NCBI GenBank assembly: GCA_025057645.1
Contig: JANXBJ010000005.1
Coordinates: 1 to 64,000 of the forward strand
Length of the DNA stretch: 64,000 nucleotides
Source: Anaerolineales bacterium
Lineage (GTDB): Bacteria; Chloroflexota; Anaerolineae; Anaerolineales; UBA4823
Direction of reading: 5' to 3'
The notes beneath the pieces were generated by a model. The model saw only the letters and a list, made by a program, of their open reading frames with translations. It searched no databases and was not told the origin of the DNA. The translations under genes were made by a program, and so were the position numbers. Positions 1 to 64,000 of the stretch are shown here, piece after piece. Every line of letters begins with the position of its first letter. The stretch's first letter is position 1.

Positions 1-30
1 GGGGGTGAGGGTCACTCCCAGGGGCTTGCT

Positions 31-1053
31 TCAAGAGGGCAACACCTCACGCAACCGTGCCGCTGCTTGTTCGGGGGTGATATCGCGCTGCGCTTCGGCG
101 AGCATCTCGAAGCCGACCATGAACTTCCTAACCGTCGCCGAACGCAAAAGCGGAGGGTAAAAGTGGGCATGCAATTGCCAGCCGAGCACATTCTCCTCGA
201 GGAACGGCGCTCCGTGCCAACCCATAGAATAGGGGAAGGAAGTGTTGAAGAGCCGGTCGTAGGCAGCCAGCAACCGCTTGAGAATCGCCGCCAAGTTCAA
301 ACGCTGGGAGTTCTTTAGCTCCGTCAGGCGGAGCACGGGGCTTTTCGGCAAGAGCAGGGTCTCAAAAGGCCAAATTGCCCAGAAAGGCGTCACGACCAAC
401 CAATCTTCGTTTTCCACCACCACCCGCTCGGCCTGCTGAAGTTCAAGCTCGACGTATTCGAGCAATAAAGGCCGCCGGTTTTGTCGGTAGTGCTGCGTTT
501 GCTGGTGATGTTCCTTAAGCACTTCGTTTGGAAGCGCCTCTAGGGCCCAGATTTGGCCATGGGGATGGGGGTTGGAGCATCCCATCATCTCCCCCTTGTT
601 CTCGAAGATCTGCACCCAGCGAAAGCGTTTGCCCAACTCCTCGGTCTGCTCAATCCAGGCATCGACCACGTGAAGGATAGCCTCCACCTCCATCTCGGCC
701 AGGCTGAGGTCGTGGCGGGGAGAGAAACAGAGAACACGGCATTCGCCGGGCACGCTCACCGCCCGGAGCAGAGGATGGTCCTCGAACGCTTTGAGGGGAG
801 TGTCGGGCAGCAAAGCGCTGAAGTCGTTGACAAACACAAAAGTATGCTGGTAGTTGGGGTTGCGTTCGCCGCTTGCGCGCAAGTTACCCGGACAGAGGTA
901 GCACTCGGGGTCATATGGAGGGCGCCTCGCTGCGGTCACCCGTTCCACCTGTCCCTGCCACGGGCGCAGAGCGCGCTGAGGAGAAACCAAAACCCACTCT
1001 CCATTCAGCGGGTTATAACGGCGATGGGGTCGTTGACGGAAATCGGTTCCCAT
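31..1053 (-). CDS. galT: Galactose-1-phosphate uridylyltransferase
   Basis: Leloir-pathway enzyme exchanging UMP between UDP-glucose and galactose-1-phosphate, cytoplasmic. The 340-residue product has the N-terminal substrate loop RRYNPLNGEWVLVSPQR, a zinc-type CxxC (CYLC, residues 51-54) and the histidine-triad-like catalytic motif HPHGQ near residue 160, whose second His is the uridylylated residue in this family. An upstream in-frame ATG at 1113 would add 20 residues that do not resemble the family, so I chose the ATG at 1053. It lies downstream of the serpin gene on the same strand with a 240-base GC-rich spacer, so co-transcription is possible but not shown. No galK or galE is visible in the window. 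Length and motifs are normal for the family. Confidence 0.93.
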   Translation of the reverse strand: MGTDFRQRPHRRYNPLNGEWVLVSPQRALRPWQGQVERVTAARRPPYDPECYLCPGNLRASGERNPNYQHTFVFVNDFSALLPDTPLKAFEDHPLLRAVSVPGECRVLCFSPRHDLSLAEMEVEAILHVVDAWIEQTEELGKRFRWVQIFENKGEMMGCSNPHPHGQIWALEALPNEVLKEHHQQTQHYRQNRRPLLLEYVELELQQAERVVVENEDWLVVTPFWAIWPFETLLLPKSPVLRLTELKNSQRLNLAAILKRLLAAYDRLFNTSFPYSMGWHGAPFLEENVLGWQLHAHFYPPLLRSATVRKFMVGFEMLAEAQRDITPEQAAARLREVLPS

Positions 1054-1293
1054 CTCAAGACGGAAGCACCCTCTTCCGATCGGTCCGCTCCTTCTGCGGG
1101 AGAGGGTCGGCAACCCTCATCTGGCGCGCATCGGGAGTATTTTATGACGAAATCGCACGAGGGGGGAGGGGAGAGGCGGGGTTTTGCTCCCCCCAAGTGG
1201 AGCACCGGCGGGTGGGAGGTGCGGTGAGGGTTGCTCCCCCCACCCACCAGAGGGAGTTTGGCCTAGCGGTTTCCCCCACCCCTTGCCGTAACA

Positions 1294-2595
1294 CTATGGC
1301 TGAACCACTTGCCCGATAAAGAGCAGGGCTCCGTATTGCGCGTCGCGGATCAGAAAGAGAAACGGGCGATCGACTATCATGGTCACGGGCGGCTCGGGCT
1401 GGATCGCGGTCACTTCCATGATCACACCGGTGGCGGCTGCCGCTTCGGTTCCGGCCTCATCTACGTTGATATAAGCTTTGTGAACTACCTCCCCAATATA
1501 CAGGTCCCGTTCCCCGTTCATCCCGGAGAAATCGGCCTGGTCGGGCTGGAAAGCGATGGGCATTCCCAGCCTTTTGAGTGCGTCCGCCAAACTGAAGGTT
1601 GCTTCGAACTGGAACTTGGGGAAACTTAAGTTCACCGTCCGATATTGCCGCGCTTCGAGGGCCTGACTCAGCCAAGCCGGGGTAAAGTTTGCTTGAAGGG
1701 CTTCAAACTGCCCCTCCGCAGGCAAGATCACCACCATTTCCAACGGAGCTCCATGGTAGGGCAGGGAGACCAATTGATACCCCTCTCCCTCTGCATAAAG
1801 CAGCGACTCGCTCAATTTCATCATCGGAACCTTCACTTGTTCGCCGCTGAGGAGCGTAAAGGGTTGCTCGCTGGTGGCTTCTTTCTGGAAGGGATGCTGC
1901 CAGGCAGCGTTGAAGTAGATGGCGTTGGTGAGCACCAGGCGGGTCAGGGGGTCAATTGCGCCCGGGGGGATCAGGTCTTGAATTTTTTGTTCTGTCTGTT
2001 CGCTTACCCATTGGTTGATCGTTTGGCGAGCGCCCTCGGGGTTGGCTTTGAAATCGACCAGGCGCAAGCCGGCACCGTAGTTTTGAGCCAGAACATCGAG
2101 GAACTCGCCGAGAAATTCAAAGCCTTGTTGTCCCCATAGAGCATTGGCAAGATGCAGACGGAAAGGCGTGCTTTCCTCGTCCTCCGGGGCTGCTTCTCCT
2201 AAGCCGGTGAAGTACTGATCCAGAGCGTTAAAGGCGGGGTGAAGGCGCTCTTGGGGGAGGGTGAAGTGGAGGGCGCTTGCCATTTGCCTTTCGGTCTCGC
2301 CTCGCGCACCCGCATAGGTCATCGCCAGAGCGATGGAAACGCTATGGGGGGAGTAGAAGAGGTTCTCCGCCGCATCAGCGCTCAGGAGGCGGTAGAGATC
2401 AAGCGCAAAGGCCGTATTGCCCGAAACAAGCTCGGCGAGATCTTCGGCAGGGACGTTGGGCGAAGGGATGCGCGTTTTCTCCGATTGGACTACCTCCGCT
2501 CGTGCCACCGGTGCAGTGGGCAGCGGAGGAGCGGAACAGCCCGCCAAGGAGAGGATGAACCATCCCAAGATCAGAGAGAAAAACACCTTTTTCAT
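1294..2595 (-). CDS. Serpin-family protease inhibitor, predicted lipoprotein
   Basis: Suicide inhibitor of serine (or cysteine) proteases, 433 residues, probably displayed on the outer face of the membrane. Residues 1-20 form a lipoprotein signal with lipobox LAGC and acceptor Cys20, then a Ser/Pro/Ala-rich linker leads into a full serpin fold. The strand and hinge motifs are easy to see: NAIYFNAAW, the hinge GTEAAAATGV typical of inhibitory serpins, and the C-terminal DRPFLFLIRD. The reactive-centre loop between hinge and DRPF is three to four residues longer than in alpha-1-antitrypsin, so the P1 residue cannot be assigned with confidence (Thr in TAI or Pro in PEP are both possible). The hinge composition argues for an inhibitory member. 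The start has an AAGGAG-type Shine-Dalgarno upstream. Confidence 0.92.
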   Translation of the reverse strand: MKKVFFSLILGWFILSLAGCSAPPLPTAPVARAEVVQSEKTRIPSPNVPAEDLAELVSGNTAFALDLYRLLSADAAENLFYSPHSVSIALAMTYAGARGETERQMASALHFTLPQERLHPAFNALDQYFTGLGEAAPEDEESTPFRLHLANALWGQQGFEFLGEFLDVLAQNYGAGLRLVDFKANPEGARQTINQWVSEQTEQKIQDLIPPGAIDPLTRLVLTNAIYFNAAWQHPFQKEATSEQPFTLLSGEQVKVPMMKLSESLLYAEGEGYQLVSLPYHGAPLEMVVILPAEGQFEALQANFTPAWLSQALEARQYRTVNLSFPKFQFEATFSLADALKRLGMPIAFQPDQADFSGMNGERDLYIGEVVHKAYINVDEAGTEAAAATGVIMEVTAIQPEPPVTMIVDRPFLFLIRDAQYGALLFIGQVVQP

Positions 2596-3023
2596 CGGGC
2601 GACTCCTTTCTTCACATCAGAGTTTCCTTGTCTCTTCGTAGGGGACGTTGGTTCTAGGCGATTCGTTCCCGAGCTGGTCGTCAAGCGCATCCGGCAGCAG
2701 CACCTTTGTGAGGCAATCGGGCCGCGTCCCTAGAAGGCGGATACCATCGCATTCGCCGGGGTTTGCAAGACCCAACGTGCCTGCACCTGCTCAAGGGAGG
2801 CAGTGCTGGCTCGGTCACCGGTGGCGTTCGCCTCTCGCCCCGCAGGAGGCCCGCCATCGGTCGAGCAAGGGCCTCAACCCCGCTTGTGGGAGGCTGCGCA
2901 GAACTTGCCTCTCTCCTCCCAACTAGTGCCCCTCTTCGATCACTCTGCCTAACGCTTGCCGACACCCGGTCGCAAACGAGCTAAAATAGGGATAGGTAAC
3001 CTTGCGAAATGGAGGAAGGAAGG
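2596..3023. other. Intergenic region, no gene recognised
   Basis: A 428-base divergent gap between the serpin and the macro-domain gene. Open frames here are short and show no family resemblance. A possible -10 TAAAAT lies at 2982-2987, with TTGCCG at 2956-2961 as a poorly spaced (20-base) -35. I see nothing else that I can support. Confidence 0.5.
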
Positions 3024-3605
3024 ATGGCTCAAGTGGTTGCTGAAAAAGTCTTTTCCGAGCAACGGCGGTTGCAACTGGTGCAAGGAGACATCACCGCCGA
3101 AGAGGTGGATGCCATCGTCAACGCTGCCAATCGGTATTTACAACACGGAGGCGGGGTGGCTGGGGCCATTGTGCGTCGCGGAGGCTCGGTGATTCAAGAG
3201 GAGAGCGACCGTTGGGTGCGCGAACACGGACCGGTGGCACACGACTCCCCTGCATATACTACTGCGGGTCAACTCCCTTGCCGTTATGTCATTCACGCTG
3301 TTGGCCCGATGTGGGGAGAAGGGGATGAAGATGAAAAACTTTGTGCTGCGGTGCGCGGTTCTTTGCGGGTGGCCGAGCAATTGGGGTGTGCCTCGCTCGC
3401 CCTGCCGGCGATCTCAACCGGCATCTTCGGCTTTCCCAAAGAGCGGGCGGCGCGCCTGATCCTGCGCACCCTCGCAGACTACTTTGACGCTCGGCCAAGT
3501 GGAACGCTCAAGACGGTGCGGGTGACGCTGCTCGATCCGCCTACCCTCAGTGCCTTCCAAGAGGCTTGGCAGGAGCTTTGGGGGAGTCCTTCACCCGAAG
3601 CATGA
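3024..3605 (+). CDS. Macro-domain protein (ADP-ribose-binding, probable deacylase)
   Basis: Single macro domain of 193 residues, the O-acetyl-ADP-ribose deacetylase / ADP-ribosyl hydrolase type. The ligand-binding motifs are present in order: GDIT (residues 21-24), the NAAN followed by a GGGVAGAI loop (residues 34-49) and STGIFGFP near residue 135. These residues grip the ADP-ribose and distal ribose in known macro domains. The in-frame ATG at 3009 has no ribosome site, while the ATG at 3024 follows GGAGGAAGG by a few bases, so 3024 is preferred. The stop overlaps the next gene in an ATGA arrangement, which implies translational coupling with the methyltransferase. An ADP-ribosylglycohydrolase lies at 23125, so the genome has at least two ADP-ribose handling enzymes. 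Confidence 0.93.
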   Translation: MAQVVAEKVFSEQRRLQLVQGDITAEEVDAIVNAANRYLQHGGGVAGAIVRRGGSVIQEESDRWVREHGPVAHDSPAYTTAGQLPCRYVIHAVGPMWGEGDEDEKLCAAVRGSLRVAEQLGCASLALPAISTGIFGFPKERAARLILRTLADYFDARPSGTLKTVRVTLLDPPTLSAFQEAWQELWGSPSPEA

Positions 3606-4390
3606 TCACTTCCCTGCACAACCCCAAAGTGCGGTGGATCAAAGCCCTGCAGTCGCAACCGCGGCGCAGAAACGAGGAAGGGGTGTTTGTGGTCGAAGGC
3701 GTCCGTTTGGCAGAGGAGGTTCTGCGTTCGGGATGGCCAGTCGAACTAGGGTTGTTTGTCCCTTCGCCCGACGAGCGCAGGCGGCGCTTAGTCGCAGAGT
3801 TGTGCCAAAGAGGGGTGAATTTGGAAGAAGTGAGCTTGAGCGTTCTTCGAGCGATCAGCGAAACCGAAACCCCTCAGGGGATCTTGTTGGTGGTCAAGCA
3901 GCAAAGCCTTCCACTGCCCGAAAAGCCTTCCTTTACCCTTCTGGTGGATAGCGTGCGCGATCCCGGCAACCTCGGCAGCATTTTGCGCACCGCAGCCGCA
4001 GCCGCCGTTGAGGCTGTCATTCTCCCGCCGGCTACTGTGGATGTCTACTCCCCCAAAGTGGTGCGCGCCGGCATGGGAGCTCATTTCCGGCTGCCCATTC
4101 TGCGCTTGAGTTGGGAGGAAATCGAGCGGCTGATCCAACGGCATTGCCTGACCGTTTTTCTTGCCGAGGCTCAAGGGGAGGTCGCTTACGATCAAGCGGA
4201 CTTTCGTCAGCCGTTCCTGCTTATCATTGGGGGTGAGGCAGAAGGAGCCAGCCCGAAAGCACGCGCTCTGGCTCATCGGCGGGTCTTTATCCCGATGCCG
4301 GGCGGCACGGAGTCGCTCAACGCTGCCGTGAGCGCAGGCATCTTGATCTTCGAGGCCATTCGCCAGCGAACTCGTCCCTCAATCGCTTGA
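3602..4390 (+). CDS. TrmH/SpoU-family RNA 2'-O-methyltransferase
   Basis: SPOUT-superfamily enzyme that methylates a ribose 2'-OH in rRNA or tRNA using S-adenosylmethionine. The 262-residue protein has an N-terminal substrate-binding domain (SLHNPKVRWIKAL, typical of rRNA methylases) and the three SpoU motifs: motif 1 with the catalytic Arg in NLGSILRTA, motif 2 GGEAEGAS, and motif 3 PGGTESLNAAVSAGI that forms the SAM-binding knot. The start codon overlaps the stop of the macro-domain gene (ATGA), so the two are coupled. Whether the target is 23S rRNA (RlmB or TsnR-like) or tRNA cannot be decided from sequence. Confidence 0.93.
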   Translation: MITSLHNPKVRWIKALQSQPRRRNEEGVFVVEGVRLAEEVLRSGWPVELGLFVPSPDERRRRLVAELCQRGVNLEEVSLSVLRAISETETPQGILLVVKQQSLPLPEKPSFTLLVDSVRDPGNLGSILRTAAAAAVEAVILPPATVDVYSPKVVRAGMGAHFRLPILRLSWEEIERLIQRHCLTVFLAEAQGEVAYDQADFRQPFLLIIGGEAEGASPKARALAHRRVFIPMPGGTESLNAAVSAGILIFEAIRQRTRPSIA

Positions 4391-4465
4391 CAGGCTTCCC
4401 TCTATCGGTTAGCATACGGGATGCCCGTCTGCGGAAACGGTATTTCTTCCTAAGGAGCTACCTTC

Positions 4466-5095
4466 TTGACCGAGGAACTCACCCAACCGAAAGAACGCCT
4501 CAGCTTCGCCGATTGGATGCGCAGCAAGTTCGGCAACCTGCTCAACCCCCTCGCCGCCTTCCTAAACCGCCTCGGCCTAATGCCCAATACCGTGACTTTG
4601 ATCGGATTGGTCGGAAACGCAATCGGGGCGTATTTCCTTGCGCGCGGGCAAATGACCCTTGGAGGCCTATTCGTGTTGCTGATGGGCCCTGTCGATGCTC
4701 TGGACGGCGCTATGGCCCGCCTGCGCGGTCACCCCACTCAATTTGGCGCCTTCGTTGACTCGGTCACCGACCGTTACTCCGAGTTGGCCATCTATGGCGG
4801 GTTGCTCTATTACTATGCCACCCACCAGCAATGGTTACCGGCGGCTTTGGTGTATTTGGCGGCTTCTGGCTCGGTGCTGATCTCCTACGTGCGAGCGCGC
4901 GCTCAGTCGGTGGGGGTGGAGACCAAGGTGGGTATTCTGACCCGCTTCGAGCGCTTCCTTGTGTTGGCTCCGACGTTAATCCTCAACATTCCTCTCGTTG
5001 GACTATGGATTCTGGCGGTGTTCACCCATATCACAGCCTTGCAGCGCATCCTCGATGTGCGTCGCCAATTTCGACAAGGAGGAGGCTACCGATGA
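4466..5095 (+). CDS. CDP-alcohol phosphatidyltransferase
   Basis: Integral membrane enzyme that transfers a phosphatidyl group from CDP-diacylglycerol to an alcohol. The 209-residue protein carries the complete family signature D-x2-DG-x2-AR-x8-G-x3-D-x3-D (DALDGAMAR onward, about residues 77-102), with all four metal-binding aspartates. About five or six hydrophobic segments follow. The acceptor is not certain: the arrangement is close to inositol-phosphate-using synthases and PgsA-like enzymes. Translation starts at TTG 4466, eight bases after AAGGAG; there is no competing ATG nearby. The stop overlaps the lgt start (ATGA), so the two membrane-lipid enzymes are translationally coupled. Confidence 0.9.
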   Translation: MTEELTQPKERLSFADWMRSKFGNLLNPLAAFLNRLGLMPNTVTLIGLVGNAIGAYFLARGQMTLGGLFVLLMGPVDALDGAMARLRGHPTQFGAFVDSVTDRYSELAIYGGLLYYYATHQQWLPAALVYLAASGSVLISYVRARAQSVGVETKVGILTRFERFLVLAPTLILNIPLVGLWILAVFTHITALQRILDVRRQFRQGGGYR

Positions 5096-5916
5096 TTCCG
5101 GGAATCCGGATCGGCCCTTTGTTGATCCCCTATTACGGGATGATCCTGATGACAGGGGTGATTGCTGCGGCTTGGTTGAGCGCATACCAAGCGCGCCGTC
5201 GTGGGCTTGATCCCAATGTGGTCTGGGATAGCCTGCTCTGGGTGCTGATCGGGGGCATCCTCGGCGCGCGCCTCTGGTTTATCCTCAACCCGCCGCCTTC
5301 GATGATTGAGCGCGGCATCACCACTTGGTACTACCTAACCCATCCTCTCGAAGCCCTGGCAACTTGGAAAGGCGGCTTGGGCATCCCCGGAGCGATTGTC
5401 GGTGGGGTTTTTGCCTTTTGGCTCTACGCCCGGCGCAGAAAGCTGAATTTCCTCGAGTGGTTGGACTTAGTGGCACCGGCTCTGGCCCTTGGGCAAGCCA
5501 TTGGCCGCTGGGGGAACTTCGTCAACCAGGAACTGTATGGCTTTCCCACCGACTTGCCTTGGAAAATCTATATAGCGCCCGAGCATCGCTTGCCGGCTTA
5601 TAAGGACTTTGCCTATTATCACCCGCTGTTTTTGTATGAGTCGCTGTTCAATTTGGCGAATATGGCGTTGCTCCTCTGGCTGGGCAAGCGCTATGCGGAT
5701 CATTTGAAACCGGGGGATTTGTTCTTGATCTACCTGGTTACCTATCCTTCGGCGCGCTTTCTGTTGGACTTTTTGCGCATCGATGCGGTGCGCATCGGCG
5801 GCGTGACAACCATCCAGATTTTTATGCTGATCGTCTTGGTTGGTGCGGCGGCGCTCTTCGCCCTACGCCATCGTGCCGATCGGGTCGAGCCTGTTGAACG
5901 CCGCCCGGAGGACTGA
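5092..5916 (+). CDS. lgt: Prolipoprotein diacylglyceryl transferase
   Basis: Transfers the diacylglyceryl moiety of phosphatidylglycerol to the lipobox cysteine of prolipoproteins, the first step of lipoprotein maturation, in the cytoplasmic membrane. The 274-residue product has seven or so membrane segments and the Lgt signature GRWGNFVNQELYG, containing the conserved Arg, Asn and Glu. The N-terminal IPYYGMILMTGV matches the family's conserved periplasm-facing region. Its start overlaps the upstream phosphatidyltransferase stop, and GGAGG lies just upstream. The serpin at 1294 is one clear lipoprotein substrate in this window. Confidence 0.95.
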   Translation: MIPGIRIGPLLIPYYGMILMTGVIAAAWLSAYQARRRGLDPNVVWDSLLWVLIGGILGARLWFILNPPPSMIERGITTWYYLTHPLEALATWKGGLGIPGAIVGGVFAFWLYARRRKLNFLEWLDLVAPALALGQAIGRWGNFVNQELYGFPTDLPWKIYIAPEHRLPAYKDFAYYHPLFLYESLFNLANMALLLWLGKRYADHLKPGDLFLIYLVTYPSARFLLDFLRIDAVRIGGVTTIQIFMLIVLVGAAALFALRHRADRVEPVERRPED

Positions 5917-6042
5917 GGAGCGCAGCCTTCCCAAGTGGGGGAGAGGACCTTACGTTTCGGCTTCTTCTCCCAACGTTTTTGTTAAGTGTAGAAGAAGGAT
6001 TTCTTATTGTCAATCGTTCCGGTTCTGGATATGATTTAGGGG

Positions 6043-6972
6043 ATGATTGAGACCGAGGATTTGAGCAAGGCCTTCAACGGTTTTTGGGCAGTGATCGGGA
6101 TTACGTTGCGGGTTGAAGCCGGTCAAGTGTTGGCTATGCTCGGCCCAAACGGGGCGGGCAAAACCACTACAGTGCGCATGTTGACCACGGTCTTGCGTCC
6201 CACTCGGGGCACGGCCCGCGTCGCCGGCTACGACGTTCTCACCCACCCGGAGGAAGTACGATCTGTGGTGGGCGTGTTGACCGAGGGACACGGGCTATAC
6301 CCGAATATGTCAGCAGAGGAATACCTCGATTTTTTTGCCCGTGCCTATCGTATCCCCGCCCCAGAAAGAAAGCGACGCATCGAGGAATTGCTGGAGTTCT
6401 TCGGCTTGGTGGAAGCGCGGCGCAGAAGAGTGGGACGGTTTTCTAAAGGGATGCGCCAAAAGCTTGCTCTGGCTCGCGCCCTGCTCCACAAACCGCCCGT
6501 GCTTCTGCTAGATGAACCGACCTCCGCCATGGACCCGGCCAGCGCTCGCTTGGTCCGGGATGCCATCTTGGAGTTGCGTTCGAACGAGCGCGCCATTATC
6601 GTCTGCACCCACAACCTGACCGAAGCCGAAGAAATTGCCGATCAGATCGCCATTATTAACCAAGGCCGGATTATCCTCTGCGGCTCCCCACAAGAGTTGA
6701 AAACGGCCTTTCGAGAGAAAGCACGCTTCCGTATCCGGTTTGCCGCCGCTCTTAATGGACGGGGGCTTTCTCTTGTTGAGGGTGCGGAACTGCTGGAGTC
6801 CGGGGAGGATTGGTTGATCTACCAAACGTCACGGCCTGAGAAGGTTAATCCTCTTCTGATCCAGTTCCTCAGCCAGCAAGGTTGGCCGATCGTGTCGGTG
6901 GAGGAGCAGATTTGTAGCCTCGAAGAGGTCTACTTGTGGGCAGTAGAAGGCGGGATAAAGCATGGTCATTAA
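6043..6972 (+). CDS. ABC transporter ATP-binding protein
   Basis: Cytoplasmic ATPase of an ABC-2 type exporter, 309 residues. Walker A GPNGAGKTT is near residue 32, the signature is FSKGMRQ in place of LSGGQ, Walker B reads VLLLDEP, and the switch His lies in CTHNLTEAEEIADQ. The C-terminal 80 residues form an extension like those of DrrA/NatA-type ATPases. The last 11 bases overlap the permease gene, so the two form a coupled pair. The substrate is unknown; the relatives of this class export drugs, sodium or lipids. Confidence 0.93.
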   Translation: MIETEDLSKAFNGFWAVIGITLRVEAGQVLAMLGPNGAGKTTTVRMLTTVLRPTRGTARVAGYDVLTHPEEVRSVVGVLTEGHGLYPNMSAEEYLDFFARAYRIPAPERKRRIEELLEFFGLVEARRRRVGRFSKGMRQKLALARALLHKPPVLLLDEPTSAMDPASARLVRDAILELRSNERAIIVCTHNLTEAEEIADQIAIINQGRIILCGSPQELKTAFREKARFRIRFAAALNGRGLSLVEGAELLESGEDWLIYQTSRPEKVNPLLIQFLSQQGWPIVSVEEQICSLEEVYLWAVEGGIKHGH

Positions 6973-8398
6973 GCGGTTTCGGGATTTTTTGTCGGGCGCT
7001 CTATTAGTTACAGGGCGCGAAGTGCGCGAACAGTTCCGGGATTGGCGGATCATCTTCCCAATTGTAGTGCTCACTTTGTTCTTCCCGGTTCTAATGAACT
7101 ACACCGCCAATCGTTTGGTCAATTTTGTGCGCCAGTACGATGCTCCGATCATCGGCGAGCGATTAATTCCTTTCCTGCTCATGGTGGTGGGGTTTTTCCC
7201 CATGTCGATCTCGCTGGTGATCGCTCTCGAGAGCTTTGTTGGGGAGAAGGAACGTCTGACAATCGAACCCTTGCTCTGCACGCCGCTCTCGGATACCCAA
7301 CTCTATGTAGGCAAACTGCTTGCTTCCCTTACGCCTCCTCTTCTGGCCAGCTATCTGGGCACCACGGTTTACCTTATTGGGGTTACCCATCGGGTGGGCT
7401 GGCGGGCAGACCCGCTCTTTCTTGTGCAAATTTTTGTGCTGGCGACCATGCAAGCGCTGGTCATGGTGAGCGGTTCGGTGGTGATCTCTTCGCAGACTAC
7501 TTCGGTGCGGGCGGCCAATTTACTGGCTTCGTTTATCATCATTCCCATGGCTTTGCTGCTACAGGCGGAGAGCGGCCTGATGCTTTGGGGGCGCTATGAA
7601 GCCCTTTGGTGGGTGGCCGTTGGCTTGCTGATTGTCGCCGGCTTGCTGATTCGCGCCGGGTTGGCGCAGTTCCGTCGTGAGGAACTGCTCGAGCGCGAGA
7701 TGGACACCCTGAATCTGCGCTGGATCGCCCAGACCTTCTGGCGCTTCTTTAAGGGTGAGGGGCGTTCAGTATGGAGTTGGTGGCGTGCAGAGGCGTTGGC
7801 CAGCGGGCGGGGGGCCTTGCTGCCCAGTGCACTGACGATCTTGGTGCTGCTGCTCGGGGCCTATGTAGGGGTAACCCAAGCTAAGGTGTTCGTCTTGCCT
7901 GCCGAGTACCTTCAAGAGTTTTGGAACAGCGGGGAGATCGCCAAACGCTTGGGAGGGTTGCAGTTGTTGCCTACCTATTCGGCCGGATTGGTGTGGTTTC
8001 AGAACTTGCGGGCAATTCTCCTTGCTTCCATCGGTGGCTTCTTCACCTTTGGAGTTTTGGGAATGCTGGTGCTTTTGCTGCCCTTTACCTTGATCGGTTA
8101 CTTTGCTGCCAGCCTGGCTCAGGCGGGGATTTCCCCATGGGTCTTCTTGGGAGCTTTCATCCTGCCCCATGCCCTCCTCGAGGTGCCCGCAATCCTGTTG
8201 GCCGGAGGGGCAATTCTGCGCATGGGAGCCTCGTTTGCAGCGCCGGCCCGCGGCCAGACGGTAGGGGAAGCTTGGTTGAAGGCCCTAGCCGAGTGGGCAA
8301 AAGTGATGTTCGGGCTGGTGATGCCGCTCTTGCTAGGTGCAGCGTTGGTTGAGATGCTGATCACCCCTCGTTTGGCGCTGTGGTTGATCAGCCGCTAA
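6962..8398 (+). CDS. ABC-2 permease fused to a SpoIIM-like membrane domain
   Basis: Membrane subunit of 478 residues partnering the ATPase at 6043. Residues 1-240 look like a NatB/ABC-2 permease with about six hydrophobic helices, including the family element ESFVGEKERLTIEPLL. A polar linker follows (about 240-280), then a second membrane half. The C-terminal half, with IPVFL-like spacing and the motif FILPHALLEVPAILLAGGA, resembles stage II sporulation protein M (SpoIIM), which in many bacteria is a separate gene beside ABC-2 genes. The fusion is visible as one uninterrupted frame. No spore genes occur in the window, so the SpoIIM label is one of family and not of function. The start ATG lies inside the ATPase gene. 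Confidence 0.8.
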   Translation: MVIKRFRDFLSGALLVTGREVREQFRDWRIIFPIVVLTLFFPVLMNYTANRLVNFVRQYDAPIIGERLIPFLLMVVGFFPMSISLVIALESFVGEKERLTIEPLLCTPLSDTQLYVGKLLASLTPPLLASYLGTTVYLIGVTHRVGWRADPLFLVQIFVLATMQALVMVSGSVVISSQTTSVRAANLLASFIIIPMALLLQAESGLMLWGRYEALWWVAVGLLIVAGLLIRAGLAQFRREELLEREMDTLNLRWIAQTFWRFFKGEGRSVWSWWRAEALASGRGALLPSALTILVLLLGAYVGVTQAKVFVLPAEYLQEFWNSGEIAKRLGGLQLLPTYSAGLVWFQNLRAILLASIGGFFTFGVLGMLVLLLPFTLIGYFAASLAQAGISPWVFLGAFILPHALLEVPAILLAGGAILRMGASFAAPARGQTVGEAWLKALAEWAKVMFGLVMPLLLGAALVEMLITPRLALWLISR

Positions 8399-8419
8399 CC
8401 TCTCCTCAAGGAGGGATGG

Positions 8420-9187
8420 ATGTCGGACTTAACCGCTGAGTTACTCGTTTTGGGTTCTGCCAGTGCAATCCCGACCCTCGAGCATGAGAACACCCATCTG
8501 TTGGTTGTCGGAAAAGAGGACTTGATCCTCATCGATTGTCCTAACAATCTGGTGGTGCCTCTGCAAAAGCGGGGGTTTGATCCCCTGAAGGTCACCCATC
8601 TGATCCTGACCCACTTCCATGCCGATCATGTGGCTGGTGTGGCTCCTTTCTTGATGAGTTCTTGGCTGATGGGCAGGCGGCAACCTCTGCATCTCTACGG
8701 CCTAGAGGAGACTCTGTGGCGCTTTGAGAAGATGATGGAATTATTCCAGTGGGAAACGTGGAACGGTCTTTTTCCGATCGAGATCCACCGCTTGCCGCCG
8801 CAGCGGATGTACTTGGCCTTCCAGAGCGAACAATTTGAGGTGTATAGCTCCCCTGTGCACCATTTGATTGACACCGTGGGGCTGCGCATCCGCAACCGCT
8901 GGACCGGGGAGTGCATTGCCTATTCTTGCGATACCGAACCCTGTGAGGAGGTTGTGGAGTTGGCCCAAGGGTGCAAGGCGCTCATCCACGAGGCCGTTGG
9001 TGCATATCGGGGGCACACCAGCCCCCAGCAAGCTGGGGAGATCGCCCGCCGCGCCGAGGCTCAGTCGCTTTACCTGATCCACTATCCCTCTGAAAATGAG
9101 CAAGTTCATACATGGGAGGCACTGGCGCGCACCACGTTTGACGGTGTGGTCGGCTTAGCCCAGGACGGTTTGAAGATCCCCTTTTAG
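8420..9187 (+). CDS. Metallo-beta-lactamase-fold hydrolase (RNase Z-like)
   Basis: Predicted zinc-dependent hydrolase, 255 residues, cytoplasmic. The metal motif THFHADH is at about residues 58-64, followed by later conserved His (VHHLIDT), Asp (YSCDTEPCEE) and a C-terminal LIHYPSE His in the usual order of the superfamily. The overall layout, with GSASAIPTLEHENTHLLV at the N terminus, is that of ribonuclease Z / ElaC-like proteins, although the exosite arm of tRNase Z is not evident. It starts 21 bases after the permease stop, and the strong AAGGAGG Shine-Dalgarno lies inside a short hairpin. Substrate unknown. Confidence 0.87.
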   Translation: MSDLTAELLVLGSASAIPTLEHENTHLLVVGKEDLILIDCPNNLVVPLQKRGFDPLKVTHLILTHFHADHVAGVAPFLMSSWLMGRRQPLHLYGLEETLWRFEKMMELFQWETWNGLFPIEIHRLPPQRMYLAFQSEQFEVYSSPVHHLIDTVGLRIRNRWTGECIAYSCDTEPCEEVVELAQGCKALIHEAVGAYRGHTSPQQAGEIARRAEAQSLYLIHYPSENEQVHTWEALARTTFDGVVGLAQDGLKIPF

Positions 9188-9188
9188 C

Positions 9189-9692
9189 CTACCACCCCTC
9201 CATGAAGGGTAGCCATTCTTCGTTGCTTGCCAGGTAGCGGGCAAACAGATAGGTGGCACTGGCGGGTGGCGCCTTGGGAGGGCGTAAGAGGCGCATGTTC
9301 ACTTGCTCGGGAGTGTGGCTGCCTTTGCGGTGATTACAAGCCGGGCAAGCCGCTACAAGGTTTTCCCACACGTGTTGTCCCCCAAAACGACGCGGGATGA
9401 CGTGATCTACCGTCAGAAACGGGCTGCGTTGCCCGCAATATTGACAGGTGTAATCATCGCGACGCAAGATTTCCTTCTTGGTCAGGCGCACCGTAGGTCG
9501 AGGGCGTTTGACCATTTGTTCCAGACGAATGATCGAAGGGCGCGGGTAGGTGCGCGAAATGGTGTGGATCTCGCCTCGGCCGTTCATCACTAAAGTGGCT
9601 TTGCCACTCAGCACCAGCGTGATCGCCCGCCGCGTTGTACAAACATTGATCGGCTCAAAATTGGCATTAAGAACAAGGACCGGCTCCTGCAT
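9189..9692 (-). CDS. HNH endonuclease family protein
   Basis: Small nuclease-like protein of 167 residues. The C-terminal half has the HNH zinc-finger fold: CxxC (CQYC), the DHVIPRRFGG active-site strand with the catalytic His, and a second CxxC (CPACNHRKG) followed by the final His/Asn region. The N-terminal half (VLNANFEPINVCTTRRA) is the conserved partner domain seen in many free-standing HNH proteins of bacteria. An ATG at 9704 is also in frame, but the ATG at 9692 is preceded by GGAG at suitable distance. It converges on the MBL-fold gene with one base between stops. Its role (repair, restriction or housekeeping) is not known. Confidence 0.88.
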   Translation of the reverse strand: MQEPVLVLNANFEPINVCTTRRAITLVLSGKATLVMNGRGEIHTISRTYPRPSIIRLEQMVKRPRPTVRLTKKEILRRDDYTCQYCGQRSPFLTVDHVIPRRFGGQHVWENLVAACPACNHRKGSHTPEQVNMRLLRPPKAPPASATYLFARYLASNEEWLPFMEGW

Positions 9693-10002
9693 CGCTTGCT
9701 CCATAATATACGTGAATTATAGCACAGCAAGCTGCCTGAGACCTTGCTCCCGAAGGTTTGTTAAGAACTCATAGCATTGTAAAGCCTGCAATCAAGCTCT
9801 TTGAAACCCGGGACGCCTGCGCCGGATGGCTGCAGGTGGGCGAGTTAGAACCTTCGCTCCTTGGCAGGAAAGAGCTAATTAATAAAGAGTGCAGCCCCAT
9901 AAAAAGTCGTCTGGGAGGTTATAATCGAATGGATCGATAAATTTGCAGTGGTTCTATCGGTCTTTCAACCCGTTTTGAAGAAATCAACCCGTTGGGAGGA
10001 AC
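9693..10002. promoter_or_regulatory. Divergent promoter region with extended -10 box
   Basis: On the minus strand TGCTATAAT at 9716-9724 is an extended -10 about 25 bases before the HNH start at 9692, with no good -35. On the plus strand TATAAT at 9920-9925 is a plausible -10 for the gene at 10003, also without a clear -35. No gene is visible in between. Confidence 0.55.
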
Positions 10003-10515
10003 ATGATCAGGCAAGACCGTTTCCTGACCTTCATTCTGATCGGGATTTTCCTGTTGGTTCTTCTCTCGCTGGGGGTTTATTTCACCCGTCAGCGAGGTTT
10101 AGAATACGGAGAAGAAGTCTCACCCTCAGGAGTGGTGCGTAACTATGTGATTGCCCTACTCAAAGGGGACTACGCAAGGGCGTATCGCTACCTAAAAGAG
10201 GGGGAATTCAAACCCACTGAGGATCAGTTTCGCCAGGCTTTTCTCACCCGCCAACCAGACCTTCGCTCCGTAGCTTTACAAATCGGCAAGGAAAAGGTGG
10301 AAAAGGAATCTGCCACCGTTGAGCTGATCCTGATCCGAAACGCCAACGATCCTTTTGGCAATTCCTTCACCGAAAACGGAACGGGCAGTTTGCGCAAGGA
10401 TGCGGATGGGAAGTGGAAGATCGAGAACCTGCCCTATCCCTACTGGAACTGGGATTGGTATAATGCGCCGCTCCCCACGCCCGAACCCCTGCCAATCCCT
10501 GAGGGTCAGGACTGA
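10003..10515 (+). CDS. Membrane-anchored protein with NTF2/DUF4878-like domain
   Basis: Protein of 170 residues with one N-terminal hydrophobic helix (about residues 8-28) and an extracytoplasmic domain. The part SGVVRNYVIALLKGDYARAYRYL and the later GTGSLRKDADGKWKIENLP resemble DUF4878 or lumazine-binding-like NTF2 folds found in bacterial lipoproteins and anchored proteins. The C terminus is Pro-rich. It starts after GGGAGGAAC and lies eight to eleven bases upstream of the large membrane protein gene, so the two probably form an operon. No enzymatic residues can be recognised. Confidence 0.75.
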   Translation: MIRQDRFLTFILIGIFLLVLLSLGVYFTRQRGLEYGEEVSPSGVVRNYVIALLKGDYARAYRYLKEGEFKPTEDQFRQAFLTRQPDLRSVALQIGKEKVEKESATVELILIRNANDPFGNSFTENGTGSLRKDADGKWKIENLPYPYWNWDWYNAPLPTPEPLPIPEGQD

Positions 10516-10526
10516 GGAGGCGGGTG

Positions 10527-12491
10527 ATGCAGGTCATTCGGCGTCTCTATTTTTATGCTGTCGCATTGGTCAGCCTCGAGACGGTGATCTGGGGGCTGAT
10601 CGGCTTGATGCGCACCGTCTTTTCCCCTCCGACGCTGGGTGCCACTGCGGATCGCTTGGCAGCGCCTTTAGCCTTTGTTCTGGTCGGTTTGCCGGTTTTT
10701 CTGCTTCATTGGCGGGCTGTGCAACGTTTGGCTGCCCAAAGTGCCGAAGAGGCGATGGCGCGCATTCGAGCTACGTTTTTCTATGTCGCCCTCCTCGTGA
10801 CTCTGCTGCCGGCAGCGCAGAATGCCCTTGCCTTTCTCAGCCGTACGTTTACGCAGGCTTTTGGTCTGGAAAGCACTAGCGCTCTGCTGGGTGGTGGTCA
10901 AACTCTGGCGGATAATCTGATTGCGGTCGGTGTCAACTTGATTTTTGCGGTCTATTTTTATCAACGTAATCGTGAGAATTGGAGCGCAGCCGTTTGTCCT
11001 TCCCTGAGCGAAGCGGAAACCGCGCAACTGCGTGAAAACTATGCCGATGCCCGCCGCGTTTCCCGTTACCTTTGGTTGGGCTATTCTCTAGCCCTCACGG
11101 TGTTGGGAGTGCGCCAATTGTTGGCGTATCTTTTCGTATCTCCCCAAACGATTGGAATGCCCGCTGCGGCAATGCTGGCCAACGGATACGCACTTCTAGG
11201 AGTGGGCTTGCCCATTTGGTTCTACACCCAGCGTCTGATCGAGCGTTCGTTGACCGATCGGGCAGAATCGTTCTCTTGGTTACGGATGGTTTTCTTATTG
11301 GTTCTGAGTTGGCTCAGCATGTTCCTAACCCTTTACCAAATTGGAAGGGCTGTGGAAGTGTTCCTCCGCCTTGCTCTGGGCGAAGGTTTGAACCTGTTTC
11401 AGGTGCTTCAATCCTTGCGCCCAGCCGTTGCGGTTGGTATCCCGATGGCTGTGGTTTGGGGCTTCTACGGCAAGCAACGCCGGGCAGCGGTCGAGTTGCG
11501 TCAGACGCTCCCGCTGCGCGCAGCGATCAATCGTTTCTACGTTGCCGTTGTGGCAAGTGCGGCACTGTTGGCGATGATCTTGGGCAGCAGTCGCTTGCTT
11601 GCCTTCGCGATCAACCTGCTTTTCGGCTCTGAGTCCTATTTCATCGAAGTCGGCAGGGGCGAACTGAGCGCTTCTCTAGCGACTTTGCTGCTCGCCATCC
11701 CAGTTTGGCTGCGCTATTGGCGTCTGCTGCAAAATGAGGCTCGCCGAGAAGACGAACTCGGTGACGAAGCGCGGCGTTCGGTAGTGCGCAGGGGAATGCT
11801 GTATCTGTGGATTTTTGTGGGGGTGATCGGAGCGATGTTTGCCACGGGGAACTTTTTCTTCGAAATTATCCGCGCCTTGCTCGCTACCCCCTCCGAGAAT
11901 TTTGCTTTGGACAGTCTCCTACGCCTGCGCTTTACACTGATTTTTTTGGTTGTCTTGGTTTATCATCTCGCCGTTTTGCGGCGCGATCAGCGGCTTGCAG
12001 TAGCCGCTTTAGCGGCGCGCCAAGCCGGCTTCCCGGTGGCGATCTGGATCGAGACGGATAACCCACTTGCCCGCGAGCTGAAGAGCGCTTTGCAGAGAGA
12101 AGCCCCCAACCTGCCTCTGCTTTGGTGCGATGGCAGTCAACAACCCTCTCTCGAGCAACTCAGAGAGGCAAAAGCCTGGGTGATCTCGGCCAGGGTTTTT
12201 GAGACTTCGTCGAGAGATGAAATGTCGGTTTGGAAATCCTTCGCAGGACAATGTATCGTCCTTCCCGATCCCCAAAGCCAATGGTATTGGATCGGCGGCA
12301 GCGCTCAAACCATCCCTGCGCTCGCCAAGCAGACGGCGCGCGCCTTGCGCCTGCTTGCCGAAGGACAGCCCTTGCCCCGTCAGACCTACAGCCCCGTGTT
12401 GGCCACGATTGCTTACGTGCTGGCAGCCTTGTTCGTACTCCAGTTCGTCTCGGCAATTCTCTTTGTCGGCATTGCCTCGTTGCTGGATTAG
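10527..12491 (+). CDS. Large polytopic membrane protein, DUF5671-like
   Basis: Protein of about 654 residues with many hydrophobic helices (roughly fourteen or more) arranged as repeats of four-helix units beginning RRLYFYAVALVSLETVIWGL, as in DUF5671 proteins. A soluble segment of about 120 residues (near 500-620) precedes a last C-terminal helix. Two starts are possible, GTG 10524 and ATG 10527; GAGGAGG at 10514-10520 supports either and I give the ATG. It follows the anchored protein at 10003. No known catalytic motif is visible and its function is unknown. Confidence 0.72.
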   Translation: MQVIRRLYFYAVALVSLETVIWGLIGLMRTVFSPPTLGATADRLAAPLAFVLVGLPVFLLHWRAVQRLAAQSAEEAMARIRATFFYVALLVTLLPAAQNALAFLSRTFTQAFGLESTSALLGGGQTLADNLIAVGVNLIFAVYFYQRNRENWSAAVCPSLSEAETAQLRENYADARRVSRYLWLGYSLALTVLGVRQLLAYLFVSPQTIGMPAAAMLANGYALLGVGLPIWFYTQRLIERSLTDRAESFSWLRMVFLLVLSWLSMFLTLYQIGRAVEVFLRLALGEGLNLFQVLQSLRPAVAVGIPMAVVWGFYGKQRRAAVELRQTLPLRAAINRFYVAVVASAALLAMILGSSRLLAFAINLLFGSESYFIEVGRGELSASLATLLLAIPVWLRYWRLLQNEARREDELGDEARRSVVRRGMLYLWIFVGVIGAMFATGNFFFEIIRALLATPSENFALDSLLRLRFTLIFLVVLVYHLAVLRRDQRLAVAALAARQAGFPVAIWIETDNPLARELKSALQREAPNLPLLWCDGSQQPSLEQLREAKAWVISARVFETSSRDEMSVWKSFAGQCIVLPDPQSQWYWIGGSAQTIPALAKQTARALRLLAEGQPLPRQTYSPVLATIAYVLAALFVLQFVSAILFVGIASLLD

Positions 12492-12551
12492 TTCGGCACT
12501 CAAGGCGAACCGAGGTTTGCCGGGGGTCGCCCTTCCCGATCGAAATGGGGT

Positions 12552-12948
12552 TCAACGCACCGGCACATCAAACCACCGAGCCCCCAAGACCAGTACCTCG
12601 ATGGCATTGACGATGGCAAGCACAACATAGGGCAACAGTTTCCCGATCACCAATTCAAGGGGGCGGATGAGGATGACGATCAGTTGTTCGATGGTGCCGC
12701 ATCCACCGCATGGGTAATGCGAAAAGAATCGGCGGCGGCGCAATAGGCATCAAGCAAGCGGCGGGCGGATGAACTGCGGTCTCGATCGAGAACCGCCAGC
12801 GGAATATTGCGCACGTCGTTGGTGGCAGCGCAACCGAGTAGGAAAAGCTGCATGATGGGGATGATGATGATCAAAGCCAAGGTGCATGGATCGCGGCGGA
12901 TTGGATAAATTCTTTGCGCATCAAGGCTAATAAGCGCGAGTTGATCAT
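12552..12948 (-). pseudogene. Remnant of ABC-2 type multidrug permease gene
   Basis: Three pieces of one ABC-2 permease can be read in different frames. At 12948 an ATG begins MINSRLLALMRKEFIQ; the frame then shifts to RDPCTLALIIIIPIMQL and continues through NDVRNIPLAVLDRDRSSSARRL. About residue 65 it jumps, with another frame change near 12705, to GTIEQLIVILIRPLELVIGKL and ends in WFDVPVR. In intact relatives about 150-200 residues separate the last two parts. The gene therefore has a frameshift near the start, an internal deletion and a truncated 3' end. Its start overlaps the TetR remnant stop (ATGA), preserving the original operon arrangement. Confidence 0.82.
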
Positions 12949-13170
12949 CTCGGGTGCTCCTGAACTAAGATGCCATAGAGGAAGATGTCGATAAAGTGTT
13001 CTAAGACCGGAATCTCGCCATCCGAAGTTGGGTTGCTGCCGGCGATAAAGCGGGTAATATAGTAAGCAAAGAACATGCCCAAGAAAGCCCGGGCTAAGAC
13101 AAACGGGGGAAAGGACGTAAGTAAGAAAGTGGGGTTGTCAAGGACCGCAGAGAATGCTACGGCCGCACAA
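12945..13170 (-). pseudogene. C-terminal remnant of TetR-family regulator
   Basis: On the minus strand a frame reading LDNPTFLLTSFPPFVLARAF, then LGMFFAYYITRFIAG and finally LEHFIDIFLYGIL matches the C-terminal effector domain of TetR regulators that sit upstream of ABC-2 drug exporters. The DNA-binding helix-turn-helix half is missing; the recognisable homology fades before about 13170. The stop TGA at 12945-12947 overlaps the start of the permease remnant. Together the two are a dead efflux operon. Confidence 0.72.
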
Positions 13171-13473
13171 GCAGCCGTAGCAAGGCGAAGCTTTGGGGTG
13201 GTGCTTTCCGGGTGCTTGGCTAGGGAAACTTAGGGTTGGTTGGGAACAAATTTCTCTTCAAAACCGTCTCCTTAAGGGTCTCGAGATTCCAGCCAATGGG
13301 GTTTTTCGGGCGGTGTGGTGCTCTTGCTGCGGGCTTTTCGCCATCGGAGGCTCTTCGGTTTTTGGGGAGAGCTACCCATCGATGCGGTCGGAGAAGGCTG
13401 GCATTAACCTTGCACCGGTGATCGTGAAGTGCCCGCAACCTGTTCCCACGCATAACCCTCAGGAGAGTGAGAA
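13171..13473. other. Intergenic region, no gene recognised
   Basis: About 300 bases between the TetR remnant and the secreted protein gene. A good Shine-Dalgarno, AGGAG, lies just before the ATG at 13474. I see no convincing promoter hexamers, RNA gene or homology. Confidence 0.45.
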
Positions 13474-16140
13474 ATGAAACCCGGTTTAGCACGAGTTCTA
13501 AGGCTTCTAGGGGTGATCGGCGCAATTTTTTTGGTAGGGATATTAGCCTCTCGCAGTCCGCAGAGCGGTTTGACTCCTCCAGTGCGCGTTCTCGCTGAGG
13601 AGAGCCCCCCTACCTCGGTGATCCTTCAGCCCGATCAACCCGCTGAACTCTCCTCAGCAGACGGCAGGGTGTTGATCAATTTCAGCGCTGGTTCTGCCGA
13701 CGAGCCGCTGGAAGTGACCCTACAAACCCTGAGCCAGCCCATGGCTGCATCCGGTCAGGGGAAGCGCCCACCCTTGCGCTCCTTTGTCCTTAGAGCGGTG
13801 GATGGCGGAGGGCTTCCGGTAGAGGGCCTGAACCAACCCTTCCTAGTCACCCTAGACTACGACGACCTCGGCCTTAGCAGTTCGGAGGAGAGCCAACTCT
13901 CCCTTTTTTGGTGGGATGAGAGCGCCCAGGCTTGGCAAGAAGCCGCTCAGACTTGCCAGCCTCGCCAGGATGCACAATTGAACCCTGAACTGAGGGAGTA
14001 CCTGGTCGGGGTGTGCAAGTTTGGTGAGTTCGCCTTTTTTGTCAAAACTGCCTCGCCGAACTTCTCCTTCCTCCCGTTGATTACAAAACTTTTAGCAAAC
14101 CAAACTCTGCAGGGGACAGTGACCGACTTCTGGGGGAACCCTATCCCCGGGGTTGAGGTGCGGGCCAATAACCTTGCGGTTACTTACACCGATGAGGAGG
14201 GGAGGTATCGCATAGGGGGTTTACCCGGCGAGGCAGCGATAGTCGAACTCGCGAAGCCGGGCTATATCTTTCCGGCAAGTGGGTCCACACTGGATTTAGT
14301 AGAAAGCCGTGAATATCACTTTTCAGCCTTGCAGCAACCCGGCTGTTATGAGCTGATTGACAACGGCAGCTTCGAAAGGAATCGGGGATGGCACATCTTG
14401 GGGTCCACCGCCCCGGCTTCCTATTCCACTCTCCTATCCCGGAGCGGTTCGCGCTCAATGCGCAGCGGCATTCTCAAAGGTGGCCAGAACCGCTACAGTT
14501 TTTCGCTCTTCAGCCAGGAATTCGATATCCCCTTGAACACCACGAAAGTGATCTTGAACCTGTGGATTCGCCAAAGCACCACCGAAGACACCACCACCCC
14601 GCAGAGTGAACCTGCCGCCGAGATCGAGACGGTGACCTATTCTCCCTCGGCTGTCGAGTTCCCGGTTGGGGGGAAAGATATTAACTACGCTGGCTTGTTT
14701 GACCCCAACAACACGCTGATGACCACGAACTACCTTTTCTGGACGCGTCAGAAGTCCAACCAATGGCAGAACAAAGCCTATCAGTTGATCAATTTTGACG
14801 GAAGGCGCGTGCGCTTGAAGATCGGCACTTACAACGACGGCACCGGTGGGGTGACAAGCATGTTTACTGATGACGTATCCTTGGAAGTTTGCGTCAACCC
14901 CCCGCCGGTTAGCAATTTGATCGTCAACGGAGGTTTTGAAAACGATCGAGGTTGGGCGCGCCTGAACGCCGACCGGCCGGCCCTCCAGCCCCAATACACC
15001 ACCGAGCGCAAGCGCAGTGGCAACCGCTCGATGTTCGCCGGAGTCAAGACCCAAGGCTCGAACCTCAAAGGATACTCACCCTTTGAGCAGGTTGTCACCA
15101 TCCCGGCTGGCTCGACTAACCCGGTGTTGGAGTTTTGGATGTGGACGCAGAGCAACGACTCGAATTTGACCAACGCTGCCGAAGGAATGCCGGCGCAGGG
15201 TACGCTTTCGCTTCAGGCTGAACCGGATAACGACGTCCAGTATGTGGCTGTTCTGGATACCGATCACAGAGTCCTGCGATATTTGGTATGGCGACGCAGC
15301 AATGCCCAAAGGTGGGAGCGGTTTACCGTTTGTAATTCACCGGCTTGCACTGTCAACGTCAACCTCCTCGATTCTTTGATCGGCAAGACTTTTATCCTGC
15401 GCTTCGGGGTCTATAACGATGGAGACGGCAGGGTCAGTTCCATGTACATTGACGAGGTTGCTCTGACCGTCAACACGCTTGTTGTGCCAACGCCCACGCC
15501 CACTAACACCCCGACCCCGACCAATACGCCCACACCGACCAACACCCCGACCCCGACGAACACCCCCACTCCAACGGTCACGGCTACGCCCACTTGTGGC
15601 CCGAACCTATTGGCTAACAGCGGCTTTGAGAACAACAGTGGCTGGGATATCAGAGATTCCCCTGTAAGGCCATTCTATACCACGGCGTGGAAGTATCGCG
15701 GTGCGCGTTCGATGTTCGCCGGTGTGTCCGCTAGAGGTTCGACAGCCAGTGGCTACTCGGTCTTCCAGCAGGTGGTCACCGTCCCGGCCAATGCCGTCAA
15801 CAGCAGGCTGGAGTTTTGGATGTATCCGATCAGTTACGAGGACAATTTGACCGGCCAAGCCGAGCCCTTGGGAGAGTTAGATCCCGCTTCTGTTCCCGGA
15901 AACGACGTGCAGTATGTGGTGATTTTGGACACAAACCAGAACCAGCTCGGGAATTATCTTCTCTGGCAACGCAGCAACAATCGGGTGTGGGAGAAGAAAA
16001 GCCTGCTGCTTAGAGACTTTGTGCCTCAGAGCGACTTTTTAGGCAAGACCATAATCGTGCGTTTTGGGGTTGCCAATGACGGCGATGGCGATGTGACGGC
16101 GATGTATGTGGACGAGGCTTATCTGTGGGCGTGTCCGTAG
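13474..16140 (+). CDS. Secreted modular protein with three repeated jelly-roll-like domains
   Basis: Extracellular protein of 888 residues. Residues 1-25 or so are a signal segment (GVIGAIFLVGILA). Residues about 48-200 form a beta-rich N-terminal domain, and about 212-270 a carboxypeptidase-regulatory-like fold (QGTVTDFWGNPIPGVEV). Three homologous domains follow, starting NGSFERNRGW (about 290-475), NGGFENDRGW (about 480-665) and NSGFENNSGW (about 709-888). They share the elements RSGxRSMFAG, a VTIPA core, VLEFWMW and RFGVYNDGDG, as in carbohydrate-binding-module-like jelly rolls. A Pro/Thr linker of TPTPTN repeats separates domains two and three. No catalytic module is seen, so adhesion or polysaccharide binding at the cell surface is likely; this is inference. 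Confidence 0.8.
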   Translation: MKPGLARVLRLLGVIGAIFLVGILASRSPQSGLTPPVRVLAEESPPTSVILQPDQPAELSSADGRVLINFSAGSADEPLEVTLQTLSQPMAASGQGKRPPLRSFVLRAVDGGGLPVEGLNQPFLVTLDYDDLGLSSSEESQLSLFWWDESAQAWQEAAQTCQPRQDAQLNPELREYLVGVCKFGEFAFFVKTASPNFSFLPLITKLLANQTLQGTVTDFWGNPIPGVEVRANNLAVTYTDEEGRYRIGGLPGEAAIVELAKPGYIFPASGSTLDLVESREYHFSALQQPGCYELIDNGSFERNRGWHILGSTAPASYSTLLSRSGSRSMRSGILKGGQNRYSFSLFSQEFDIPLNTTKVILNLWIRQSTTEDTTTPQSEPAAEIETVTYSPSAVEFPVGGKDINYAGLFDPNNTLMTTNYLFWTRQKSNQWQNKAYQLINFDGRRVRLKIGTYNDGTGGVTSMFTDDVSLEVCVNPPPVSNLIVNGGFENDRGWARLNADRPALQPQYTTERKRSGNRSMFAGVKTQGSNLKGYSPFEQVVTIPAGSTNPVLEFWMWTQSNDSNLTNAAEGMPAQGTLSLQAEPDNDVQYVAVLDTDHRVLRYLVWRRSNAQRWERFTVCNSPACTVNVNLLDSLIGKTFILRFGVYNDGDGRVSSMYIDEVALTVNTLVVPTPTPTNTPTPTNTPTPTNTPTPTNTPTPTVTATPTCGPNLLANSGFENNSGWDIRDSPVRPFYTTAWKYRGARSMFAGVSARGSTASGYSVFQQVVTVPANAVNSRLEFWMYPISYEDNLTGQAEPLGELDPASVPGNDVQYVVILDTNQNQLGNYLLWQRSNNRVWEKKSLLLRDFVPQSDFLGKTIIVRFGVANDGDGDVTAMYVDEAYLWACP
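15487..15597 (+). repeat. 18-base tandem repeat encoding a TPTPTN linker
   Basis: Four to five imperfect copies of an 18-base unit encode TPTPTN in the interdomain linker of the secreted protein. The repeats differ mainly at third codon positions. Such Pro/Thr linkers are common in extracellular proteins, and this one may vary in copy number between strains. Confidence 0.85.
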
Positions 16141-16223
16141 CTCTCCCCTCGGATTTTCTCCTTTTCCGGCGGTGAGGGAGTTGCTCCTAAGGGCTTTAGG
16201 CTTCTGGCATCTTAGGCTTGCGG

Positions 16224-16281
16224 ACAGGGTGGACGGGGATGTGCAGCTTCCGGCCGGAGGCGTCCCCGCCCGCCCTGTTTT
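16224..16281 (+). terminator. Strong hairpin downstream of the secreted protein gene
   Basis: Left arm 16224-16239 and right arm 16263-16278 pair over 16 positions with one wobble and one mismatch. The loop itself contains the palindrome CCGGCCGG. A short T run follows (TTTT at 16278-16281). It lies 84 bases after the stop at 16140 and before the groES promoter, so termination is its likely role. Confidence 0.6.
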
Positions 16282-16423
16282 GGGGTCATGGGCGTCCCTA
16301 GCTGTGAACTTGGGCGGATGGGGACTCTGCCCTCATATGTGCTTGCCTTGGCTGCTCCTCCAAAGGGGGAAGGATGTTTGTTCGCAAGATATCAGAATTT
16401 TATAAGAATCTCTCGCCTACCTC

Positions 16424-16452
16424 TTGACGTAGACGAGAAAGTTCGATATATT
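16424..16452 (+). promoter_or_regulatory. Sigma-A-type promoter of groES-groEL
   Basis: TTGACG (16424-16429) and TATATT (16447-16452) are separated by exactly 17 bases. Transcription should start near 16459, so the CIRCE element lies in the first bases of the transcript, as expected for HrcA repression. Confidence 0.85.
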
Positions 16453-16463
16453 TTAGGCGCAAG

Positions 16464-16490
16464 TTAGCACTCTCACCCTTTGAGTGCTAA
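16464..16490 (+). promoter_or_regulatory. CIRCE operator (HrcA binding site)
   Basis: Perfect inverted repeat TTAGCACTC-N9-GAGTGCTAA between the promoter and groES. This is the canonical CIRCE sequence bound by the heat-shock repressor HrcA. hrcA itself is not in the window. Confidence 0.98.
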
Positions 16491-16542
16491 CTTTTCGCCA
16501 TGTAAGCGAACTTTCACAAACCCTTTTCTCAAGGAGGTTTAT

Positions 16543-16842
16543 ATGTCTATCGTACTAAGACCCTTGGGCAACCGTGTCGTGGTCGAACCGATCGAACAAG
16601 AGGAAGTCACTCCGGGTGGGATTGTCTTGCCCGAAACGGCAAAGGAAAAGCCCCAAAAGGGTAAGGTGCTCTCGGTTGGGCCCGGAGAGCGCGATGATGA
16701 GGGCAAGCGCATCCCTATGGACGTTAAAGAGGGAGATATGGTTCTGTTTGCCAAGTATGCTGGCACAGAAGTAAAGATCGACAATAAGAAATTGCTCATC
16801 CTGCGCGAAAGCGATCTTCTAGCCATCATTGAGTCCAAGTAA
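16543..16842 (+). CDS. groES: Co-chaperonin GroES
   Basis: The 99-residue heptameric lid of the GroEL chaperonin. The N terminus [14 protein letters not shown], the mobile loop with [19 protein letters not shown], and the C-terminal [22 protein letters not shown] are typical. An in-frame upstream start at 16480 would lie within the CIRCE element; AAGGAGG is positioned correctly for the ATG at 16543. It is the first gene of a two-gene operon, with groEL 24 bases downstream, and is controlled by the CIRCE element and promoter upstream. Confidence 0.98.
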
Positions 16843-16866
16843 ATCTTGACCTAAAGGAGAGGAGCT

Positions 16867-18498
16867 ATGGCAGCAAAACAACTTGTCTTCGGAGAAGATG
16901 CACGTCGTAAACTTCAGCGTGGTATGGACACCCTGGCCACCGCAGTGGTCACCACCCTCGGTCCTAAAGGCCGCAATGTAGCTGTTGACCGCAAGTTCGG
17001 TTCCCCGACCATCACGCATGACGGTGTCTCTGTTGCCAAGGAGATCGAACTCGAAGACCCCTTTGAGAACATGGGAGCTCAGTTGCTCAAAGAGGCAGCG
17101 ACCAAGACGAACGACATCGCTGGTGACGGTACCACCACTTCGACCGTGTTGGCGCACTCGATCGTCACCGAGGGGATGAAGAACTTAGCCGCCGGCGCTA
17201 ACCCTATGCTGCTCAAGCGCGGCATCGAGGCCGCGACCAAGGCCGTCTCCGAAAAAATTCGCAGCCAGGCCATTGAAATCACCACCAAGAACGAGATTGC
17301 CAACGTCGCTTCCATTTCCGCCCAGGACCGCGCCATCGGGGACTTGATCGCCGAGGTGATGGACAAGGTCGGAAAGGACGGGGTCATCACCGTGGAAGAG
17401 TCGAAGGGACTGGAATTCGAGACCGAGTACGTCGAGGGCATGCAATTCGACCGCGGCTATATCTCTCCTTACTTTATCACCGACCCCGAACACATGGAAG
17501 CGGTGATTAACGATCCTTACATCTTGATCCACGATAAGAAGATTTCCGCTGCTGCAGATATCGTCCCCATTCTCGAAAAGCTTGTCCAGATCGGCAAGCG
17601 GGATCTCTTGATCATCGCCGAGGATGTGGACGGCGAGGCCCTCGCCACCCTGGTGCTGAACAAGCTGCGCGGTATGTTGAACGTGGTAGCGGTGAAAGCC
17701 CCCGGCTTCGGCGATCGGCGCAAAGCGATGCTTCAGGACATCGCTATCCTGACTGGCGCTACGGTGATCTCCGAAGAGACCGGCCGCAAGCTGGAGAGCG
17801 CTACAGTGCAGGATTTGGGCCGCGCCGAAAAGGTCGTGGTGGATAAGGACAACACCACCATTGTCGGCGGCAAGGGCGATCCTGCTCAGATCAAAGGTCG
17901 GATCGAGCAAATCCGCGTTGAAATTGAAAAGAGCACCAGCGACTACGACCGTGAGAAGCTCAACGAGCGCCTAGCCAAGCTCTCCGGCGGCGTGGCGATC
18001 ATCCGCGTTGGCGCTGCTACCGAGACCGAGCTGAAAGAGAAGAAGCACCGCGTCGAGGATGCCCTCTCGGCGACCCGCGCCGCGGTTGAAGAAGGGATTG
18101 TGCCGGGTGGCGGCGTGGCTCTGATCAACGCCATGAGCGCTTTGGATGACCTCAAGATGGATAACGAAGACGCTCAGATCGGTGTGAACATTGTCCGCCG
18201 CGCTCTGGAAGTGCCGCTGCGCAAGATCGCCGAAAATGCCGGCAAGGATGGCATGGTGGTGCTTGAAACCGTACGTCGCCTTCAGAAGGAGCAGAATAAC
18301 CCCAACATTGGCTACAATGTGCTCACCGAGCAATATGTCGATATGGTCAAGGATGGTGTGATCGATCCGGCCAAGGTGACCCGCGGCGCTCTCGAGAACG
18401 CCACCTCGATCGCCGCCATGATCCTGACCACCGAAGCCCTGATCACCGAGGTGCCGGAGAAGGAAAAACCTACACCGCCGCCGCCACCGGAATACTAA
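16867..18498 (+). CDS. groEL: Chaperonin GroEL
   Basis: The 543-residue ATP-driven folding chaperonin subunit. ATP-binding GDGTTT with the catalytic Asp is near residue 85, and the second nucleotide motif GGGVAL is near residue 414. The apical substrate-binding region is intact. The C terminus is unusual: after EVPEKEKP it ends in a run of Pro followed by EY, and lacks the flexible Gly-Gly-Met repeats that line the cavity in E. coli GroEL. Preceded by AAAGGAGAGG. The operon ends at the hairpin at 18526. Confidence 0.98.
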
Positions 18499-18525
18499 GC
18501 CGAAATAATTGAGCTATGCGCCCAA

Positions 18526-18560
18526 AGCGAGGCTGAAAGTGCAGCCTCGCTTGGTTTTTT
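18526..18560 (+). terminator. Rho-independent terminator of groES-groEL
   Basis: Perfect 10-base-pair stem AGCGAGGCTG / CAGCCTCGCT (18526-18535 with 18542-18551), six-base loop, followed by a T-rich tail TTGGTTTTTT. It starts 27 bases after the groEL stop. Confidence 0.93.
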
Positions 18561-18634
18561 AAAAAAGCTGTTCAGATGGTTGACATTTTCGATGTTATTT
18601 TGTTTAATAGCAAAAACGGTGTGGATATCAGAGA

Positions 18635-21600
18635 GTGAATCCCGCAGTTAGTCCTTTAGCTCAAGACCCACCCCGCCAAAGCTTGGAGGAAATCGGAACA
18701 CACTCCGAGCAGCCTGGCGAGCTCTTCTCTTCCTCTCTTTCTCCACCGGTGGGGAGCGAAGCTGACTTTCGTGCCTTAGCCGAAAACGCCCTCGAAGCGA
18801 TTTTTGTTCTCAATAAAGAAGGTCTTTTGGAATACGTCAACGGGCAGGCTTGCCAACTGTTGGGCTATGGGCGTCAAGAGTTGATCGGAAAGCATTTTTC
18901 GATTTTTGTTCACCCGGGGGATTTGCCCTTGGTGGCCGAGCGCAGAGAGGCCCGTTTGCGCGGCGAGCCTGTTCCAAACCGCTATGAAATTCAACTGGTG
19001 CGCAAAGAGGGCGCCGTGATCCCGGTCGAAATGGGCGTGACGCTCACCCGTTGGCGAGGGGAGACTGCGACGCTCGCCCTAGTGCACGAGATCAGCCTGC
19101 GCCGCGAGCTCGAAAAGTCGCTGGCCGAAGAATTGCGCTTGCGCACAGTCCTGGCTGAGCTCTCGAGGAATTTGCTTTGCGCCTTTGACCTCGAACAGCT
19201 TTCCGAAGTCGCCCTTCGGGAAGCGCAACAGTTGACCCAAAGTCCGCTCGGTTTGATCGGTTACTTGGACCCGGAGAATCACCAAGAGTTTATCGGGGTG
19301 AGGGGGCGCTCGAATTCGCAGGGGGCCAGTTTTGAGAGGGTTCTCGATTCGTTTGACCGCCTGAAGGGGTTGTGGGAGTGGGCAGCCCAGCGGGGAGAAG
19401 CCGTTTTTACCAATGAGTTCGCTCAGGACCTTGGAGTCTCGCCCTTTTCAAGCGATCATCCACCGGTCGCGCGTCTGCTCCTCGCCCCGGCCAAGATCGA
19501 TGGCTGCATGGTGGGATTGCTCGCAGTCGCCAACGCTGCCGAGCCCTACCGCTCGGTTCAAGCCGAGCAGCTCCAGCGCTTGGCCGATCTCTACGCTCTA
19601 GCTCTGCAGCGCCATTGGCACGAAGAAGCTCTGCGCCAGGAAAGCCGCCGTGCCCGGGGCTTGGCACACATTTCTCAAACGATCACGGCCCGGCAGCGTG
19701 AACCCTCGGTGTTTACGGAGAGCGTAGCCCAGCAGACTGCTGAAGTGCTGGACGCTACTTGTGCGATTTTCACGCTGGGTGAGGCAAAAGAGAGCCTGCA
19801 CTTAGCCAGCCTTGCTCACCCCGACCCGCAGAGGCTCTCGCTGCTCAACGAGGCCTTTGCGCTGCGAGACTTCCCTGCCGACCAGCCTGCTTGGCAAGAG
19901 ATCCTGCGCAATCCGCAGCCGCACTGCTTTGCAACTCTGCCGAGTTCGCCCCCTCCTCTGCTCACTGCGCCCCTTTTGCAGCACCTCGACAAACGGATCG
20001 GCCTGCGTAGTTTGATGCTTCTCCCCCTAGCGCAAGGCCGAGAGGTAATCGGCCTAATGATGCTTTGCCGCCACAGCGGGGAAAGAGCGTTTTTGGCACA
20101 AGACTTCGCCTTTGCCCAGGAAGTCGCTGCCCGCCTTGCTTTGGGAATGGCCAACGCTCGCCTGGTGAGCGACTTGGAGGCTCAGCAGGCCTTGCTCGAG
20201 CTACGCATTGCCGAGCGAACGATGGAATTGCAAGCCGAGCGCGAGTTCGTTCTCCAAGTCATGAACTCGATTGACTTGGGCATCACCGTGGTTGGGCGAG
20301 ATCGGCGGTTTGTCTTCGTCAACCGCGCCTTTGCCGAAATGTTAGGATATGCCCCGGAGGAGTTGGTCGGGAAATCCCCCCACGAGATCACCGTCCCCTC
20401 TCACATCGTTGTGTTAGAAACCCAGTGGCGCAACCGTTTGCAGGGTAAGAGAACCTCTTATGAGAACCTTCTGATCCACAAGGATGGCACGCCGGTACCG
20501 GTTCTGATCACAGCTACACCTCGTCAGCAAGGCGAAGAATTTGTCGGTTCGATTGCCGTGGTCACCGACCTGCGCCAGCGCCAACTCCAAGAAGAAGAGC
20601 AAATTTGGTTGCAAAGTTTCCGCGATCTTTTGCTCTCCATCGCCCACACCTTTATCGAAGGGGTAACCTTGCACGATCAAGTGGCGATCGAGCAGCTCCT
20701 AGGAGAAGTAGGGAAATTCCTTGAGGTAGACCGGGTTTATCTCTTCCTCTTCGATTGGTATAACGAAACGGTGTCCAACACCCACGAGTGGGTTGCTGAG
20801 GGCGTGAGAGCCGAAAAAGCGAACTTGCAGAACATCCCCCTCGAGAGCATCCCCGCCTGGATGGAGCGCTTACGCAAAGACCCCTATATTCTCATCCCCG
20901 ATGTTGGGGAGCTAGGCATAGAATGGGGCGAGGTGAGAGCCATTCTAGAAGCGCAAGCGATTCAATCCCTCTTGGTGATGCCGGTTCGCTCGGGGGAAAA
21001 GCTTTATGGCTTTGTGGGGTTTGATTCGGTCAAGGAAAAGCGGCAGTGGAAAGAAGAAGAGATTTATCTTCTGGGTATCCTCGCCAACCAATTTGCTGGC
21101 CTCCTCATCCGTCAAGAGGCCGAAGAGGCTTTGCGTGAAAGCGAGGCGCGATACCGCCTCTTGGCCGAGAACGTGAGCGATGTAATCTGGACAACCGATC
21201 TGGATTTCAACTACACCTACATCAGCCCTTCGGTGACTGCGCTCACCGGTTACTCGGTAGAAGAGGCGATGCAATTGCATTTAAAGGAGTTGCTCACCCC
21301 CGAATCTTACCGGGTGGCGAAGGCGGCTATTGTCAAAGAAAGGCAACAGCTCTTCCAACTTACTCGCGAAGAACAGCGCAGTTGGTCACGGACGCTCGAA
21401 TTGGAACATCGCTGCAAGGATGGCTCGACACGCTGGATGGAGGTCAAGACAAGCCTGCTGTTTGACGAGCAAGGCAACCCCATCGGCTTTCTTGGTCTGA
21501 GCCGCGATATCAGTGAGCGCCGCCGAGCGCGCCAGGTTTTGGAGTATATGGCGACCCACGATGACCTGACCGGTTTGCCGAACCGTGCACTCTTTAACGA

Positions 21601-22045
21601 TCGCCTGAAGCAGGCCCTAAAGCGGGCAGCTAGGGAGAAGCGTTCTTTGGCGGTGTTCCTGATCGACCTTGACCACTTTAAAGAGCTCAACGACTCCTTT
21701 GGTCATTTCAAGGGCGATCGGGTGCTCCAAGAGGTGGCGCAGCGGTTGGTGGCGGCTTTGCGCCAAAGCGATACGGTTGCTCGGATGGGCGGCGACGAAT
21801 TCTGCGTAATCTTAGAGGATCTCGACCGAGCCGAAGATGCCGGGAGCATCGCCGAAAAACTGTTGAGCGTCATTGCCCAACCTTATCCTATCGAGCGCGG
21901 CATTACTTGGAGCTTGTCGGCGAGCATTGGCATCAGCCTTTACCCCCGGGACGGCGAGGATACTGAAGCCTTATTGATTGCCGCCGATATTGCCATGTAC
22001 CGTGCCAAGCGGCGCCGCAATCGCTATCGATTTTACTCCCTATAA
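18635..22045 (+). CDS. Multi-PAS/GAF diguanylate cyclase
   Basis: Sensor protein of 1136 residues making the second messenger c-di-GMP from two GTP. Domain order: PAS (about 43-165), GAF (168-330), GAF (335-515), PAS (537-650), GAF (665-830), PAS (835-965), GGDEF (971-1136). The active-site loop GGDEF is intact near residue 1053. An I-site RxxD (RQSD) precedes it by five residues, so product inhibition is expected. No EAL or HD-GYP domain and no membrane helix are present, so it appears cytoplasmic. The start is GTG 18635; ribosome-binding site weak. It is monocistronic, between the groEL terminator and tRNA-Glu. Confidence 0.93.
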   Translation: MNPAVSPLAQDPPRQSLEEIGTHSEQPGELFSSSLSPPVGSEADFRALAENALEAIFVLNKEGLLEYVNGQACQLLGYGRQELIGKHFSIFVHPGDLPLVAERREARLRGEPVPNRYEIQLVRKEGAVIPVEMGVTLTRWRGETATLALVHEISLRRELEKSLAEELRLRTVLAELSRNLLCAFDLEQLSEVALREAQQLTQSPLGLIGYLDPENHQEFIGVRGRSNSQGASFERVLDSFDRLKGLWEWAAQRGEAVFTNEFAQDLGVSPFSSDHPPVARLLLAPAKIDGCMVGLLAVANAAEPYRSVQAEQLQRLADLYALALQRHWHEEALRQESRRARGLAHISQTITARQREPSVFTESVAQQTAEVLDATCAIFTLGEAKESLHLASLAHPDPQRLSLLNEAFALRDFPADQPAWQEILRNPQPHCFATLPSSPPPLLTAPLLQHLDKRIGLRSLMLLPLAQGREVIGLMMLCRHSGERAFLAQDFAFAQEVAARLALGMANARLVSDLEAQQALLELRIAERTMELQAEREFVLQVMNSIDLGITVVGRDRRFVFVNRAFAEMLGYAPEELVGKSPHEITVPSHIVVLETQWRNRLQGKRTSYENLLIHKDGTPVPVLITATPRQQGEEFVGSIAVVTDLRQRQLQEEEQIWLQSFRDLLLSIAHTFIEGVTLHDQVAIEQLLGEVGKFLEVDRVYLFLFDWYNETVSNTHEWVAEGVRAEKANLQNIPLESIPAWMERLRKDPYILIPDVGELGIEWGEVRAILEAQAIQSLLVMPVRSGEKLYGFVGFDSVKEKRQWKEEEIYLLGILANQFAGLLIRQEAEEALRESEARYRLLAENVSDVIWTTDLDFNYTYISPSVTALTGYSVEEAMQLHLKELLTPESYRVAKAAIVKERQQLFQLTREEQRSWSRTLELEHRCKDGSTRWMEVKTSLLFDEQGNPIGFLGLSRDISERRRARQVLEYMATHDDLTGLPNRALFNDRLKQALKRAAREKRSLAVFLIDLDHFKELNDSFGHFKGDRVLQEVAQRLVAALRQSDTVARMGGDEFCVILEDLDRAEDAGSIAEKLLSVIAQPYPIERGITWSLSASIGISLYPRDGEDTEALLIAADIAMYRAKRRRNRYRFYSL

Positions 22046-22162
22046 CGCCACCAAACGAGACCGCCTGCAGGTCGGTTTCGATGAGGTTTATGCCCCCCTA
22101 TAGCCGGAAGATGGACCTTGCGATTAGCCTAGGTTGCTCCACGCCATTTCCTGTCTGGGTGT

Positions 22163-22204
22163 GCTCGGAAAAACAAACCGAGCGGGCGAGATTTGATTTC
22201 TCGC
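22163..22204. terminator. Two tandem hairpins between convergent genes
   Basis: GCTCGG (22163-22168) pairs with CCGAGC (22178-22183), and GCGAGA (22186-22191) with TCTCGC (22199-22204). They lie between the diguanylate cyclase and the convergent tRNA gene. On the minus strand they follow TTTTT after the tRNA. A bidirectional termination or RNA 3'-end role is plausible but not shown. Confidence 0.45.
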
Positions 22205-22219
22205 TTTCCGAGTCAAAAA

Positions 22220-22292
22220 TGCCCCCAACGAGATTCGAACTCGTGTTTTAGCCTTGAGAGGGCTATGTCCTGGGCCGCTAGACGATGGGGGC
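22220..22292 (-). tRNA. tRNA-Glu (anticodon CTC)
   Basis: A 73-base cloverleaf on the minus strand. The acceptor stem pairs GCCCCCA with TGGGGGC with discriminator A. The anticodon stem TAGCC/GGCTA encloses the loop CTCTCAA, giving anticodon CTC (reads GAG). The T loop is GTTCGAAT. CCA is not encoded. The D arm TCGTCTAGCGGCCCAGGA is typical of tRNA-Glu. Confidence 0.96.
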
Positions 22293-22303
22293 AGACGTGT
22301 TCG

Positions 22304-22331
22304 ATTTTACCACAAAAACTCGTTGTGGCAA
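22304..22331 (-). promoter_or_regulatory. Promoter of tRNA-Glu
   Basis: On the minus strand TTGCCA (22326-22331) and TAAAAT (22304-22309) are spaced by 16 bases, and the mature tRNA 5' end is 12 bases after the -10 box. Confidence 0.7.
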
Positions 22332-22632
22332 CGGCATTCTAAGTCTGATCGGGGTGAGCAGAGTTCTTTGAACCCGGTCGTCGGGCCTTCCTACGGGCTT
22401 AAGTTTTGTGAAGCGTGGTTTTCGGGGAGGCCTTTGCAGCGGACTGCTTCCTCCTCGGCTGATAAGCGTCTTTGCCAGCCGGCAGAGGTGTTAGCCCTGG
22501 CGCTTTCTCTGCGGTGCAGGCCCATATCTTCGGCCGGAGCTTGACCGGAGCGCTAAGGACTTGGGAGAGATTGACGATTATCTCGTGCTTGCAGTATGAT
22601 CCGGGGGAAAACCTTCACCTCGTGGAGGAGGG
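22332..22632 (+). promoter_or_regulatory. Intergenic region with promoter of the rhodanese gene
   Basis: TTGACG (22571-22576) and TATGAT (22595-22600) are spaced by 18 bases and lie about 33 bases before the rhodanese start. The rest of the gap, about 240 bases, shows no recognisable gene. Confidence 0.68.
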
Positions 22633-23118
22633 ATGACCAAGAAATCTGCTTCCCACAAGGCTTCCGTTTCTAAGGGAACGGGAAAAAGGCCTCCGCAGTC
22701 CGCTCCCTCGCCGCTTCTGACCTGGTTGATGCTTGGTGCGGTGGCTGTGCTGTTCCTTTACACTGTGTATCGCCAGATTGTCTTCGCCAACCGCCAGGGC
22801 GTGTCGATCCCCGAGATCAGCGTTGAACAAGCTTACGCCAAGTATCAACAAGGGGCCTTTGTCTTAGATGTGCGCCAGCCTGAGGAGTGGGAGCAGGGGC
22901 ATATTCCCAATACAATCTTGATCCCCCTCGATCAACTTCCCCGAAGGGTCAATGAAGTACCGCGGGACCGCGAAATTGTGGTCGTGTGTCGTTCGGGCAA
23001 TCGCAGCCGTGAGGGCACGCGCGTCCTTCTCGAAAATGGCTTTACGCAGGTGAGCTCGATGGCCGGCGGCGTGCTGGAATGGTCGGCAAAGGGCTACCCA
23101 TTCGTGCAAGGACCCTAG
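22633..23118 (+). CDS. Membrane-anchored rhodanese-like protein
   Basis: Protein of 161 residues with one N-terminal transmembrane helix (about residues 29-48) after a basic cytoplasmic tail, then a single rhodanese domain outside. The active-site loop CRSGNRS near residue 119 has the persulfide-forming Cys. The substrate-independent landmarks LDVRQPEEWEQGHIPN and AGGVLEWSAKGYP are present. Length of the loop (six residues after Cys) fits sulfurtransferases. Start ATG after GAGGAGGG. The next gene starts six bases after the stop, so both are probably co-transcribed. Confidence 0.92.
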   Translation: MTKKSASHKASVSKGTGKRPPQSAPSPLLTWLMLGAVAVLFLYTVYRQIVFANRQGVSIPEISVEQAYAKYQQGAFVLDVRQPEEWEQGHIPNTILIPLDQLPRRVNEVPRDREIVVVCRSGNRSREGTRVLLENGFTQVSSMAGGVLEWSAKGYPFVQGP

Positions 23119-23124
23119 AGAAAG

Positions 23125-24042
23125 ATGAAGAAACGCTTTGAGGGTTGCTTGCTTGGTCTAGCTTGCGGTGACGCTCTGGGCGCAAGCGTCGAATTTCAAC
23201 CGCCAGGCAGCTTTATCCCGCTCACCGACATGGTTGGCGGAGGACCTTTCAATCTGAAGCCGGGGCAATGGACGGATGACACCGCCATGGCTCTGTGTCT
23301 GGCAGAGAGCTTGGTGAGCTGCCGGGGTTTCAATGCCCGGGATCAAATGGAACGCTACTGTCGCTGGCGGGACGAGGGCCTGTGGAGCAGCACGGGGGTG
23401 TGTTTTGACATCGGCTATACTACGGCGGCTGCTCTGCGCCGCTTTGAGCAGAGCGGCGATCCCTATGCCGGCTCCACCGACCCGCTTACTTCCGGCAACG
23501 GCTCGTTGATGCGGTTGGCGCCCATTCCGATGTTCTATGTTGAGGACTTGCGAAAAGCGGCTTTTTATGCGGCCGAAAGTTCGCGCACCACTCACGCCTC
23601 CCGTGAAGCGGTGGATGCCTGCCGCTTATTTGCGGTGATGGTGGCTTTGGCCTTGCGTGGCGAGCCAAAGCATGTGCTCCTCTTCGAGACCTATGAGTGC
23701 TATTTTGAGGATGCAGATCTAGCCCCTGCGATTGCCGAACTGGCTCGGGGCAGCTATCGCCGCAAGAAAGAGGCAGACCTTGTCGCCAGCGGCTATGTGG
23801 TTAACACCTTGGAAGCAGCCTTGTGGAGCTTTTGGCAGGCAGAAAATTTTCGCCAAGCCGTTTTGCTCGCTGCCAATTTGGGCCACGATGCCGACACCAC
23901 TGCCGCTGTTTGCGGTCAGCTTGCCGGTGCTTTTTATGGGGTCGAGAAGATCCCGCGCCACTGGTTGAATTGCCTTGCTCGAGCTGAAGAAATTCGCCGC
24001 TTGGCTGCTCAACTTTACGAATTGCGTTGGCGCCCTTCTTGA
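23125..24042 (+). CDS. ADP-ribosylglycohydrolase (DraG-like)
   Basis: Enzyme of 305 residues that removes ADP-ribose from proteins or small molecules with a binuclear magnesium centre. The metal-binding elements are visible: GDALGA (residues 15-20), WTDDTAMAL with Asp51 and Asp52, and the C-terminal GHDADTTAAVCGQLAGA near residue 253. These correspond to the aspartates and threonine of the DraG/ARH family. Length is normal. It follows the rhodanese gene by six bases. Known relatives reverse arginine ADP-ribosylation of nitrogenase reductase, but no nitrogenase genes are seen here and the substrate remains open. Confidence 0.93.
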   Translation: MKKRFEGCLLGLACGDALGASVEFQPPGSFIPLTDMVGGGPFNLKPGQWTDDTAMALCLAESLVSCRGFNARDQMERYCRWRDEGLWSSTGVCFDIGYTTAAALRRFEQSGDPYAGSTDPLTSGNGSLMRLAPIPMFYVEDLRKAAFYAAESSRTTHASREAVDACRLFAVMVALALRGEPKHVLLFETYECYFEDADLAPAIAELARGSYRRKKEADLVASGYVVNTLEAALWSFWQAENFRQAVLLAANLGHDADTTAAVCGQLAGAFYGVEKIPRHWLNCLARAEEIRRLAAQLYELRWRPS

Positions 24043-24396
24043 CCCTCTCGTTCTTTCTATTTGTGACATTTGTCGCTTAACGAGGGGAAGTCTTATCGCA
24101 ATTATGCTAAAGCCTATTCGGATAAGCGCGTTATCGGGGGTTGGTGACCGTGAGTGCGTTGAGTTAGATCGGCCAAGAGGACGTTGTAAGGGGCATCGGT
24201 AAGAAAAACGGATCAACCATTTCTGCATTGGTGTTCAGGGCAACTAGAAAAAGCATTATCCTTGTCATACAGGTGACGGTTGGGCCGATAACACTTTTGT
24301 GTCTTTGGCCTTGCAACTCCTCTTTGGGTCAGACGAACGAAATCGTAAGACTCTGCCCAGCTTGTGTGCGTTATAATGAGAGAGGCGGAGGATGTG
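24043..24396 (+). other. Intergenic region with -10 box
   Basis: About 350 bases without a recognisable gene. TATAAT at 24372-24377 is a consensus -10 shortly before the next gene; no matching -35 is evident. This region is lower in GC than its surroundings. Confidence 0.5.
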
Positions 24397-25137
24397 GTGG
24401 ATATTTCTCTCCTGATCTTGCTAGCAATTATCTGTGTGGCCATTGCGGTGCTAATCGGCTTTCTTTTGGCCACTGTGCTATGGGGGAGATTCCCTGAGCC
24501 TCCCCCTCAGGCCCGCAAGGCAGGGTTGGACCGTCGCATCAGTTTTTACACTGACGAGAAGTTTCAAGCTTTGGTGATTCAAATGGATGGGAGGACACTC
24601 GACTCTCCCGATTTGCTTACCGAGGAGGAGAGCCGCCAACTCTTGCTGCTGGATCAGGTGCTGCGCAAGTGGCTGGATCAGGAAGCGCTGCCTCTGGCCG
24701 AAGCGGCGGGGACTTCCCGGCAAGCGCAGCCTTCGGGAAGTTCTCAGCCGGGGGCAGAGGTTTCACAACCCTCTCCGGCGCGGGAGCGCCTTTCGTTGTT
24801 AGTAGAATCTTCAGGGGCAGCGGTTGGCGCTGCGGAGAAGCTGCCTGCCAAGCGGGGGCTTGCCGATTGGCTCGCTCAAGCCTTGCAACCCAAGTCCAGT
24901 GCAAGTGGACCTCCAAAGAGCATTGCTATGCAAGTGGATGAGATCCTGCAAAGGAAGTTACAAGAAAGGGGTTGGCAACAGCGGGGCATCCGCCTTATGG
25001 AACTGCCCCACAAAGGGATGGTGGTTCTAGTGGGCTTGGATCAATATGCCACGGTGGAGGAGGTACCCGACCCCGAAATTCGCGCCCTAATCCGCGCTTC
25101 GGTCGAGGAGTGGGAAGCGAAAATGTACCGGGGTTAG
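24397..25137 (+). CDS. Membrane-anchored protein of unknown function
   Basis: Protein of about 246 residues that I do not recognise. It has one N-terminal transmembrane helix (ILLAIICVAIAVLIGFLLAT), a low-complexity Ser/Gln/Pro/Ala-rich middle (about residues 85-165) and a folded C-terminal part (about 165-246) with IAMQVDEILQRKL and GIRLMELPHKGMVVLVGL. Several in-frame starts exist (24364, 24376, 24394, 24397). The first two coincide with or precede the TATAAT at 24372, so I chose GTG 24397, which has GGAG six bases upstream. The stop TAG overlaps the stop TAA of convergent secA by sharing bases 25135-25136. Confidence 0.62.
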   Translation: MDISLLILLAIICVAIAVLIGFLLATVLWGRFPEPPPQARKAGLDRRISFYTDEKFQALVIQMDGRTLDSPDLLTEEESRQLLLLDQVLRKWLDQEALPLAEAAGTSRQAQPSGSSQPGAEVSQPSPARERLSLLVESSGAAVGAAEKLPAKRGLADWLAQALQPKSSASGPPKSIAMQVDEILQRKLQERGWQQRGIRLMELPHKGMVVLVGLDQYATVEEVPDPEIRALIRASVEEWEAKMYRG

Positions 25138-28100
25138 CGATGGCGGCGACGTTTTTTCTTCGAGCCGGCCCCATCGGTCTTTTGGGTCGCTTGGGGTGAG
25201 GCGACCGTTTGGTTGGATTGAGTTTCGGCGATCGCCTCTCGGGAGGGGACTTCGGCCTCTTCCGAGGTAGCGCTGCGTTCGGCAACTTGGACGACGCTGA
25301 GCTGACGTGGGCGGTAAGTGAACATGCGCGAGATCACCCCCAAGCGCATATTTTGGATCAGTTCCTGGAACAGGGTCGATGCTCGGGATTTGTATTGCAC
25401 CAAGGGATCGCGCTGGGCATAAGCTTCAAGGCCGATAGAAACCCGCAGGGCTTCCATTTGGGTGAGGTAGTCCACCCATAATTCCGAGATCACTCCCAAC
25501 AACAATTGGCGGTAAATCGCCGTTAGAGCGCGCCGCCCCAGTTCGGAAAGGATCGCTTCGCGGATTTCTTGGGGTAGGGTCTGCAAGGGGAAAGGAAGCG
25601 ATTGCTCATAGGCCTCTTCTCCGATGGCCTTGCGGATGGCTTGGCGCGTGGCGGAGTCGAGTTCCTCAAGGCGGTTTTGAGCCACCTTTTGGAATTCCTC
25701 CGCTCCGAGGAGCAGGCGATGGGCTTGTTGGGCTGCTTCGAGATGGGCTAAAACCTCTTGAGCCACTTCTTGGGGAGCACGGCCTTCAAGGTAGCGGGCT
25801 GCGAGATAAACGTAATGGAGACGAGGGGTAACCACCTGAACGCGCCGGTGAGTGCGCTTATCGAAAACGGTCTGCTGGCTTTGGGCCATGACCAGCAATA
25901 AATGGACCGCCCCAGAAGGATCAAGGTATCCCTCTGTCCTTCCTAGGAAGGCATCGAGGTCGCGGGCAATGGCCCCTTGAAAGCCGTTGCTTTCGTTGCC
26001 GAGCCAGAGTTGACGACGAGCGTCCAGAACGCGTTCGAGGAATTCGAAAACTTTTTCCTCTAATTCATCCCATGAACGCACAGTCGAGAGCAGATTCTTG
26101 AGAGCGCTCTCGTCTTGCAAGCGGCGCGTTACCGCTCCGCTCACTCGGACGAGGGTTTGGTTCCAGAGCCCCTCCTGAATTTGGGCCTTGATCACTTCTT
26201 CCAGCTCTAGCGGGTCTTCGCTCAGCAAACGAAGCTGTTCGTTGGATAACTTGACGGGGACGCGGGCGACTTCGTTTATTTCCTCCAGAAGTTGACGCGG
26301 GTTGAGCTGCGACTCTGCTTCGGTGTTCTCTCGGATGCCGCCGAGAAAAGTCTCAATTGCCTCAAAACGTTCTTCCAATTGTGACTCGTAGCGTTGACGG
26401 ATTTGCTCCAGCGAGTCGGAAATCACTCGCCGCAAGTGTTCCTCCTCGGCATCCATAGCTGCCCGAGCAATCGATAATAAGACGGGCTTCAGACCTGGTA
26501 TAGGGAGCACTTCTTGCCCGTTGTGCTCTACCGAATGTCTATGGATTAACTCTTCCGAAAGCAGCTTAAGAGTGAACGAAGGGAAGAGGTGATGATTCAC
26601 CGCAAAAGGAGGTTGAACTTGCTCCAGCCAAGAGAGCAGACGCCAAGGGCCTTCCTCTTGGCGCAAAGCCTCGGGAATGCGGCGCGAAATTTCGACCTGC
26701 AACATTTCGGTTACATCATCATGCAGGTCCTCTTTGGTAAAAATGCGGTCGCGCTGCTTGTAGATTGTCAGCCGTTGGCTGTTGAGCACGTCATCGTATT
26801 CGAGCAAGTGCTTGCGGATGTCAAAGTTAGCCCCTTCGACTCGGGTCTGGGACTGTTCGATCAGGCGGCTGACCAAATTCATCTCCAGTGGCAGCGCGTC
26901 GTCCATCTTGAAGCGTTGCATGAGTGCGTTGGCTTGCTCACCCCCAAAGAGACGTAGGAGGTCGTCCTCCATGGAGAGGTAAAAGCGCGACGAACCGGGA
27001 TCGCCCTGGCGAGCGGCGCGCCCGCGCAGTTGATTGTCAATGCGTCGGGCCTCGTGGCGCTCGGAGCCAATAACGTGCAGGCCGCCGAGCGCGCGCACTT
27101 TCTCCATCTCCTCCATGTAGCGCAGAAAGTCACTCACTTGGGTATCGTAGATCCCGTATTCACTGGCCTCCATACTGAGCAGCGCTTGGCGGCGTTCTTG
27201 GAGCGACATGGCATAGGGATTGGGGTATCCGGCGCGGCGGAGCACGCGGTGTACGGCAGTGAGCGTTTCCTCTTTGAGTTCGCCCCCTAATTTGATATCC
27301 ACTCCCCGTCCGGCCATATTTGTGGCGATGGTCACTGCCCCAAAAGCCCCTGCGCCCGCAATGATCTGGCTTTCCTCGGCGTGCTTGCGCGCATTCAATA
27401 CTTGATGGGGGATGCCCCCTTGCAAGATCGCCAAGAGCCGCTTCTCATCCTGTTCCCTAAGGTGGAGAATCTGGCGCAGGCGGGCAAGGTTGCTGGGCTC
27501 TTCGGGGTTGAAAGGCACGTCCAATTCGCGAGCCAGTTTGCGCATTTGAGTGAGGTCGATTTTCTCCAGGGGTTCATAGAGGAAGAGCAGCTCCGGCACT
27601 TGGCGGCCGTCTTCTTCGCGGTTGTGCTTTTCGAACCACGCTTTGCGCAAAAGAAGCACCTGAGCGAGGCGGCGGATCGGTTCGGCGCGCAGGCGTGCCG
27701 AAAGGCGTTCAGACATCTCTACCGAGGTCGTCCCGACCAGCAAGGGACGCCCGAGCGCATGATTTTGGATAATCTCTTGCATGATGGCTCGGATCTTGGC
27801 TTCTTGGGTGCGATAGACTACGTCCGGGTAATCCTTGCGCTTCCAGAAGACGGGCTTCTTTTCCGGGTCGTCTTTGCGGGCATAGTAACGGTACTTATAC
27901 CCGAACTCATCCTTGGCCTCTAATTCCACCAGCTCGGAGTCGGGCTGCATGGCGCGATATTCCAAGTTCGTTGGGATGGCAACTACGCCCAGCTTGTAGA
28001 TCTTATCGAACTCCTCGGCCTCGGTCACCGCCGTGCCGCTCATGCCGGCCAGTTTTTCGTACATGCGGAAGTAATTCTGGATGGTGATGGTGGCGTAGGT

Positions 28101-29249
28101 GACGTTCTCCGGCTGGACGCGCACACCTTCTTTGGCTTCTACGGCTTGGTGTAAGCCATCCGACCAGCGTCGACCGGGCATCAGCCGGCCGGTGAATTCA
28201 TCAATGATGATCACCTTGCCACCCTGCACGAGGTAGTCCTTATTGCGGTGAAACAAGAATTGGGCACGCAGGGCCTGTTCCAGATATCCCAACAAGCGAG
28301 CTTGTTCAGGGGTGACATCTTCGGGGCGGTCGGGATCACGTAAAGGCATCCCCAGCAGTTCTTCCACGTGGGCTTCACCGACTTCGGTTAGGGAGACGGT
28401 GCGATCGCGCTCGTTGACTTCGTAATCCTCCGGGCGCAAGGCGCGCACCACTTGGGCCATGCGGGTATACCACTCCACATCTTCGGAGGCAGGCCCCGAA
28501 ATAATCAGCGGTGTGCGCGCTTCGTCGATGAGAATGTTATCCACTTCGTCGATGATTGCGTAGTAGTGCCCTCGTTGCACTCGGTCTTCGAGGCTCCAGA
28601 CCATGTTATCACGCAGGTAGTCAAAGCCGAACTCGCTGTTCGTCCCGTAAACGATATCGGCTGCGTAGGCCTCGGCGCGCGGCACCATGCGCAATTGATG
28701 TTGATCCTCGTGGGGTGAATGGCGCTCTAGGTCAACAAGGAAGGCCTTTTTGGCGTTTTCGGTGCGCGCCGCCATTTGTAATACCCCCACCGTCATCCCT
28801 AAGGCGTGGTAAATGGGCCCCATCCAGCGCGCATCGCGGCGGGCCAGGTAATCGTTGACCGTCACTAGATGGACGCTTTTTCCCGTCAGGGCGTTGAGGT
28901 AAAGCGGCAGGGTGGCGACCAGGGTTTTACCTTCCCCGGTGCGCATTTCGGCAATCTTGCCTTGATGTAACACGATCCCGCCGATCAACTGCACGTCATA
29001 ATGGCGCAGCCCAAGGGTGCGCTTGCTGGCTTCGCGCACCGCTGCGAACGCTTCAGGCAAAAGGTCATCCAGCGTTTCGCCCTCTCTAAGCCGTCGGCGG
29101 AACTCAACCGTTTTTGCAGCCAGTGCTTCGTCGCTCAGCGCCTCGAAGTCGCTTTCTAAGGCGTTGATTTGAGCGACAATTTGGGCATACTTCTCCAGTT
29201 CTTTCTTGTTGGGGTCACCCCCAATTAGAGTGACCAGTCTTCTTAGCAT
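25134..29249 (-). CDS. secA: Preprotein translocase ATPase SecA, expanded form
   Basis: ATPase that drives Sec-dependent export through SecYEG. Walker A RTGEGKT is near residue 105, the DEAD-type Walker B reads IDEVDNILIDEARTP, and the NBD2 motifs TNMAGRGVDI and QLRGRAARQGD are intact. The product has 1371 residues, against about 830-900 for typical SecA. Extra material includes about 100 residues in NBD2 between SERLSARL and IPHQVLNAR, and about 220 residues between the helical-scaffold motif LLEYDDVLN (near 815) and LWVDYLTQMEALR (near 1260). The C-terminal Cys/His zinc tail is missing; the protein ends in a basic KKKRRRHR tail. ATG 29249 is preferred to 29255 because of GAGGAA spacing. Confidence 0.95.
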   Translation of the reverse strand: MLRRLVTLIGGDPNKKELEKYAQIVAQINALESDFEALSDEALAAKTVEFRRRLREGETLDDLLPEAFAAVREASKRTLGLRHYDVQLIGGIVLHQGKIAEMRTGEGKTLVATLPLYLNALTGKSVHLVTVNDYLARRDARWMGPIYHALGMTVGVLQMAARTENAKKAFLVDLERHSPHEDQHQLRMVPRAEAYAADIVYGTNSEFGFDYLRDNMVWSLEDRVQRGHYYAIIDEVDNILIDEARTPLIISGPASEDVEWYTRMAQVVRALRPEDYEVNERDRTVSLTEVGEAHVEELLGMPLRDPDRPEDVTPEQARLLGYLEQALRAQFLFHRNKDYLVQGGKVIIIDEFTGRLMPGRRWSDGLHQAVEAKEGVRVQPENVTYATITIQNYFRMYEKLAGMSGTAVTEAEEFDKIYKLGVVAIPTNLEYRAMQPDSELVELEAKDEFGYKYRYYARKDDPEKKPVFWKRKDYPDVVYRTQEAKIRAIMQEIIQNHALGRPLLVGTTSVEMSERLSARLRAEPIRRLAQVLLLRKAWFEKHNREEDGRQVPELLFLYEPLEKIDLTQMRKLARELDVPFNPEEPSNLARLRQILHLREQDEKRLLAILQGGIPHQVLNARKHAEESQIIAGAGAFGAVTIATNMAGRGVDIKLGGELKEETLTAVHRVLRRAGYPNPYAMSLQERRQALLSMEASEYGIYDTQVSDFLRYMEEMEKVRALGGLHVIGSERHEARRIDNQLRGRAARQGDPGSSRFYLSMEDDLLRLFGGEQANALMQRFKMDDALPLEMNLVSRLIEQSQTRVEGANFDIRKHLLEYDDVLNSQRLTIYKQRDRIFTKEDLHDDVTEMLQVEISRRIPEALRQEEGPWRLLSWLEQVQPPFAVNHHLFPSFTLKLLSEELIHRHSVEHNGQEVLPIPGLKPVLLSIARAAMDAEEEHLRRVISDSLEQIRQRYESQLEERFEAIETFLGGIRENTEAESQLNPRQLLEEINEVARVPVKLSNEQLRLLSEDPLELEEVIKAQIQEGLWNQTLVRVSGAVTRRLQDESALKNLLSTVRSWDELEEKVFEFLERVLDARRQLWLGNESNGFQGAIARDLDAFLGRTEGYLDPSGAVHLLLVMAQSQQTVFDKRTHRRVQVVTPRLHYVYLAARYLEGRAPQEVAQEVLAHLEAAQQAHRLLLGAEEFQKVAQNRLEELDSATRQAIRKAIGEEAYEQSLPFPLQTLPQEIREAILSELGRRALTAIYRQLLLGVISELWVDYLTQMEALRVSIGLEAYAQRDPLVQYKSRASTLFQELIQNMRLGVISRMFTYRPRQLSVVQVAERSATSEEAEVPSREAIAETQSNQTVASPQATQKTDGAGSKKKRRRHR

Positions 29250-29269
29250 CGTCATTTCCTCGAATGGGG

Positions 29270-29278
29270 ATTATAGCA
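29270..29278 (-). promoter_or_regulatory. Extended -10 promoter box of secA
   Basis: TGCTATAAT on the minus strand, 21 bases before the secA start. No consensus -35 is visible, in keeping with an extended -10 promoter. Predicted leader about 14 bases, containing GAGGAA. Confidence 0.7.
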
Positions 29279-29441
29279 CAGGCAACAACCGCAGGAGGTG
29301 AATGATATCATCTCCTCAGACTTGCGCACTTGGCATAGACAAAAACATCAAGGCCCGTAAAGACCGAGAATTGCCACCTATTGCCCCTGCGACTTAGGGA
29401 TTGAATGGTCGGCGTGGAGGAGGGAAAAGGCGCCGGCACCC

Positions 29442-30629
29442 TTACGCCGGTTGTGCCGGCAGGGAGGCTGACTGGCGGCTTTCGGCGGCGATGGAAAGGC
29501 TGAGCAGAAAGCCGATCATCATAATCACAGCGCCGGTCAAGTAAGGGAGAAACATCCGGATATCGAAGACAAGTCCGGCCCATAGCGGCCCGGCAATGCG
29601 CCCCAGGCTGAGGAAGGAATTAGCGACCCCCATAGTAAAGCCTTGTTCCTCCGGAGTGCGCTTAGAGATCAAGGCCGCCACAGCAGGGTTGAGTAGGGCA
29701 TTGCTGAGCACAAACAACCCGCTGGTCACGAGGAGTTGAACAAGGTTTTGGGCCAAGAGCATCAGGATGAATCCTATGGCGCTACCCAGCAGCGCAGCGC
29801 GCATGACCACCACCTCTCCCCAGCGTCGTGTTGTAGGTCCGACCAATCCCACTTGCGTCGCTGCGGCAATCAGTCCAATGAAGGTCAAGACCGTGCCCAC
29901 TTGGGCGGGGGTGAAGTCGTAACGGAGTTGAGCGTAGAGGCCGAAAATTCCCTCAAAGTTGGTCAGCCCAAAGCTGATGAGGAAGGAGATAAGAAATAGC
30001 AGACCGATCGGGCTTCTCAGAGCCGAAGCCAATGCGCCAAGGCGCGACCGCTTCGGCCTAGCGAGTTGCACCGGACCGGAGGGGTGGCTTTCGGGGAGAA
30101 GCACAAAGACCAATACCAAGGCGACAAGGGAAAGGCCGGATGCCAAGAAGAAGGGCGCAGAGAGCGAGAGATGGGCTATCCAGCCCCCTAGGCCGGGGCC
30201 CACCACCATGCCCAGTCCCATAGCAGCGCCGATCATCCCCATCTTGCCCCCGCGCTCGCTTTGTTCGGTGCTATCCCCAATGTATGCCATCGCCGTGGGC
30301 AAGGTGGCGGAGGAGAGGATGCCAGCTAGGGCGCGCGCAGCGAAGAGCATCCAGAGGTGGGTGGAGAGGCCGTATAGCAGTTGAGCGATGGCATTGCCCA
30401 AAACCCCCAGCATGAGAATCGGTTTGCGCCCATGGCGATCCGAAATGCTGCCCCAAAGCGGGGCGAAGAGAAATTGCATCACTCCGTAGATCGCCATCAG
30501 CCCCCCTAGGGCGCTTCCGCCACCGCCAAAGCGGACGACATAAAAAGGGAGGATAGGGATCACAATGCCAAAGCCCAGCATGACCACAACAAGGGTGAAG
30601 AACAAGATCAATACCGGTCGGTTATGCAT
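29442..30629 (-). CDS. MFS transporter, TetA-like drug exporter
   Basis: Twelve-helix major facilitator protein of 395 residues in the cytoplasmic membrane. The loop 2-3 motif A is GSISDRHGRKP with the conserved Asp and Arg, and the helix 5 antiporter motif C-like element GMVVGPGLGGWI is present, which points to proton-coupled export. The family is the TetA/MdtG-like drug:H+ antiporter group; the substrate cannot be told from sequence. The start has AAGGAG close upstream. It stands alone between secA and a divergent EamA gene. Confidence 0.9.
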   Translation of the reverse strand: MHNRPVLILFFTLVVVMLGFGIVIPILPFYVVRFGGGGSALGGLMAIYGVMQFLFAPLWGSISDRHGRKPILMLGVLGNAIAQLLYGLSTHLWMLFAARALAGILSSATLPTAMAYIGDSTEQSERGGKMGMIGAAMGLGMVVGPGLGGWIAHLSLSAPFFLASGLSLVALVLVFVLLPESHPSGPVQLARPKRSRLGALASALRSPIGLLFLISFLISFGLTNFEGIFGLYAQLRYDFTPAQVGTVLTFIGLIAAATQVGLVGPTTRRWGEVVVMRAALLGSAIGFILMLLAQNLVQLLVTSGLFVLSNALLNPAVAALISKRTPEEQGFTMGVANSFLSLGRIAGPLWAGLVFDIRMFLPYLTGAVIMMIGFLLSLSIAAESRQSASLPAQPA

Positions 30630-30929
30630 TGCTCCTTGGCTTAGCGTTTGCGCTATCTCTATAAGCTCGTCAAAGCTAAAGTTGGCAAGAATTCTATCAT
30701 TACATTGGTGTTTTGCGTCTGGCGAGAGTCCGTCTGCGATGGGGCTTTGCGCTCGATCGGTGTTCGTGCTTGGAGTTTCGGCAGGCGTGTAGGTCAGGGT
30801 GGGAGGGACGAATGAAATCGCCTGTTAGGTGAGGAAAGGAAGCCTCTGTCGGTCGGGAGCGTGCAGTTATAATATCGCCACTCGCTCCTCGGCGGGGTGT
30901 GAGTGTAGTCTCTTTGGAGGGATCATCCG
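30630..30929 (+). promoter_or_regulatory. Divergent intergenic region with -10 box
   Basis: Three hundred bases between the MFS gene and the EamA gene. TATAAT at 30868-30873 is a likely -10 for the EamA gene, without a clear -35. Nothing else is recognisable. Confidence 0.45.
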
Positions 30930-31352
30930 ATGTTCGGCGCAGGTTGGTTATTCTATTCTGTTCTTTCCCTTCTCACCTGGGGTCTATGGGGCTTTTTCGG
31001 GAAGGTGGCTTCCCGGAGCATTTCGGGCGAAGGCCTGGTTTTGGTCTCCAATCTCGGCTGGTTGGCCACCTACCCGATTTTGGTTATCGCCTTTCGCAAT
31101 CACTTGCGCTCCTCGCTGAGCAGCGGCGATTTGTCTTGGGGAATCTTGGCCGGAGCGGTTGGAAGCCTAGGGATGTTGTTTTTTTACTTTGCCTTGGAGC
31201 GCGGCGAAGCTTCGCGTGTAGTTGCGATTACGGCGGCATATCCTTTGATCACCGCGTTGCTGGCGTTCTTGCTCTTAGGGGAAAATTTTTCCTTGCAGAA
31301 GTTGGTCGGCTTGGTTTTCGCTTTGATTGGGGTTGTGATCTTGTCACGCTAG
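30930..31352 (+). CDS. Small EamA-family membrane transporter
   Basis: Protein of 140 residues with five hydrophobic helices and one EamA unit, half the length of the usual two-unit DMT transporters. It therefore probably works as a dimer. The first helix region LTWGLWGFFGKVASR and the C-terminal AAYPLITALLAFLLLGENFS followed by GLVFALIGVVIL are typical of the family. The start ATG follows GGAGGG by eight bases. Substrates of such short EamA proteins are generally unknown. It ends 126 bases before dnaE. Confidence 0.88.
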   Translation: MFGAGWLFYSVLSLLTWGLWGFFGKVASRSISGEGLVLVSNLGWLATYPILVIAFRNHLRSSLSSGDLSWGILAGAVGSLGMLFFYFALERGEASRVVAITAAYPLITALLAFLLLGENFSLQKLVGLVFALIGVVILSR

Positions 31353-31457
31353 GTTCACCCAAGCTGCCGAGGCAGCGGGAGTGCGAGCCCCAACAGTCGC
31401 CTGAACCTCTCCTCCCTCGGGACGGCCTAAATTTTAAGCTCGGCTCGAGAAGGCTCA

Positions 31458-31466
31458 TGCTATAAT
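31458..31466 (+). promoter_or_regulatory. Extended -10 promoter box of dnaE
   Basis: TGCTATAAT whose last base is only 12 bases before the dnaE ATG. The expected transcription start is about 31473, leaving a leader of about six bases with no Shine-Dalgarno. Confidence 0.7.
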
Positions 31467-31478
31467 CTTCCTAGCCCC

Positions 31479-34400
31479 ATGAGTTTTGTGCACTTACACG
31501 TCCATTCCGAATACTCGCTGCTGGACGGTTTCAGCAACCTCAAGAAGCTGGTGCGGCGCGTCCAGGAGATGGGAATGCCCGCCGTGGCCCTCACCGACCA
31601 TGGCACTATGTTCGGCGTGGTCGAATTCTATCATCACGCAATGGCAGCGGGGATCAAACCGGTCGTCGGCGTCGAGGCTTATCTGGCGGCGCGCAGTATG
31701 AAAGACCGCGACCCTCAATTGGATAAAAAATCCACCCACATTTTGCTGCTGGCAGAAAACCAGACCGGGTATCAGAACTTGCTCAAGTTGGTTAGCGCCG
31801 CCCAGTGCGAGGGATTTTACTACTATCCGCGCATCGATCATGAATTGCTCGCCCAATACTCGGAGGGTCTAATCTGCACTTCGGGGTGCATGTCTGCAGA
31901 GGTGCCTCGCCTGATCCTCGAGGGGCGGGTTGAGGAGGCTCGTCGGCGCCTGGATTGGTATTATGAGGTCTTCGGTCCCGACCGTTTCTTCTTGGAACTC
32001 CAACAGCATGATATCCCCGAGATGGAGACGATCAACCGTAATCTGGTGCTGCTCGGCAAGCGGTATCAGGCCCGGTTTGTCGCCACCAACGACGTTCACT
32101 ACATCGAGAAAGAAGATTGGCGGCTGCAGGATATCTTGCTCGCAATCCAAACCGGCAGCGTTCTCAGCGATCCGAATCGAATGCGGATGACCGATCCCTC
32201 TTATTATTTGCGCTCGCCCGAAGAGATGAGTGCTTTGTTTGCCGAGGTGCCCGAGGCGCTGCGCAATACCCTGTGGATTGCCGAGCGCTGCAACGTTGAT
32301 TTGAGCTTCAAGGGATATCACCTCCCAGTTTTCGAAGTTCCAGAAGGATATACGCCCCACAGTTATCTTCGGGAACTCTGCGAGGCGGGTCTGAAGAAGC
32401 GCTATGGCTCTCGCGCCGAAGATCCAACGCTGCGCCAACGCTTGGAATATGAACTGAGTGTGATCCATCAGATGGGGTTTGACACGTATTTCCTCATCGT
32501 ATGGGATTTGTGTCGCTACGCCCGCCAGCAGGGTATTTGGTACAATGCGCGCGGCTCGGCAGCCGGTTCGGTTGTTGCCTATTGCCTAGAAATCACTCTG
32601 GTGGATCCACTTGAGCATGGGTTGATCTTCGAACGCTTTCTGAACCCCAGCCGCATCTCGATGCCGGACATCGACTTGGATTTTCGCGATGATCGACGCG
32701 TGGAGATGATGGAATATGCGACGCGGAAGTACGGCGAGGATAAGGTTGCTCAAATCATCACCTTTGGCACGCTGGGGGCACGCGCTGCCATCCGGGATAT
32801 CGGTCGAGTCATGGATATCCCCCTCAATGAGGTAGACCGCGTTGCAAAGCTGATTCCTAACATCCCCGGCAAACCGGTGACCATCCGGCAGGCGCTGGAG
32901 GAAATTCCTGAGCTGAAACAAATTTACGAGAGCGCGCCGTACTTAAGAGAATTGATCGACACGGCCAGTCAAATGGAAGGCGTCGTTCGCAATGCAGGCA
33001 CTCACGCTGCAGGAATCGTGATCGCCGATCGTCCGCTTGTGGAGTATATCCCTATTCATCGTCCTACCGGAAGCACAACCGAGGAAAGCCCGATCAAGAT
33101 GGTCACCCAATTTGAAATGTCCGTCTTGGAGAGCCTGGGCCTGCTCAAAGTGGACTTTCTCGGCTTGGCTACCCTGACCATCATGGCGCGAGCCTGTGAG
33201 TTGATCCGCCAACGGCATGGGGTAGAGCTGAATCTCTATAACATTCCGGTGGATGACCCCGCAACTTACGAACTCTTAGGTCGGGGCGAAACGGCAGGGG
33301 TATTTCAGGTGGAAGGTTCGGGGATGCGTCGTTATTTGATGCAGATGAAGCCGAAGAACCTCTCCCATGTGATTGCCATGGTGGCCCTTTTCCGGCCCGG
33401 GCCGATGGATTTTATTCCCGGCTATATCCGGCGAATGCACGGTGAAGAGCCGATAGTGTATCGCCATCCGGCCCTAGAGCCAATCTTTCGCGAGACTTAT
33501 GGTTTTCCGGTTTACCAAGAACAGTTGATGTTTGCTGCCATGCAGTTGGCCGGCTATACGGCTGCTGAGGCGGATGATTTGCGCAAAGCGGTTTCCAAGA
33601 AGCTCAAAGACAAGCTTTTGAAACATCGCGAGAAGTTCATCCAAGGGGCGAAGAAGAACGGGATCGACGAGGAAACTGCTGGGGCTATCTTTGACGATTG
33701 GGAGGAGTTCGCTCGCTACGGCTTCAACAAAGCTCATGCAGCCGATTACGGTGTGATTGCCGTTCAGACCGCCTATCTCAAAGCTCATTACCCGGTCGAA
33801 TATATGACTGCTCTGCTGTCCGTCTCGGCCAACGAGACGGAGAAGGTGGCTCTTTATGTCGCCGATGCGCGACGCATGGGAATCCCGGTCGAACCTCCGG
33901 ATATCAACGTCAGTGGGTGGGATTTCACCATCGAGGATGACCCTGTAAGCGGCCGCTCAAAAATTCGTTTCGGTCTCGGAGCGGTGAAGAACGTTGGGCA
34001 TGGTCCGGTGGAGGCGATCTTGAAGGGACGCGGGGATAAGCCCTTTTCCGACCTGAACGACTTTGCCCGCCGCGTCGATCTGCGTCAAGTTGGCCGACGG
34101 GCACTCGAGTCCTTGATCCGTGTTGGGGCTTTCGATCGTTTTGCTCCCCGTTACGCTATCCTAGAAGCCATCGATACCATGATGGCGATGAGTGCAGCGC
34201 ATTTCCGCGCCGCGGAGAGCGGTCAAATGAGCCTCTTCGGCGCCCACACCGGGGTGAGTGAAGTCATCGCCCTTCCCAAGGTTTTCCGCGAAGTCTCCAA
34301 GAAAGAAATGCTCGGTTGGGAAAGGGAGTTGCTCGGTCTATATGTCTCTGACCACCCGCTGAACCCCGTTATGCACCTCCTCTCCCAGGCTGTCACCCAT

Positions 34401-35321
34401 TATTCGGGCCAGTTGGGTGAAGCTTCTCCACAGGAGGCGGTGCGGGTGGCAGGAATGGTCACCCAGATCCGCCAACACCAGACTAAGAGTGGCAAGCCGA
34501 TGGCCTTTGTCACTCTGGAGGACATCCAAGGCACCATCGAGTTGGTGATCTTCCCGAGCACCTGGCAAAAGGTCAAGCCCCTCGTCCAGCTAGAGCGTAT
34601 CCTCCTTGTAGAAGGCAAGCCTGCCGGCGATGGGGGCGAAGCCAAAGTGGTTGTCGATCAGGTCTTCACCGATCTTCGTCTGGTCACTTCCTTGGATAGC
34701 TCACCCCCTCCAGCCTCGGCAAACCCTCCACCTCTGCTCTCCCCTAGCAGGGGCGAGGCTGCTTTGGTCTCTGAAACCCCAGAGACGGGAGTGGGAAGTT
34801 TCTCGGACAAAGAGGAAGATGAAGGGCTTTCCTCTGTCGGAGAGCCCCTTTCACGCACGAAGGAAGCGTCCGAAGAGACTCAGGCTGCGGTCGAGCCGGA
34901 TATGAGGGGGCAGACGGAAGAACCTCAACCTGTTTCGGCTCTCGTAGCAGAGCCCGAAAGCGATCCCCTTCTCCGAGGCGCGGCGGATGATGAACTCCAA
35001 GCGCCGCAAGGCCCGTACATCCTACCCCCCCAGTTCGAGGAGGGTAAAGGAATTCACATGGTGACGGTCGTTTTTCACCAAGGGGAAGACCGCAGCCGCG
35101 ATCTGATCCGTTTCCGCCGTATCTATGGCACATTGGTCTCTTACCCCGGTGAGGACCGGTTCTGTTTCCAAGTTTATGACAACGGTCGGGGCTACTTAAT
35201 CCAATTTCCCAACGAGACCACGCGGGTATGCCCTGAGCTTTTGGAGCAGTTGCAAGATTTAGTGGGAAAGGAGAATTACTGGGTTAGGAAACTCTCCCTT
35301 CATCCTGCGCCCGGCGCTTAG
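31479..35321 (+). CDS. dnaE: DNA polymerase III alpha subunit
   Basis: Replicative polymerase catalytic subunit, 1280 residues. The N-terminal PHP domain begins FVHLHVHSEYSLLDG; the catalytic palm has MPDIDLDF with its two aspartates near residues 396-400; the fingers, HhH and OB-fold regions follow. Between the OB fold and a short C-terminal domain lies about 120 residues of low-complexity Ser/Pro/Glu-rich sequence (near 1070-1190). That makes the protein longer than the usual 1150 or so. The ATG at 31479 lacks a Shine-Dalgarno, but the homology begins right there. Codon use is like its neighbours. Confidence 0.97.
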   Translation: MSFVHLHVHSEYSLLDGFSNLKKLVRRVQEMGMPAVALTDHGTMFGVVEFYHHAMAAGIKPVVGVEAYLAARSMKDRDPQLDKKSTHILLLAENQTGYQNLLKLVSAAQCEGFYYYPRIDHELLAQYSEGLICTSGCMSAEVPRLILEGRVEEARRRLDWYYEVFGPDRFFLELQQHDIPEMETINRNLVLLGKRYQARFVATNDVHYIEKEDWRLQDILLAIQTGSVLSDPNRMRMTDPSYYLRSPEEMSALFAEVPEALRNTLWIAERCNVDLSFKGYHLPVFEVPEGYTPHSYLRELCEAGLKKRYGSRAEDPTLRQRLEYELSVIHQMGFDTYFLIVWDLCRYARQQGIWYNARGSAAGSVVAYCLEITLVDPLEHGLIFERFLNPSRISMPDIDLDFRDDRRVEMMEYATRKYGEDKVAQIITFGTLGARAAIRDIGRVMDIPLNEVDRVAKLIPNIPGKPVTIRQALEEIPELKQIYESAPYLRELIDTASQMEGVVRNAGTHAAGIVIADRPLVEYIPIHRPTGSTTEESPIKMVTQFEMSVLESLGLLKVDFLGLATLTIMARACELIRQRHGVELNLYNIPVDDPATYELLGRGETAGVFQVEGSGMRRYLMQMKPKNLSHVIAMVALFRPGPMDFIPGYIRRMHGEEPIVYRHPALEPIFRETYGFPVYQEQLMFAAMQLAGYTAAEADDLRKAVSKKLKDKLLKHREKFIQGAKKNGIDEETAGAIFDDWEEFARYGFNKAHAADYGVIAVQTAYLKAHYPVEYMTALLSVSANETEKVALYVADARRMGIPVEPPDINVSGWDFTIEDDPVSGRSKIRFGLGAVKNVGHGPVEAILKGRGDKPFSDLNDFARRVDLRQVGRRALESLIRVGAFDRFAPRYAILEAIDTMMAMSAAHFRAAESGQMSLFGAHTGVSEVIALPKVFREVSKKEMLGWERELLGLYVSDHPLNPVMHLLSQAVTHYSGQLGEASPQEAVRVAGMVTQIRQHQTKSGKPMAFVTLEDIQGTIELVIFPSTWQKVKPLVQLERILLVEGKPAGDGGEAKVVVDQVFTDLRLVTSLDSSPPPASANPPPLLSPSRGEAALVSETPETGVGSFSDKEEDEGLSSVGEPLSRTKEASEETQAAVEPDMRGQTEEPQPVSALVAEPESDPLLRGAADDELQAPQGPYILPPQFEEGKGIHMVTVVFHQGEDRSRDLIRFRRIYGTLVSYPGEDRFCFQVYDNGRGYLIQFPNETTRVCPELLEQLQDLVGKENYWVRKLSLHPAPGA

Positions 35322-35504
35322 CTCATTTGTAGAGAAGCGACCGCTTGCGGCTTGTTTGGTTTTCTATCCTCTCCCTCCTAAGCGCTAGACTCCCGAAGAA
35401 GTATATCAAGGAAAGTAGTTTCACTTGGGGGCAGGCCGAGTGCGATGCAGAGCGATCCTCGCTCTGGCTTGCCGAGGCCACAACGGTATGGCCTTTTTTG
35501 CTGG

Positions 35505-36098
35505 TCAGGCAGGTTGAGTTTCCGAGAGGGCCTCAATGATGGCTTTGCAGAAGTCAGGGAGATCGTCCGGCCTGCGGCTGGTGATCAGGTTGCCATCGCG
35601 CACTACCGGTTCATCCAGGAAGATTGCACCGGCGTTGATCAGGTCGTCGCGCAGGGCAACCACTCCGGTCATTCGCTTGCCTTTGGCGATGCCGGCTGAG
35701 ATCAGGACCCAGGGAGCGTGACAGATCGCCGCAATCACCTTCCCCCGGGCGTGGCAGGCGCGGACCAAATCGAGCACGGCCGGATTGCGGCGCAGGTAAT
35801 CGGGGGAGAATCCGCCGGGCAAAACAATTCCGTCAAGGTCCTCGGCGCGCAAGTTTTCCAGCTTTTCCATACGGTAATGTCGCCCCGGAGGCATTACGGG
35901 GATCGGCACGGGATGGCCAAACCGCCCGGTCACAGGCTTATCGGGTAAGTAGGGCCTGGGATGATGGCCCATTGGAACGGCGACAAGGAGGATAGAAGCC
36001 CCCTCTTCGCTCAAGCGCAAAAGAGGATAAAGCAGCTCAAGGTCTTCGAACTCGTGGGCAACGAGAAAGGCTATGGTTCGGTTCACAAGCCGGGACAT
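35505..36098 (-). CDS. DJ-1/PfpI-family protein
   Basis: Protein of 197 residues with the class I glutamine amidotransferase-like fold of DJ-1/PfpI. The nucleophile elbow AICHAPWV holds Cys126 followed by His127, and an acidic partner lies in the early HEFEDLE segment. Relatives act as proteases, deglycases or glyoxalases, and the activity is disputed for the family. An upstream in-frame start at 36200 would add 34 residues with no family likeness; ATG 36098 follows GAGGTGG and is chosen. Between dnaE and pfk, on the minus strand. Confidence 0.9.
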   Translation of the reverse strand: MSRLVNRTIAFLVAHEFEDLELLYPLLRLSEEGASILLVAVPMGHHPRPYLPDKPVTGRFGHPVPIPVMPPGRHYRMEKLENLRAEDLDGIVLPGGFSPDYLRRNPAVLDLVRACHARGKVIAAICHAPWVLISAGIAKGKRMTGVVALRDDLINAGAIFLDEPVVRDGNLITSRRPDDLPDFCKAIIEALSETQPA

Positions 36099-36318
36099 TC
36101 TGCCACCTCGAAAAAACGACAAAAAGACCCAGTTGCAGAGAGGGCGCAGCCTTATAGGGAGGGCTTGCCGCTCTTGAGCGACAGAAAGGCGGGCTAGCAC
36201 CCGGTTGCCCGTGGAGCAATCTCTCGTCTGCGGGGCGTCGAGTGCCCTGAACGGTGGATTTACCCTCTTGGAAATCCCGGAATCCGGTCACCCGAGCGCT
36301 AACCTCTTAAGGCTCTGC

Positions 36319-37521
36319 CTAATCACTGGTCATAATGAAGAGTGGCTGAAGCTGGAACGACTTGTAGTGCGGGCGCAGGCGCTCTTTGTTGTAAAACCGC
36401 TCGACATCTACCTGCTTCTTCTTGCTGGTAACGACCTCGATCGGCACGTTGTCGTAGCGGCCGTCTTTCAGCACTACCAAGCGCCCGTGGATGCGGTTGA
36501 GGATCAGGTCCAAGGCCAGATTGCCATAAGCCATCGGCACGATGGAGTCGATCGCATCCGGATCCCCAGCCCGGACTAGGTAGGCCAGTTTTTGGTTGAC
36601 CACATTGACCGCCTTGCCGTTGTTATATTTGGGAGAGAGTTCCTTGAGCTTAGCGGCCACTAGGTCACCAATTCCACCCAGTTTTTTGTGTCCGTAGGCA
36701 TCTGTGGTAAGGTCTTCAAAGACCATCTCACCACCCTCGAACATAGCGCCTTCAGAGACGAGCACGACCGCATAGCGACTGGGGTTCTCTCTGCGATCTT
36801 GGCAAAGCAATTCGGTCAACCGCTCGATGTTGAACTTGTATTCGGGAATAACGCAGCGGTTCGCCGCTCCGGCCATGGTCGGTAACATCGCTGTAAAGCC
36901 GGCATAACGGCCGAATACTTCGAGGACGAGGAAGCGCTCGTGAGAGCCGGCGACCGTGCGCAAGCTGTTAGCAAGTTGGATCGTGCGGGTTACGCAGGTG
37001 CTGAAACCGATGCAGTAATCGGTGCCCGGGACGTCGTTATCCATGGTCTTAGGAATGGCGACGACTTTGACCCCTTCGGTGTAAAGGCGAACCGCGTAGC
37101 TTAACGTATCATCACCCCCGATGGGGATCAAGTAGTCAATGCCCAGAAACTCCAGATTTTTCAGCACTTCCCCGGTTAGGTCGTTTTTCTCCGCCGTGTA
37201 TTGGTCCTTGAGGTGGTCGGGGACACTGTCTTTGCTCACGTTAGCCGGGTTCGTGCGGGAAGAATGTAGAAACGTGCCCCCTGTGCGCCCTACGCGGTTG
37301 ACGATATCTTCGCTGAGTTCGAGGTAACACTCACTGTTGTCCGCTTTGGGGTCGCGCACCATTTCTACCAGGCCTGCCCAACCACGCCGAATGCCGATCA
37401 CGCGATAGCCCTCGTCAATGGCTCGAATGGTCACAGCCCGAATAGCCGGATTCAAACCGGGAACGTCGCCTCCGCCGGTAAGAATGCCGATCACACCTTT
37501 AGTCCTCAAAAGTGTAGCCAT
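36319..37521 (-). CDS. 6-phosphofructokinase, probably PPi-dependent
   Basis: Phosphorylates fructose 6-phosphate in glycolysis. The 400-residue protein has the phosphate loop GILTGGGDVPGLN, GGDDT near residue 135 and PKTMDND near residue 157. In ATP-dependent enzymes the corresponding residues are Gly (GGDGS and PGTIDND). Asp and Lys at these two places are the classical mark of pyrophosphate-dependent phosphofructokinase, which is reversible. The assignment to PPi is inference from those two residues. ATG 37521 follows a GGAGG and matches the family start; the in-frame ATG at 37611 adds a basic tail without likeness. Confidence 0.92.
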   Translation of the reverse strand: MATLLRTKGVIGILTGGGDVPGLNPAIRAVTIRAIDEGYRVIGIRRGWAGLVEMVRDPKADNSECYLELSEDIVNRVGRTGGTFLHSSRTNPANVSKDSVPDHLKDQYTAEKNDLTGEVLKNLEFLGIDYLIPIGGDDTLSYAVRLYTEGVKVVAIPKTMDNDVPGTDYCIGFSTCVTRTIQLANSLRTVAGSHERFLVLEVFGRYAGFTAMLPTMAGAANRCVIPEYKFNIERLTELLCQDRRENPSRYAVVLVSEGAMFEGGEMVFEDLTTDAYGHKKLGGIGDLVAAKLKELSPKYNNGKAVNVVNQKLAYLVRAGDPDAIDSIVPMAYGNLALDLILNRIHGRLVVLKDGRYDNVPIEVVTSKKKQVDVERFYNKERLRPHYKSFQLQPLFIMTSD

Positions 37522-37622
37522 GCCTAAACCTCCAAGTATCTCCTTTGAGGAGATCGATTTTCTCGTTCTTTGCGAAGCTTGTGTTTTGCTAGGGGTTCGC
37601 TTTTTCCTCACAGTGACAAAGA

Positions 37623-37631
37623 ATTATAGCA
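37623..37631 (-). promoter_or_regulatory. Extended -10 promoter box of pfk
   Basis: TGCTATAAT on the minus strand, directly after the stop of the upstream DUF368 gene. It would give a leader of about 95 bases before the phosphofructokinase start, so pfk is probably transcribed separately. Confidence 0.65.
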
Positions 37632-38546
37632 TTATTCCCGAGTGAAGCGCAAAGTGGCCAGCTTTTCTAAGCCTAGGACCAAAAGGAAGCCTGCTCCCAT
37701 ACAGAGGATGGCGCCTAAATCATAGAAAGAGAGCGCTTGAGGAAGTGCAAGGACCAGCGAAGAGGAACCTTCGGCCGCAGGGAGCTGCCACGGCCACACT
37801 TTGCGCAAAGACCCGATCATCAGGCCGGTCAGGGCAGCGACCGTAGGATCGGGGAAATGGGCGATCAACCACCGTAGGATGCGCACAAAACTCAGCAGAC
37901 CGATTACACACCCGGCTGCGAAAGTAAAAAGCACCAGCAGATCGAAGTGGATCAATGCGCTCAGAATATAACTGTATTTACCCAATAGAACCAAGACAAA
38001 AGCCCCGGAGATGCCGGGCAAGATCATGGCGCAGATGGCTATTGCGCCGCTTAGAAACGTAAAGAGAGGAGTGTGGGGCGTCTCGATCGGAATTAACCCT
38101 ACTAGGAAATAGGTCAGGGTCAGAGTGGCCAGCGCAATGAGGATGAGGTAGGGCGACCAGTTCCGAATCCGCTTGCGCACAACAAGGACGGAAGCAAAGA
38201 CCAACCCAAAAAAGAAAGCCCAAACCAGGGATGGATGCTTCCCTAGCGCCCAATGGATCGGGCGGGAGAGCGTAAGGATGGCCGTGGCGATTCCAAATCC
38301 GAGGACGGAGAGAAAACGCCATGGGAGTGTTTGAAAAGCCTCTCTCCAGCGCAAGGTTAGGATCAGCCGCGCAAACTTGAGATCAATGGCATGGAGCGCA
38401 TCTAGCAGAGGCTGGTAAATGCCGAGGATAAAAGCCATTGTACCCCCAGAAACACCGGGGACCAAATCGGCGGCTCCCATGCAGAAACCGCGTGCGAAAA
38501 GTAAGACATGTTCTTTGGACGAAGGAATTTGCTCTGTTTGGGTCAT
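37632..38546 (-). CDS. DUF368 membrane protein (polyprenyl-phosphate translocase family)
   Basis: Polytopic membrane protein of 304 residues with about nine helices. The family signature GAADLVPGVSGGTMAFILG sits at residues 24-42, and a second related element ILPGISGAFVLVLLG lies mid-protein, reflecting an internal repeat. DUF368 proteins (PopT) were reported to return undecaprenyl phosphate across the membrane for cell-wall synthesis; assignment here is by family. The in-frame ATG at 38615 is upstream of the promoter read at 38554-38582, so I take the ATG at 38546, which is the predicted transcription start itself. Confidence 0.9.
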   Translation of the reverse strand: MTQTEQIPSSKEHVLLFARGFCMGAADLVPGVSGGTMAFILGIYQPLLDALHAIDLKFARLILTLRWREAFQTLPWRFLSVLGFGIATAILTLSRPIHWALGKHPSLVWAFFFGLVFASVLVVRKRIRNWSPYLILIALATLTLTYFLVGLIPIETPHTPLFTFLSGAIAICAMILPGISGAFVLVLLGKYSYILSALIHFDLLVLFTFAAGCVIGLLSFVRILRWLIAHFPDPTVAALTGLMIGSLRKVWPWQLPAAEGSSSLVLALPQALSFYDLGAILCMGAGFLLVLGLEKLATLRFTRE

Positions 38547-38553
38547 GGGGGTA

Positions 38554-38582
38554 AGTATATCGAACATGGGCAGGTTCGGCAA
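38554..38582 (-). promoter_or_regulatory. Promoter of the DUF368 gene, leaderless transcript
   Basis: On the minus strand TTGCCG (38577-38582) and TATACT (38554-38559) are spaced by exactly 17 bases. The expected +1 is at or within a base or two of the ATG at 38546. Confidence 0.72.
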
Positions 38583-38725
38583 GGAAAAGATTCCCGTTTT
38601 TTCTCTCCTGCTCAAGAGTTGAGGGTAATTCCCACCGGGGCATAACTTCTTGGGCAGGAGCTCAACAAGTGCCTCTGCGGTGGAAAGATTGGCTGCCCTC
38701 CTAACTGAGCTGTAAGGTTTGCAAA

Positions 38726-38754
38726 TTGACGCTCGTCAGGCTTGAATGTATAAT
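38726..38754 (+). promoter_or_regulatory. Promoter of the DUF4388-GTPase operon
   Basis: TTGACG (38726-38731) and TATAAT (38749-38754) with a 17-base spacer. Predicted transcription start about 38761, giving a 44-base leader before the ATG at 38805. Confidence 0.85.
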
Positions 38755-38804
38755 CTCCATGAAGTGGATTGAGCCGGCTTGCGGTAGGATGGAAAGATAA
38801 AAGG

Positions 38805-39620
38805 ATGGCGCTAAGAGGCAACCTCAAAGACTTTGGGCTGAATCAGTTGTTGAACCTTATCCACTTGGCAAAGAAAACCGGAACGCTCTTCCTCGAAGGT
38901 CCAAGAACTAAGGCCTGGTTAGCCTTTAGAGAAGGAAAGCTGGCTTACGGCCAGTACGGGGATGAGGATAACAGTTTGGCAGCCATTTTATATAACGCCC
39001 GAAAGTTAAATGCGCATCAGTTCCGCCTGATTAAGGAGCGGGGCAATTCGATGAACGATAAAGAACTGGGTCTGCTGCTGGTCAATGCGGGGTATGTCTC
39101 GCAACAGGAGGTTCTCGCTAGTTTGCAGGAGTACATGCTCAATCTCGTAAAGCGCTTATACACGTGGTTGGAGGGTTCGTTTCATTTTGACAGCGAGCGG
39201 CTACCCCCGAACGATAAAATCAACCTCCGTTTGAATTTGGAGAACTTGCTCCTCGAAGGGGCAAGACAGTTAAAGGAGATCGAACAATTGCAAGATGAGA
39301 TTCCCAGCCTGGATATTGCTTTGAAATTCCGTGAACGGCCCGAAACCAATGTGCGCAACCTGCGTCTGAGCAAAGAGGAATGGCAGGTTGTTTCGTTTAT
39401 TAACCCTAAGAACACCCTCAAGCAAATTGCTCAGGCCCTGAGAATGAATGAAACCGAGATTCGGCGGGTAGCTTACGGTCTAGTTCAAGCGGGCGTGGTT
39501 GAGTTCGTACGCCCGGAGAGGCCGATTCCCCAACCAGTCACGCTTGGGATTCCCAACGCCACCCCTCAAGAGCAAGTTTCTCTGGTCAGAAAAATTATTC
39601 AACGCATCCGATCGCTATAG
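38805..39620 (+). CDS. DUF4388 (PATAN-like) domain protein
   Basis: Cytoplasmic protein of 271 residues. Residues 1-150 carry DUF4388: LRGNLKDFGLNQLLNLIHLA, then KTGTLFLEGP and a helical MNDKELGLLLVNAGYVS region. DUF4388/PATAN domains occur in two-component and GTPase-linked signalling of Myxococcota, cyanobacteria and Chloroflexota. The C-terminal part (about 195-240) looks like a winged-helix (LSKEEWQVVSFI, TLKQIAQALRMNETEIRRVAYGL). ATG 38805 is preferred over 38769 because of AAAGG spacing and the domain start. It is first in a run that continues with the small GTPase 19 bases downstream. Confidence 0.8.
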   Translation: MALRGNLKDFGLNQLLNLIHLAKKTGTLFLEGPRTKAWLAFREGKLAYGQYGDEDNSLAAILYNARKLNAHQFRLIKERGNSMNDKELGLLLVNAGYVSQQEVLASLQEYMLNLVKRLYTWLEGSFHFDSERLPPNDKINLRLNLENLLLEGARQLKEIEQLQDEIPSLDIALKFRERPETNVRNLRLSKEEWQVVSFINPKNTLKQIAQALRMNETEIRRVAYGLVQAGVVEFVRPERPIPQPVTLGIPNATPQEQVSLVRKIIQRIRSL

Positions 39621-39639
39621 CTTCTAAGGACGGGGATTC

Positions 39640-40179
39640 ATGCGAACAGTCAAAATGGTAGTTACAGGACCCTTCAACGCAGGTAAAACCCAGTTTATTA
39701 AAACCGTCAGCGAGATTGATGTGGTCTCGACCGAGCGCAAAATCACCCGCGAGTCGGAGAGGGTAAAAGAAACGACAACTGTTGCGATGGACTTCGGGCG
39801 CATTACCGTTGACGAAGACGTCGTACTCTATTTGTTCGGCACACCCGGCCAGCGCCGCTTTGACTTTATGTGGGAAATCCTCTCGGAAGGCATGCTGGGA
39901 TTTATCGTCATGGTGGATAGCTGTCGTCCGGAAACCTTTCGCGAAGCGCGCAGTATCCTCGAGACCTTTCGAGCCTATGCTCCCACCCCCTATGTCGTGG
40001 CCGCCAATAAACAAGACCTTAAGGAGGCTTGGAGTTTGGAAGACATGCGCATCGCGCTGCGCCTAAATTCAACGGTGAAGCTGCTCCCTTGTGTGGCAAC
40101 AGATAAAGAGTCGGTCAAGACCGTTTTGCTCGAATTACTTTACCTGGTTCTCGAGGAGATGGAAAAGCGAGCCACTTGA
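39640..40179 (+). CDS. MglA-like small Ras-type GTPase
   Basis: Soluble GTPase of 179 residues related to MglA and Rab-like bacterial GTPases. G1 is GPFNAGKT (residues 10-17), G3 GTPGQ near 66-70 with Pro-Gly in place of the usual Ala-Gly, and G4 NKQD near 122. The switch I threonine lies in ETTTVAMDFG. Such proteins set polarity or traffic with roadblock partners in other bacteria; no roadblock protein is seen in the window, and the DUF4388 protein beside it may fill that role (inference). Downstream gene starts 10 bases after the stop. Confidence 0.92.
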   Translation: MRTVKMVVTGPFNAGKTQFIKTVSEIDVVSTERKITRESERVKETTTVAMDFGRITVDEDVVLYLFGTPGQRRFDFMWEILSEGMLGFIVMVDSCRPETFREARSILETFRAYAPTPYVVAANKQDLKEAWSLEDMRIALRLNSTVKLLPCVATDKESVKTVLLELLYLVLEEMEKRAT

Positions 40180-40189
40180 GGAAGCGGAT

Positions 40190-40990
40190 GTGTCTTCTAT
40201 AACCACCGACCAGGGAATTTTGCACTATGAGGTGCTGGGACGAGGAAAGCCAGTGATTCTGCTTCATGGTTGGTTGGGTTCTTGGGGGTTGTGGCAAGAG
40301 ACAATGGCGTTTCTTAGCCGCTACTACCGTACCTATGCAATGGATTTCTGGGGATTTGGCGAGTCCGAGAAGAGGCGCAGTAGCTATCACGTGAACGACT
40401 TCGTGAGCATGGTCGATCAGTTCATGGAGCAGCTAGGCATTCAGAAAGCCCCGTTGGTCGGGCACAGCATGGGTGGAACAGTCAGTTTGATGGTGGCAAT
40501 CCGATATCCCCAACGGGTGGAAAAGGTGACCGTGATCGGTTCGCCTATTATCGGCTCTTCGCTCTCTTGGTTGTTGAAAGCCTTCGGTTTGCGCCCGATT
40601 GCCTATCTGGTATATCACAACCTATGGCTGTTGCGGCTTGGCTTTCAGGTCCTTGCTCCGCTGTATTCGCGTGATCCGAACTGGCCACAGATGATGAGCC
40701 GCGATCTCTCGCAGACCACTTTGGATTCGTTTCTGATCAGCATTATCTCTCTGCTCGAGACCGATTTGCGCTCCGAGCTCCCCAAAATTCAGGTACCGGT
40801 GTTAGGGATGTATGGGGAGCGAGACCTTGTAGTTGACCCCAGACAGTGGCAGACGCTCAAAGCCGGGGTTGCTCACGCCCGAATTGAGCGGTTTCCCTCC
40901 GCCGGACATTTTATTATGCTCGATGAGCCAGAAGCCTTTCGCGCCTGTTTGATGGATTTTCTGCAAGATGGCAGCGACGGATCGAGCTAG
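40190..40990 (+). CDS. Alpha/beta-hydrolase-fold protein
   Basis: Protein of 266 residues with the classical hydrolase layout: oxyanion loop LLHGWLGSWGLW, nucleophile elbow GHSMGG with Ser93, an acid in GERDLVVDP and a catalytic His in SAGHFIMLDEP. The substrate is unknown (esterase, lipase or C-C hydrolase families look alike). Start is GTG 40190 following GAGGAAG; an in-frame ATG at 40091 lies within the GTPase gene and is not needed. It has a paralogue at 51368 in the same signalling block in which Ser93 is Gly. Confidence 0.88.
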   Translation: MSSITTDQGILHYEVLGRGKPVILLHGWLGSWGLWQETMAFLSRYYRTYAMDFWGFGESEKRRSSYHVNDFVSMVDQFMEQLGIQKAPLVGHSMGGTVSLMVAIRYPQRVEKVTVIGSPIIGSSLSWLLKAFGLRPIAYLVYHNLWLLRLGFQVLAPLYSRDPNWPQMMSRDLSQTTLDSFLISIISLLETDLRSELPKIQVPVLGMYGERDLVVDPRQWQTLKAGVAHARIERFPSAGHFIMLDEPEAFRACLMDFLQDGSDGSS

Positions 40991-41618
40991 TCATGTTTCT
41001 TGGGCATCCTGTGCCAACTTTCTTGCGCGCACGCTGTTCCTTTCCCTTAGGGAAACATTGGGGGATGGGTTCTTCCGCTCCGTCCTAGTCAAAGCAGGGC
41101 TAGAGGACTGGGCGGAACGCTCAATTCCCGACAACGAAGCGCGCCAATTTCCTCTCAAGAAGTTGGAGACCCTCTTCGAAGTGATGGCCAGGACGGATGG
41201 GATCAATGTCCAACGAGGCATATTGCAACGCAGCGGCCGTGCGTGGTTCTCCTCCTTGTCCCGCCGTTCTTCTCCTGCGTTGAATATTTTCACCTTCGCC
41301 GTTCTTACCCTACCGAAGAAGTTAAGAGTCAAACGCTGCGGGGCGATTCTCGAAGAATACTTCCAAAGCTATATGGAGGGGGTATCTTTCTCGGTTGAGT
41401 CCCCGGCGCAGGCCTTAGAATGGCAGTTCAAGCTTTCTGACTCCGAGCTTGGGGTCTCGTTGGGCAACGGTTTGGCGGACTTGTGGCTTGGTTTTTGGTA
41501 TGAGATGCTTTACAACCTGTCCGGGGGCAAGCCTTATTTCCTAGACCTGACCTTTTGCGCAAAAGAGGGACAGCCCGTTTGGGTGCTTCACATTCCCTAT
41601 TTGCCTTTTGAGGGATGA
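40968..41618 (+). CDS. Hypothetical protein, V4R-like
   Basis: Protein of 216 residues. I do not recognise it firmly. The segment ETLGDGFFRSVLVKAGLEDW followed by FPLKKLETLFEVM and QRGILQRSGRAWFSSL is laid out like the V4R (4-vinyl reductase) or heme-NO-binding-like small-molecule domains, which often serve as sensory inputs. The second half (residues 115-216) has LEWQFKLSDSELGVSLGNG and ends in a beta-rich part. The start overlaps the hydrolase gene by 23 bases, and no good ribosome site is seen, which suggests translational coupling. Stop lies 12 bases before the next gene. Confidence 0.6.
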   Translation: MAATDRASHVSWASCANFLARTLFLSLRETLGDGFFRSVLVKAGLEDWAERSIPDNEARQFPLKKLETLFEVMARTDGINVQRGILQRSGRAWFSSLSRRSSPALNIFTFAVLTLPKKLRVKRCGAILEEYFQSYMEGVSFSVESPAQALEWQFKLSDSELGVSLGNGLADLWLGFWYEMLYNLSGGKPYFLDLTFCAKEGQPVWVLHIPYLPFEG

Positions 41619-41630
41619 GACGCAAAACCA

Positions 41631-42908
41631 ATGTTGAAGATCATTATTGAAGACCCCCGTCACGTCTATCCCTTCAACGAACGCGCTCGCGATCTACGCA
41701 TCCAAAATAAGCCTTTATGGCTTCATCAGCGCGATATGCTAGCGCCATATACCCATCAGGAGCTGGTGATCCCGTTTGGGGCCCCTCTTCCTCCCGTGCG
41801 TGAGCCCTGCATTGTGTATCGCGACCATTTGTTTTTCGACCAATTCTATTTGGAGGCTTTTTTGGATCAAGCCCAAAAGCGGCGATGTGCTAGTCGGGCT
41901 GCGTTCACCCTCCAAGACGCTGCCTTCCGAGAGCATGCTTTACCTTTGGCCACCTCTTATACGGTTCAGGATGGGCTCTACTTGGCGGATTTTTGGTATT
42001 TCCCGAACGGGATCGAAGTCGAGATTGAACCCTTGGTGATCGATCTAGAGGCAAAGGAGGTGGGCTATTATCACGTCCCGACCTACATGGCAACCGAGAG
42101 CGGGGATTTGGTATTTCAAGTCCCGCGCAGGGCGCTCCTTGCCATTGACTCGTGGGTGCATGTCTTTGTCGCCGATATTGTCTTCGGGGTCTTTGCGCGC
42201 GGGGTGCGCTTTGAGGACCGCCTGGCGAGCGACCCTTGGTTCAAGCTGAGCATCCTTGCCCGGGCCATGCTCGAAGGAAAGCAAGTGCTAGAGTGTTCGA
42301 AATTGGTGCGCATCGGCCGTAATTGCGTTATTGATCCCCATGCAGTGATCCACGGCCCGACGACCATCGGGGATAACGTGACCATTAACGCCGGAGTGGT
42401 GATCGAAAATTGTATCATCGGCGACAATGTCAATATTTCCCAAGGTTGCCACCTTATGCTCTCGGTGGTCGGGGATGGGGCTTTCTTGCCTTTTCGCGCT
42501 GCGCTGTTCATGACCACCCTGATGGATAACAGCATGGTGGCACAGAATGCTTGCTTGCAGATGTGTGTAGTGGGCCGCAACACCTTTATCGGTGCAGGAA
42601 ATACTTTCACCGACTATAACCTCCTGCCTATACCGATCCGCGCTCGAGATGGGGAAGGGCAACTCCGGGAGGCAAACCGGCCGGTGCTGGGTGGTTGCGT
42701 GGGGCACAATTGCCGCATCGGCTCTGGGATGATTATCTTTCCTGCACGCACGATCGAATCGGACGTTGTGCTTTTCGCTTCTGCGGAGCGCCGGGTGATC
42801 GACCACGATGTCCGGTATGAACAGAGCGACCACCTGAAATTACCTTTTCACCACCTTCACCCTCGTCTTTACCCTCGTTTGGGTGAGGTTACCGTTGAGC
42901 CGTGGTAA
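41631..42908 (+). CDS. Left-handed beta-helix (hexapeptide-repeat) protein, GlmU-like
   Basis: Protein of 425 residues. The C-terminal part (about 225-420) has hexapeptide repeats: IGRNCVIDPHAVIHGPTTIG, then NVTINAGVVIENCIIGDNVN and later VVGRNTFIGAGNTF, forming a left-handed beta-helix as in GlmU and related acyl or nucleotidyl transferases. The N-terminal 220 residues do not show the GlmU nucleotide-binding GxGTRM loop, so I do not call it a nucleotidyltransferase. It may be an acyltransferase or a structural scaffold. It ends the first operon of the signalling block; ATG 41631 lies shortly after the preceding stop. Confidence 0.75.
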   Translation: MLKIIIEDPRHVYPFNERARDLRIQNKPLWLHQRDMLAPYTHQELVIPFGAPLPPVREPCIVYRDHLFFDQFYLEAFLDQAQKRRCASRAAFTLQDAAFREHALPLATSYTVQDGLYLADFWYFPNGIEVEIEPLVIDLEAKEVGYYHVPTYMATESGDLVFQVPRRALLAIDSWVHVFVADIVFGVFARGVRFEDRLASDPWFKLSILARAMLEGKQVLECSKLVRIGRNCVIDPHAVIHGPTTIGDNVTINAGVVIENCIIGDNVNISQGCHLMLSVVGDGAFLPFRAALFMTTLMDNSMVAQNACLQMCVVGRNTFIGAGNTFTDYNLLPIPIRARDGEGQLREANRPVLGGCVGHNCRIGSGMIIFPARTIESDVVLFASAERRVIDHDVRYEQSDHLKLPFHHLHPRLYPRLGEVTVEPW

Positions 42909-42967
42909 TCAACTTGCATCGAGATCAACCTAACAAAATTGTCGATATCGAAAAGAAATACCACTCG

Positions 42968-42996
42968 TTGTCAGAAAGCCATTAATGCCGTAAGAT
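42968..42996 (+). promoter_or_regulatory. Promoter of the response regulator / sensor kinase operon
   Basis: TTGTCA (42968-42973) and TAAGAT (42991-42996) with a 17-base spacer, 43 bases before the ATG at 43040. Confidence 0.7.
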
Positions 42997-43039
42997 TAAG
43001 GGAAGACGGCGATCTTCGACTGAAGATTGGGAGGCCGAA

Positions 43040-43933
43040 ATGAGCAAACCTCGCTTGCTGATTGTAGAGGATGACCACGACATCGCCGAGATGTTGCAGA
43101 TTTTCTTCGAGAGCCAAGGCTACGAGGTAGAGATTGCCAGCCGAGGCGGCGAGGCGCTGGAAAGGACGCGTCAAAGCTTGCCTCACTTGATTATCTTAGA
43201 CATCATGTTGCCCGATCTGGATGGCTTTGAAGTCTGCCGCACCTTGCGCACTCACACGCGCACCAGCCATGTCCCGATCATTTTCCTGACCCAGAAGGAC
43301 GAACGCAGTGACAAACTCCAAGGGCTGGAATTGGGTGCGGATGACTACATCACCAAGCCTTTCGATATTGAGGAACTCAAGCTTCGTGTTCAACGGGCGA
43401 TCTCGCGCGCCGAGCAACAAAGTCTCACCGACCCCCGGTCGGGCCTGCCCACAGGCCGCCTAATCGAAGACCAGTTACGACAGATTATCCAGCGCGAGGG
43501 ATGGGCGCTCATGGATTTGCGCATTAATTCGTTCAACGCCTTCATCGAGGCTTACGGCTTTGTCGCTGGGGATGATGTGCTGCGCTTTACGGCGATGCTT
43601 CTCAATGAAGTGGTTAACCAATTAGGAACCCCGGACGATTTTATCGGACACGTCGGTGGAAGCAATTTTGTCGTGATCACTACCCAAGATCGCGCCGAGA
43701 GCATTCGCAAAGCCCTCAAGGAGCGCTTTGCTCAAGAAATCTTGGTTCACTATAACTTTCTCGACCGTGAACAAGGGTATCTGTTGATCACTGACGATAG
43801 TGGACAGACGATAAAGTCGCCACTCATGACCTTGGCCATTGGGGTTGTCTCCTCCAAAGACCACGAATTTGCGGATATCCGTGAGATCACGGAATTGGCT
43901 GCGGAAGCTCGTCGCGTCGATGCTCTGACCTAA
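43040..43933 (+). CDS. Response regulator with degenerate GGDEF domain
   Basis: Protein of 297 residues: receiver domain (1-125) with acidic pocket Glu10-Asp11-Asp12, phosphoacceptor Asp54 and Lys106 (TKPF), followed by a GGDEF-like domain (about 135-297). The signature loop is GGSNF in place of GGDEF, so the metal- and substrate-binding acidic residues are gone. Early landmarks such as DPRSGLPTG and the later LAIGVVS strand are still GGDEF-like. It is probably a phosphorylation-driven binding or dimerisation module without cyclase activity. Nine bases separate it from the giant kinase gene. Confidence 0.88.
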   Translation: MSKPRLLIVEDDHDIAEMLQIFFESQGYEVEIASRGGEALERTRQSLPHLIILDIMLPDLDGFEVCRTLRTHTRTSHVPIIFLTQKDERSDKLQGLELGADDYITKPFDIEELKLRVQRAISRAEQQSLTDPRSGLPTGRLIEDQLRQIIQREGWALMDLRINSFNAFIEAYGFVAGDDVLRFTAMLLNEVVNQLGTPDDFIGHVGGSNFVVITTQDRAESIRKALKERFAQEILVHYNFLDREQGYLLITDDSGQTIKSPLMTLAIGVVSSKDHEFADIREITELAAEARRVDALT

Positions 43934-43942
43934 TCGGGCGTT

Positions 43943-46900
43943 ATGGTCACTTCGGGTTCGGCGTTGAGCTGGCTCGGTTTCTTTGCCATGCTTCTTAGAG
44001 CTATTACGGCTGTTGGTCGGATAGTCAAGGGGAGAAAGGCGGATTTCTTGCGCTCATTTTCGCCTCCCGCTTTGCCTCTCAATTTGGGTTTAGAATCCCA
44101 TTCCCAAGCCGTTATTTTGGTTTTACAGGGGGGGAGAATCGAGTACATGAACTCGGCAGCAAAAGAACTGTATCGCATAGGGCAGAGGCGTCCCACCTTA
44201 GAGGGTTTGGCTCGCAGGGCAAATCCCTCCGAGGCTTTTCTGAGTCTTTGTGCCGCAGAGGGCCGAGCCCGCTTTACGGTTGAAGGCAGGCTGTTCGAGG
44301 GGGTTTCGTTCCGAATCCCTTATACCTCAGGATGGGCCATGCTGATCTCGCTGCAACGTTTCCAACTCTTCCTCAGCGAGCGTCAGCATCCTTCCGCAGC
44401 CGATGGCATCCCTCGAGGCTTGGAAGCTTTTGTCGAGCTTATCCAAGCAATGACCTTGACTCAAGATTTATCTGGCACTTTGTCGGCCATTTTCCACAGC
44501 GTCGGGCGGGTGATCCCCTTTGATGCCTCCTTGATCCTTCTCTGGGATCAGGCTCAACAACTGTTCGTTCCCTATTTTTGGAAAAGCCAGGAGGACCACT
44601 ATGCCCTCGAGCGGGGAGAACCGATCCCGGTGACCGAGGAGCTGCGGAACACCCCGTGGCTCTTTCAGCGTGAGGTGACTTTATGGAGCGGCACTCAGGC
44701 AGAGGAGATCAAGAGAACATTTTTCTTCCCATTCCATGCTATTAGGCCGTTTCCTTGTCTTCTGAGCGCACCTTTGTGGTCTAAAGACGAGTATTTCGGG
44801 CTCCTGATTTTGGCTTCTTTGTTTGAGGAGACCTACACGGCAGAAGACCTCGACGTCCTTAGGCGGATCGCAGATCTCGCTGCGAATGCCTTGCGCAATG
44901 CCAGGCTTTACGAGAGTCAGCAAAAACAGCTTGTTGAGTTGACAGGGTTCGTACAGCTATCTCAAGCTGTGAACGCCTTGAGCGACCCGGAGGAACTCTT
45001 TGCTCAGTTGATCAAAAGCTATGCTCCATTGTTAGGCGTGCGTATTCTCGGCTTCTTGCTTTACGATGAAGAGCGCCGCATTCTCGAAGCCCAATCGCCT
45101 TTTTTAGGTATCCCGCCTAGTGCTCTGGAGTTTGCCCGCTATTCTATCCGCCCCGAGAGCGAGGCAGCTCGATGGCTCAACCGCCAAGAGGCTTATATCT
45201 CCGAGGAGGCCACTCAAGATGAGGTTTTAGGAGAATTAGAATTCGCTCGCTTTGCTCAAGCGGTTGGCATTCGCCATCTTGCTTTACAACCTTTGCTCTT
45301 GGGAGGGAGGGTGTTAGGATTCCTCCTGGCCGCTGAAAAGGATAACGGGGAACCCTTCTGCGCCGACGATCTACGGATTCTATCTCTCATGGCAGCTCAG
45401 ACCGCCTCGCTCATAGAGCATGTCCGTCTGATGCAACAGGTGCGCCGGCGAGCTTTGGCAGCAGAAACGCTGCGTCGCATTACCAAGTTAACTAACTCCT
45501 CGGCTGAGCTGGATGAAATCTTGCAGCATTCGGTTCTCGACTTGGCTCGTTTGTTCGGCTGTGATGTCTCGGCTCTGTTTCTCTTCAATGAGGCCAAAGG
45601 CGAGTTGTCTCTGCATCAAGCTTCAACTTACGGGATTGAACCCCAAGTCGCCGGCCTCCTAAAGCGCATCTTGGTTAACGATCCTCGCTTCCCAAACACG
45701 GTAACCGCTCGTCGAGTTCCTCTGCTATGCGGTAGCAGTCTCGAAGACCCGAACGTGTTAGCAATCTATAACGAATGGGTTGGTCCTCTGCAGTTGGACT
45801 CGGTTCTAACGGTGCCTATAACGGTGCGCGACCAGGTCCTAGGGGAGTGGATGTTTGGCAGCCGGAAGCCCAATTTCTTCAGTCAGGTGGATGTGCAAAC
45901 GGCTTCCACGGCCGCAGCGCAATTGGCCAGCGCAATAGAGCGGGCCGAGCTCTACTCTCAGACCGACGAAAGCCTGCGCCGTCGGGTGACTCAGTTAGCG
46001 GCGATCACTCGGATCAGCCGCGAAATTAATAGCTCTCAGGACTTGGAACACTTGCTCGAACGGATTTATGAGGAGGCCTTGAACACTACTGGAGCGGATT
46101 GTGGGACGCTTCGGCTCTTCGGTTTGGGGGAGCCGATCTCGCCCTCCGTTTCCGAGCCGCAGATGGTCTCTTACTTTGGGGATTCTCCTCCACCTCAGCT
46201 ACGGCCCGAAGAGCGATGGGTGACTCGAAGTGGAGAGAGCATCGTTATCGGGGATTATTCTAATCCCCAAACCGAGGCGTTCGTTTCGATGATCGGGGAG
46301 GAGAGCGAGGCAGCACGCCGAGACCTTCAACCGCCACATCCAGAAGTGCGTTCGGCCCTCGTTGTTCCTATTCTCTATCAAGACCGGGTCGTGGGGTTGA
46401 TTCACCTTCACTCCAAACATCCCCGGGCTTTTGATCCTGCGGCACAAGAGGTAGCTGAATCACTGGCGACTCAGGCGGCGATTGCTATCGGGAACGCCCG
46501 GCGTGCTTACGATCAAGCGCGCCATCGCCAAGCTCTTACCCAAGAAGCGGATGCTCTGGCTAAAATCCTCGAGGTTGCTCGATCCCTCCAGTTTGATCTA
46601 TCGCTCGAGAAGGCCTTTGAAAATCTTGCCCACGCTCTCCGCTCAATCACCCCCTTTCAGGGGATTGCCGTTCACCTCTACGACCCCCAAAGCGCCCTTC
46701 TCCGGCCATTTTTCTCCCTGGGCCTGGAGGAGGATCAGCAAGCCTTCGAGGGGAGCCAACTTGCGTGGCCGGAGCTCCAAGCTTTGCTAGAGGATCGCTA
46801 TCGCTTCGGAAAGGCTTATTTTATCCCCGTTGAATCTCAGGGCAGGGAACAAGGGACAGCCTTTCCCACACCGCTGCCGGTTGATCAAAGGGAGAACGGT

Positions 46901-49900
46901 CTTTCCAATTACTTTTCCTGGAAAGAGGGCGATCTCTTTCTACTTCCCTTGTTCGACTCGAACGGGCAAATTCTAGGGTTGATCCGAATGGACAAACCTA
47001 GGGATCACTTGCGTCCTGACCATTCAATCCTGACCTCTCTGGAAGTGATCGCTCTCCAGGCGGGTTTGATCCTTGAAACTCATCTGCGGATCAGCCAACT
47101 TCAGGAAAAAGTCCGCAGGTTGGACGCAGAGCTGGAGCAAACCCGCCACCTGAACCTGACTTTGCATTCGCAGTTATCGCAGCAACTAGAAAGCCAGTCC
47201 CAACAGAACAGCGTAATCGAACGATATCGTTCCCTAGGGGAACGTATTCAGGTCTTACTTCAAATTGGTGGCGAGTTGGTGAATTACAGCAATCGCCAAG
47301 AATTGTTGTGTGCGGTCGGGAGGGTGTTTCTGGAGAAGCTGAATTATCAGACCGTGCTTCTGGCCGAAGCGGCGGCCGGAGGATTACGTCTGATGGAAGT
47401 GTTTGGCGAGCTTGAAGAGCCTCTCAGTATCGAGCCCTTACTAGGCCAGCGGAATCCTCTGTTGACTTCTCTGCGCAACCGCCGAATTGAAATGGTGGCT
47501 TCTTTGGAAAAGGAAGGCCGTTGGCAGGACTCACCCTTGCTCCATGCGCTAAGAGCACAAGGTTTCGTCTGCCTGCCAATTCTACCTCAGGACGCTCCCG
47601 AAGCGGTGCTTTTGGCCATCTCGCAGAATCCGTTGCCGCCTTTTTTGGCCGAGGATGCCCAGTTGCTGGACTTGCTGGGACGCCAGATTGCCTTTGCGCT
47701 GCGACAACTCAGCCTGATGGAGGAAATCGAACATCGCTTCCAAGAAGTGGATTTCTTGTTGGATTTTAGTCGTCAGCTAAGCAGTCTGGAGCCGCAGCAT
47801 ATCGTCAAAGCCTTGTTGCAAGCTCTCCTCCATCAATTACAGAGAGCAGAGGCCGGCATGATCGCCATTTGGGATGCGCAGCAGCAGTTGCTTGTTCCGC
47901 AAGCGGTTCTGGGCTACTCGGATAACGAGGCGATTCGCAGGATCAGATATGCTCCCGGGGCTTCCCTGGTTGGGAAGGTCTTTAGCAGTGGTGAGGCAGT
48001 GCTGATCGAGGAGCTGGATTTTGCCCAGCATTACCAGCTTTCTATAGAGGAACTGACGGCTTACCGACAAGGCACAAACGGACGCCTGCCGATCTCTTGT
48101 TTGGTGATGCCCCTGAAGGGCTCGGCGCAAATGGCGCCAATCGGGGTTTTGGTGTTGGACAACTTCCGCTCCCCCTCTGCTTTCACCCAGGAGGATTTAG
48201 CTTTAGTCTCTTCTTTGTGTCAACAGGCAGCCCTCCATTTAGAAAACTCCCGCTTGTTCCATGCTTCTCGCCAGCGCGCAGCACAACTTCAAGCCCTCAC
48301 GAATGTGTCTGCCTCGGTCACAGCCAAATTGTCGCCGGATGAGTTAATTGCTTCCCTCTTGGATGAGTTGGCGGCTATCGTGCCTTATCACACGGGCACC
48401 TTGTGGCTAAGAAAGGGAAAAAACATGGTGATCGCTGCGGCGCGAGGGTTCCCCGACCAAGAGCAGCGCATCGGCTTATCGGTTTTCATCGAGGATAGCG
48501 AACTGTTATCCGAGATGATCCGCACTGCCCAGCCGATCGTGGTGGCGAATACCCTTCACGACCCTCGCTTCCCCAAGTTTGCCGAACAGGCTTCGGTTTC
48601 GTGGTTGGGTTTGCCACTGGCCGTCGGGGGGAATGTCCTTGGGGTGATTGCGCTTGAGCACGCAGAGGTCGGTTTCTTCAACCCGGAGACGGTGCAGATT
48701 GCGGCCACCTTTGCCTCTCAAGCCGCCGTTTCGCTCGAAAACGCTCGCCTTTATCAGGAAAGTCTCGCTCGCGCTGCAGAGCTTAGCGAACAAACTCGGC
48801 GGCTTGCGATGCTGAATCGTCTGGCACAAGAGTTTAGCCGGACGCTCGACCCGGATCAGATTCTCCGCCTCACGATAGAGCAAGTGCTTCAGGTGACCCG
48901 TGCGGAAGGGGCCATGGTGGTCTTGTTCGACTCTTCGGGGATGCCTCTTGTTGTCGCCGAAAAGCCCTCTCGAGCAATTCCTTATCCGTTGAGCATTGCC
49001 TCGCTTCCTGTCTTTGATCGGATGCGTGAAAGTCCGGGGGTTTTCCTGACGGAAGATGTGACTCAGGAGAAGGAGTGGGAAGCTCTGAGAGAGCCCCTCG
49101 CAGAACGCCAAGCCCGCTCTCTGTTGGTCTTGCCAATTGCAACCGCCGATGCCCTCCACGGAGCAGTGCTTGCCTACTTGCGCTCTAGGGGGCGATTCCC
49201 CGCCGAGCAGGTCGACTTAGCGCGCACGGTCGTCAATCAAGCGGCTGTGGCTTTGCAGAACGCGCGCTTGTATGCGGAGACCCGCAGCCTGAGCCAGGAA
49301 CTTGAGAAACGCGTCCAGGAGCGCACTCTGCAGTTGGCCTCTGAGCACCAGCGGACCCAGATTCTGCTCAGGATAGCCACCGAGTTGACCGCCAGCCTCG
49401 ATTTGGAGCATGTCCTTGATCGGGTCCTGCCGGTGCTCAACGAGCTGGTGGGGGCCGAGCAAGTGGCAGTCATGGTTGTGCGTGCCGACTCTCCGAAGCT
49501 CTATCACCTTGCTTCGCTGGGCTATGCGCCCCCGCCGCCCCTGGGTGGTCAACCTTCGCCGTTTGGCCGAGGGGAGGGCTTAGCCGGTTGGGTGATCAAG
49601 ACCCGCCAGCCAGCCCTAATTGCTGACGTGCGCCAGGATTCACGCTGGGTGCCTCTTGCCGATCGTCCGACCGAACACCGGAGCGCCATGGCTGTGCCGA
49701 TGATTGTCGGGGAGGAGGCCTTAGGGGCTTTGCTCTTCTTCCATCGGCAGCCGAACCGCTTCACGGCTGCGCAACTAGACCTCGTGATGGCTGCTGCCAA
49801 TCAAATGGCCATCGCCGTAAACAACGCCGAACTCTATCGTCTGATTCGCGATCAGGCGGAAGATCTAGGCGCAACGCTGCGCAGACAGCAGATTGAAACC

Positions 49901-50974
49901 AGCCGTACCCGAGCCATTCTGGAAGCAGTGGCCGATGGGGTTTTGGTGACCGATGCCAATGGTAGGATTACCCTCTTCAATGCCTCGGCGGAGCGCATCC
50001 TGAACCTCCCGCGCCAAGAAGTGATCGGCAAGAACCTCGATCAATTCCCCGGCCTGTTCGGGAGCGCAGCAACCAGATGGATGCAGACGATCCAAACCTG
50101 GTCTCGCCAGCCCAAGTCTTACTCGCCCCAAGACATCTACTCGGAGCAAATTGAGCTGGATAACGGGCGAGTGGTCGCCGTAAATTTGGCTCCTGTCTTG
50201 CTGCGGAATGATTTTATCGGCACTGTATCTGTGTTCCGCGATATCACCCATCAGGTGGAAGTCGATCGCCTAAAGTCCGAATTCGTGGCCACCGTGAGCC
50301 ACGAGCTGCGCACTCCCATGACCTCGATCAAAGGGTATGTAGAGCTATTGCTGATGGGGGCAGCGGGGGCTTTGAGCGAACAGCAAACTCGCTTTTTGGA
50401 GATTATCCGCAGCAACACCGAACGTCTGGCCGCACTTGTCGGTGATCTGCTGGATATCTCGCGCATCGAGGCCGGCAAGGTGGGATTGAGCCTACAGCCT
50501 CTCAACATGATTGACCTGGCCAGACGCTCGCTAGCAGAGATTCGCGACCGGTCGGTGCGCGAAAACAAGCCCATGAGGTTTGAGCTCTCGGCGGAAGAGC
50601 CGCTCCCTTTTGTGCAAGGGGATCCGGATCGAGTAATGCAAATTTTGGATAACTTGCTCGAAAACGCCTACCTCTATTCTGATCCGGGGCGCACAGTGCG
50701 GGTGCACCTTCATTCCCAGGACACGGTGGTTCAAGTGGATGTGATCGATCAAGGGGTAGGGGTTCCGCCTGCGCTGCAGGAGCGCATTTTCGAGCGTTTC
50801 TATCGTGGTGAAAATCCATACGTGTTGGCAACCTACGGCACTGGATTGGGCTTATCTATCGTGAAGAGGTTGGTGGAAATGCACGGAGGAAAAATTTGGG
50901 TGCAGAGCAGCGGCATTGAGGGAGAAGGCAGTGTCTTTTCCTTTACGCTACCGATCTTTGCTGCCAAGTCGTGA
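43943..50974 (+). CDS. Giant sensor histidine kinase with ten GAF domains
   Basis: Protein of 2343 residues. A hydrophobic N-terminal stretch (about 8-26) may be a membrane anchor, followed by a PAS-like domain (about 50-150). Ten GAF-type units can be counted at about 170-325, 333-495, 505-680, 685-865, 868-1050, 1100-1255, 1260-1440, 1445-1610, 1612-1780 and 1785-1960; most end in an ALxNARLYxE-like helix. A PAS domain (1985-2095) precedes HisKA with His2120 (VSHELRTPM) and an ATPase domain with N-box NLLENA, G1 DQGVG and G2 GTGLGLSIV. All catalytic boxes are intact. The start has no clear ribosome site and could lie a little downstream. It is followed by its likely partner regulator at 50998. 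Confidence 0.92.
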   Translation: MVTSGSALSWLGFFAMLLRAITAVGRIVKGRKADFLRSFSPPALPLNLGLESHSQAVILVLQGGRIEYMNSAAKELYRIGQRRPTLEGLARRANPSEAFLSLCAAEGRARFTVEGRLFEGVSFRIPYTSGWAMLISLQRFQLFLSERQHPSAADGIPRGLEAFVELIQAMTLTQDLSGTLSAIFHSVGRVIPFDASLILLWDQAQQLFVPYFWKSQEDHYALERGEPIPVTEELRNTPWLFQREVTLWSGTQAEEIKRTFFFPFHAIRPFPCLLSAPLWSKDEYFGLLILASLFEETYTAEDLDVLRRIADLAANALRNARLYESQQKQLVELTGFVQLSQAVNALSDPEELFAQLIKSYAPLLGVRILGFLLYDEERRILEAQSPFLGIPPSALEFARYSIRPESEAARWLNRQEAYISEEATQDEVLGELEFARFAQAVGIRHLALQPLLLGGRVLGFLLAAEKDNGEPFCADDLRILSLMAAQTASLIEHVRLMQQVRRRALAAETLRRITKLTNSSAELDEILQHSVLDLARLFGCDVSALFLFNEAKGELSLHQASTYGIEPQVAGLLKRILVNDPRFPNTVTARRVPLLCGSSLEDPNVLAIYNEWVGPLQLDSVLTVPITVRDQVLGEWMFGSRKPNFFSQVDVQTASTAAAQLASAIERAELYSQTDESLRRRVTQLAAITRISREINSSQDLEHLLERIYEEALNTTGADCGTLRLFGLGEPISPSVSEPQMVSYFGDSPPPQLRPEERWVTRSGESIVIGDYSNPQTEAFVSMIGEESEAARRDLQPPHPEVRSALVVPILYQDRVVGLIHLHSKHPRAFDPAAQEVAESLATQAAIAIGNARRAYDQARHRQALTQEADALAKILEVARSLQFDLSLEKAFENLAHALRSITPFQGIAVHLYDPQSALLRPFFSLGLEEDQQAFEGSQLAWPELQALLEDRYRFGKAYFIPVESQGREQGTAFPTPLPVDQRENGLSNYFSWKEGDLFLLPLFDSNGQILGLIRMDKPRDHLRPDHSILTSLEVIALQAGLILETHLRISQLQEKVRRLDAELEQTRHLNLTLHSQLSQQLESQSQQNSVIERYRSLGERIQVLLQIGGELVNYSNRQELLCAVGRVFLEKLNYQTVLLAEAAAGGLRLMEVFGELEEPLSIEPLLGQRNPLLTSLRNRRIEMVASLEKEGRWQDSPLLHALRAQGFVCLPILPQDAPEAVLLAISQNPLPPFLAEDAQLLDLLGRQIAFALRQLSLMEEIEHRFQEVDFLLDFSRQLSSLEPQHIVKALLQALLHQLQRAEAGMIAIWDAQQQLLVPQAVLGYSDNEAIRRIRYAPGASLVGKVFSSGEAVLIEELDFAQHYQLSIEELTAYRQGTNGRLPISCLVMPLKGSAQMAPIGVLVLDNFRSPSAFTQEDLALVSSLCQQAALHLENSRLFHASRQRAAQLQALTNVSASVTAKLSPDELIASLLDELAAIVPYHTGTLWLRKGKNMVIAAARGFPDQEQRIGLSVFIEDSELLSEMIRTAQPIVVANTLHDPRFPKFAEQASVSWLGLPLAVGGNVLGVIALEHAEVGFFNPETVQIAATFASQAAVSLENARLYQESLARAAELSEQTRRLAMLNRLAQEFSRTLDPDQILRLTIEQVLQVTRAEGAMVVLFDSSGMPLVVAEKPSRAIPYPLSIASLPVFDRMRESPGVFLTEDVTQEKEWEALREPLAERQARSLLVLPIATADALHGAVLAYLRSRGRFPAEQVDLARTVVNQAAVALQNARLYAETRSLSQELEKRVQERTLQLASEHQRTQILLRIATELTASLDLEHVLDRVLPVLNELVGAEQVAVMVVRADSPKLYHLASLGYAPPPPLGGQPSPFGRGEGLAGWVIKTRQPALIADVRQDSRWVPLADRPTEHRSAMAVPMIVGEEALGALLFFHRQPNRFTAAQLDLVMAAANQMAIAVNNAELYRLIRDQAEDLGATLRRQQIETSRTRAILEAVADGVLVTDANGRITLFNASAERILNLPRQEVIGKNLDQFPGLFGSAATRWMQTIQTWSRQPKSYSPQDIYSEQIELDNGRVVAVNLAPVLLRNDFIGTVSVFRDITHQVEVDRLKSEFVATVSHELRTPMTSIKGYVELLLMGAAGALSEQQTRFLEIIRSNTERLAALVGDLLDISRIEAGKVGLSLQPLNMIDLARRSLAEIRDRSVRENKPMRFELSAEEPLPFVQGDPDRVMQILDNLLENAYLYSDPGRTVRVHLHSQDTVVQVDVIDQGVGVPPALQERIFERFYRGENPYVLATYGTGLGLSIVKRLVEMHGGKIWVQSSGIEGEGSVFSFTLPIFAAKS

Positions 50975-50997
50975 CCACATGTCGATGGAGAGGACAC

Positions 50998-51366
50998 ATG
51001 GCCAAAATTCTAGTTGCGGAAGATGAACGAGATATTCGCGAGCTAATCGCCTTCACTCTTCAATTCGCCGGACACGAGGTGATCACCACCAGCAACGGCG
51101 AGGAAGCGCTTCAGGCAGTGCGCACCCAGAGGCCCCAGTTGGTGCTCTTGGATGTGCGCATGCCGAGGATGGACGGCTACGAAGTGTGCAAGGAGATCAA
51201 AACCGACCCACAAACAAAAACGATTCCGGTGATCTTCTTATCTGCCAAAGGACAAGAATCCGAAATCCGCAGCGGCTTGGAGGCTGGGGCAGAGCAATAC
51301 CTGCTCAAGCCTTTTTCGCCCGATCAACTCATTGAACAGGTGAACAAAGTTTTGGCTGGCCGGTGA
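50998..51366 (+). CDS. Single-domain response regulator (CheY-like)
   Basis: Receiver domain alone, 122 residues, with acidic pair Glu8-Asp9, phosphoacceptor Asp52 in LLDVRMPRMDG and Lys104 in LLKPF. No output domain. It starts 23 bases after the giant kinase stop with GGAGAGG upstream (the in-frame ATG at 50971 overlaps the kinase and is not preferred). It is the likely phosphotransfer partner of that kinase, acting by protein contact. The next gene starts two bases after its stop, so both are in one transcript. Confidence 0.95.
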   Translation: MAKILVAEDERDIRELIAFTLQFAGHEVITTSNGEEALQAVRTQRPQLVLLDVRMPRMDGYEVCKEIKTDPQTKTIPVIFLSAKGQESEIRSGLEAGAEQYLLKPFSPDQLIEQVNKVLAGR

Positions 51367-51367
51367 G

Positions 51368-52156
51368 ATGAGTGTCATCATTCTGAGAAGTCAAGTGGTG
51401 CACTACGAAACGTTGGGGCGGGGGAAACCGGTGCTCTTTCTGCACGGTTGGATCGGCTCTTGGCGTTACTGGGTGCCCGCAATGCAAATAGCTTCGACTG
51501 CCTTTCGCACCTATGCTTTAGACCTATGGGGGTTTGGGGATACGGCAAAGGTTGCCGGTAATTACTCCCTTAAGGCCCAAGTCGAACTTGTCAAAGAGTT
51601 TTTGAGCGTCCTGGGCATAGGCAAAATTGCTTGCGTAGGGCATGGCTTGGGGGCCTTGGTCGCTTCGCAGTTTGCCCAGCAGTCCCCCCAACAGGTAGAT
51701 CGCCTGCTGCTAGTCGGGCTGCCGTGGCGCTCTGCGATCAACGGTCGAATCGCTTCGGCAAACATCGCCGATCTGGCGGAGTGGTTGCTGGGCACGGAAA
51801 ATGGCGTCAGCCAAGCTACACGGGTTGAAGCGCGCAAGGCTGATCTGCAAGCGGTGCGCACCTCGGTCGAAGAACTGCGGACAAACCCGTTCTCTCAAGT
51901 CTTGGCTTCTCTCTCCGTCCCTTACTTGCTAGTCTATGGTCTAAACGACCCCTTGGTGCCCTTGCCTGAGGAGGGAGAGATGACCGGCTTGCCGCCTAAT
52001 GCGCATTGGATTGTGCTAGAGGCCAGCGCACATTATCCAATGTTGGAAGAAAGTGCCAAATTCAATCGCTTGTTGATGGATTTTCTCAACCTCAATTCGG
52101 GTCAAAGTCCTAGAGACTTGCAACTGAAGGAAGAATGGAAGCGGCGAGTGCGGTGA
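51368..52156 (+). CDS. Alpha/beta-hydrolase-fold protein lacking the nucleophile serine
   Basis: Protein of 262 residues, paralogue of the hydrolase at 40190: both share HYExLGRGKPV, the FLHGWIGSW oxyanion region and the LDLWGFGD strand. At the nucleophile elbow it reads VGHGLGA, with Gly93 (codon GGC) where the paralogue has Ser93 (AGC). An acid (GLNDPLVPL) and the late His (ASAHYPML) remain. Unless a neighbouring residue substitutes, it should be catalytically dead or altered. It starts two bases after the receiver gene, so it may have become a binding or effector partner in the signalling pathway. Confidence 0.87.
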   Translation: MSVIILRSQVVHYETLGRGKPVLFLHGWIGSWRYWVPAMQIASTAFRTYALDLWGFGDTAKVAGNYSLKAQVELVKEFLSVLGIGKIACVGHGLGALVASQFAQQSPQQVDRLLLVGLPWRSAINGRIASANIADLAEWLLGTENGVSQATRVEARKADLQAVRTSVEELRTNPFSQVLASLSVPYLLVYGLNDPLVPLPEEGEMTGLPPNAHWIVLEASAHYPMLEESAKFNRLLMDFLNLNSGQSPRDLQLKEEWKRRVR

Positions 52157-52518
52157 GTGGCGGGGCACTCCCTTGAAGGCCGCTTACGGACGCTAGGGCG
52201 GGGCGAAGCCCCAGTTCTCGCTTTTGCGTAAAGGCCTGTTTTTTTGCGCAGCATTGGCCGAGACGGCGGGCCTTTGTCCATTTCATGCTAGAATGGAGGT
52301 TGATCTCCTTTGACGATCCGCTTAGAAAGTGTAGCTTGGCAAAGAAGATTTTCCGTGAACGGCTTTGCATATAAAATCAGTTCAGGGAAGGCCTGCGCTT
52401 GCGCATTTTGTCTGAAGAGGGGCTGCGCCGCCCGGCGTTTCCGTTTCCGCTCCTGCAGCTTGGATAAAGAGCAGCCTTTGTTTGCCAGAATCTGAACTTG
52501 TGTTTTCGGAGGTCCGAA
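52157..52518 (+). promoter_or_regulatory. Long leader region of xpt-guaA
   Basis: A 362-base gap. TGCTAGAAT at 52286-52294 is close to the extended -10 box found at other genes here and would give a leader of about 215 bases. A short hairpin TGCG-CTTG-CGCA (52394-52405) is followed by TTTT. I could not fit the consensus of a purine riboswitch. The leader may hold an unrecognised control element, but nothing is proved. Confidence 0.4.
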
Positions 52519-53091
52519 ATGGAAGAACTCAAACGGAGAATCCTAAAGGAGGGGAAGAACCTGGGGAACGGGATTCTGAAAGTGGATAGCTTTATCAACC
52601 ATCAAGTCGATGCGCGCTTGATGGATGAATGTGGAAAAGAATTGGCGCGACGATTTCGGGGGGTGGGGGCAACCAAGGTTCTGACCGCCGAGATCTCAGG
52701 TATTGCGCCGGCGCTCACTACGGCTTTTCATTTAGGCATTCCGGTAGTCTACGCCCGCAAACACAAGCCGATTACCATGCCCGATCAAGTCTATCTCACC
52801 CTGACGCCTTCGCACACCAAGGGGCGGACGGTGGAACTGATCGTCTCACCGGAATATCTGGCCGGAGGCGAGCGGGTTTTGATTATCGACGACTTCCTTG
52901 CCACGGGGGCAACCATCTTGGGGTTGATCCGCCTAGCCGAGGCGGCCGGAGCGACCGTAGTCGGGGTGGGAGCTCTCATTGAGAAGACTTTTGAGGGCGG
53001 ACGTCAGGCGCTTGCCCATCTCAACGTCCCGATTGAGAGCCTCGCCCGCATCCGCTCGATGGAAGGGGACACGATCGTCTTTGAAGAGTAG
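52519..53091 (+). CDS. xpt: Xanthine phosphoribosyltransferase
   Basis: Purine salvage enzyme converting xanthine and PRPP to XMP, 190 residues. The PRPP-binding loop [14 protein letters not shown] is at about residues 120-133 and the N-terminal [18 protein letters not shown] is typical of Xpt. ATG 52519 follows GGAGG; the alternative start at 52498 lies upstream of that site. It is one base upstream of guaA, whose product converts XMP to GMP, so the pair forms a short xanthine-to-GMP salvage route. Confidence 0.95.
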
Positions 53092-53092
53092 C

Positions 53093-54646
53093 ATGGACAC
53101 CCTCGTTGTGCTTGACTTCGGTTCTCAGACTGCGCAACTGATCGCCCGGCGGGTGCGCGAGTGCCAAGTCTATTGTGAACTGCTGCCGTGGAACGCGCCC
53201 GCCGAGCAAGTCCTGAGCTTGCGGCCCAAGGGTTTTATCCTCTCCGGAGGGCCGGCCTCGGTGTATGAGGAAGGATCGCCGCGCATCCCTGAATATGTCT
53301 TTCGGAGCGGCTTGCCGATCTTGGGGATCTGCTATGGGATGCAAGCCTTAGCGCACCAGTTAGGAGGAAAGGTACGCCCTGCTCCACAGCGTGAATACGG
53401 CTTTGCCCTGCTCACTCCCCTCCGACCCAATCCCCTGATCCAAAGTGCAGAGCAGGTCTGGATGTCGCATGGTGACCGCATTGAAGAGTTGCCGCCCGGT
53501 TTTGTGTCCATCGCTGCCAGCGAGCATTCGCCCATCGCCGCCATGGCAGACTTTCAGCGCCGTTATTTTGCGTTCCAATTTCATCCCGAAGTGCGCCACA
53601 CTCCGAATGGGATCGCCATGCTGCGCCACTTCGCCGTAGAGATTTGCGGTGCCAAACCGGAGTGGACGCCGGCTTCGATGATCGAGCAAACTGTCCAGCG
53701 GATACGTCAACAGGTGGGCGATCAACGGGTGCTCTCAGCGGTCAGCGGCGGGGTGGATTCCACCGTGGCAACCGCAATGGTGCAAAGAGCGGTGGGCGAG
53801 CAGTTGATCGCCATTTTTGTGGACACCGGCCTGCTGCGCCAAGGGGAAGCTCGTCAGGTGCGCGAAGCCCTGCAAACCCATTTGGGGGTTGAGTTAATCG
53901 TGGTCGATGCGGCCGAAACCTTCCTCAAGGCTCTGAAGGGTGTCACCGACCCTGAGCGCAAGCGCCAGATCATCGGCGAGACCTTTATTCGCATCTTTGA
54001 AGCCCAAGCGCGGCAGGTGGGCATGCCGCCTTTCTTGGTTCAGGGGACGATTTACCCCGATGTGGTTGAATCGAGCGCCCCTGATCGCGCCCAAGCGCAG
54101 CGCATTAAGACGCATCACAATGTCGGCGGCCTGCCCGAAGACCTTGGGCTCGAACTGGTCGAGCCGCTCCGCTATCTCTTCAAGGACGAAGTGCGCATGG
54201 TCGGCGAGGCGTTAGGGTTGCCGCCCGAAATCGTCTGGCGTCAACCGTTTCCGGGCCCTGGCTTAGCCGTGCGCTGTTTGGGCGAGATCACTGCCGAGCG
54301 ATTGGAAATTCTGCGCCAAGCCGATGCGATTTTTATTGAAGAGCTACAAAAAGCCGGGTATCTACGCTTGCGTTACACCGAAGACCAAGTAGAGGGCACG
54401 GCGCAGGCCTTCGCCGTGCTTTTGCCCGTGCAATCGGTCGGAGTGATGGGCGATCAACGCACCTACCAAGAGACGGTTGCCCTGCGGGCGGTTACCACTG
54501 AAGATTTTATGACCGCTGACTGGGCGAGATTGCCCTATGACCTGTTAGCCCGCGTTGCCAACCGCATCGTCAACGAGGTCAAGGGGGTCAACCGCGTCGT
54601 TTACGACATCACCAGCAAACCGCCGGCGACAATCGAATGGGAATAA
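53093..54646 (+). CDS. guaA: GMP synthase (glutamine-hydrolysing)
   Basis: Amidates XMP to GMP using glutamine and ATP, 517 residues. The class I amidotransferase half has the nucleophile Cys in GICYGMQ near residue 79 and the His in HPEV near 165. The ATP-pyrophosphatase P-loop SGGVDST is near residue 218, and the C-terminal dimerisation domain ends [12 protein letters not shown]. The ATG at 53093 lies one base after the xpt stop, with the family N terminus [19 protein letters not shown] starting immediately. Length is normal. Confidence 0.97.
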
Positions 54647-54675
54647 TTGCACTTGCTTCAGCGTTTTCTTCTATA

Positions 54676-56766
54676 CTACTTCACCGAGTGAGGGAGTTCT
54701 TTCCACTGATTCCTATTGTTGACTTGAGGAGACCAGTCACACACGAAGATAGTGCGCCATGTTCTGAGGTTGACAGGATACCGTAGGCAATGTTCTCGAA
54801 ACACCTGATGGAAGTAAAGTTGACCAGTGAAGGCCCAATCCCCAGTTGCCGCCCGGCGCATTTTCTTTTCTTGAACAGGTAAGCTAAAGTTAGCGATAAC
54901 GAAATCAGGCTTAAGGACGCCCAGCGAGTAGTCGAAGTCAAATTTGTTGTGTCCGGGCTTGCTTCCATTGGAAGAGACGGGTAAGCGCGCAATGTAACGG
55001 TCTGATTTGCCGAGCAGATCAATTCCATATCGCTCCGAAAAGTAGAAGACCGAGCCTGCCCAAAAATCCGCAACTTTGCTGTCCGGAAGCGTATTTTGCT
55101 TGAGAAGCAAACCGATCCTAATATTGCCGATATCGGCTGCGTTGGATTCAAGAAATCCACGGTAGTGCTCCGGAACAATCAACGGCGTACTCAAGAGGAA
55201 GAGAAAGAGAAGGAGCGCCCTGAGCGAATTAGACTGCTGAAGCGAGTGGATTGGAGCTTCTTGCCGGTAAGATAAGACTAGACCACCAATGATCAAACCG
55301 AAGCCTAAGGTAAGGGAAAGAAATGCTCGCGTGCCAAGACCTTGGATGGCTTTAGCGCTCATGAAACCGCTAACCAAGGATAGTGCAATCAGTATAAGCC
55401 CGGAAATGAATAGGGCAAGATAAGTGACTGTTCGGAGGGAGCGTCGTTTGAAAGCGTCCTGGAGATACCGAAGCATCCGGGTGAGATCGAAGGTCTGAGA
55501 ACCGAGAAATGCCAATATCAGCAATAAAGGGAGAACAGGGACGAAAAACCTAAAGTGTGGAAATGCATCTCCGCCGATATATGCGATGTAAGCAACGTAG
55601 GCTAGATACGCAGCAAGTAGAGAAAGCTGCATCCGCTGTCGTGCTAAAAATACGCCTACTACGGCAAGCCCGATCACCACGAAATAGTCTCTTGCAAATT
55701 CAGCAACGTACTCTAGACCTGCCTTATATCGCTGATCCCAGCCAGAGGTCTTAAGGTAGGCAGTGTTAGGCAGAATATCGCCATAGTAAAGTATTCTGAA
55801 TATCTCATGCGCAAGTGGCAGGGCAAGGGAGAGTGCAGAGTATATCCCTACAAGCTTTCTTTTTGTGTGCAGTAGCAGGGCAAGAAGATATACTAGCCCC
55901 GATAAGACCAAGGCATCTGCTCTGACCAAAGAGATGCTGGCAACGAGTAAAAAGGTGAGTAACCTCGGTTTTCCTTGTTGCGCTTCTTTGATCACACGAT
56001 AGATTGCTAGAAGAAAAAGGAGGGACAACAGCGGGGTTTCAAATCCTGCGGTTGTCCAAAACATCGTGTCTTCGTTGAGCACATAGCCCGCTACTGTCGC
56101 TGCTGTAACGAATGAGTCGCCACCAAGAATGCGGGTGAGACGGATAATCACAGGAATTAGGGCAATTGCAAGAAGAATATTGGTGAGCAGGATAACCAAC
56201 GAGATTTTTGGGGTTGGAATAGGGAGCAAATGGACGAAGGCCATATAGAGAGTCCACAAGAAATTGGTGTATCCTTCAACCCTCTCGCCAGAAGGGTTCC
56301 AGACTAAGCCAAAACCATTGGCCAAGTTACGGGCGTATCTCATAGAGATCATGGCGTCATCGCCAAGCCACCAGTACCTCTCTCCAGCAATAGAGGTACT
56401 GTGGCCGACAAGTACTACTGGAAGCCACACTGCGACAATCAGGAGGGCGGATACGAGTAACAAAGCCCACTTCTTATCGAGAACGGCTTGTATCAACGAT
56501 TTCAAAAAGGACCATCGCGATAAAACGAGCCAGCCAATGCAAACCATCAGAATACCGCCTAGGAGCACATTCTCACCTATTATGTGTAACCTGCTCGGCC
56601 AATGGGATTTGGGCGATTTTCCCATCCAAAGAGCGAGACTCAAGATTAACCAGCTATTGAGCTGTCTGCTTGTCAACAACAGCAGACCAAACACAGTGAG
56701 AGACATGCCCACGGCTACTACAAAACCCCTGACGGGATAGCTTCTTAACTCGTGGTCTTTGCTCAT
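54676..56766 (-). CDS. GT-C type membrane glycosyltransferase, AftB-like
   Basis: Polytopic protein of 696 residues with about ten to twelve transmembrane helices. The first outer loop carries GDDAMISMRYARNLANGFG and ERVEGYTNFLW, which resembles the GT-C arabinofuranosyltransferases of the AftB group (polyprenyl-phosphate sugar donors); the adjacent Asp pair is the usual catalytic site of such enzymes. The C-terminal 200 residues form an extracytoplasmic domain. The sequence is visibly lower in GC than its neighbours and carries more AT-rich codons, which suggests horizontal origin. Start overlaps the stop of a transposase remnant by ATGA and lacks a Shine-Dalgarno. Confidence 0.75.
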   Translation of the reverse strand: MSKDHELRSYPVRGFVVAVGMSLTVFGLLLLTSRQLNSWLILSLALWMGKSPKSHWPSRLHIIGENVLLGGILMVCIGWLVLSRWSFLKSLIQAVLDKKWALLLVSALLIVAVWLPVVLVGHSTSIAGERYWWLGDDAMISMRYARNLANGFGLVWNPSGERVEGYTNFLWTLYMAFVHLLPIPTPKISLVILLTNILLAIALIPVIIRLTRILGGDSFVTAATVAGYVLNEDTMFWTTAGFETPLLSLLFLLAIYRVIKEAQQGKPRLLTFLLVASISLVRADALVLSGLVYLLALLLHTKRKLVGIYSALSLALPLAHEIFRILYYGDILPNTAYLKTSGWDQRYKAGLEYVAEFARDYFVVIGLAVVGVFLARQRMQLSLLAAYLAYVAYIAYIGGDAFPHFRFFVPVLPLLLILAFLGSQTFDLTRMLRYLQDAFKRRSLRTVTYLALFISGLILIALSLVSGFMSAKAIQGLGTRAFLSLTLGFGLIIGGLVLSYRQEAPIHSLQQSNSLRALLLFLFLLSTPLIVPEHYRGFLESNAADIGNIRIGLLLKQNTLPDSKVADFWAGSVFYFSERYGIDLLGKSDRYIARLPVSSNGSKPGHNKFDFDYSLGVLKPDFVIANFSLPVQEKKMRRAATGDWAFTGQLYFHQVFREHCLRYPVNLRTWRTIFVCDWSPQVNNRNQWKELPHSVK

Positions 56767-57167
56767 AGGAGGACCGTCTGTGGCGCGTCAGAGCTATAAC
56801 TTGCGTTCTCCCCTGCGCAGTGAGGCAGGGTGGGAGCAGTACTATCGGCAGCCACTCCTTCTTCTCCTGCAGCGATGCCGCTTTCGCAGAGCAGAAGCTC
56901 ATTTACGCCAAACCAGTCCGCCTTGCAGACCTTGGCAGAGCTGCGCCGCAGGGTTGTAGGATCAGGCACACGCCCTAGTTCCAGCTCTTTACGAACTGCC
57001 TCGCTCGCCCGCGGCCGTCCTTCCATGTCGCGATAGCTGAGCTTTAGGAAGAGCATTCGCAAGACCCGCGGCTCGATTGAGACAATGTGAGGGGATGCGG
57101 ACTCTTGGCCAGGGAGTAAAGCGACAAGGCTTGCTGGGTTAGCCGGTAAGCTATTCTTGCAAGGCAT
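56763..57167 (-). pseudogene. Transposase remnant (IS4/IS5-like N-terminal part)
   Basis: A 134-codon frame in which SIEPRVLRMLFLKLSYRDME, then RRELGL-like ELELGRVPDPTTLRR and finally AADST are laid out as in the N-terminal domain of IS4/IS5-type transposases, where the last motif contains the first catalytic Asp. The remaining DDE domain is missing and the frame runs into the glycosyltransferase start. A cysteine-rich frame at about 57210-57400 on the same strand may be further debris. No terminal inverted repeats were found. Confidence 0.45.
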
Positions 57168-57418
57168 ACGTATGCTTTCTCGGGTGGTCCGCTCTAACCT
57201 TACCCGGTTTTAGCCATGAGTGTAGCAAAGCCATCTCAACCAGCAACCAAAGCATCGTCTATATTGCTTCCCTAACCATAGCCGCCCGACAGTTGGTTTT
57301 AGGCAGCAGCGACAATATGGGCAAGACCTCCTTCGCCAAAAGACTACTCGGCTGGCTCGCAACATATGCCCGCAAGTGGCGAAGCCACCGTCCGCTGTAA
57401 ACAGTGTTGGGCAATGAT

Positions 57419-58030
57419 TCAGGTTTTGCTTATTGCTTCCAGAACAACTTGTTTGGTTAGTCCATTCGTCAGACATACTCTCAGTGCGTGCTTACATCTG
57501 GCCAGCAGAAAGCTATTCCAAATGAAAAGCATTTCTTTTAATTCCTGTTCAAGACGGGCGTCATCGATATGAAAATCACGGCCTATGGATGCAGCTTCTA
57601 ATTCGTTCACTAACCAGTAACTCTCTTCGGTTAAGTAGTCGGGATATTCCACGCCTGCTAGGATGGTTAAGAACAGATACAACGCTTCACTGCGGTTTTC
57701 GGCCTTCGAGATGATGTTTTTCAGCAGTTCGTCAGGTAGCTCGGGCCGTTTTGAGAGCCCTTGGTCGGGTGTCAAACAATACAGGAGGTACTTGCGAAAT
57801 TTGGGGTCGAGAATGTCTTCCGCTGAATCGAGTTCATCTTCTGGAATGATCAATTGGTAACTTAGCGCAGCCAATATCATCATCAAAGCTTTATGCATTG
57901 GGGTGGCCACGTCATAATACGGCTGCAGCTCAGGGTGCTTGCTCATAAATTCAGTGAGCTGCTCTTTTGTCTCATAACCATAGAGCAATTGTTTCAATAA
58001 ATCTCTGGATACTTTCGGTTGATCTAGCAT
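57419..58030 (-). CDS. Hypothetical soluble helical protein
   Basis: Protein of 203 residues that I do not recognise. It is acidic and mostly helical, with MLDQPKVSRDLLKQLLYGYE at the N terminus, no signal peptide and no membrane segment. ATG 58030 is preferred to GTG 58039 because AGGAAGTGG lies at a suitable distance. It sits among mobile-element debris with lower GC, so an accessory origin is likely. Confidence 0.6.
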   Translation of the reverse strand: MLDQPKVSRDLLKQLLYGYETKEQLTEFMSKHPELQPYYDVATPMHKALMMILAALSYQLIIPEDELDSAEDILDPKFRKYLLYCLTPDQGLSKRPELPDELLKNIISKAENRSEALYLFLTILAGVEYPDYLTEESYWLVNELEAASIGRDFHIDDARLEQELKEMLFIWNSFLLARCKHALRVCLTNGLTKQVVLEAISKT

Positions 58031-58078
58031 AATTCCCACTTCCTAATCAATTCAACAGGTGACCCGATGGCTTGCGTT

Positions 58079-58312
58079 TCAGTAACACAAGCGGAGCAAG
58101 CGTCTGCTGCAGACTCCTCGCCGATTTGAGAATACGCTTCTTGATTTCACCCAAATCCGCACACCCAGGTTGCCAACATCTGAGGAAAGTCTGCCCATTT
58201 CTAACTTGACGGCCGCCAACATGCGGATTTCACGTCCGAAGGACTCGGCGTCCGTCTTTTCCGCAAGAAGTACCTTGTCTGGAATTTCAATTGTAATCTG
58301 CTGGAGAGCCAT
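58079..58312 (-). pseudogene. Truncated UPF0175-family antitoxin gene
   Basis: The first 45 or so codons read LQQITIEIPDKVLL and FGREIRMLAAVKLEMGRLSS, the N-terminal half of UPF0175 antitoxin-like proteins. After MGRLSS the expected helix-turn-helix GRAAELAGM is replaced by unrelated sequence, so the gene is broken by a frameshift or fusion. The start at 58312 has a GAAGGGG site. No toxin partner is recognisable beside it. Confidence 0.6.
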
Positions 58313-58560
58313 ATTTCTACCCCTTCTGTCCACCGCTAATTTTACCCGCTTCACAGCCAATTTTTATGACGATTTTCTTTGCCCAGGGCGGACGTGCCCA
58401 CATTGAATCCAAATACCCTGTATTTTTGCCGCATAACTGACCTAGGAAAGGGGGGTAGGCTGTGATCATCCTTTGATGAGCCCAAAAGCTCCTACGAGAA
58501 TACGTCTTTCATAAGTACGTCTAGTGAATTCCATGCCTGAGCATCTTCTTCAAAGCCCAA

Positions 58561-58839
58561 AAACCCCTTGGCCAGCTTCGCAACGTTACTCGTCTGAAAC
58601 ATGATTCCTACACAGAGAAAACCTACGTCCACTGGGCAAAGCGCTATGTTCTCGATCACAACAAGCGCCATCTGGCTGAAATGGGCGTTGCTGAGATCGA
58701 AGTCTTTCTCACCTATCGGGCGAGAGACCGGTGGACATCCCCCTCGGCCAAAAACTCGCAAAATATTCTGTCAACCCCTCCTCCACTGAGGGACTTTGGC
58801 CTAACGCCTATAATTGAGGGAATGGAACTGGTAAGCTGA
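58561..58839 (+). pseudogene. N-terminal fragment of an integron-type tyrosine recombinase
   Basis: An open frame on the plus strand reads RLKHDSYTEKTYVHWAKRYV followed by HNKRHLAEMGVAEIEVFLTY. This is the core-binding SAM-like domain of XerC/IntI-type integrases. It has no start codon, no catalytic domain, and after about 70 residues degenerates to a stop at 58839. Confidence 0.8.
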
Positions 58840-58898
58840 CGTTTCGCGTTTCAGTTGCAGCGCAGAGCGAAGCGGAGCGGGTCGGCTGGGAACGCGTG

Positions 58899-59255
58899 TT
58901 AGTCGTTGCGCTCTCCTAACTCCCGCAGAATCCTTTCTACCTGCATCCTTACCTCACCTAACTCCCCACTGACTATATCCCATACCACATCCAAGCTAAT
59001 CCCAAAATAGTGATGGATTAAACGATCCCGCACTCCTGCCATGCTCTTCCAGGGAACTCCCGGATACCGTTCGCGTACCTCATTGGAGAGCCCTTTTGTC
59101 GCCTCACCGATAATCTCCAGATTCCGTACCACAGCATCCTGTGTCTTCGTATCCTGCAGAAAGGTCTCGAACGTCATCCCCTCCGTATACGCCTGAGCCC
59201 GACGAATGGCTTCCAAAATGTCGCTCAGAAACTCCCGGTCTGTCCGTTTAGACAT
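58899..59255 (-). CDS. hepT: HEPN-domain RNase toxin (DUF86)
   Basis: Toxin of a HEPN/MNT type VII toxin-antitoxin pair, 118 residues. The RNase motif Rx4HxY is intact: Arg76, His81 and Tyr83 in GVRDRLIHHYFG. The upstream helix NLEIIGEATKGLS is typical of DUF86. ATG 59255 overlaps the antitoxin gene by eight bases; a farther in-frame start at 59273 would lengthen the overlap. In characterised systems MNT adds AMP to the HEPN Tyr to silence it. Located between two integrase remnants, in keeping with mobility. Confidence 0.92.
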   Translation of the reverse strand: MSKRTDREFLSDILEAIRRAQAYTEGMTFETFLQDTKTQDAVVRNLEIIGEATKGLSNEVRERYPGVPWKSMAGVRDRLIHHYFGISLDVVWDIVSGELGEVRMQVERILRELGERND

Positions 59256-59550
59256 AGATAATGCTCTGCTCAATTTCCGTCGCTATCCACGGTAGCCGAA
59301 TCTGGCTAACACCCACAGGGGTCAACAAATCCACCTTCCGGCCCAGAAGGTTTTCCAGATATTCCGCCAGCTCAACAAACCGAAACCCTATTGGACGTTC
59401 AAACTCTACAACAAGGTCAACATCGCTCGCCTCATCAGACTCGCCGCAAGCAAAAGAGCCGAACAGCCCTATCCTTCTGATGCCATACTGGGTGGCGAGG
59501 TGAGCGTAATGTTGCCGAAGTAAGGCAATGACCTCTTCACGATTCAACAT
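59248..59550 (-). CDS. mntA: MNT-type nucleotidyltransferase antitoxin
   Basis: Antitoxin of 100 residues with minimal nucleotidyltransferase fold. The active site GSF (residues 31-33) and D-x-D (Asp43, Asp45) fit the GSx10DxD pattern of MntA enzymes that AMPylate HEPN toxins. It precedes and overlaps the toxin gene by eight bases. Ribosome site AAGGGGAAG is upstream. The pair appears intact, unlike nearly everything around it. Confidence 0.92.
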   Translation of the reverse strand: MLNREEVIALLRQHYAHLATQYGIRRIGLFGSFACGESDEASDVDLVVEFERPIGFRFVELAEYLENLLGRKVDLLTPVGVSQIRLPWIATEIEQSIIYV

Positions 59551-59763
59551 TTTGCTTCCCCTTCAAGGCTTATGGCGGCTAACTATTTAGACGAAATCCG
59601 TCTTTCGAGTTCAGAGAACCTCTTATCCGGAATCGCTCGAATCCCACGAATGGTTGGCTTCTACGGAAATTTTTTGGATATAACACTGCACGGTTTCTCT
59701 CTGCTTGTTTTCATTATAGTCTGTTCCCCTTCCCCGTCAACACATTCGGAGGTGTCTTGTGCC

Positions 59764-60455
59764 ACTCAATCCCAGCCTAGAAAGCTCCTCGACCAAGTGC
59801 GCGAGGCGCTCCGCCGCAGGCTCTGCGTGCTAAGAAGCCCAAGCGCCTGCCCGCTCTCTTGACCCAAGGGGAGGTTCAGCAAGTTTTTAACCATCTTTCT
59901 GTAATTTCTCTACTGAGAGCGCGCTCGCTCTCGGGCTCTGGTTCATGTTTGATGGAATGCCTCTATCTGCGGATGACCGCTCGCAACTTTCATTACTGTG
60001 CGATAGCCGTATGGAATGCCAAGAGTGAGAAGGAGCGCATCCCGATCCTGCCTGAAGGTCTGAGCGCACCGCTGCAAGACCATTTGCAGGGGGTCAAACG
60101 AACCCATGAAAAAGAGCTAGAAAAAGGCTATAGGGCGGTGTATTTGCCTTCTGCCCTTGAGCGCAAATCTCCCAACGCCCATCCCGAATGAGCCTCGCAG
60201 TAGGTCTTTCCGTCCCCTCGCCACTCAATTGAGCCCCTCCGTGGAGCAATTCGCCGCCATCCTCTGGAGGAAAGCGGGGTACAGAAAGCTATCCGCCGGG
60301 CAGCACGCCTTGACGGTGTTGCCAAGCCAGTAGGCCTGCGTATCTTGCGGCATGGCTTTGCTATGCCTCTGCTTGAAGCCGGTTACGACACCCGCACCGT
60401 ACAGGAACGGTCGGGTCAGAGGTGCGCAGGACAATGCTCTACATCCATCGCCTGC
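59764..60455 (+). pseudogene. Decayed integron-type tyrosine recombinase
   Basis: Pieces of one integrase in several frames. LLDQVREALR (near 59790) is the extreme N terminus; the next about 90 residues are deleted. Then AKKPKRLPALLTQGEVQQVF, SGSGSCLMECLYLRM (box I region) and ILPEGLSAPLQDHLQGVKR follow, ending in LERKSPNAHPE and a stop. A frame change leads to AIRRAARLDGVAKPVGLRIL and RHGFAMPLLEAGYDTRTVQE (box II), then TMLYIHRL near 60445, the catalytic Tyr region. Three frame disruptions make it non-functional. The 3' end abuts a DUF1295 fragment. Confidence 0.85.
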
Positions 60456-60769
60456 GCCACCACCAACTCGCTCCAGCTTCTGCGCGCCAGGCAGCGTAAC
60501 AAAGTCTTCGGGTTTGCCCCAGTTGCGGATGAGAACATGCCCTGCCAGTCGCAAGCCCTCCGTGGTGGCCAGTGCACCGAGCAGAGCTCTGCGAGGCAGA
60601 GAGCCATGCGGGGTAAGCCAGAAGCCTCCCGGACAAAGAGGACAGAGCTGCTCCCCTAAAAGATATCCACGATGCTCGAGCTGCGCAGGTGCAAACCGAG
60701 TGACCACAAAGCGGTCATTGCCCCGAGAATCACCAGGGCAAGGAAGGCGTAGATTTCCCAGAAAGACAT
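60456..60769 (-). pseudogene. Truncated DUF1295 (steroid 5-alpha-reductase-like) membrane gene
   Basis: From ATG 60769 the frame reads MSFWEIYAFLALVILGAM and SSIVDIF, then meets TAG where DUF1295 proteins have Trp (IFWG). The frame continues with GFWLTPHGSLPRRALLGALA and LRLAGHVLIRNWGKPEDF; a later frame change gives YAAWRAEAGASWWWR. The rest of the protein is missing, cut at the integrase remnant near 60455. The start lies one base after the stop of the redoxin gene, so it was once the last gene of that operon. Confidence 0.82.
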
Positions 60770-60770
60770 A

Positions 60771-61250
60771 TCAGCTTTCAGCCGTCTGATTTAGCTGGTC
60801 GAGCAAGGCAAGCAATTCTTCGTTGGCGGGAATGTCTGCCATGCTGTGACCATAATGCACATAACGGGCGATTCCCTGTTTGTCGACCATCACCTGTGCC
60901 GGCATCCTGCCCAGTTTGAACAAGTTCACCTCTTGCCCGTAGAGCTTCAACACACTCCCCTTGGGATCGGGAAGGCCGATGAAGGGCAAATGGTTCTTTT
61001 GCCAATACTCGGCGAAGGCTTTGGCGTTTTCGGGACCGAGGACGAGGATTTCTGCACCGCGTTGCTTGAATTGTTCGTAGTCCCGGCGCAACTGCGCCAT
61101 ATGCCGCTGGCAGAATGGTCAGACAAAGCCGCGGTTGAAGACCAAAAGGACATGGGCTTTGCCGCGAAAATCGGAGAGCTTGACCAGGTTGCCGTTGAAA
61201 TCGGCGAGGCTGAAATCGGGAGCCGGAGCATTGAGCGAGACTCTAGGCAT
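60771..61250 (-). CDS. AhpC/TSA-like redoxin, predicted selenoprotein (Sec44)
   Basis: Peroxiredoxin-like thioredoxin-fold protein of 159 residues if TGA 61119-61121 is read as selenocysteine. It starts at ATG 61250 after a strong AAGGAGGAAACC. Residues 1-43 (LNAPAPDFSLADFNGNLVKL, then a VLLVFNRGF strand) lead to codon 44, TGA, followed by PFCQRHMAQLRRDY. Cys-type relatives have CPFC here, so the motif becomes UPFC with resolving-type Cys47. The frame then stays open to a TGA at 60771 with normal features (LGRMPAQVMVDKQG, HYGHSMADIP). A hairpin follows the TGA. The alternative is a nonsense mutation, or initiation at Met51 giving a 109-residue fragment without the active site. Confidence 0.82.
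61085..61098 (-). promoter_or_regulatory. Candidate bacterial SECIS hairpin
   Basis: Minus-strand stem GGCGC / GCGCC closes the loop AGTT. The stem begins 21 bases and the apical loop 26 bases after the TGA at 61119-61121. A G occurs within the first two loop bases. These properties fit the known bSECIS consensus (loop 16-37 bases from TGA, small loop with early G, stem of at least four pairs). Confidence 0.6.
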
Positions 61251-61289
61251 GGTTTCCTCCTTGAGTGGAATCTGTTCTTCTACCTTACC

Positions 61290-62264
61290 TTATTGCGCAT
61301 CCAAACCTTGCGCCATCAAAAATTCTTCTACGGCTTGCAGAAACTCCTGCGGCTTTTCCTCGTGCGGCACATGTCCGGCATTCTCGATCACCGCCAAGCG
61401 GGCGTTGGGCAGCTCCTGCGCCAGGCGCACACTCTCGGCGGTCGGCACAATGCGGTCATCGTCGCCGGTGATCACCAGACAAGGCATCTGGAATTCAGAT
61501 AAGCGAGTAGGCAAATCCGATTGACGGCTGGCAAGGGTCAGTTCCCACAGGGCTTTATCCCAATTCTCGACCTTGAGCGGTTTTTGATAAAGCGCGATCG
61601 TCTCTGGGGGGATGCGGCTGGGATCGTGCCAAGCAGCGCGCAATAACTCCAGGCCTTGCGTTTGGATCTGCCGGACGAGCAGCGGGCCGAGACGGCGCAT
61701 CTGTGGTGTGGCCAAGAGCGGGCGCAACCAAGCGGGGGCTCCCCCGCCGGTGTAAACCGCCGCATCCACCAAGATCAGCGCCGCCACTCGCTCCGGGTGT
61801 GCTAAAGCCGTCTGCATGGCGATCGTACCGCCGGCCGAATTGCCGATCAGAATGGCTTTCTCGGCCCCGAAATGATCCATCAACCCGATCACCAGCTCCA
61901 CCTGTGCTTCTGGGCTGTAGGGGTTGCGTCCTTCCCAGCTTAACGGGCGTTCGGTCAGCCCGAAAGCCGGGCGGTCGAAGGCAATCACTCTGCCGTATTT
62001 CGCCAGACCCGGCATGACCGCATTCCACGAGTAGACGCTGGCGCCGAATCCGTGCAATAGGATGAACACCGGTTCGCCCTCGCCCTGTACTTTGACGTGC
62101 ACCTTCAGCCCGTTCACCGATATGAACAGGCTATCGGGGTCGGCCAGCGCCTCGGGCGGTTGGGTGCCTTCTAGGGGTGGGATCGGCACGAGAAAGGGAC
62201 CCACCAGGAAGACCACGAGCAGTAAGCCCAAAAAGAGGAGCAAAATGCGCGCAAGAACTTTCAT
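61290..62264 (-). CDS. Membrane-anchored alpha/beta hydrolase
   Basis: Protein of 324 residues with an N-terminal hydrophobic anchor (residues 5-27) and an extracytoplasmic alpha/beta-hydrolase domain. The oxyanion region LLHGFGASVYSW, nucleophile elbow GNSAGG, acid in TGDDDRIVP and His in NAGHVPHEE are all present. The substrate is unknown; membrane-anchored members often act on lipids or esters. The start ATG overlaps the stop of the TspO-like gene (ATGA). The redoxin gene starts 39 bases after its stop, with its own strong ribosome site. Confidence 0.9.
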   Translation of the reverse strand: MKVLARILLLFLGLLLVVFLVGPFLVPIPPLEGTQPPEALADPDSLFISVNGLKVHVKVQGEGEPVFILLHGFGASVYSWNAVMPGLAKYGRVIAFDRPAFGLTERPLSWEGRNPYSPEAQVELVIGLMDHFGAEKAILIGNSAGGTIAMQTALAHPERVAALILVDAAVYTGGGAPAWLRPLLATPQMRRLGPLLVRQIQTQGLELLRAAWHDPSRIPPETIALYQKPLKVENWDKALWELTLASRQSDLPTRLSEFQMPCLVITGDDDRIVPTAESVRLAQELPNARLAVIENAGHVPHEEKPQEFLQAVEEFLMAQGLDAQ

Positions 62265-63031
62265 GGAACGTTCTCCACCAACCGAGCAGGTTTCCTGACA
62301 TAAGAGAAGAGTAGGCTCGATGAAACGAGGGCAAACGTCACCCAGGTCGGGATCACCACTGCGCTGACCGCGGCGTGTTTTACTGCGATTCCTGCCAATG
62401 CCCAGAGAATCACCAGAGTATAGGCGAGATCGTGACGGGTGAGGTTAACTGCCCCGGCAATCCCGGCAACGGCGATCAAAACCAGACTCATCCAGATTTC
62501 AGGGGCGATGCCAAACCCGTCCCAGCGCAGATAATCCAACACGGTCGTGACATTGGCAACGGTTGCCACCGTAATCCAACCGAGATAGATGCGAAAGGGG
62601 AGATGGACGAAGAGGTTCTCGGTCCATTCGACTTTTCGGCGGCCGATATCCAGCTTGAGGTAGGTTTGAATCAGGCTGAGCAGGAGAACCAGCATGGCGA
62701 CGAGGGTGAGCGGAAAAAGCTCGTAATGCCAGAGGAAAATCCACGCGCTATTGGCGATGTTCCCCAGCACGACCCACCCCCCGATCGCCCGCAAGCGAGG
62801 GTTTTCTCTTTGGGCCGGCAAGGCTTGGAAGACCGCAAAAGCGATCAGCCCGAGGTAAATCAACCCCCAAATCGAAAACACATAGCCGGCCGGCACAAAA
62901 TAGACCCGAAAACGGTCGGAAATCCCGCCCGTGGTCAACCCATTGAGCGGCAAAGCGTTTGCCAGACCGTTTACCACCAGGGTGGCAAAAATCGAAAGAA
63001 CGACAGCAGCTTGGCGAATGGAGTCTTTCAC
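62261..63031 (-). CDS. TspO/MBR-like tryptophan-rich membrane protein
   Basis: Protein of 256 residues with about eight hydrophobic helices. FVPAGYVFSIWGLIYLGLIA and later WIFLWHYELFPLTLVAMLVL and the Trp-containing FRIYLGWITVATVANVT segment match TspO/MBR-related proteins, the longer subgroup. TspO proteins bind tetrapyrroles or cholesterol-like ligands and react to oxidative stress in some bacteria. Start is GTG 63031, overlapping the upstream hydrolase stop (GTGA). The stop overlaps the next gene. Function here is by family only. Confidence 0.82.
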   Translation of the reverse strand: MKDSIRQAAVVLSIFATLVVNGLANALPLNGLTTGGISDRFRVYFVPAGYVFSIWGLIYLGLIAFAVFQALPAQRENPRLRAIGGWVVLGNIANSAWIFLWHYELFPLTLVAMLVLLLSLIQTYLKLDIGRRKVEWTENLFVHLPFRIYLGWITVATVANVTTVLDYLRWDGFGIAPEIWMSLVLIAVAGIAGAVNLTRHDLAYTLVILWALAGIAVKHAAVSAVVIPTWVTFALVSSSLLFSYVRKPARLVENVP

Positions 63032-63777
63032 CGCGTTTTTAGGCTTTCTAAGAATTGAACTGTAGCCAGGAGAATTTGCTCTTGCTGAGCTTGCCGGGAG
63101 ATGCTTGCCACGCCATCGCCCGGTTGGTCACCGTACCAACCGAATTGAGCGTGATTGCCCCCTTCGATCCGCACCCATTGCGTATCGGAAGGCAACAAAG
63201 AGCGAGAGGCTTGAATCTTGTCCAGCGTCGCCAAAGCATCTCGATCGGCAAATACCGAAAGCACGGCAAGCCCGGTCTGCGAAAGATCGTCGCTGCTCGC
63301 CGGGTAGGAAGCCCACAGGACTAGGCCGACCACTTTCTGCGGATACTTCTTGGCGAAATTGGCTGCCATAGCGCCGCCCAGCGAGTGCCCGCCCACCGCC
63401 CAGCGTCCAATTTGGGGGTAGCTTGCCATCACCGCCTCGGCGGCGTTGGGATTGAAAACCGCCAGATTGAGCGGCATTTTCACCAGAAACACGGGATAAC
63501 CCTGCGCAGCGATCGACCGAGCCAGAGGAGCATAGGCGCGGAAATCCACCCGCCCGCCGGGATACAAAATCAAGCCGATATCAGAGGCCGTAGTGCGGGG
63601 CAGAAATGTCAGCCAACCGTCCTCGGCGAGAACTTCGACTTGGATATCGGACTTCAACGCTGCCAGAGCCTCGGGCATGGGAGGCAGGGGGTTGCTCGCC
63701 CAGAGGACGAAACCAGCGCTTGTCAAAAGCAAAACACCCAAGAAAGCCAGCAGGAAAACCTTTGCCCACTTAGGCAT
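63028..63777 (-). CDS. Membrane-anchored alpha/beta hydrolase (family 5)
   Basis: Protein of 249 residues with an N-terminal membrane anchor (about residues 7-28). The domain has LILYPGGRVDFRAYAPLA as oxyanion region, nucleophile elbow GGHSLGG, an Asp in SVFADRDALATL and a His in EGGNHAQFGWYG. It belongs to the PF12695-like hydrolase group, whose substrates are poorly known. Start overlaps the MFS stop by eight bases, stop overlaps the TspO-like gene; the whole run is tightly coupled. Confidence 0.9.
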   Translation of the reverse strand: MPKWAKVFLLAFLGVLLLTSAGFVLWASNPLPPMPEALAALKSDIQVEVLAEDGWLTFLPRTTASDIGLILYPGGRVDFRAYAPLARSIAAQGYPVFLVKMPLNLAVFNPNAAEAVMASYPQIGRWAVGGHSLGGAMAANFAKKYPQKVVGLVLWASYPASSDDLSQTGLAVLSVFADRDALATLDKIQASRSLLPSDTQWVRIEGGNHAQFGWYGDQPGDGVASISRQAQQEQILLATVQFLESLKTR

Positions 63778-64000
63778 GAGAAGCCTCCGCCTTGAGGCGT
63801 TCTTCCCGTCCGGGACGGATAATGCGTCGGTAGGTGAAGGTGACCGTCCACGCCATCAGCAGCGCCGTGAAGATGCCCGGCGCCCAGATGCCGAGGTTCT
63901 GCAGCAGAAGGCCACCCAAAGTCGGCGCAACTACGCGGGTTATGGCTTCCAGCGAAGCCGCTATGCCTAGGATACCCCCGACCTCTTCCCGGCTGACCGC
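63770..64000 (-). CDS. MFS transporter, C-terminal part (cut by window end)
   Basis: The last 76 codons of a minus-strand gene continuing beyond 64000. Reading EEVGGILGIAASLEAITRVV, APTLGGLLLQNLGIWAPGIF and a final helix then a basic tail RRIIRPGREERLKAEAS, it matches helices 11-12 of MFS drug exporters (compare the EEQGFTMGVANSFLSLGRI segment of the MFS protein at 29442). It overlaps the next gene by eight bases and is the first visible gene of the operon ending with the selenoprotein. Confidence 0.75.
   Translation of the reverse strand, partial: AVSREEVGGILGIAASLEAITRVVAPTLGGLLLQNLGIWAPGIFTALLMAWTVTFTYRRIIRPGREERLKAEASHA

Follow-up and report, generated by a model that had tools for sequence, protein, structure and literature searches.

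Prx-like thiol:disulfide oxidoreductases (PF00578, UxxC/UxxU) have been listed as a selenoprotein family since 2006 (PMC1794560; PMC13188914), and PMC13188914 also lists a Redoxin family protein (PF08534, UxxC, HEU0032618.1) as a selenoprotein. The bSECIS model given there comprises a loop of 3-9 nt whose first or second nucleotide is G, a stem of 4-16 bp, a distance of 16-37 nt from the UGA and an MFE of at most -7.5. Here we describe a redoxin gene in a stretch of 64,000 nt, hereafter the window, which shares with the Prx-like family the AhpC-TSA domain, a UxxC motif, Cys homologues and a post-UGA bSECIS. The comparison with that family (representative WP_010940744.1) is by description, and the available part of this description mentions neither a Chloroflexota clade nor a hydrolase partner. 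HEU0032618.1 has the Redoxin domain and UxxC in common with the window protein; compared by the accessible description, it may or may not belong to the same clade.

Three further families are close to the window protein. Its best NCBIfam match is the SelL-related redox protein NF040769 (SelL_rel_redox), which was matched by 21 of the 21 family members scanned; however, the score of 80.8 bits against a curated cut-off of 120 indicates that it is not a curated member. The CxxC of ResA sits exactly where U44-x-x-C47 lies in the window protein, but ResA has Cys at the position of the predicted Sec, and the window protein scores 54 bits against the ResA cut-off of 170. Sec-peroxiredoxins with the motif TxxU adopt the same fold and have an example in the same genome, but their Sec occupies the peroxidatic position, three residues further on. 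A literature search for the Chloroflexota clade found no mention of it. Proteins of this kind have thus been known before, whereas their widespread Chloroflexota branch seems to be undescribed.

Reading frame and annotation of the redoxin gene

The minus-strand frame starts at ATG 61250 and ends at the stop TGA 60773-60771 (Table 1). Re-reading of the frame revealed the TGA at 61121-61119 as its sole internal interruption, in agreement with the preliminary description. The predicted product has 159 aa including Sec, with the active-site motif FNRGFV-U-PFC. Standard ORF calling yields only Met51-159 (60771-61100, 109 aa), the truncated start that the preliminary description had anticipated. Because the Sec would lie at the active site, the gene appears cut by a stop and is easily mis-annotated. 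A short ORF beginning MSFWEIYAFLALVILGAM... (60657-60769, minus strand) overlaps the redoxin stop and terminates in TAG. A Pfam search with this 37-aa N-terminal remnant gave no match, so that the DUF1295 pseudogene previously reported nearby is unconfirmed. An Rfam scan of the window gave tRNA-Glu as the sole match.

Table 1. Features of the redoxin locus, in window coordinates.
Feature	Position	Strand	Remarks
Selenoredoxin gene (predicted)	60771..61250	-	159 codons + stop; AhpC-TSA/Redoxin fold, UPFC active site
Codon 44, in-frame TGA, almost certainly decoded as selenocysteine	61119..61121	-	Kept as TGA at 52 orthologous loci; Cys codon (TGC/TGT) at 9 homologous ones
TGC, codon 47, putative resolving Cys	61110..61112	-	Aligns with the peroxidatic Cys of peroxiredoxins
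Predicted bSECIS hairpin UGGCGC-AGUU-GCGCCG, loop 61090-61093	61084..61099	-	Covariation, synonymous freeze, energy, published rules
Shine-Dalgarno-like AAGGAGGAAACC region, immediately 5' of ATG 61250	61252..61263	-	Sequence
Gene for an alpha/beta hydrolase, next to the redoxin on its upstream side and probably in one operon with it	61290..62264	-	Pfam Abhydrolase_1

Codon 44, the selenocysteine machinery and the hairpin

Among the close orthologues from near relatives (41 related genomes), codon 44 is TGA in 25 of 27 and TGC in the other two, and all 26 further loci of a phylum-wide sample carry TGA at this codon. Thermomicrobium roseum, a named species of another class, adds one more locus, giving a total of 52 TGA-bearing orthologous loci with protein identity down to ~40%. 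Therefore, the TGA is neither a chance occurrence nor a sequencing error. The T. roseum gene lies on the plasmid NC_011961.1 (545266-545736; L049:3001-3471) and shows the TGA at codon 43 together with the same hairpin, and all that the public record annotates at this site is a hypothetical protein of 42 aa (TRD_RS15230). A search of this plasmid record for selA found none. Nine homologous loci have a Cys codon, TGC or TGT, at position 44. Cys forms are present in Anaerolineae and other Chloroflexota, in Chthonomonadales (Armatimonadota) and in one Bacillota MAG. A contig scan that returned Cys forms only, because its patterns were Cys-based, provided the Cys comparison set. On the gene tree, Sec and Cys must have been exchanged at least twice, and four times by parsimony, a count that is unsure because of several long branches. 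Downstream of codon 44, dN is 0.10-0.25 and synonymous sites are saturated, indicating strong purifying selection on the part after the TGA. An extra stop was found in two of the 52 loci, a TGA at codon 28 in L042 and a TAA at codon 104 in L077. Codon 51 is ATG in most loci, and CTG or CTC in T. roseum and L078-L082.

The genome containing the window (3.1 Mb, 63 contigs, 95.75% complete) encodes selA, selB and selD, found above cut-off at 552, 375 and 369 bits, respectively, together with a tRNA-Sec with the anticodon TCA (UCA). Because its named neighbours in the gene tree belong to Anaerolineales/Anaerolineae, we take the organism to be a member of Chloroflexota. In-frame TGA codons are also present at known Sec sites of the same genome: the UxxK site of selD itself, here UASK (L051, G000 contig C33:127500-129800), and the UHS site of the formate dehydrogenase alpha subunit FdhA (L098, contig C11). 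In addition, a second redoxin has TGA at the peroxidatic position, forming the TPIU motif of a TxxU Sec-peroxiredoxin (L050, G000 contig C8:8500-12500). Therefore, based on the full machinery and these sites, the organism very probably makes selenoproteins. The preliminary description had looked to the machinery and to codon 44 of homologues as checks on its proposal of selenocysteine recoding, and both agree with it, as do the hairpin and the protein conservation after the TGA; none of the contrary findings that it had named was encountered. selA was above cut-off in each of the 51 sampled genomes that carry TGA at this codon, as well as in 243 of the 301 genomes of the Chloroflexota sample, so that the co-occurrence of selA and TGA gives mild support only. 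In one Cys-bearing genome (G025) selA looked broken, but as this part of the contig contains unread bases we claim no loss.

In the window gene, the hairpin has a stem of 5-6 bp and the loop AGUU with G second, at a UGA-to-loop distance of 25 nt, and the isolated hairpin has an energy of -9.9 kcal/mol. These values agree with every published rule on loop, stem, G, distance and MFE, the last as computed for the isolated hairpin. Of the 52 Sec loci, 39 have the form UGGCGC-AGUU-GCGCCR with the same 25-nt distance. Stem pairing holds in 99.1% of cells (39 distinct sequences), with two-sided changes at three stem pairs (G-C to C-G, G-C to U-G and G-C to A-U; 0.1 in shuffles), and is lost when the stem partners are slid out of register. 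Codons 52-54 (GCG CAG TTG) do not vary among the 24 sequences from near relatives in which these residues are retained, where codon identities of 0.26, 0.52 and 0.22, respectively, would be expected; elsewhere, synonymous codons are near random. The folding energy of the sequence after the TGA is no lower than that of shuffles. The hairpin is not conserved in the nine Cys homologues, of which L086 retains part of the palindrome with the loop AGCU.

The remaining 13 Sec loci, which form one clade of family f12 (L041, L062-L070, L073, L074 and L076), carry the hairpin GCGCGC-AGUU(G/A)-GCGCGC at 16 nt from the UGA, three codons (9 nt) closer than in the window gene, with a CGUU loop in two of the 13. 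Both the 25-nt and the 16-nt forms fall inside the bSECIS model as reviewed in PMC13188914. In a more distant redoxin paralogue with the motif U-I/M-Q-C (L054, L055), the aligned codon is likewise TGA, and AGUU occurs in a hairpin context.

Alternative readings and the active site

The window protein matches PF00578 (AhpC-TSA) with a score of 80.2 bits (cut-off 26), and the Redoxin domain is also matched. The AlphaFold model, computed from an input without the T. roseum row, has a pLDDT of 93.9 and a pTM of 0.90; the parts on both sides of codon 44 build one domain, in which U44 begins the first active-site helix. Such a fold bears on the possibility that the TGA is a real stop between two products, namely a peptide of 43 aa and a protein from Met51 to residue 159 that lacks the active site. 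ATG51 does open a 109-aa ORF and T. roseum is publicly annotated with a 42-aa protein, but a single confident domain and the CTG or CTC found at codon 51 of some loci leave this reading with practically no probability; the hairpin accounts for the conserved codons around codon 51. Equally negligible is a pseudogene or sequencing error, in which a Cys codon 44 was mutated to, or misread as, TGA. The pseudogenes claimed nearby in the preliminary description and the further stops in two of the 52 relatives would fit it, whereas the phylum-wide conservation of the TGA refutes it: the identical codon occurs in loci of independent genomes, the window copy has no other lesion, selection persists after the TGA and the hairpin covaries. 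An in-frame TGA alone does not name the residue, and a code change or ordinary near-cognate read-through might insert another amino acid. However, TGA is the stop of 17 of the 45 open frames of at least 200 codons in the window, which puts a general reassignment out of play; it also terminates the redoxin gene itself. The tRNA-Sec and the Cys at position 44 of homologues likewise make insertion of another residue very improbable. Therefore, we conclude that the redoxin almost certainly carries selenocysteine at its active site. Sequence data could hardly make the case for recoding stronger, with the full-length translation itself being predicted. For the complete reading, a selenoprotein with UGA44 recoded via the AGUU hairpin into a predicted 159-aa Prx-like thiol:disulfide oxidoreductase, we estimate a probability of about 0.96.

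Which position of the active site this selenocysteine would occupy depends on the register. The AhpC-TSA domain would suit a genuine Sec-peroxiredoxin in which U44 is peroxidatic, as would the nearest solved structures by sequence as well as fold, which include peroxiredoxins; the best PDB matches of the model are peroxiredoxins, thiol-disulfide oxidoreductases among them. In the profile alignment, however, position 44 corresponds to the Thr of the peroxiredoxin TxxC and, in ResA, to the first Cys of CxxC, and position 47 (TGC) corresponds to the peroxidatic Cys of peroxiredoxins and to the second Cys of ResA. The T/SxxC(U) peroxiredoxin motif is absent from the window protein, which has Sec or Cys at 44 where peroxiredoxins have Thr. 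The TPIU paralogue, a true TxxU peroxiredoxin encoded by a separate gene of the same genome, agrees with this register, its Sec being at the position aligned with Cys47. A Sec-peroxiredoxin is thus unlikely, and U44 as peroxidatic Sec was rejected on the profile alignment. With U44 in the place of the leading CxxC cysteine, the protein is predicted to be a Prx-like thiol:disulfide oxidoreductase (UxxC). The preliminary description had taken codon 44 for the reactive peroxidatic Cys; it is the first Cys of the motif, as stated there, but the peroxidatic assignment is off by three residues and belongs to Cys47.

We propose that SelB with Sec-tRNA-Sec (UCA) would bind the AGUU-loop hairpin directly downstream of UGA44, resulting in the insertion of selenocysteine in place of termination. 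Sec44 might then act as the nucleophile attacking a disulfide or peroxide, with Cys47 resolving the adduct as a selenenylsulfide. The latter could be reduced by thioredoxin or a similar donor, donor and substrate being guesses.

The hydrolase neighbour and the Chloroflexota clade

In 20 other Sec loci, too, the redoxin is preceded by a relative of the upstream alpha/beta hydrolase, which is adjacent to it in 18 including T. roseum; none was found upstream of the redoxin in the nine Cys loci. The recurrence across Sec loci suggests that hydrolase and redoxin form an operon. New here are the Chloroflexota-wide clade, the frequent pairing with the alpha/beta hydrolase, the moved SECIS and the truncated T. 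roseum annotation. We tentatively suggest, with more doubt than confidence, that this easily missed clade and a dedicated hydrolase may constitute a two-gene unit for redox or detoxification, and that in one lineage the SECIS shifted by three codons with its AGUU loop intact.

If the SECIS has indeed moved with the same AGUU loop, SelB in these organisms would read the loop and tolerate spacings from 16 to 25 nt, making the shifted element a natural experiment on SelB requirements. The exchanges between Sec and Cys likewise provide matched enzymes for testing the contribution of Sec. Standard annotation truncates such genes, the T. roseum plasmid being an example, and members of the family occur throughout Chloroflexota; restoring the gene alters the predicted redox and selenium biology of this phylum.
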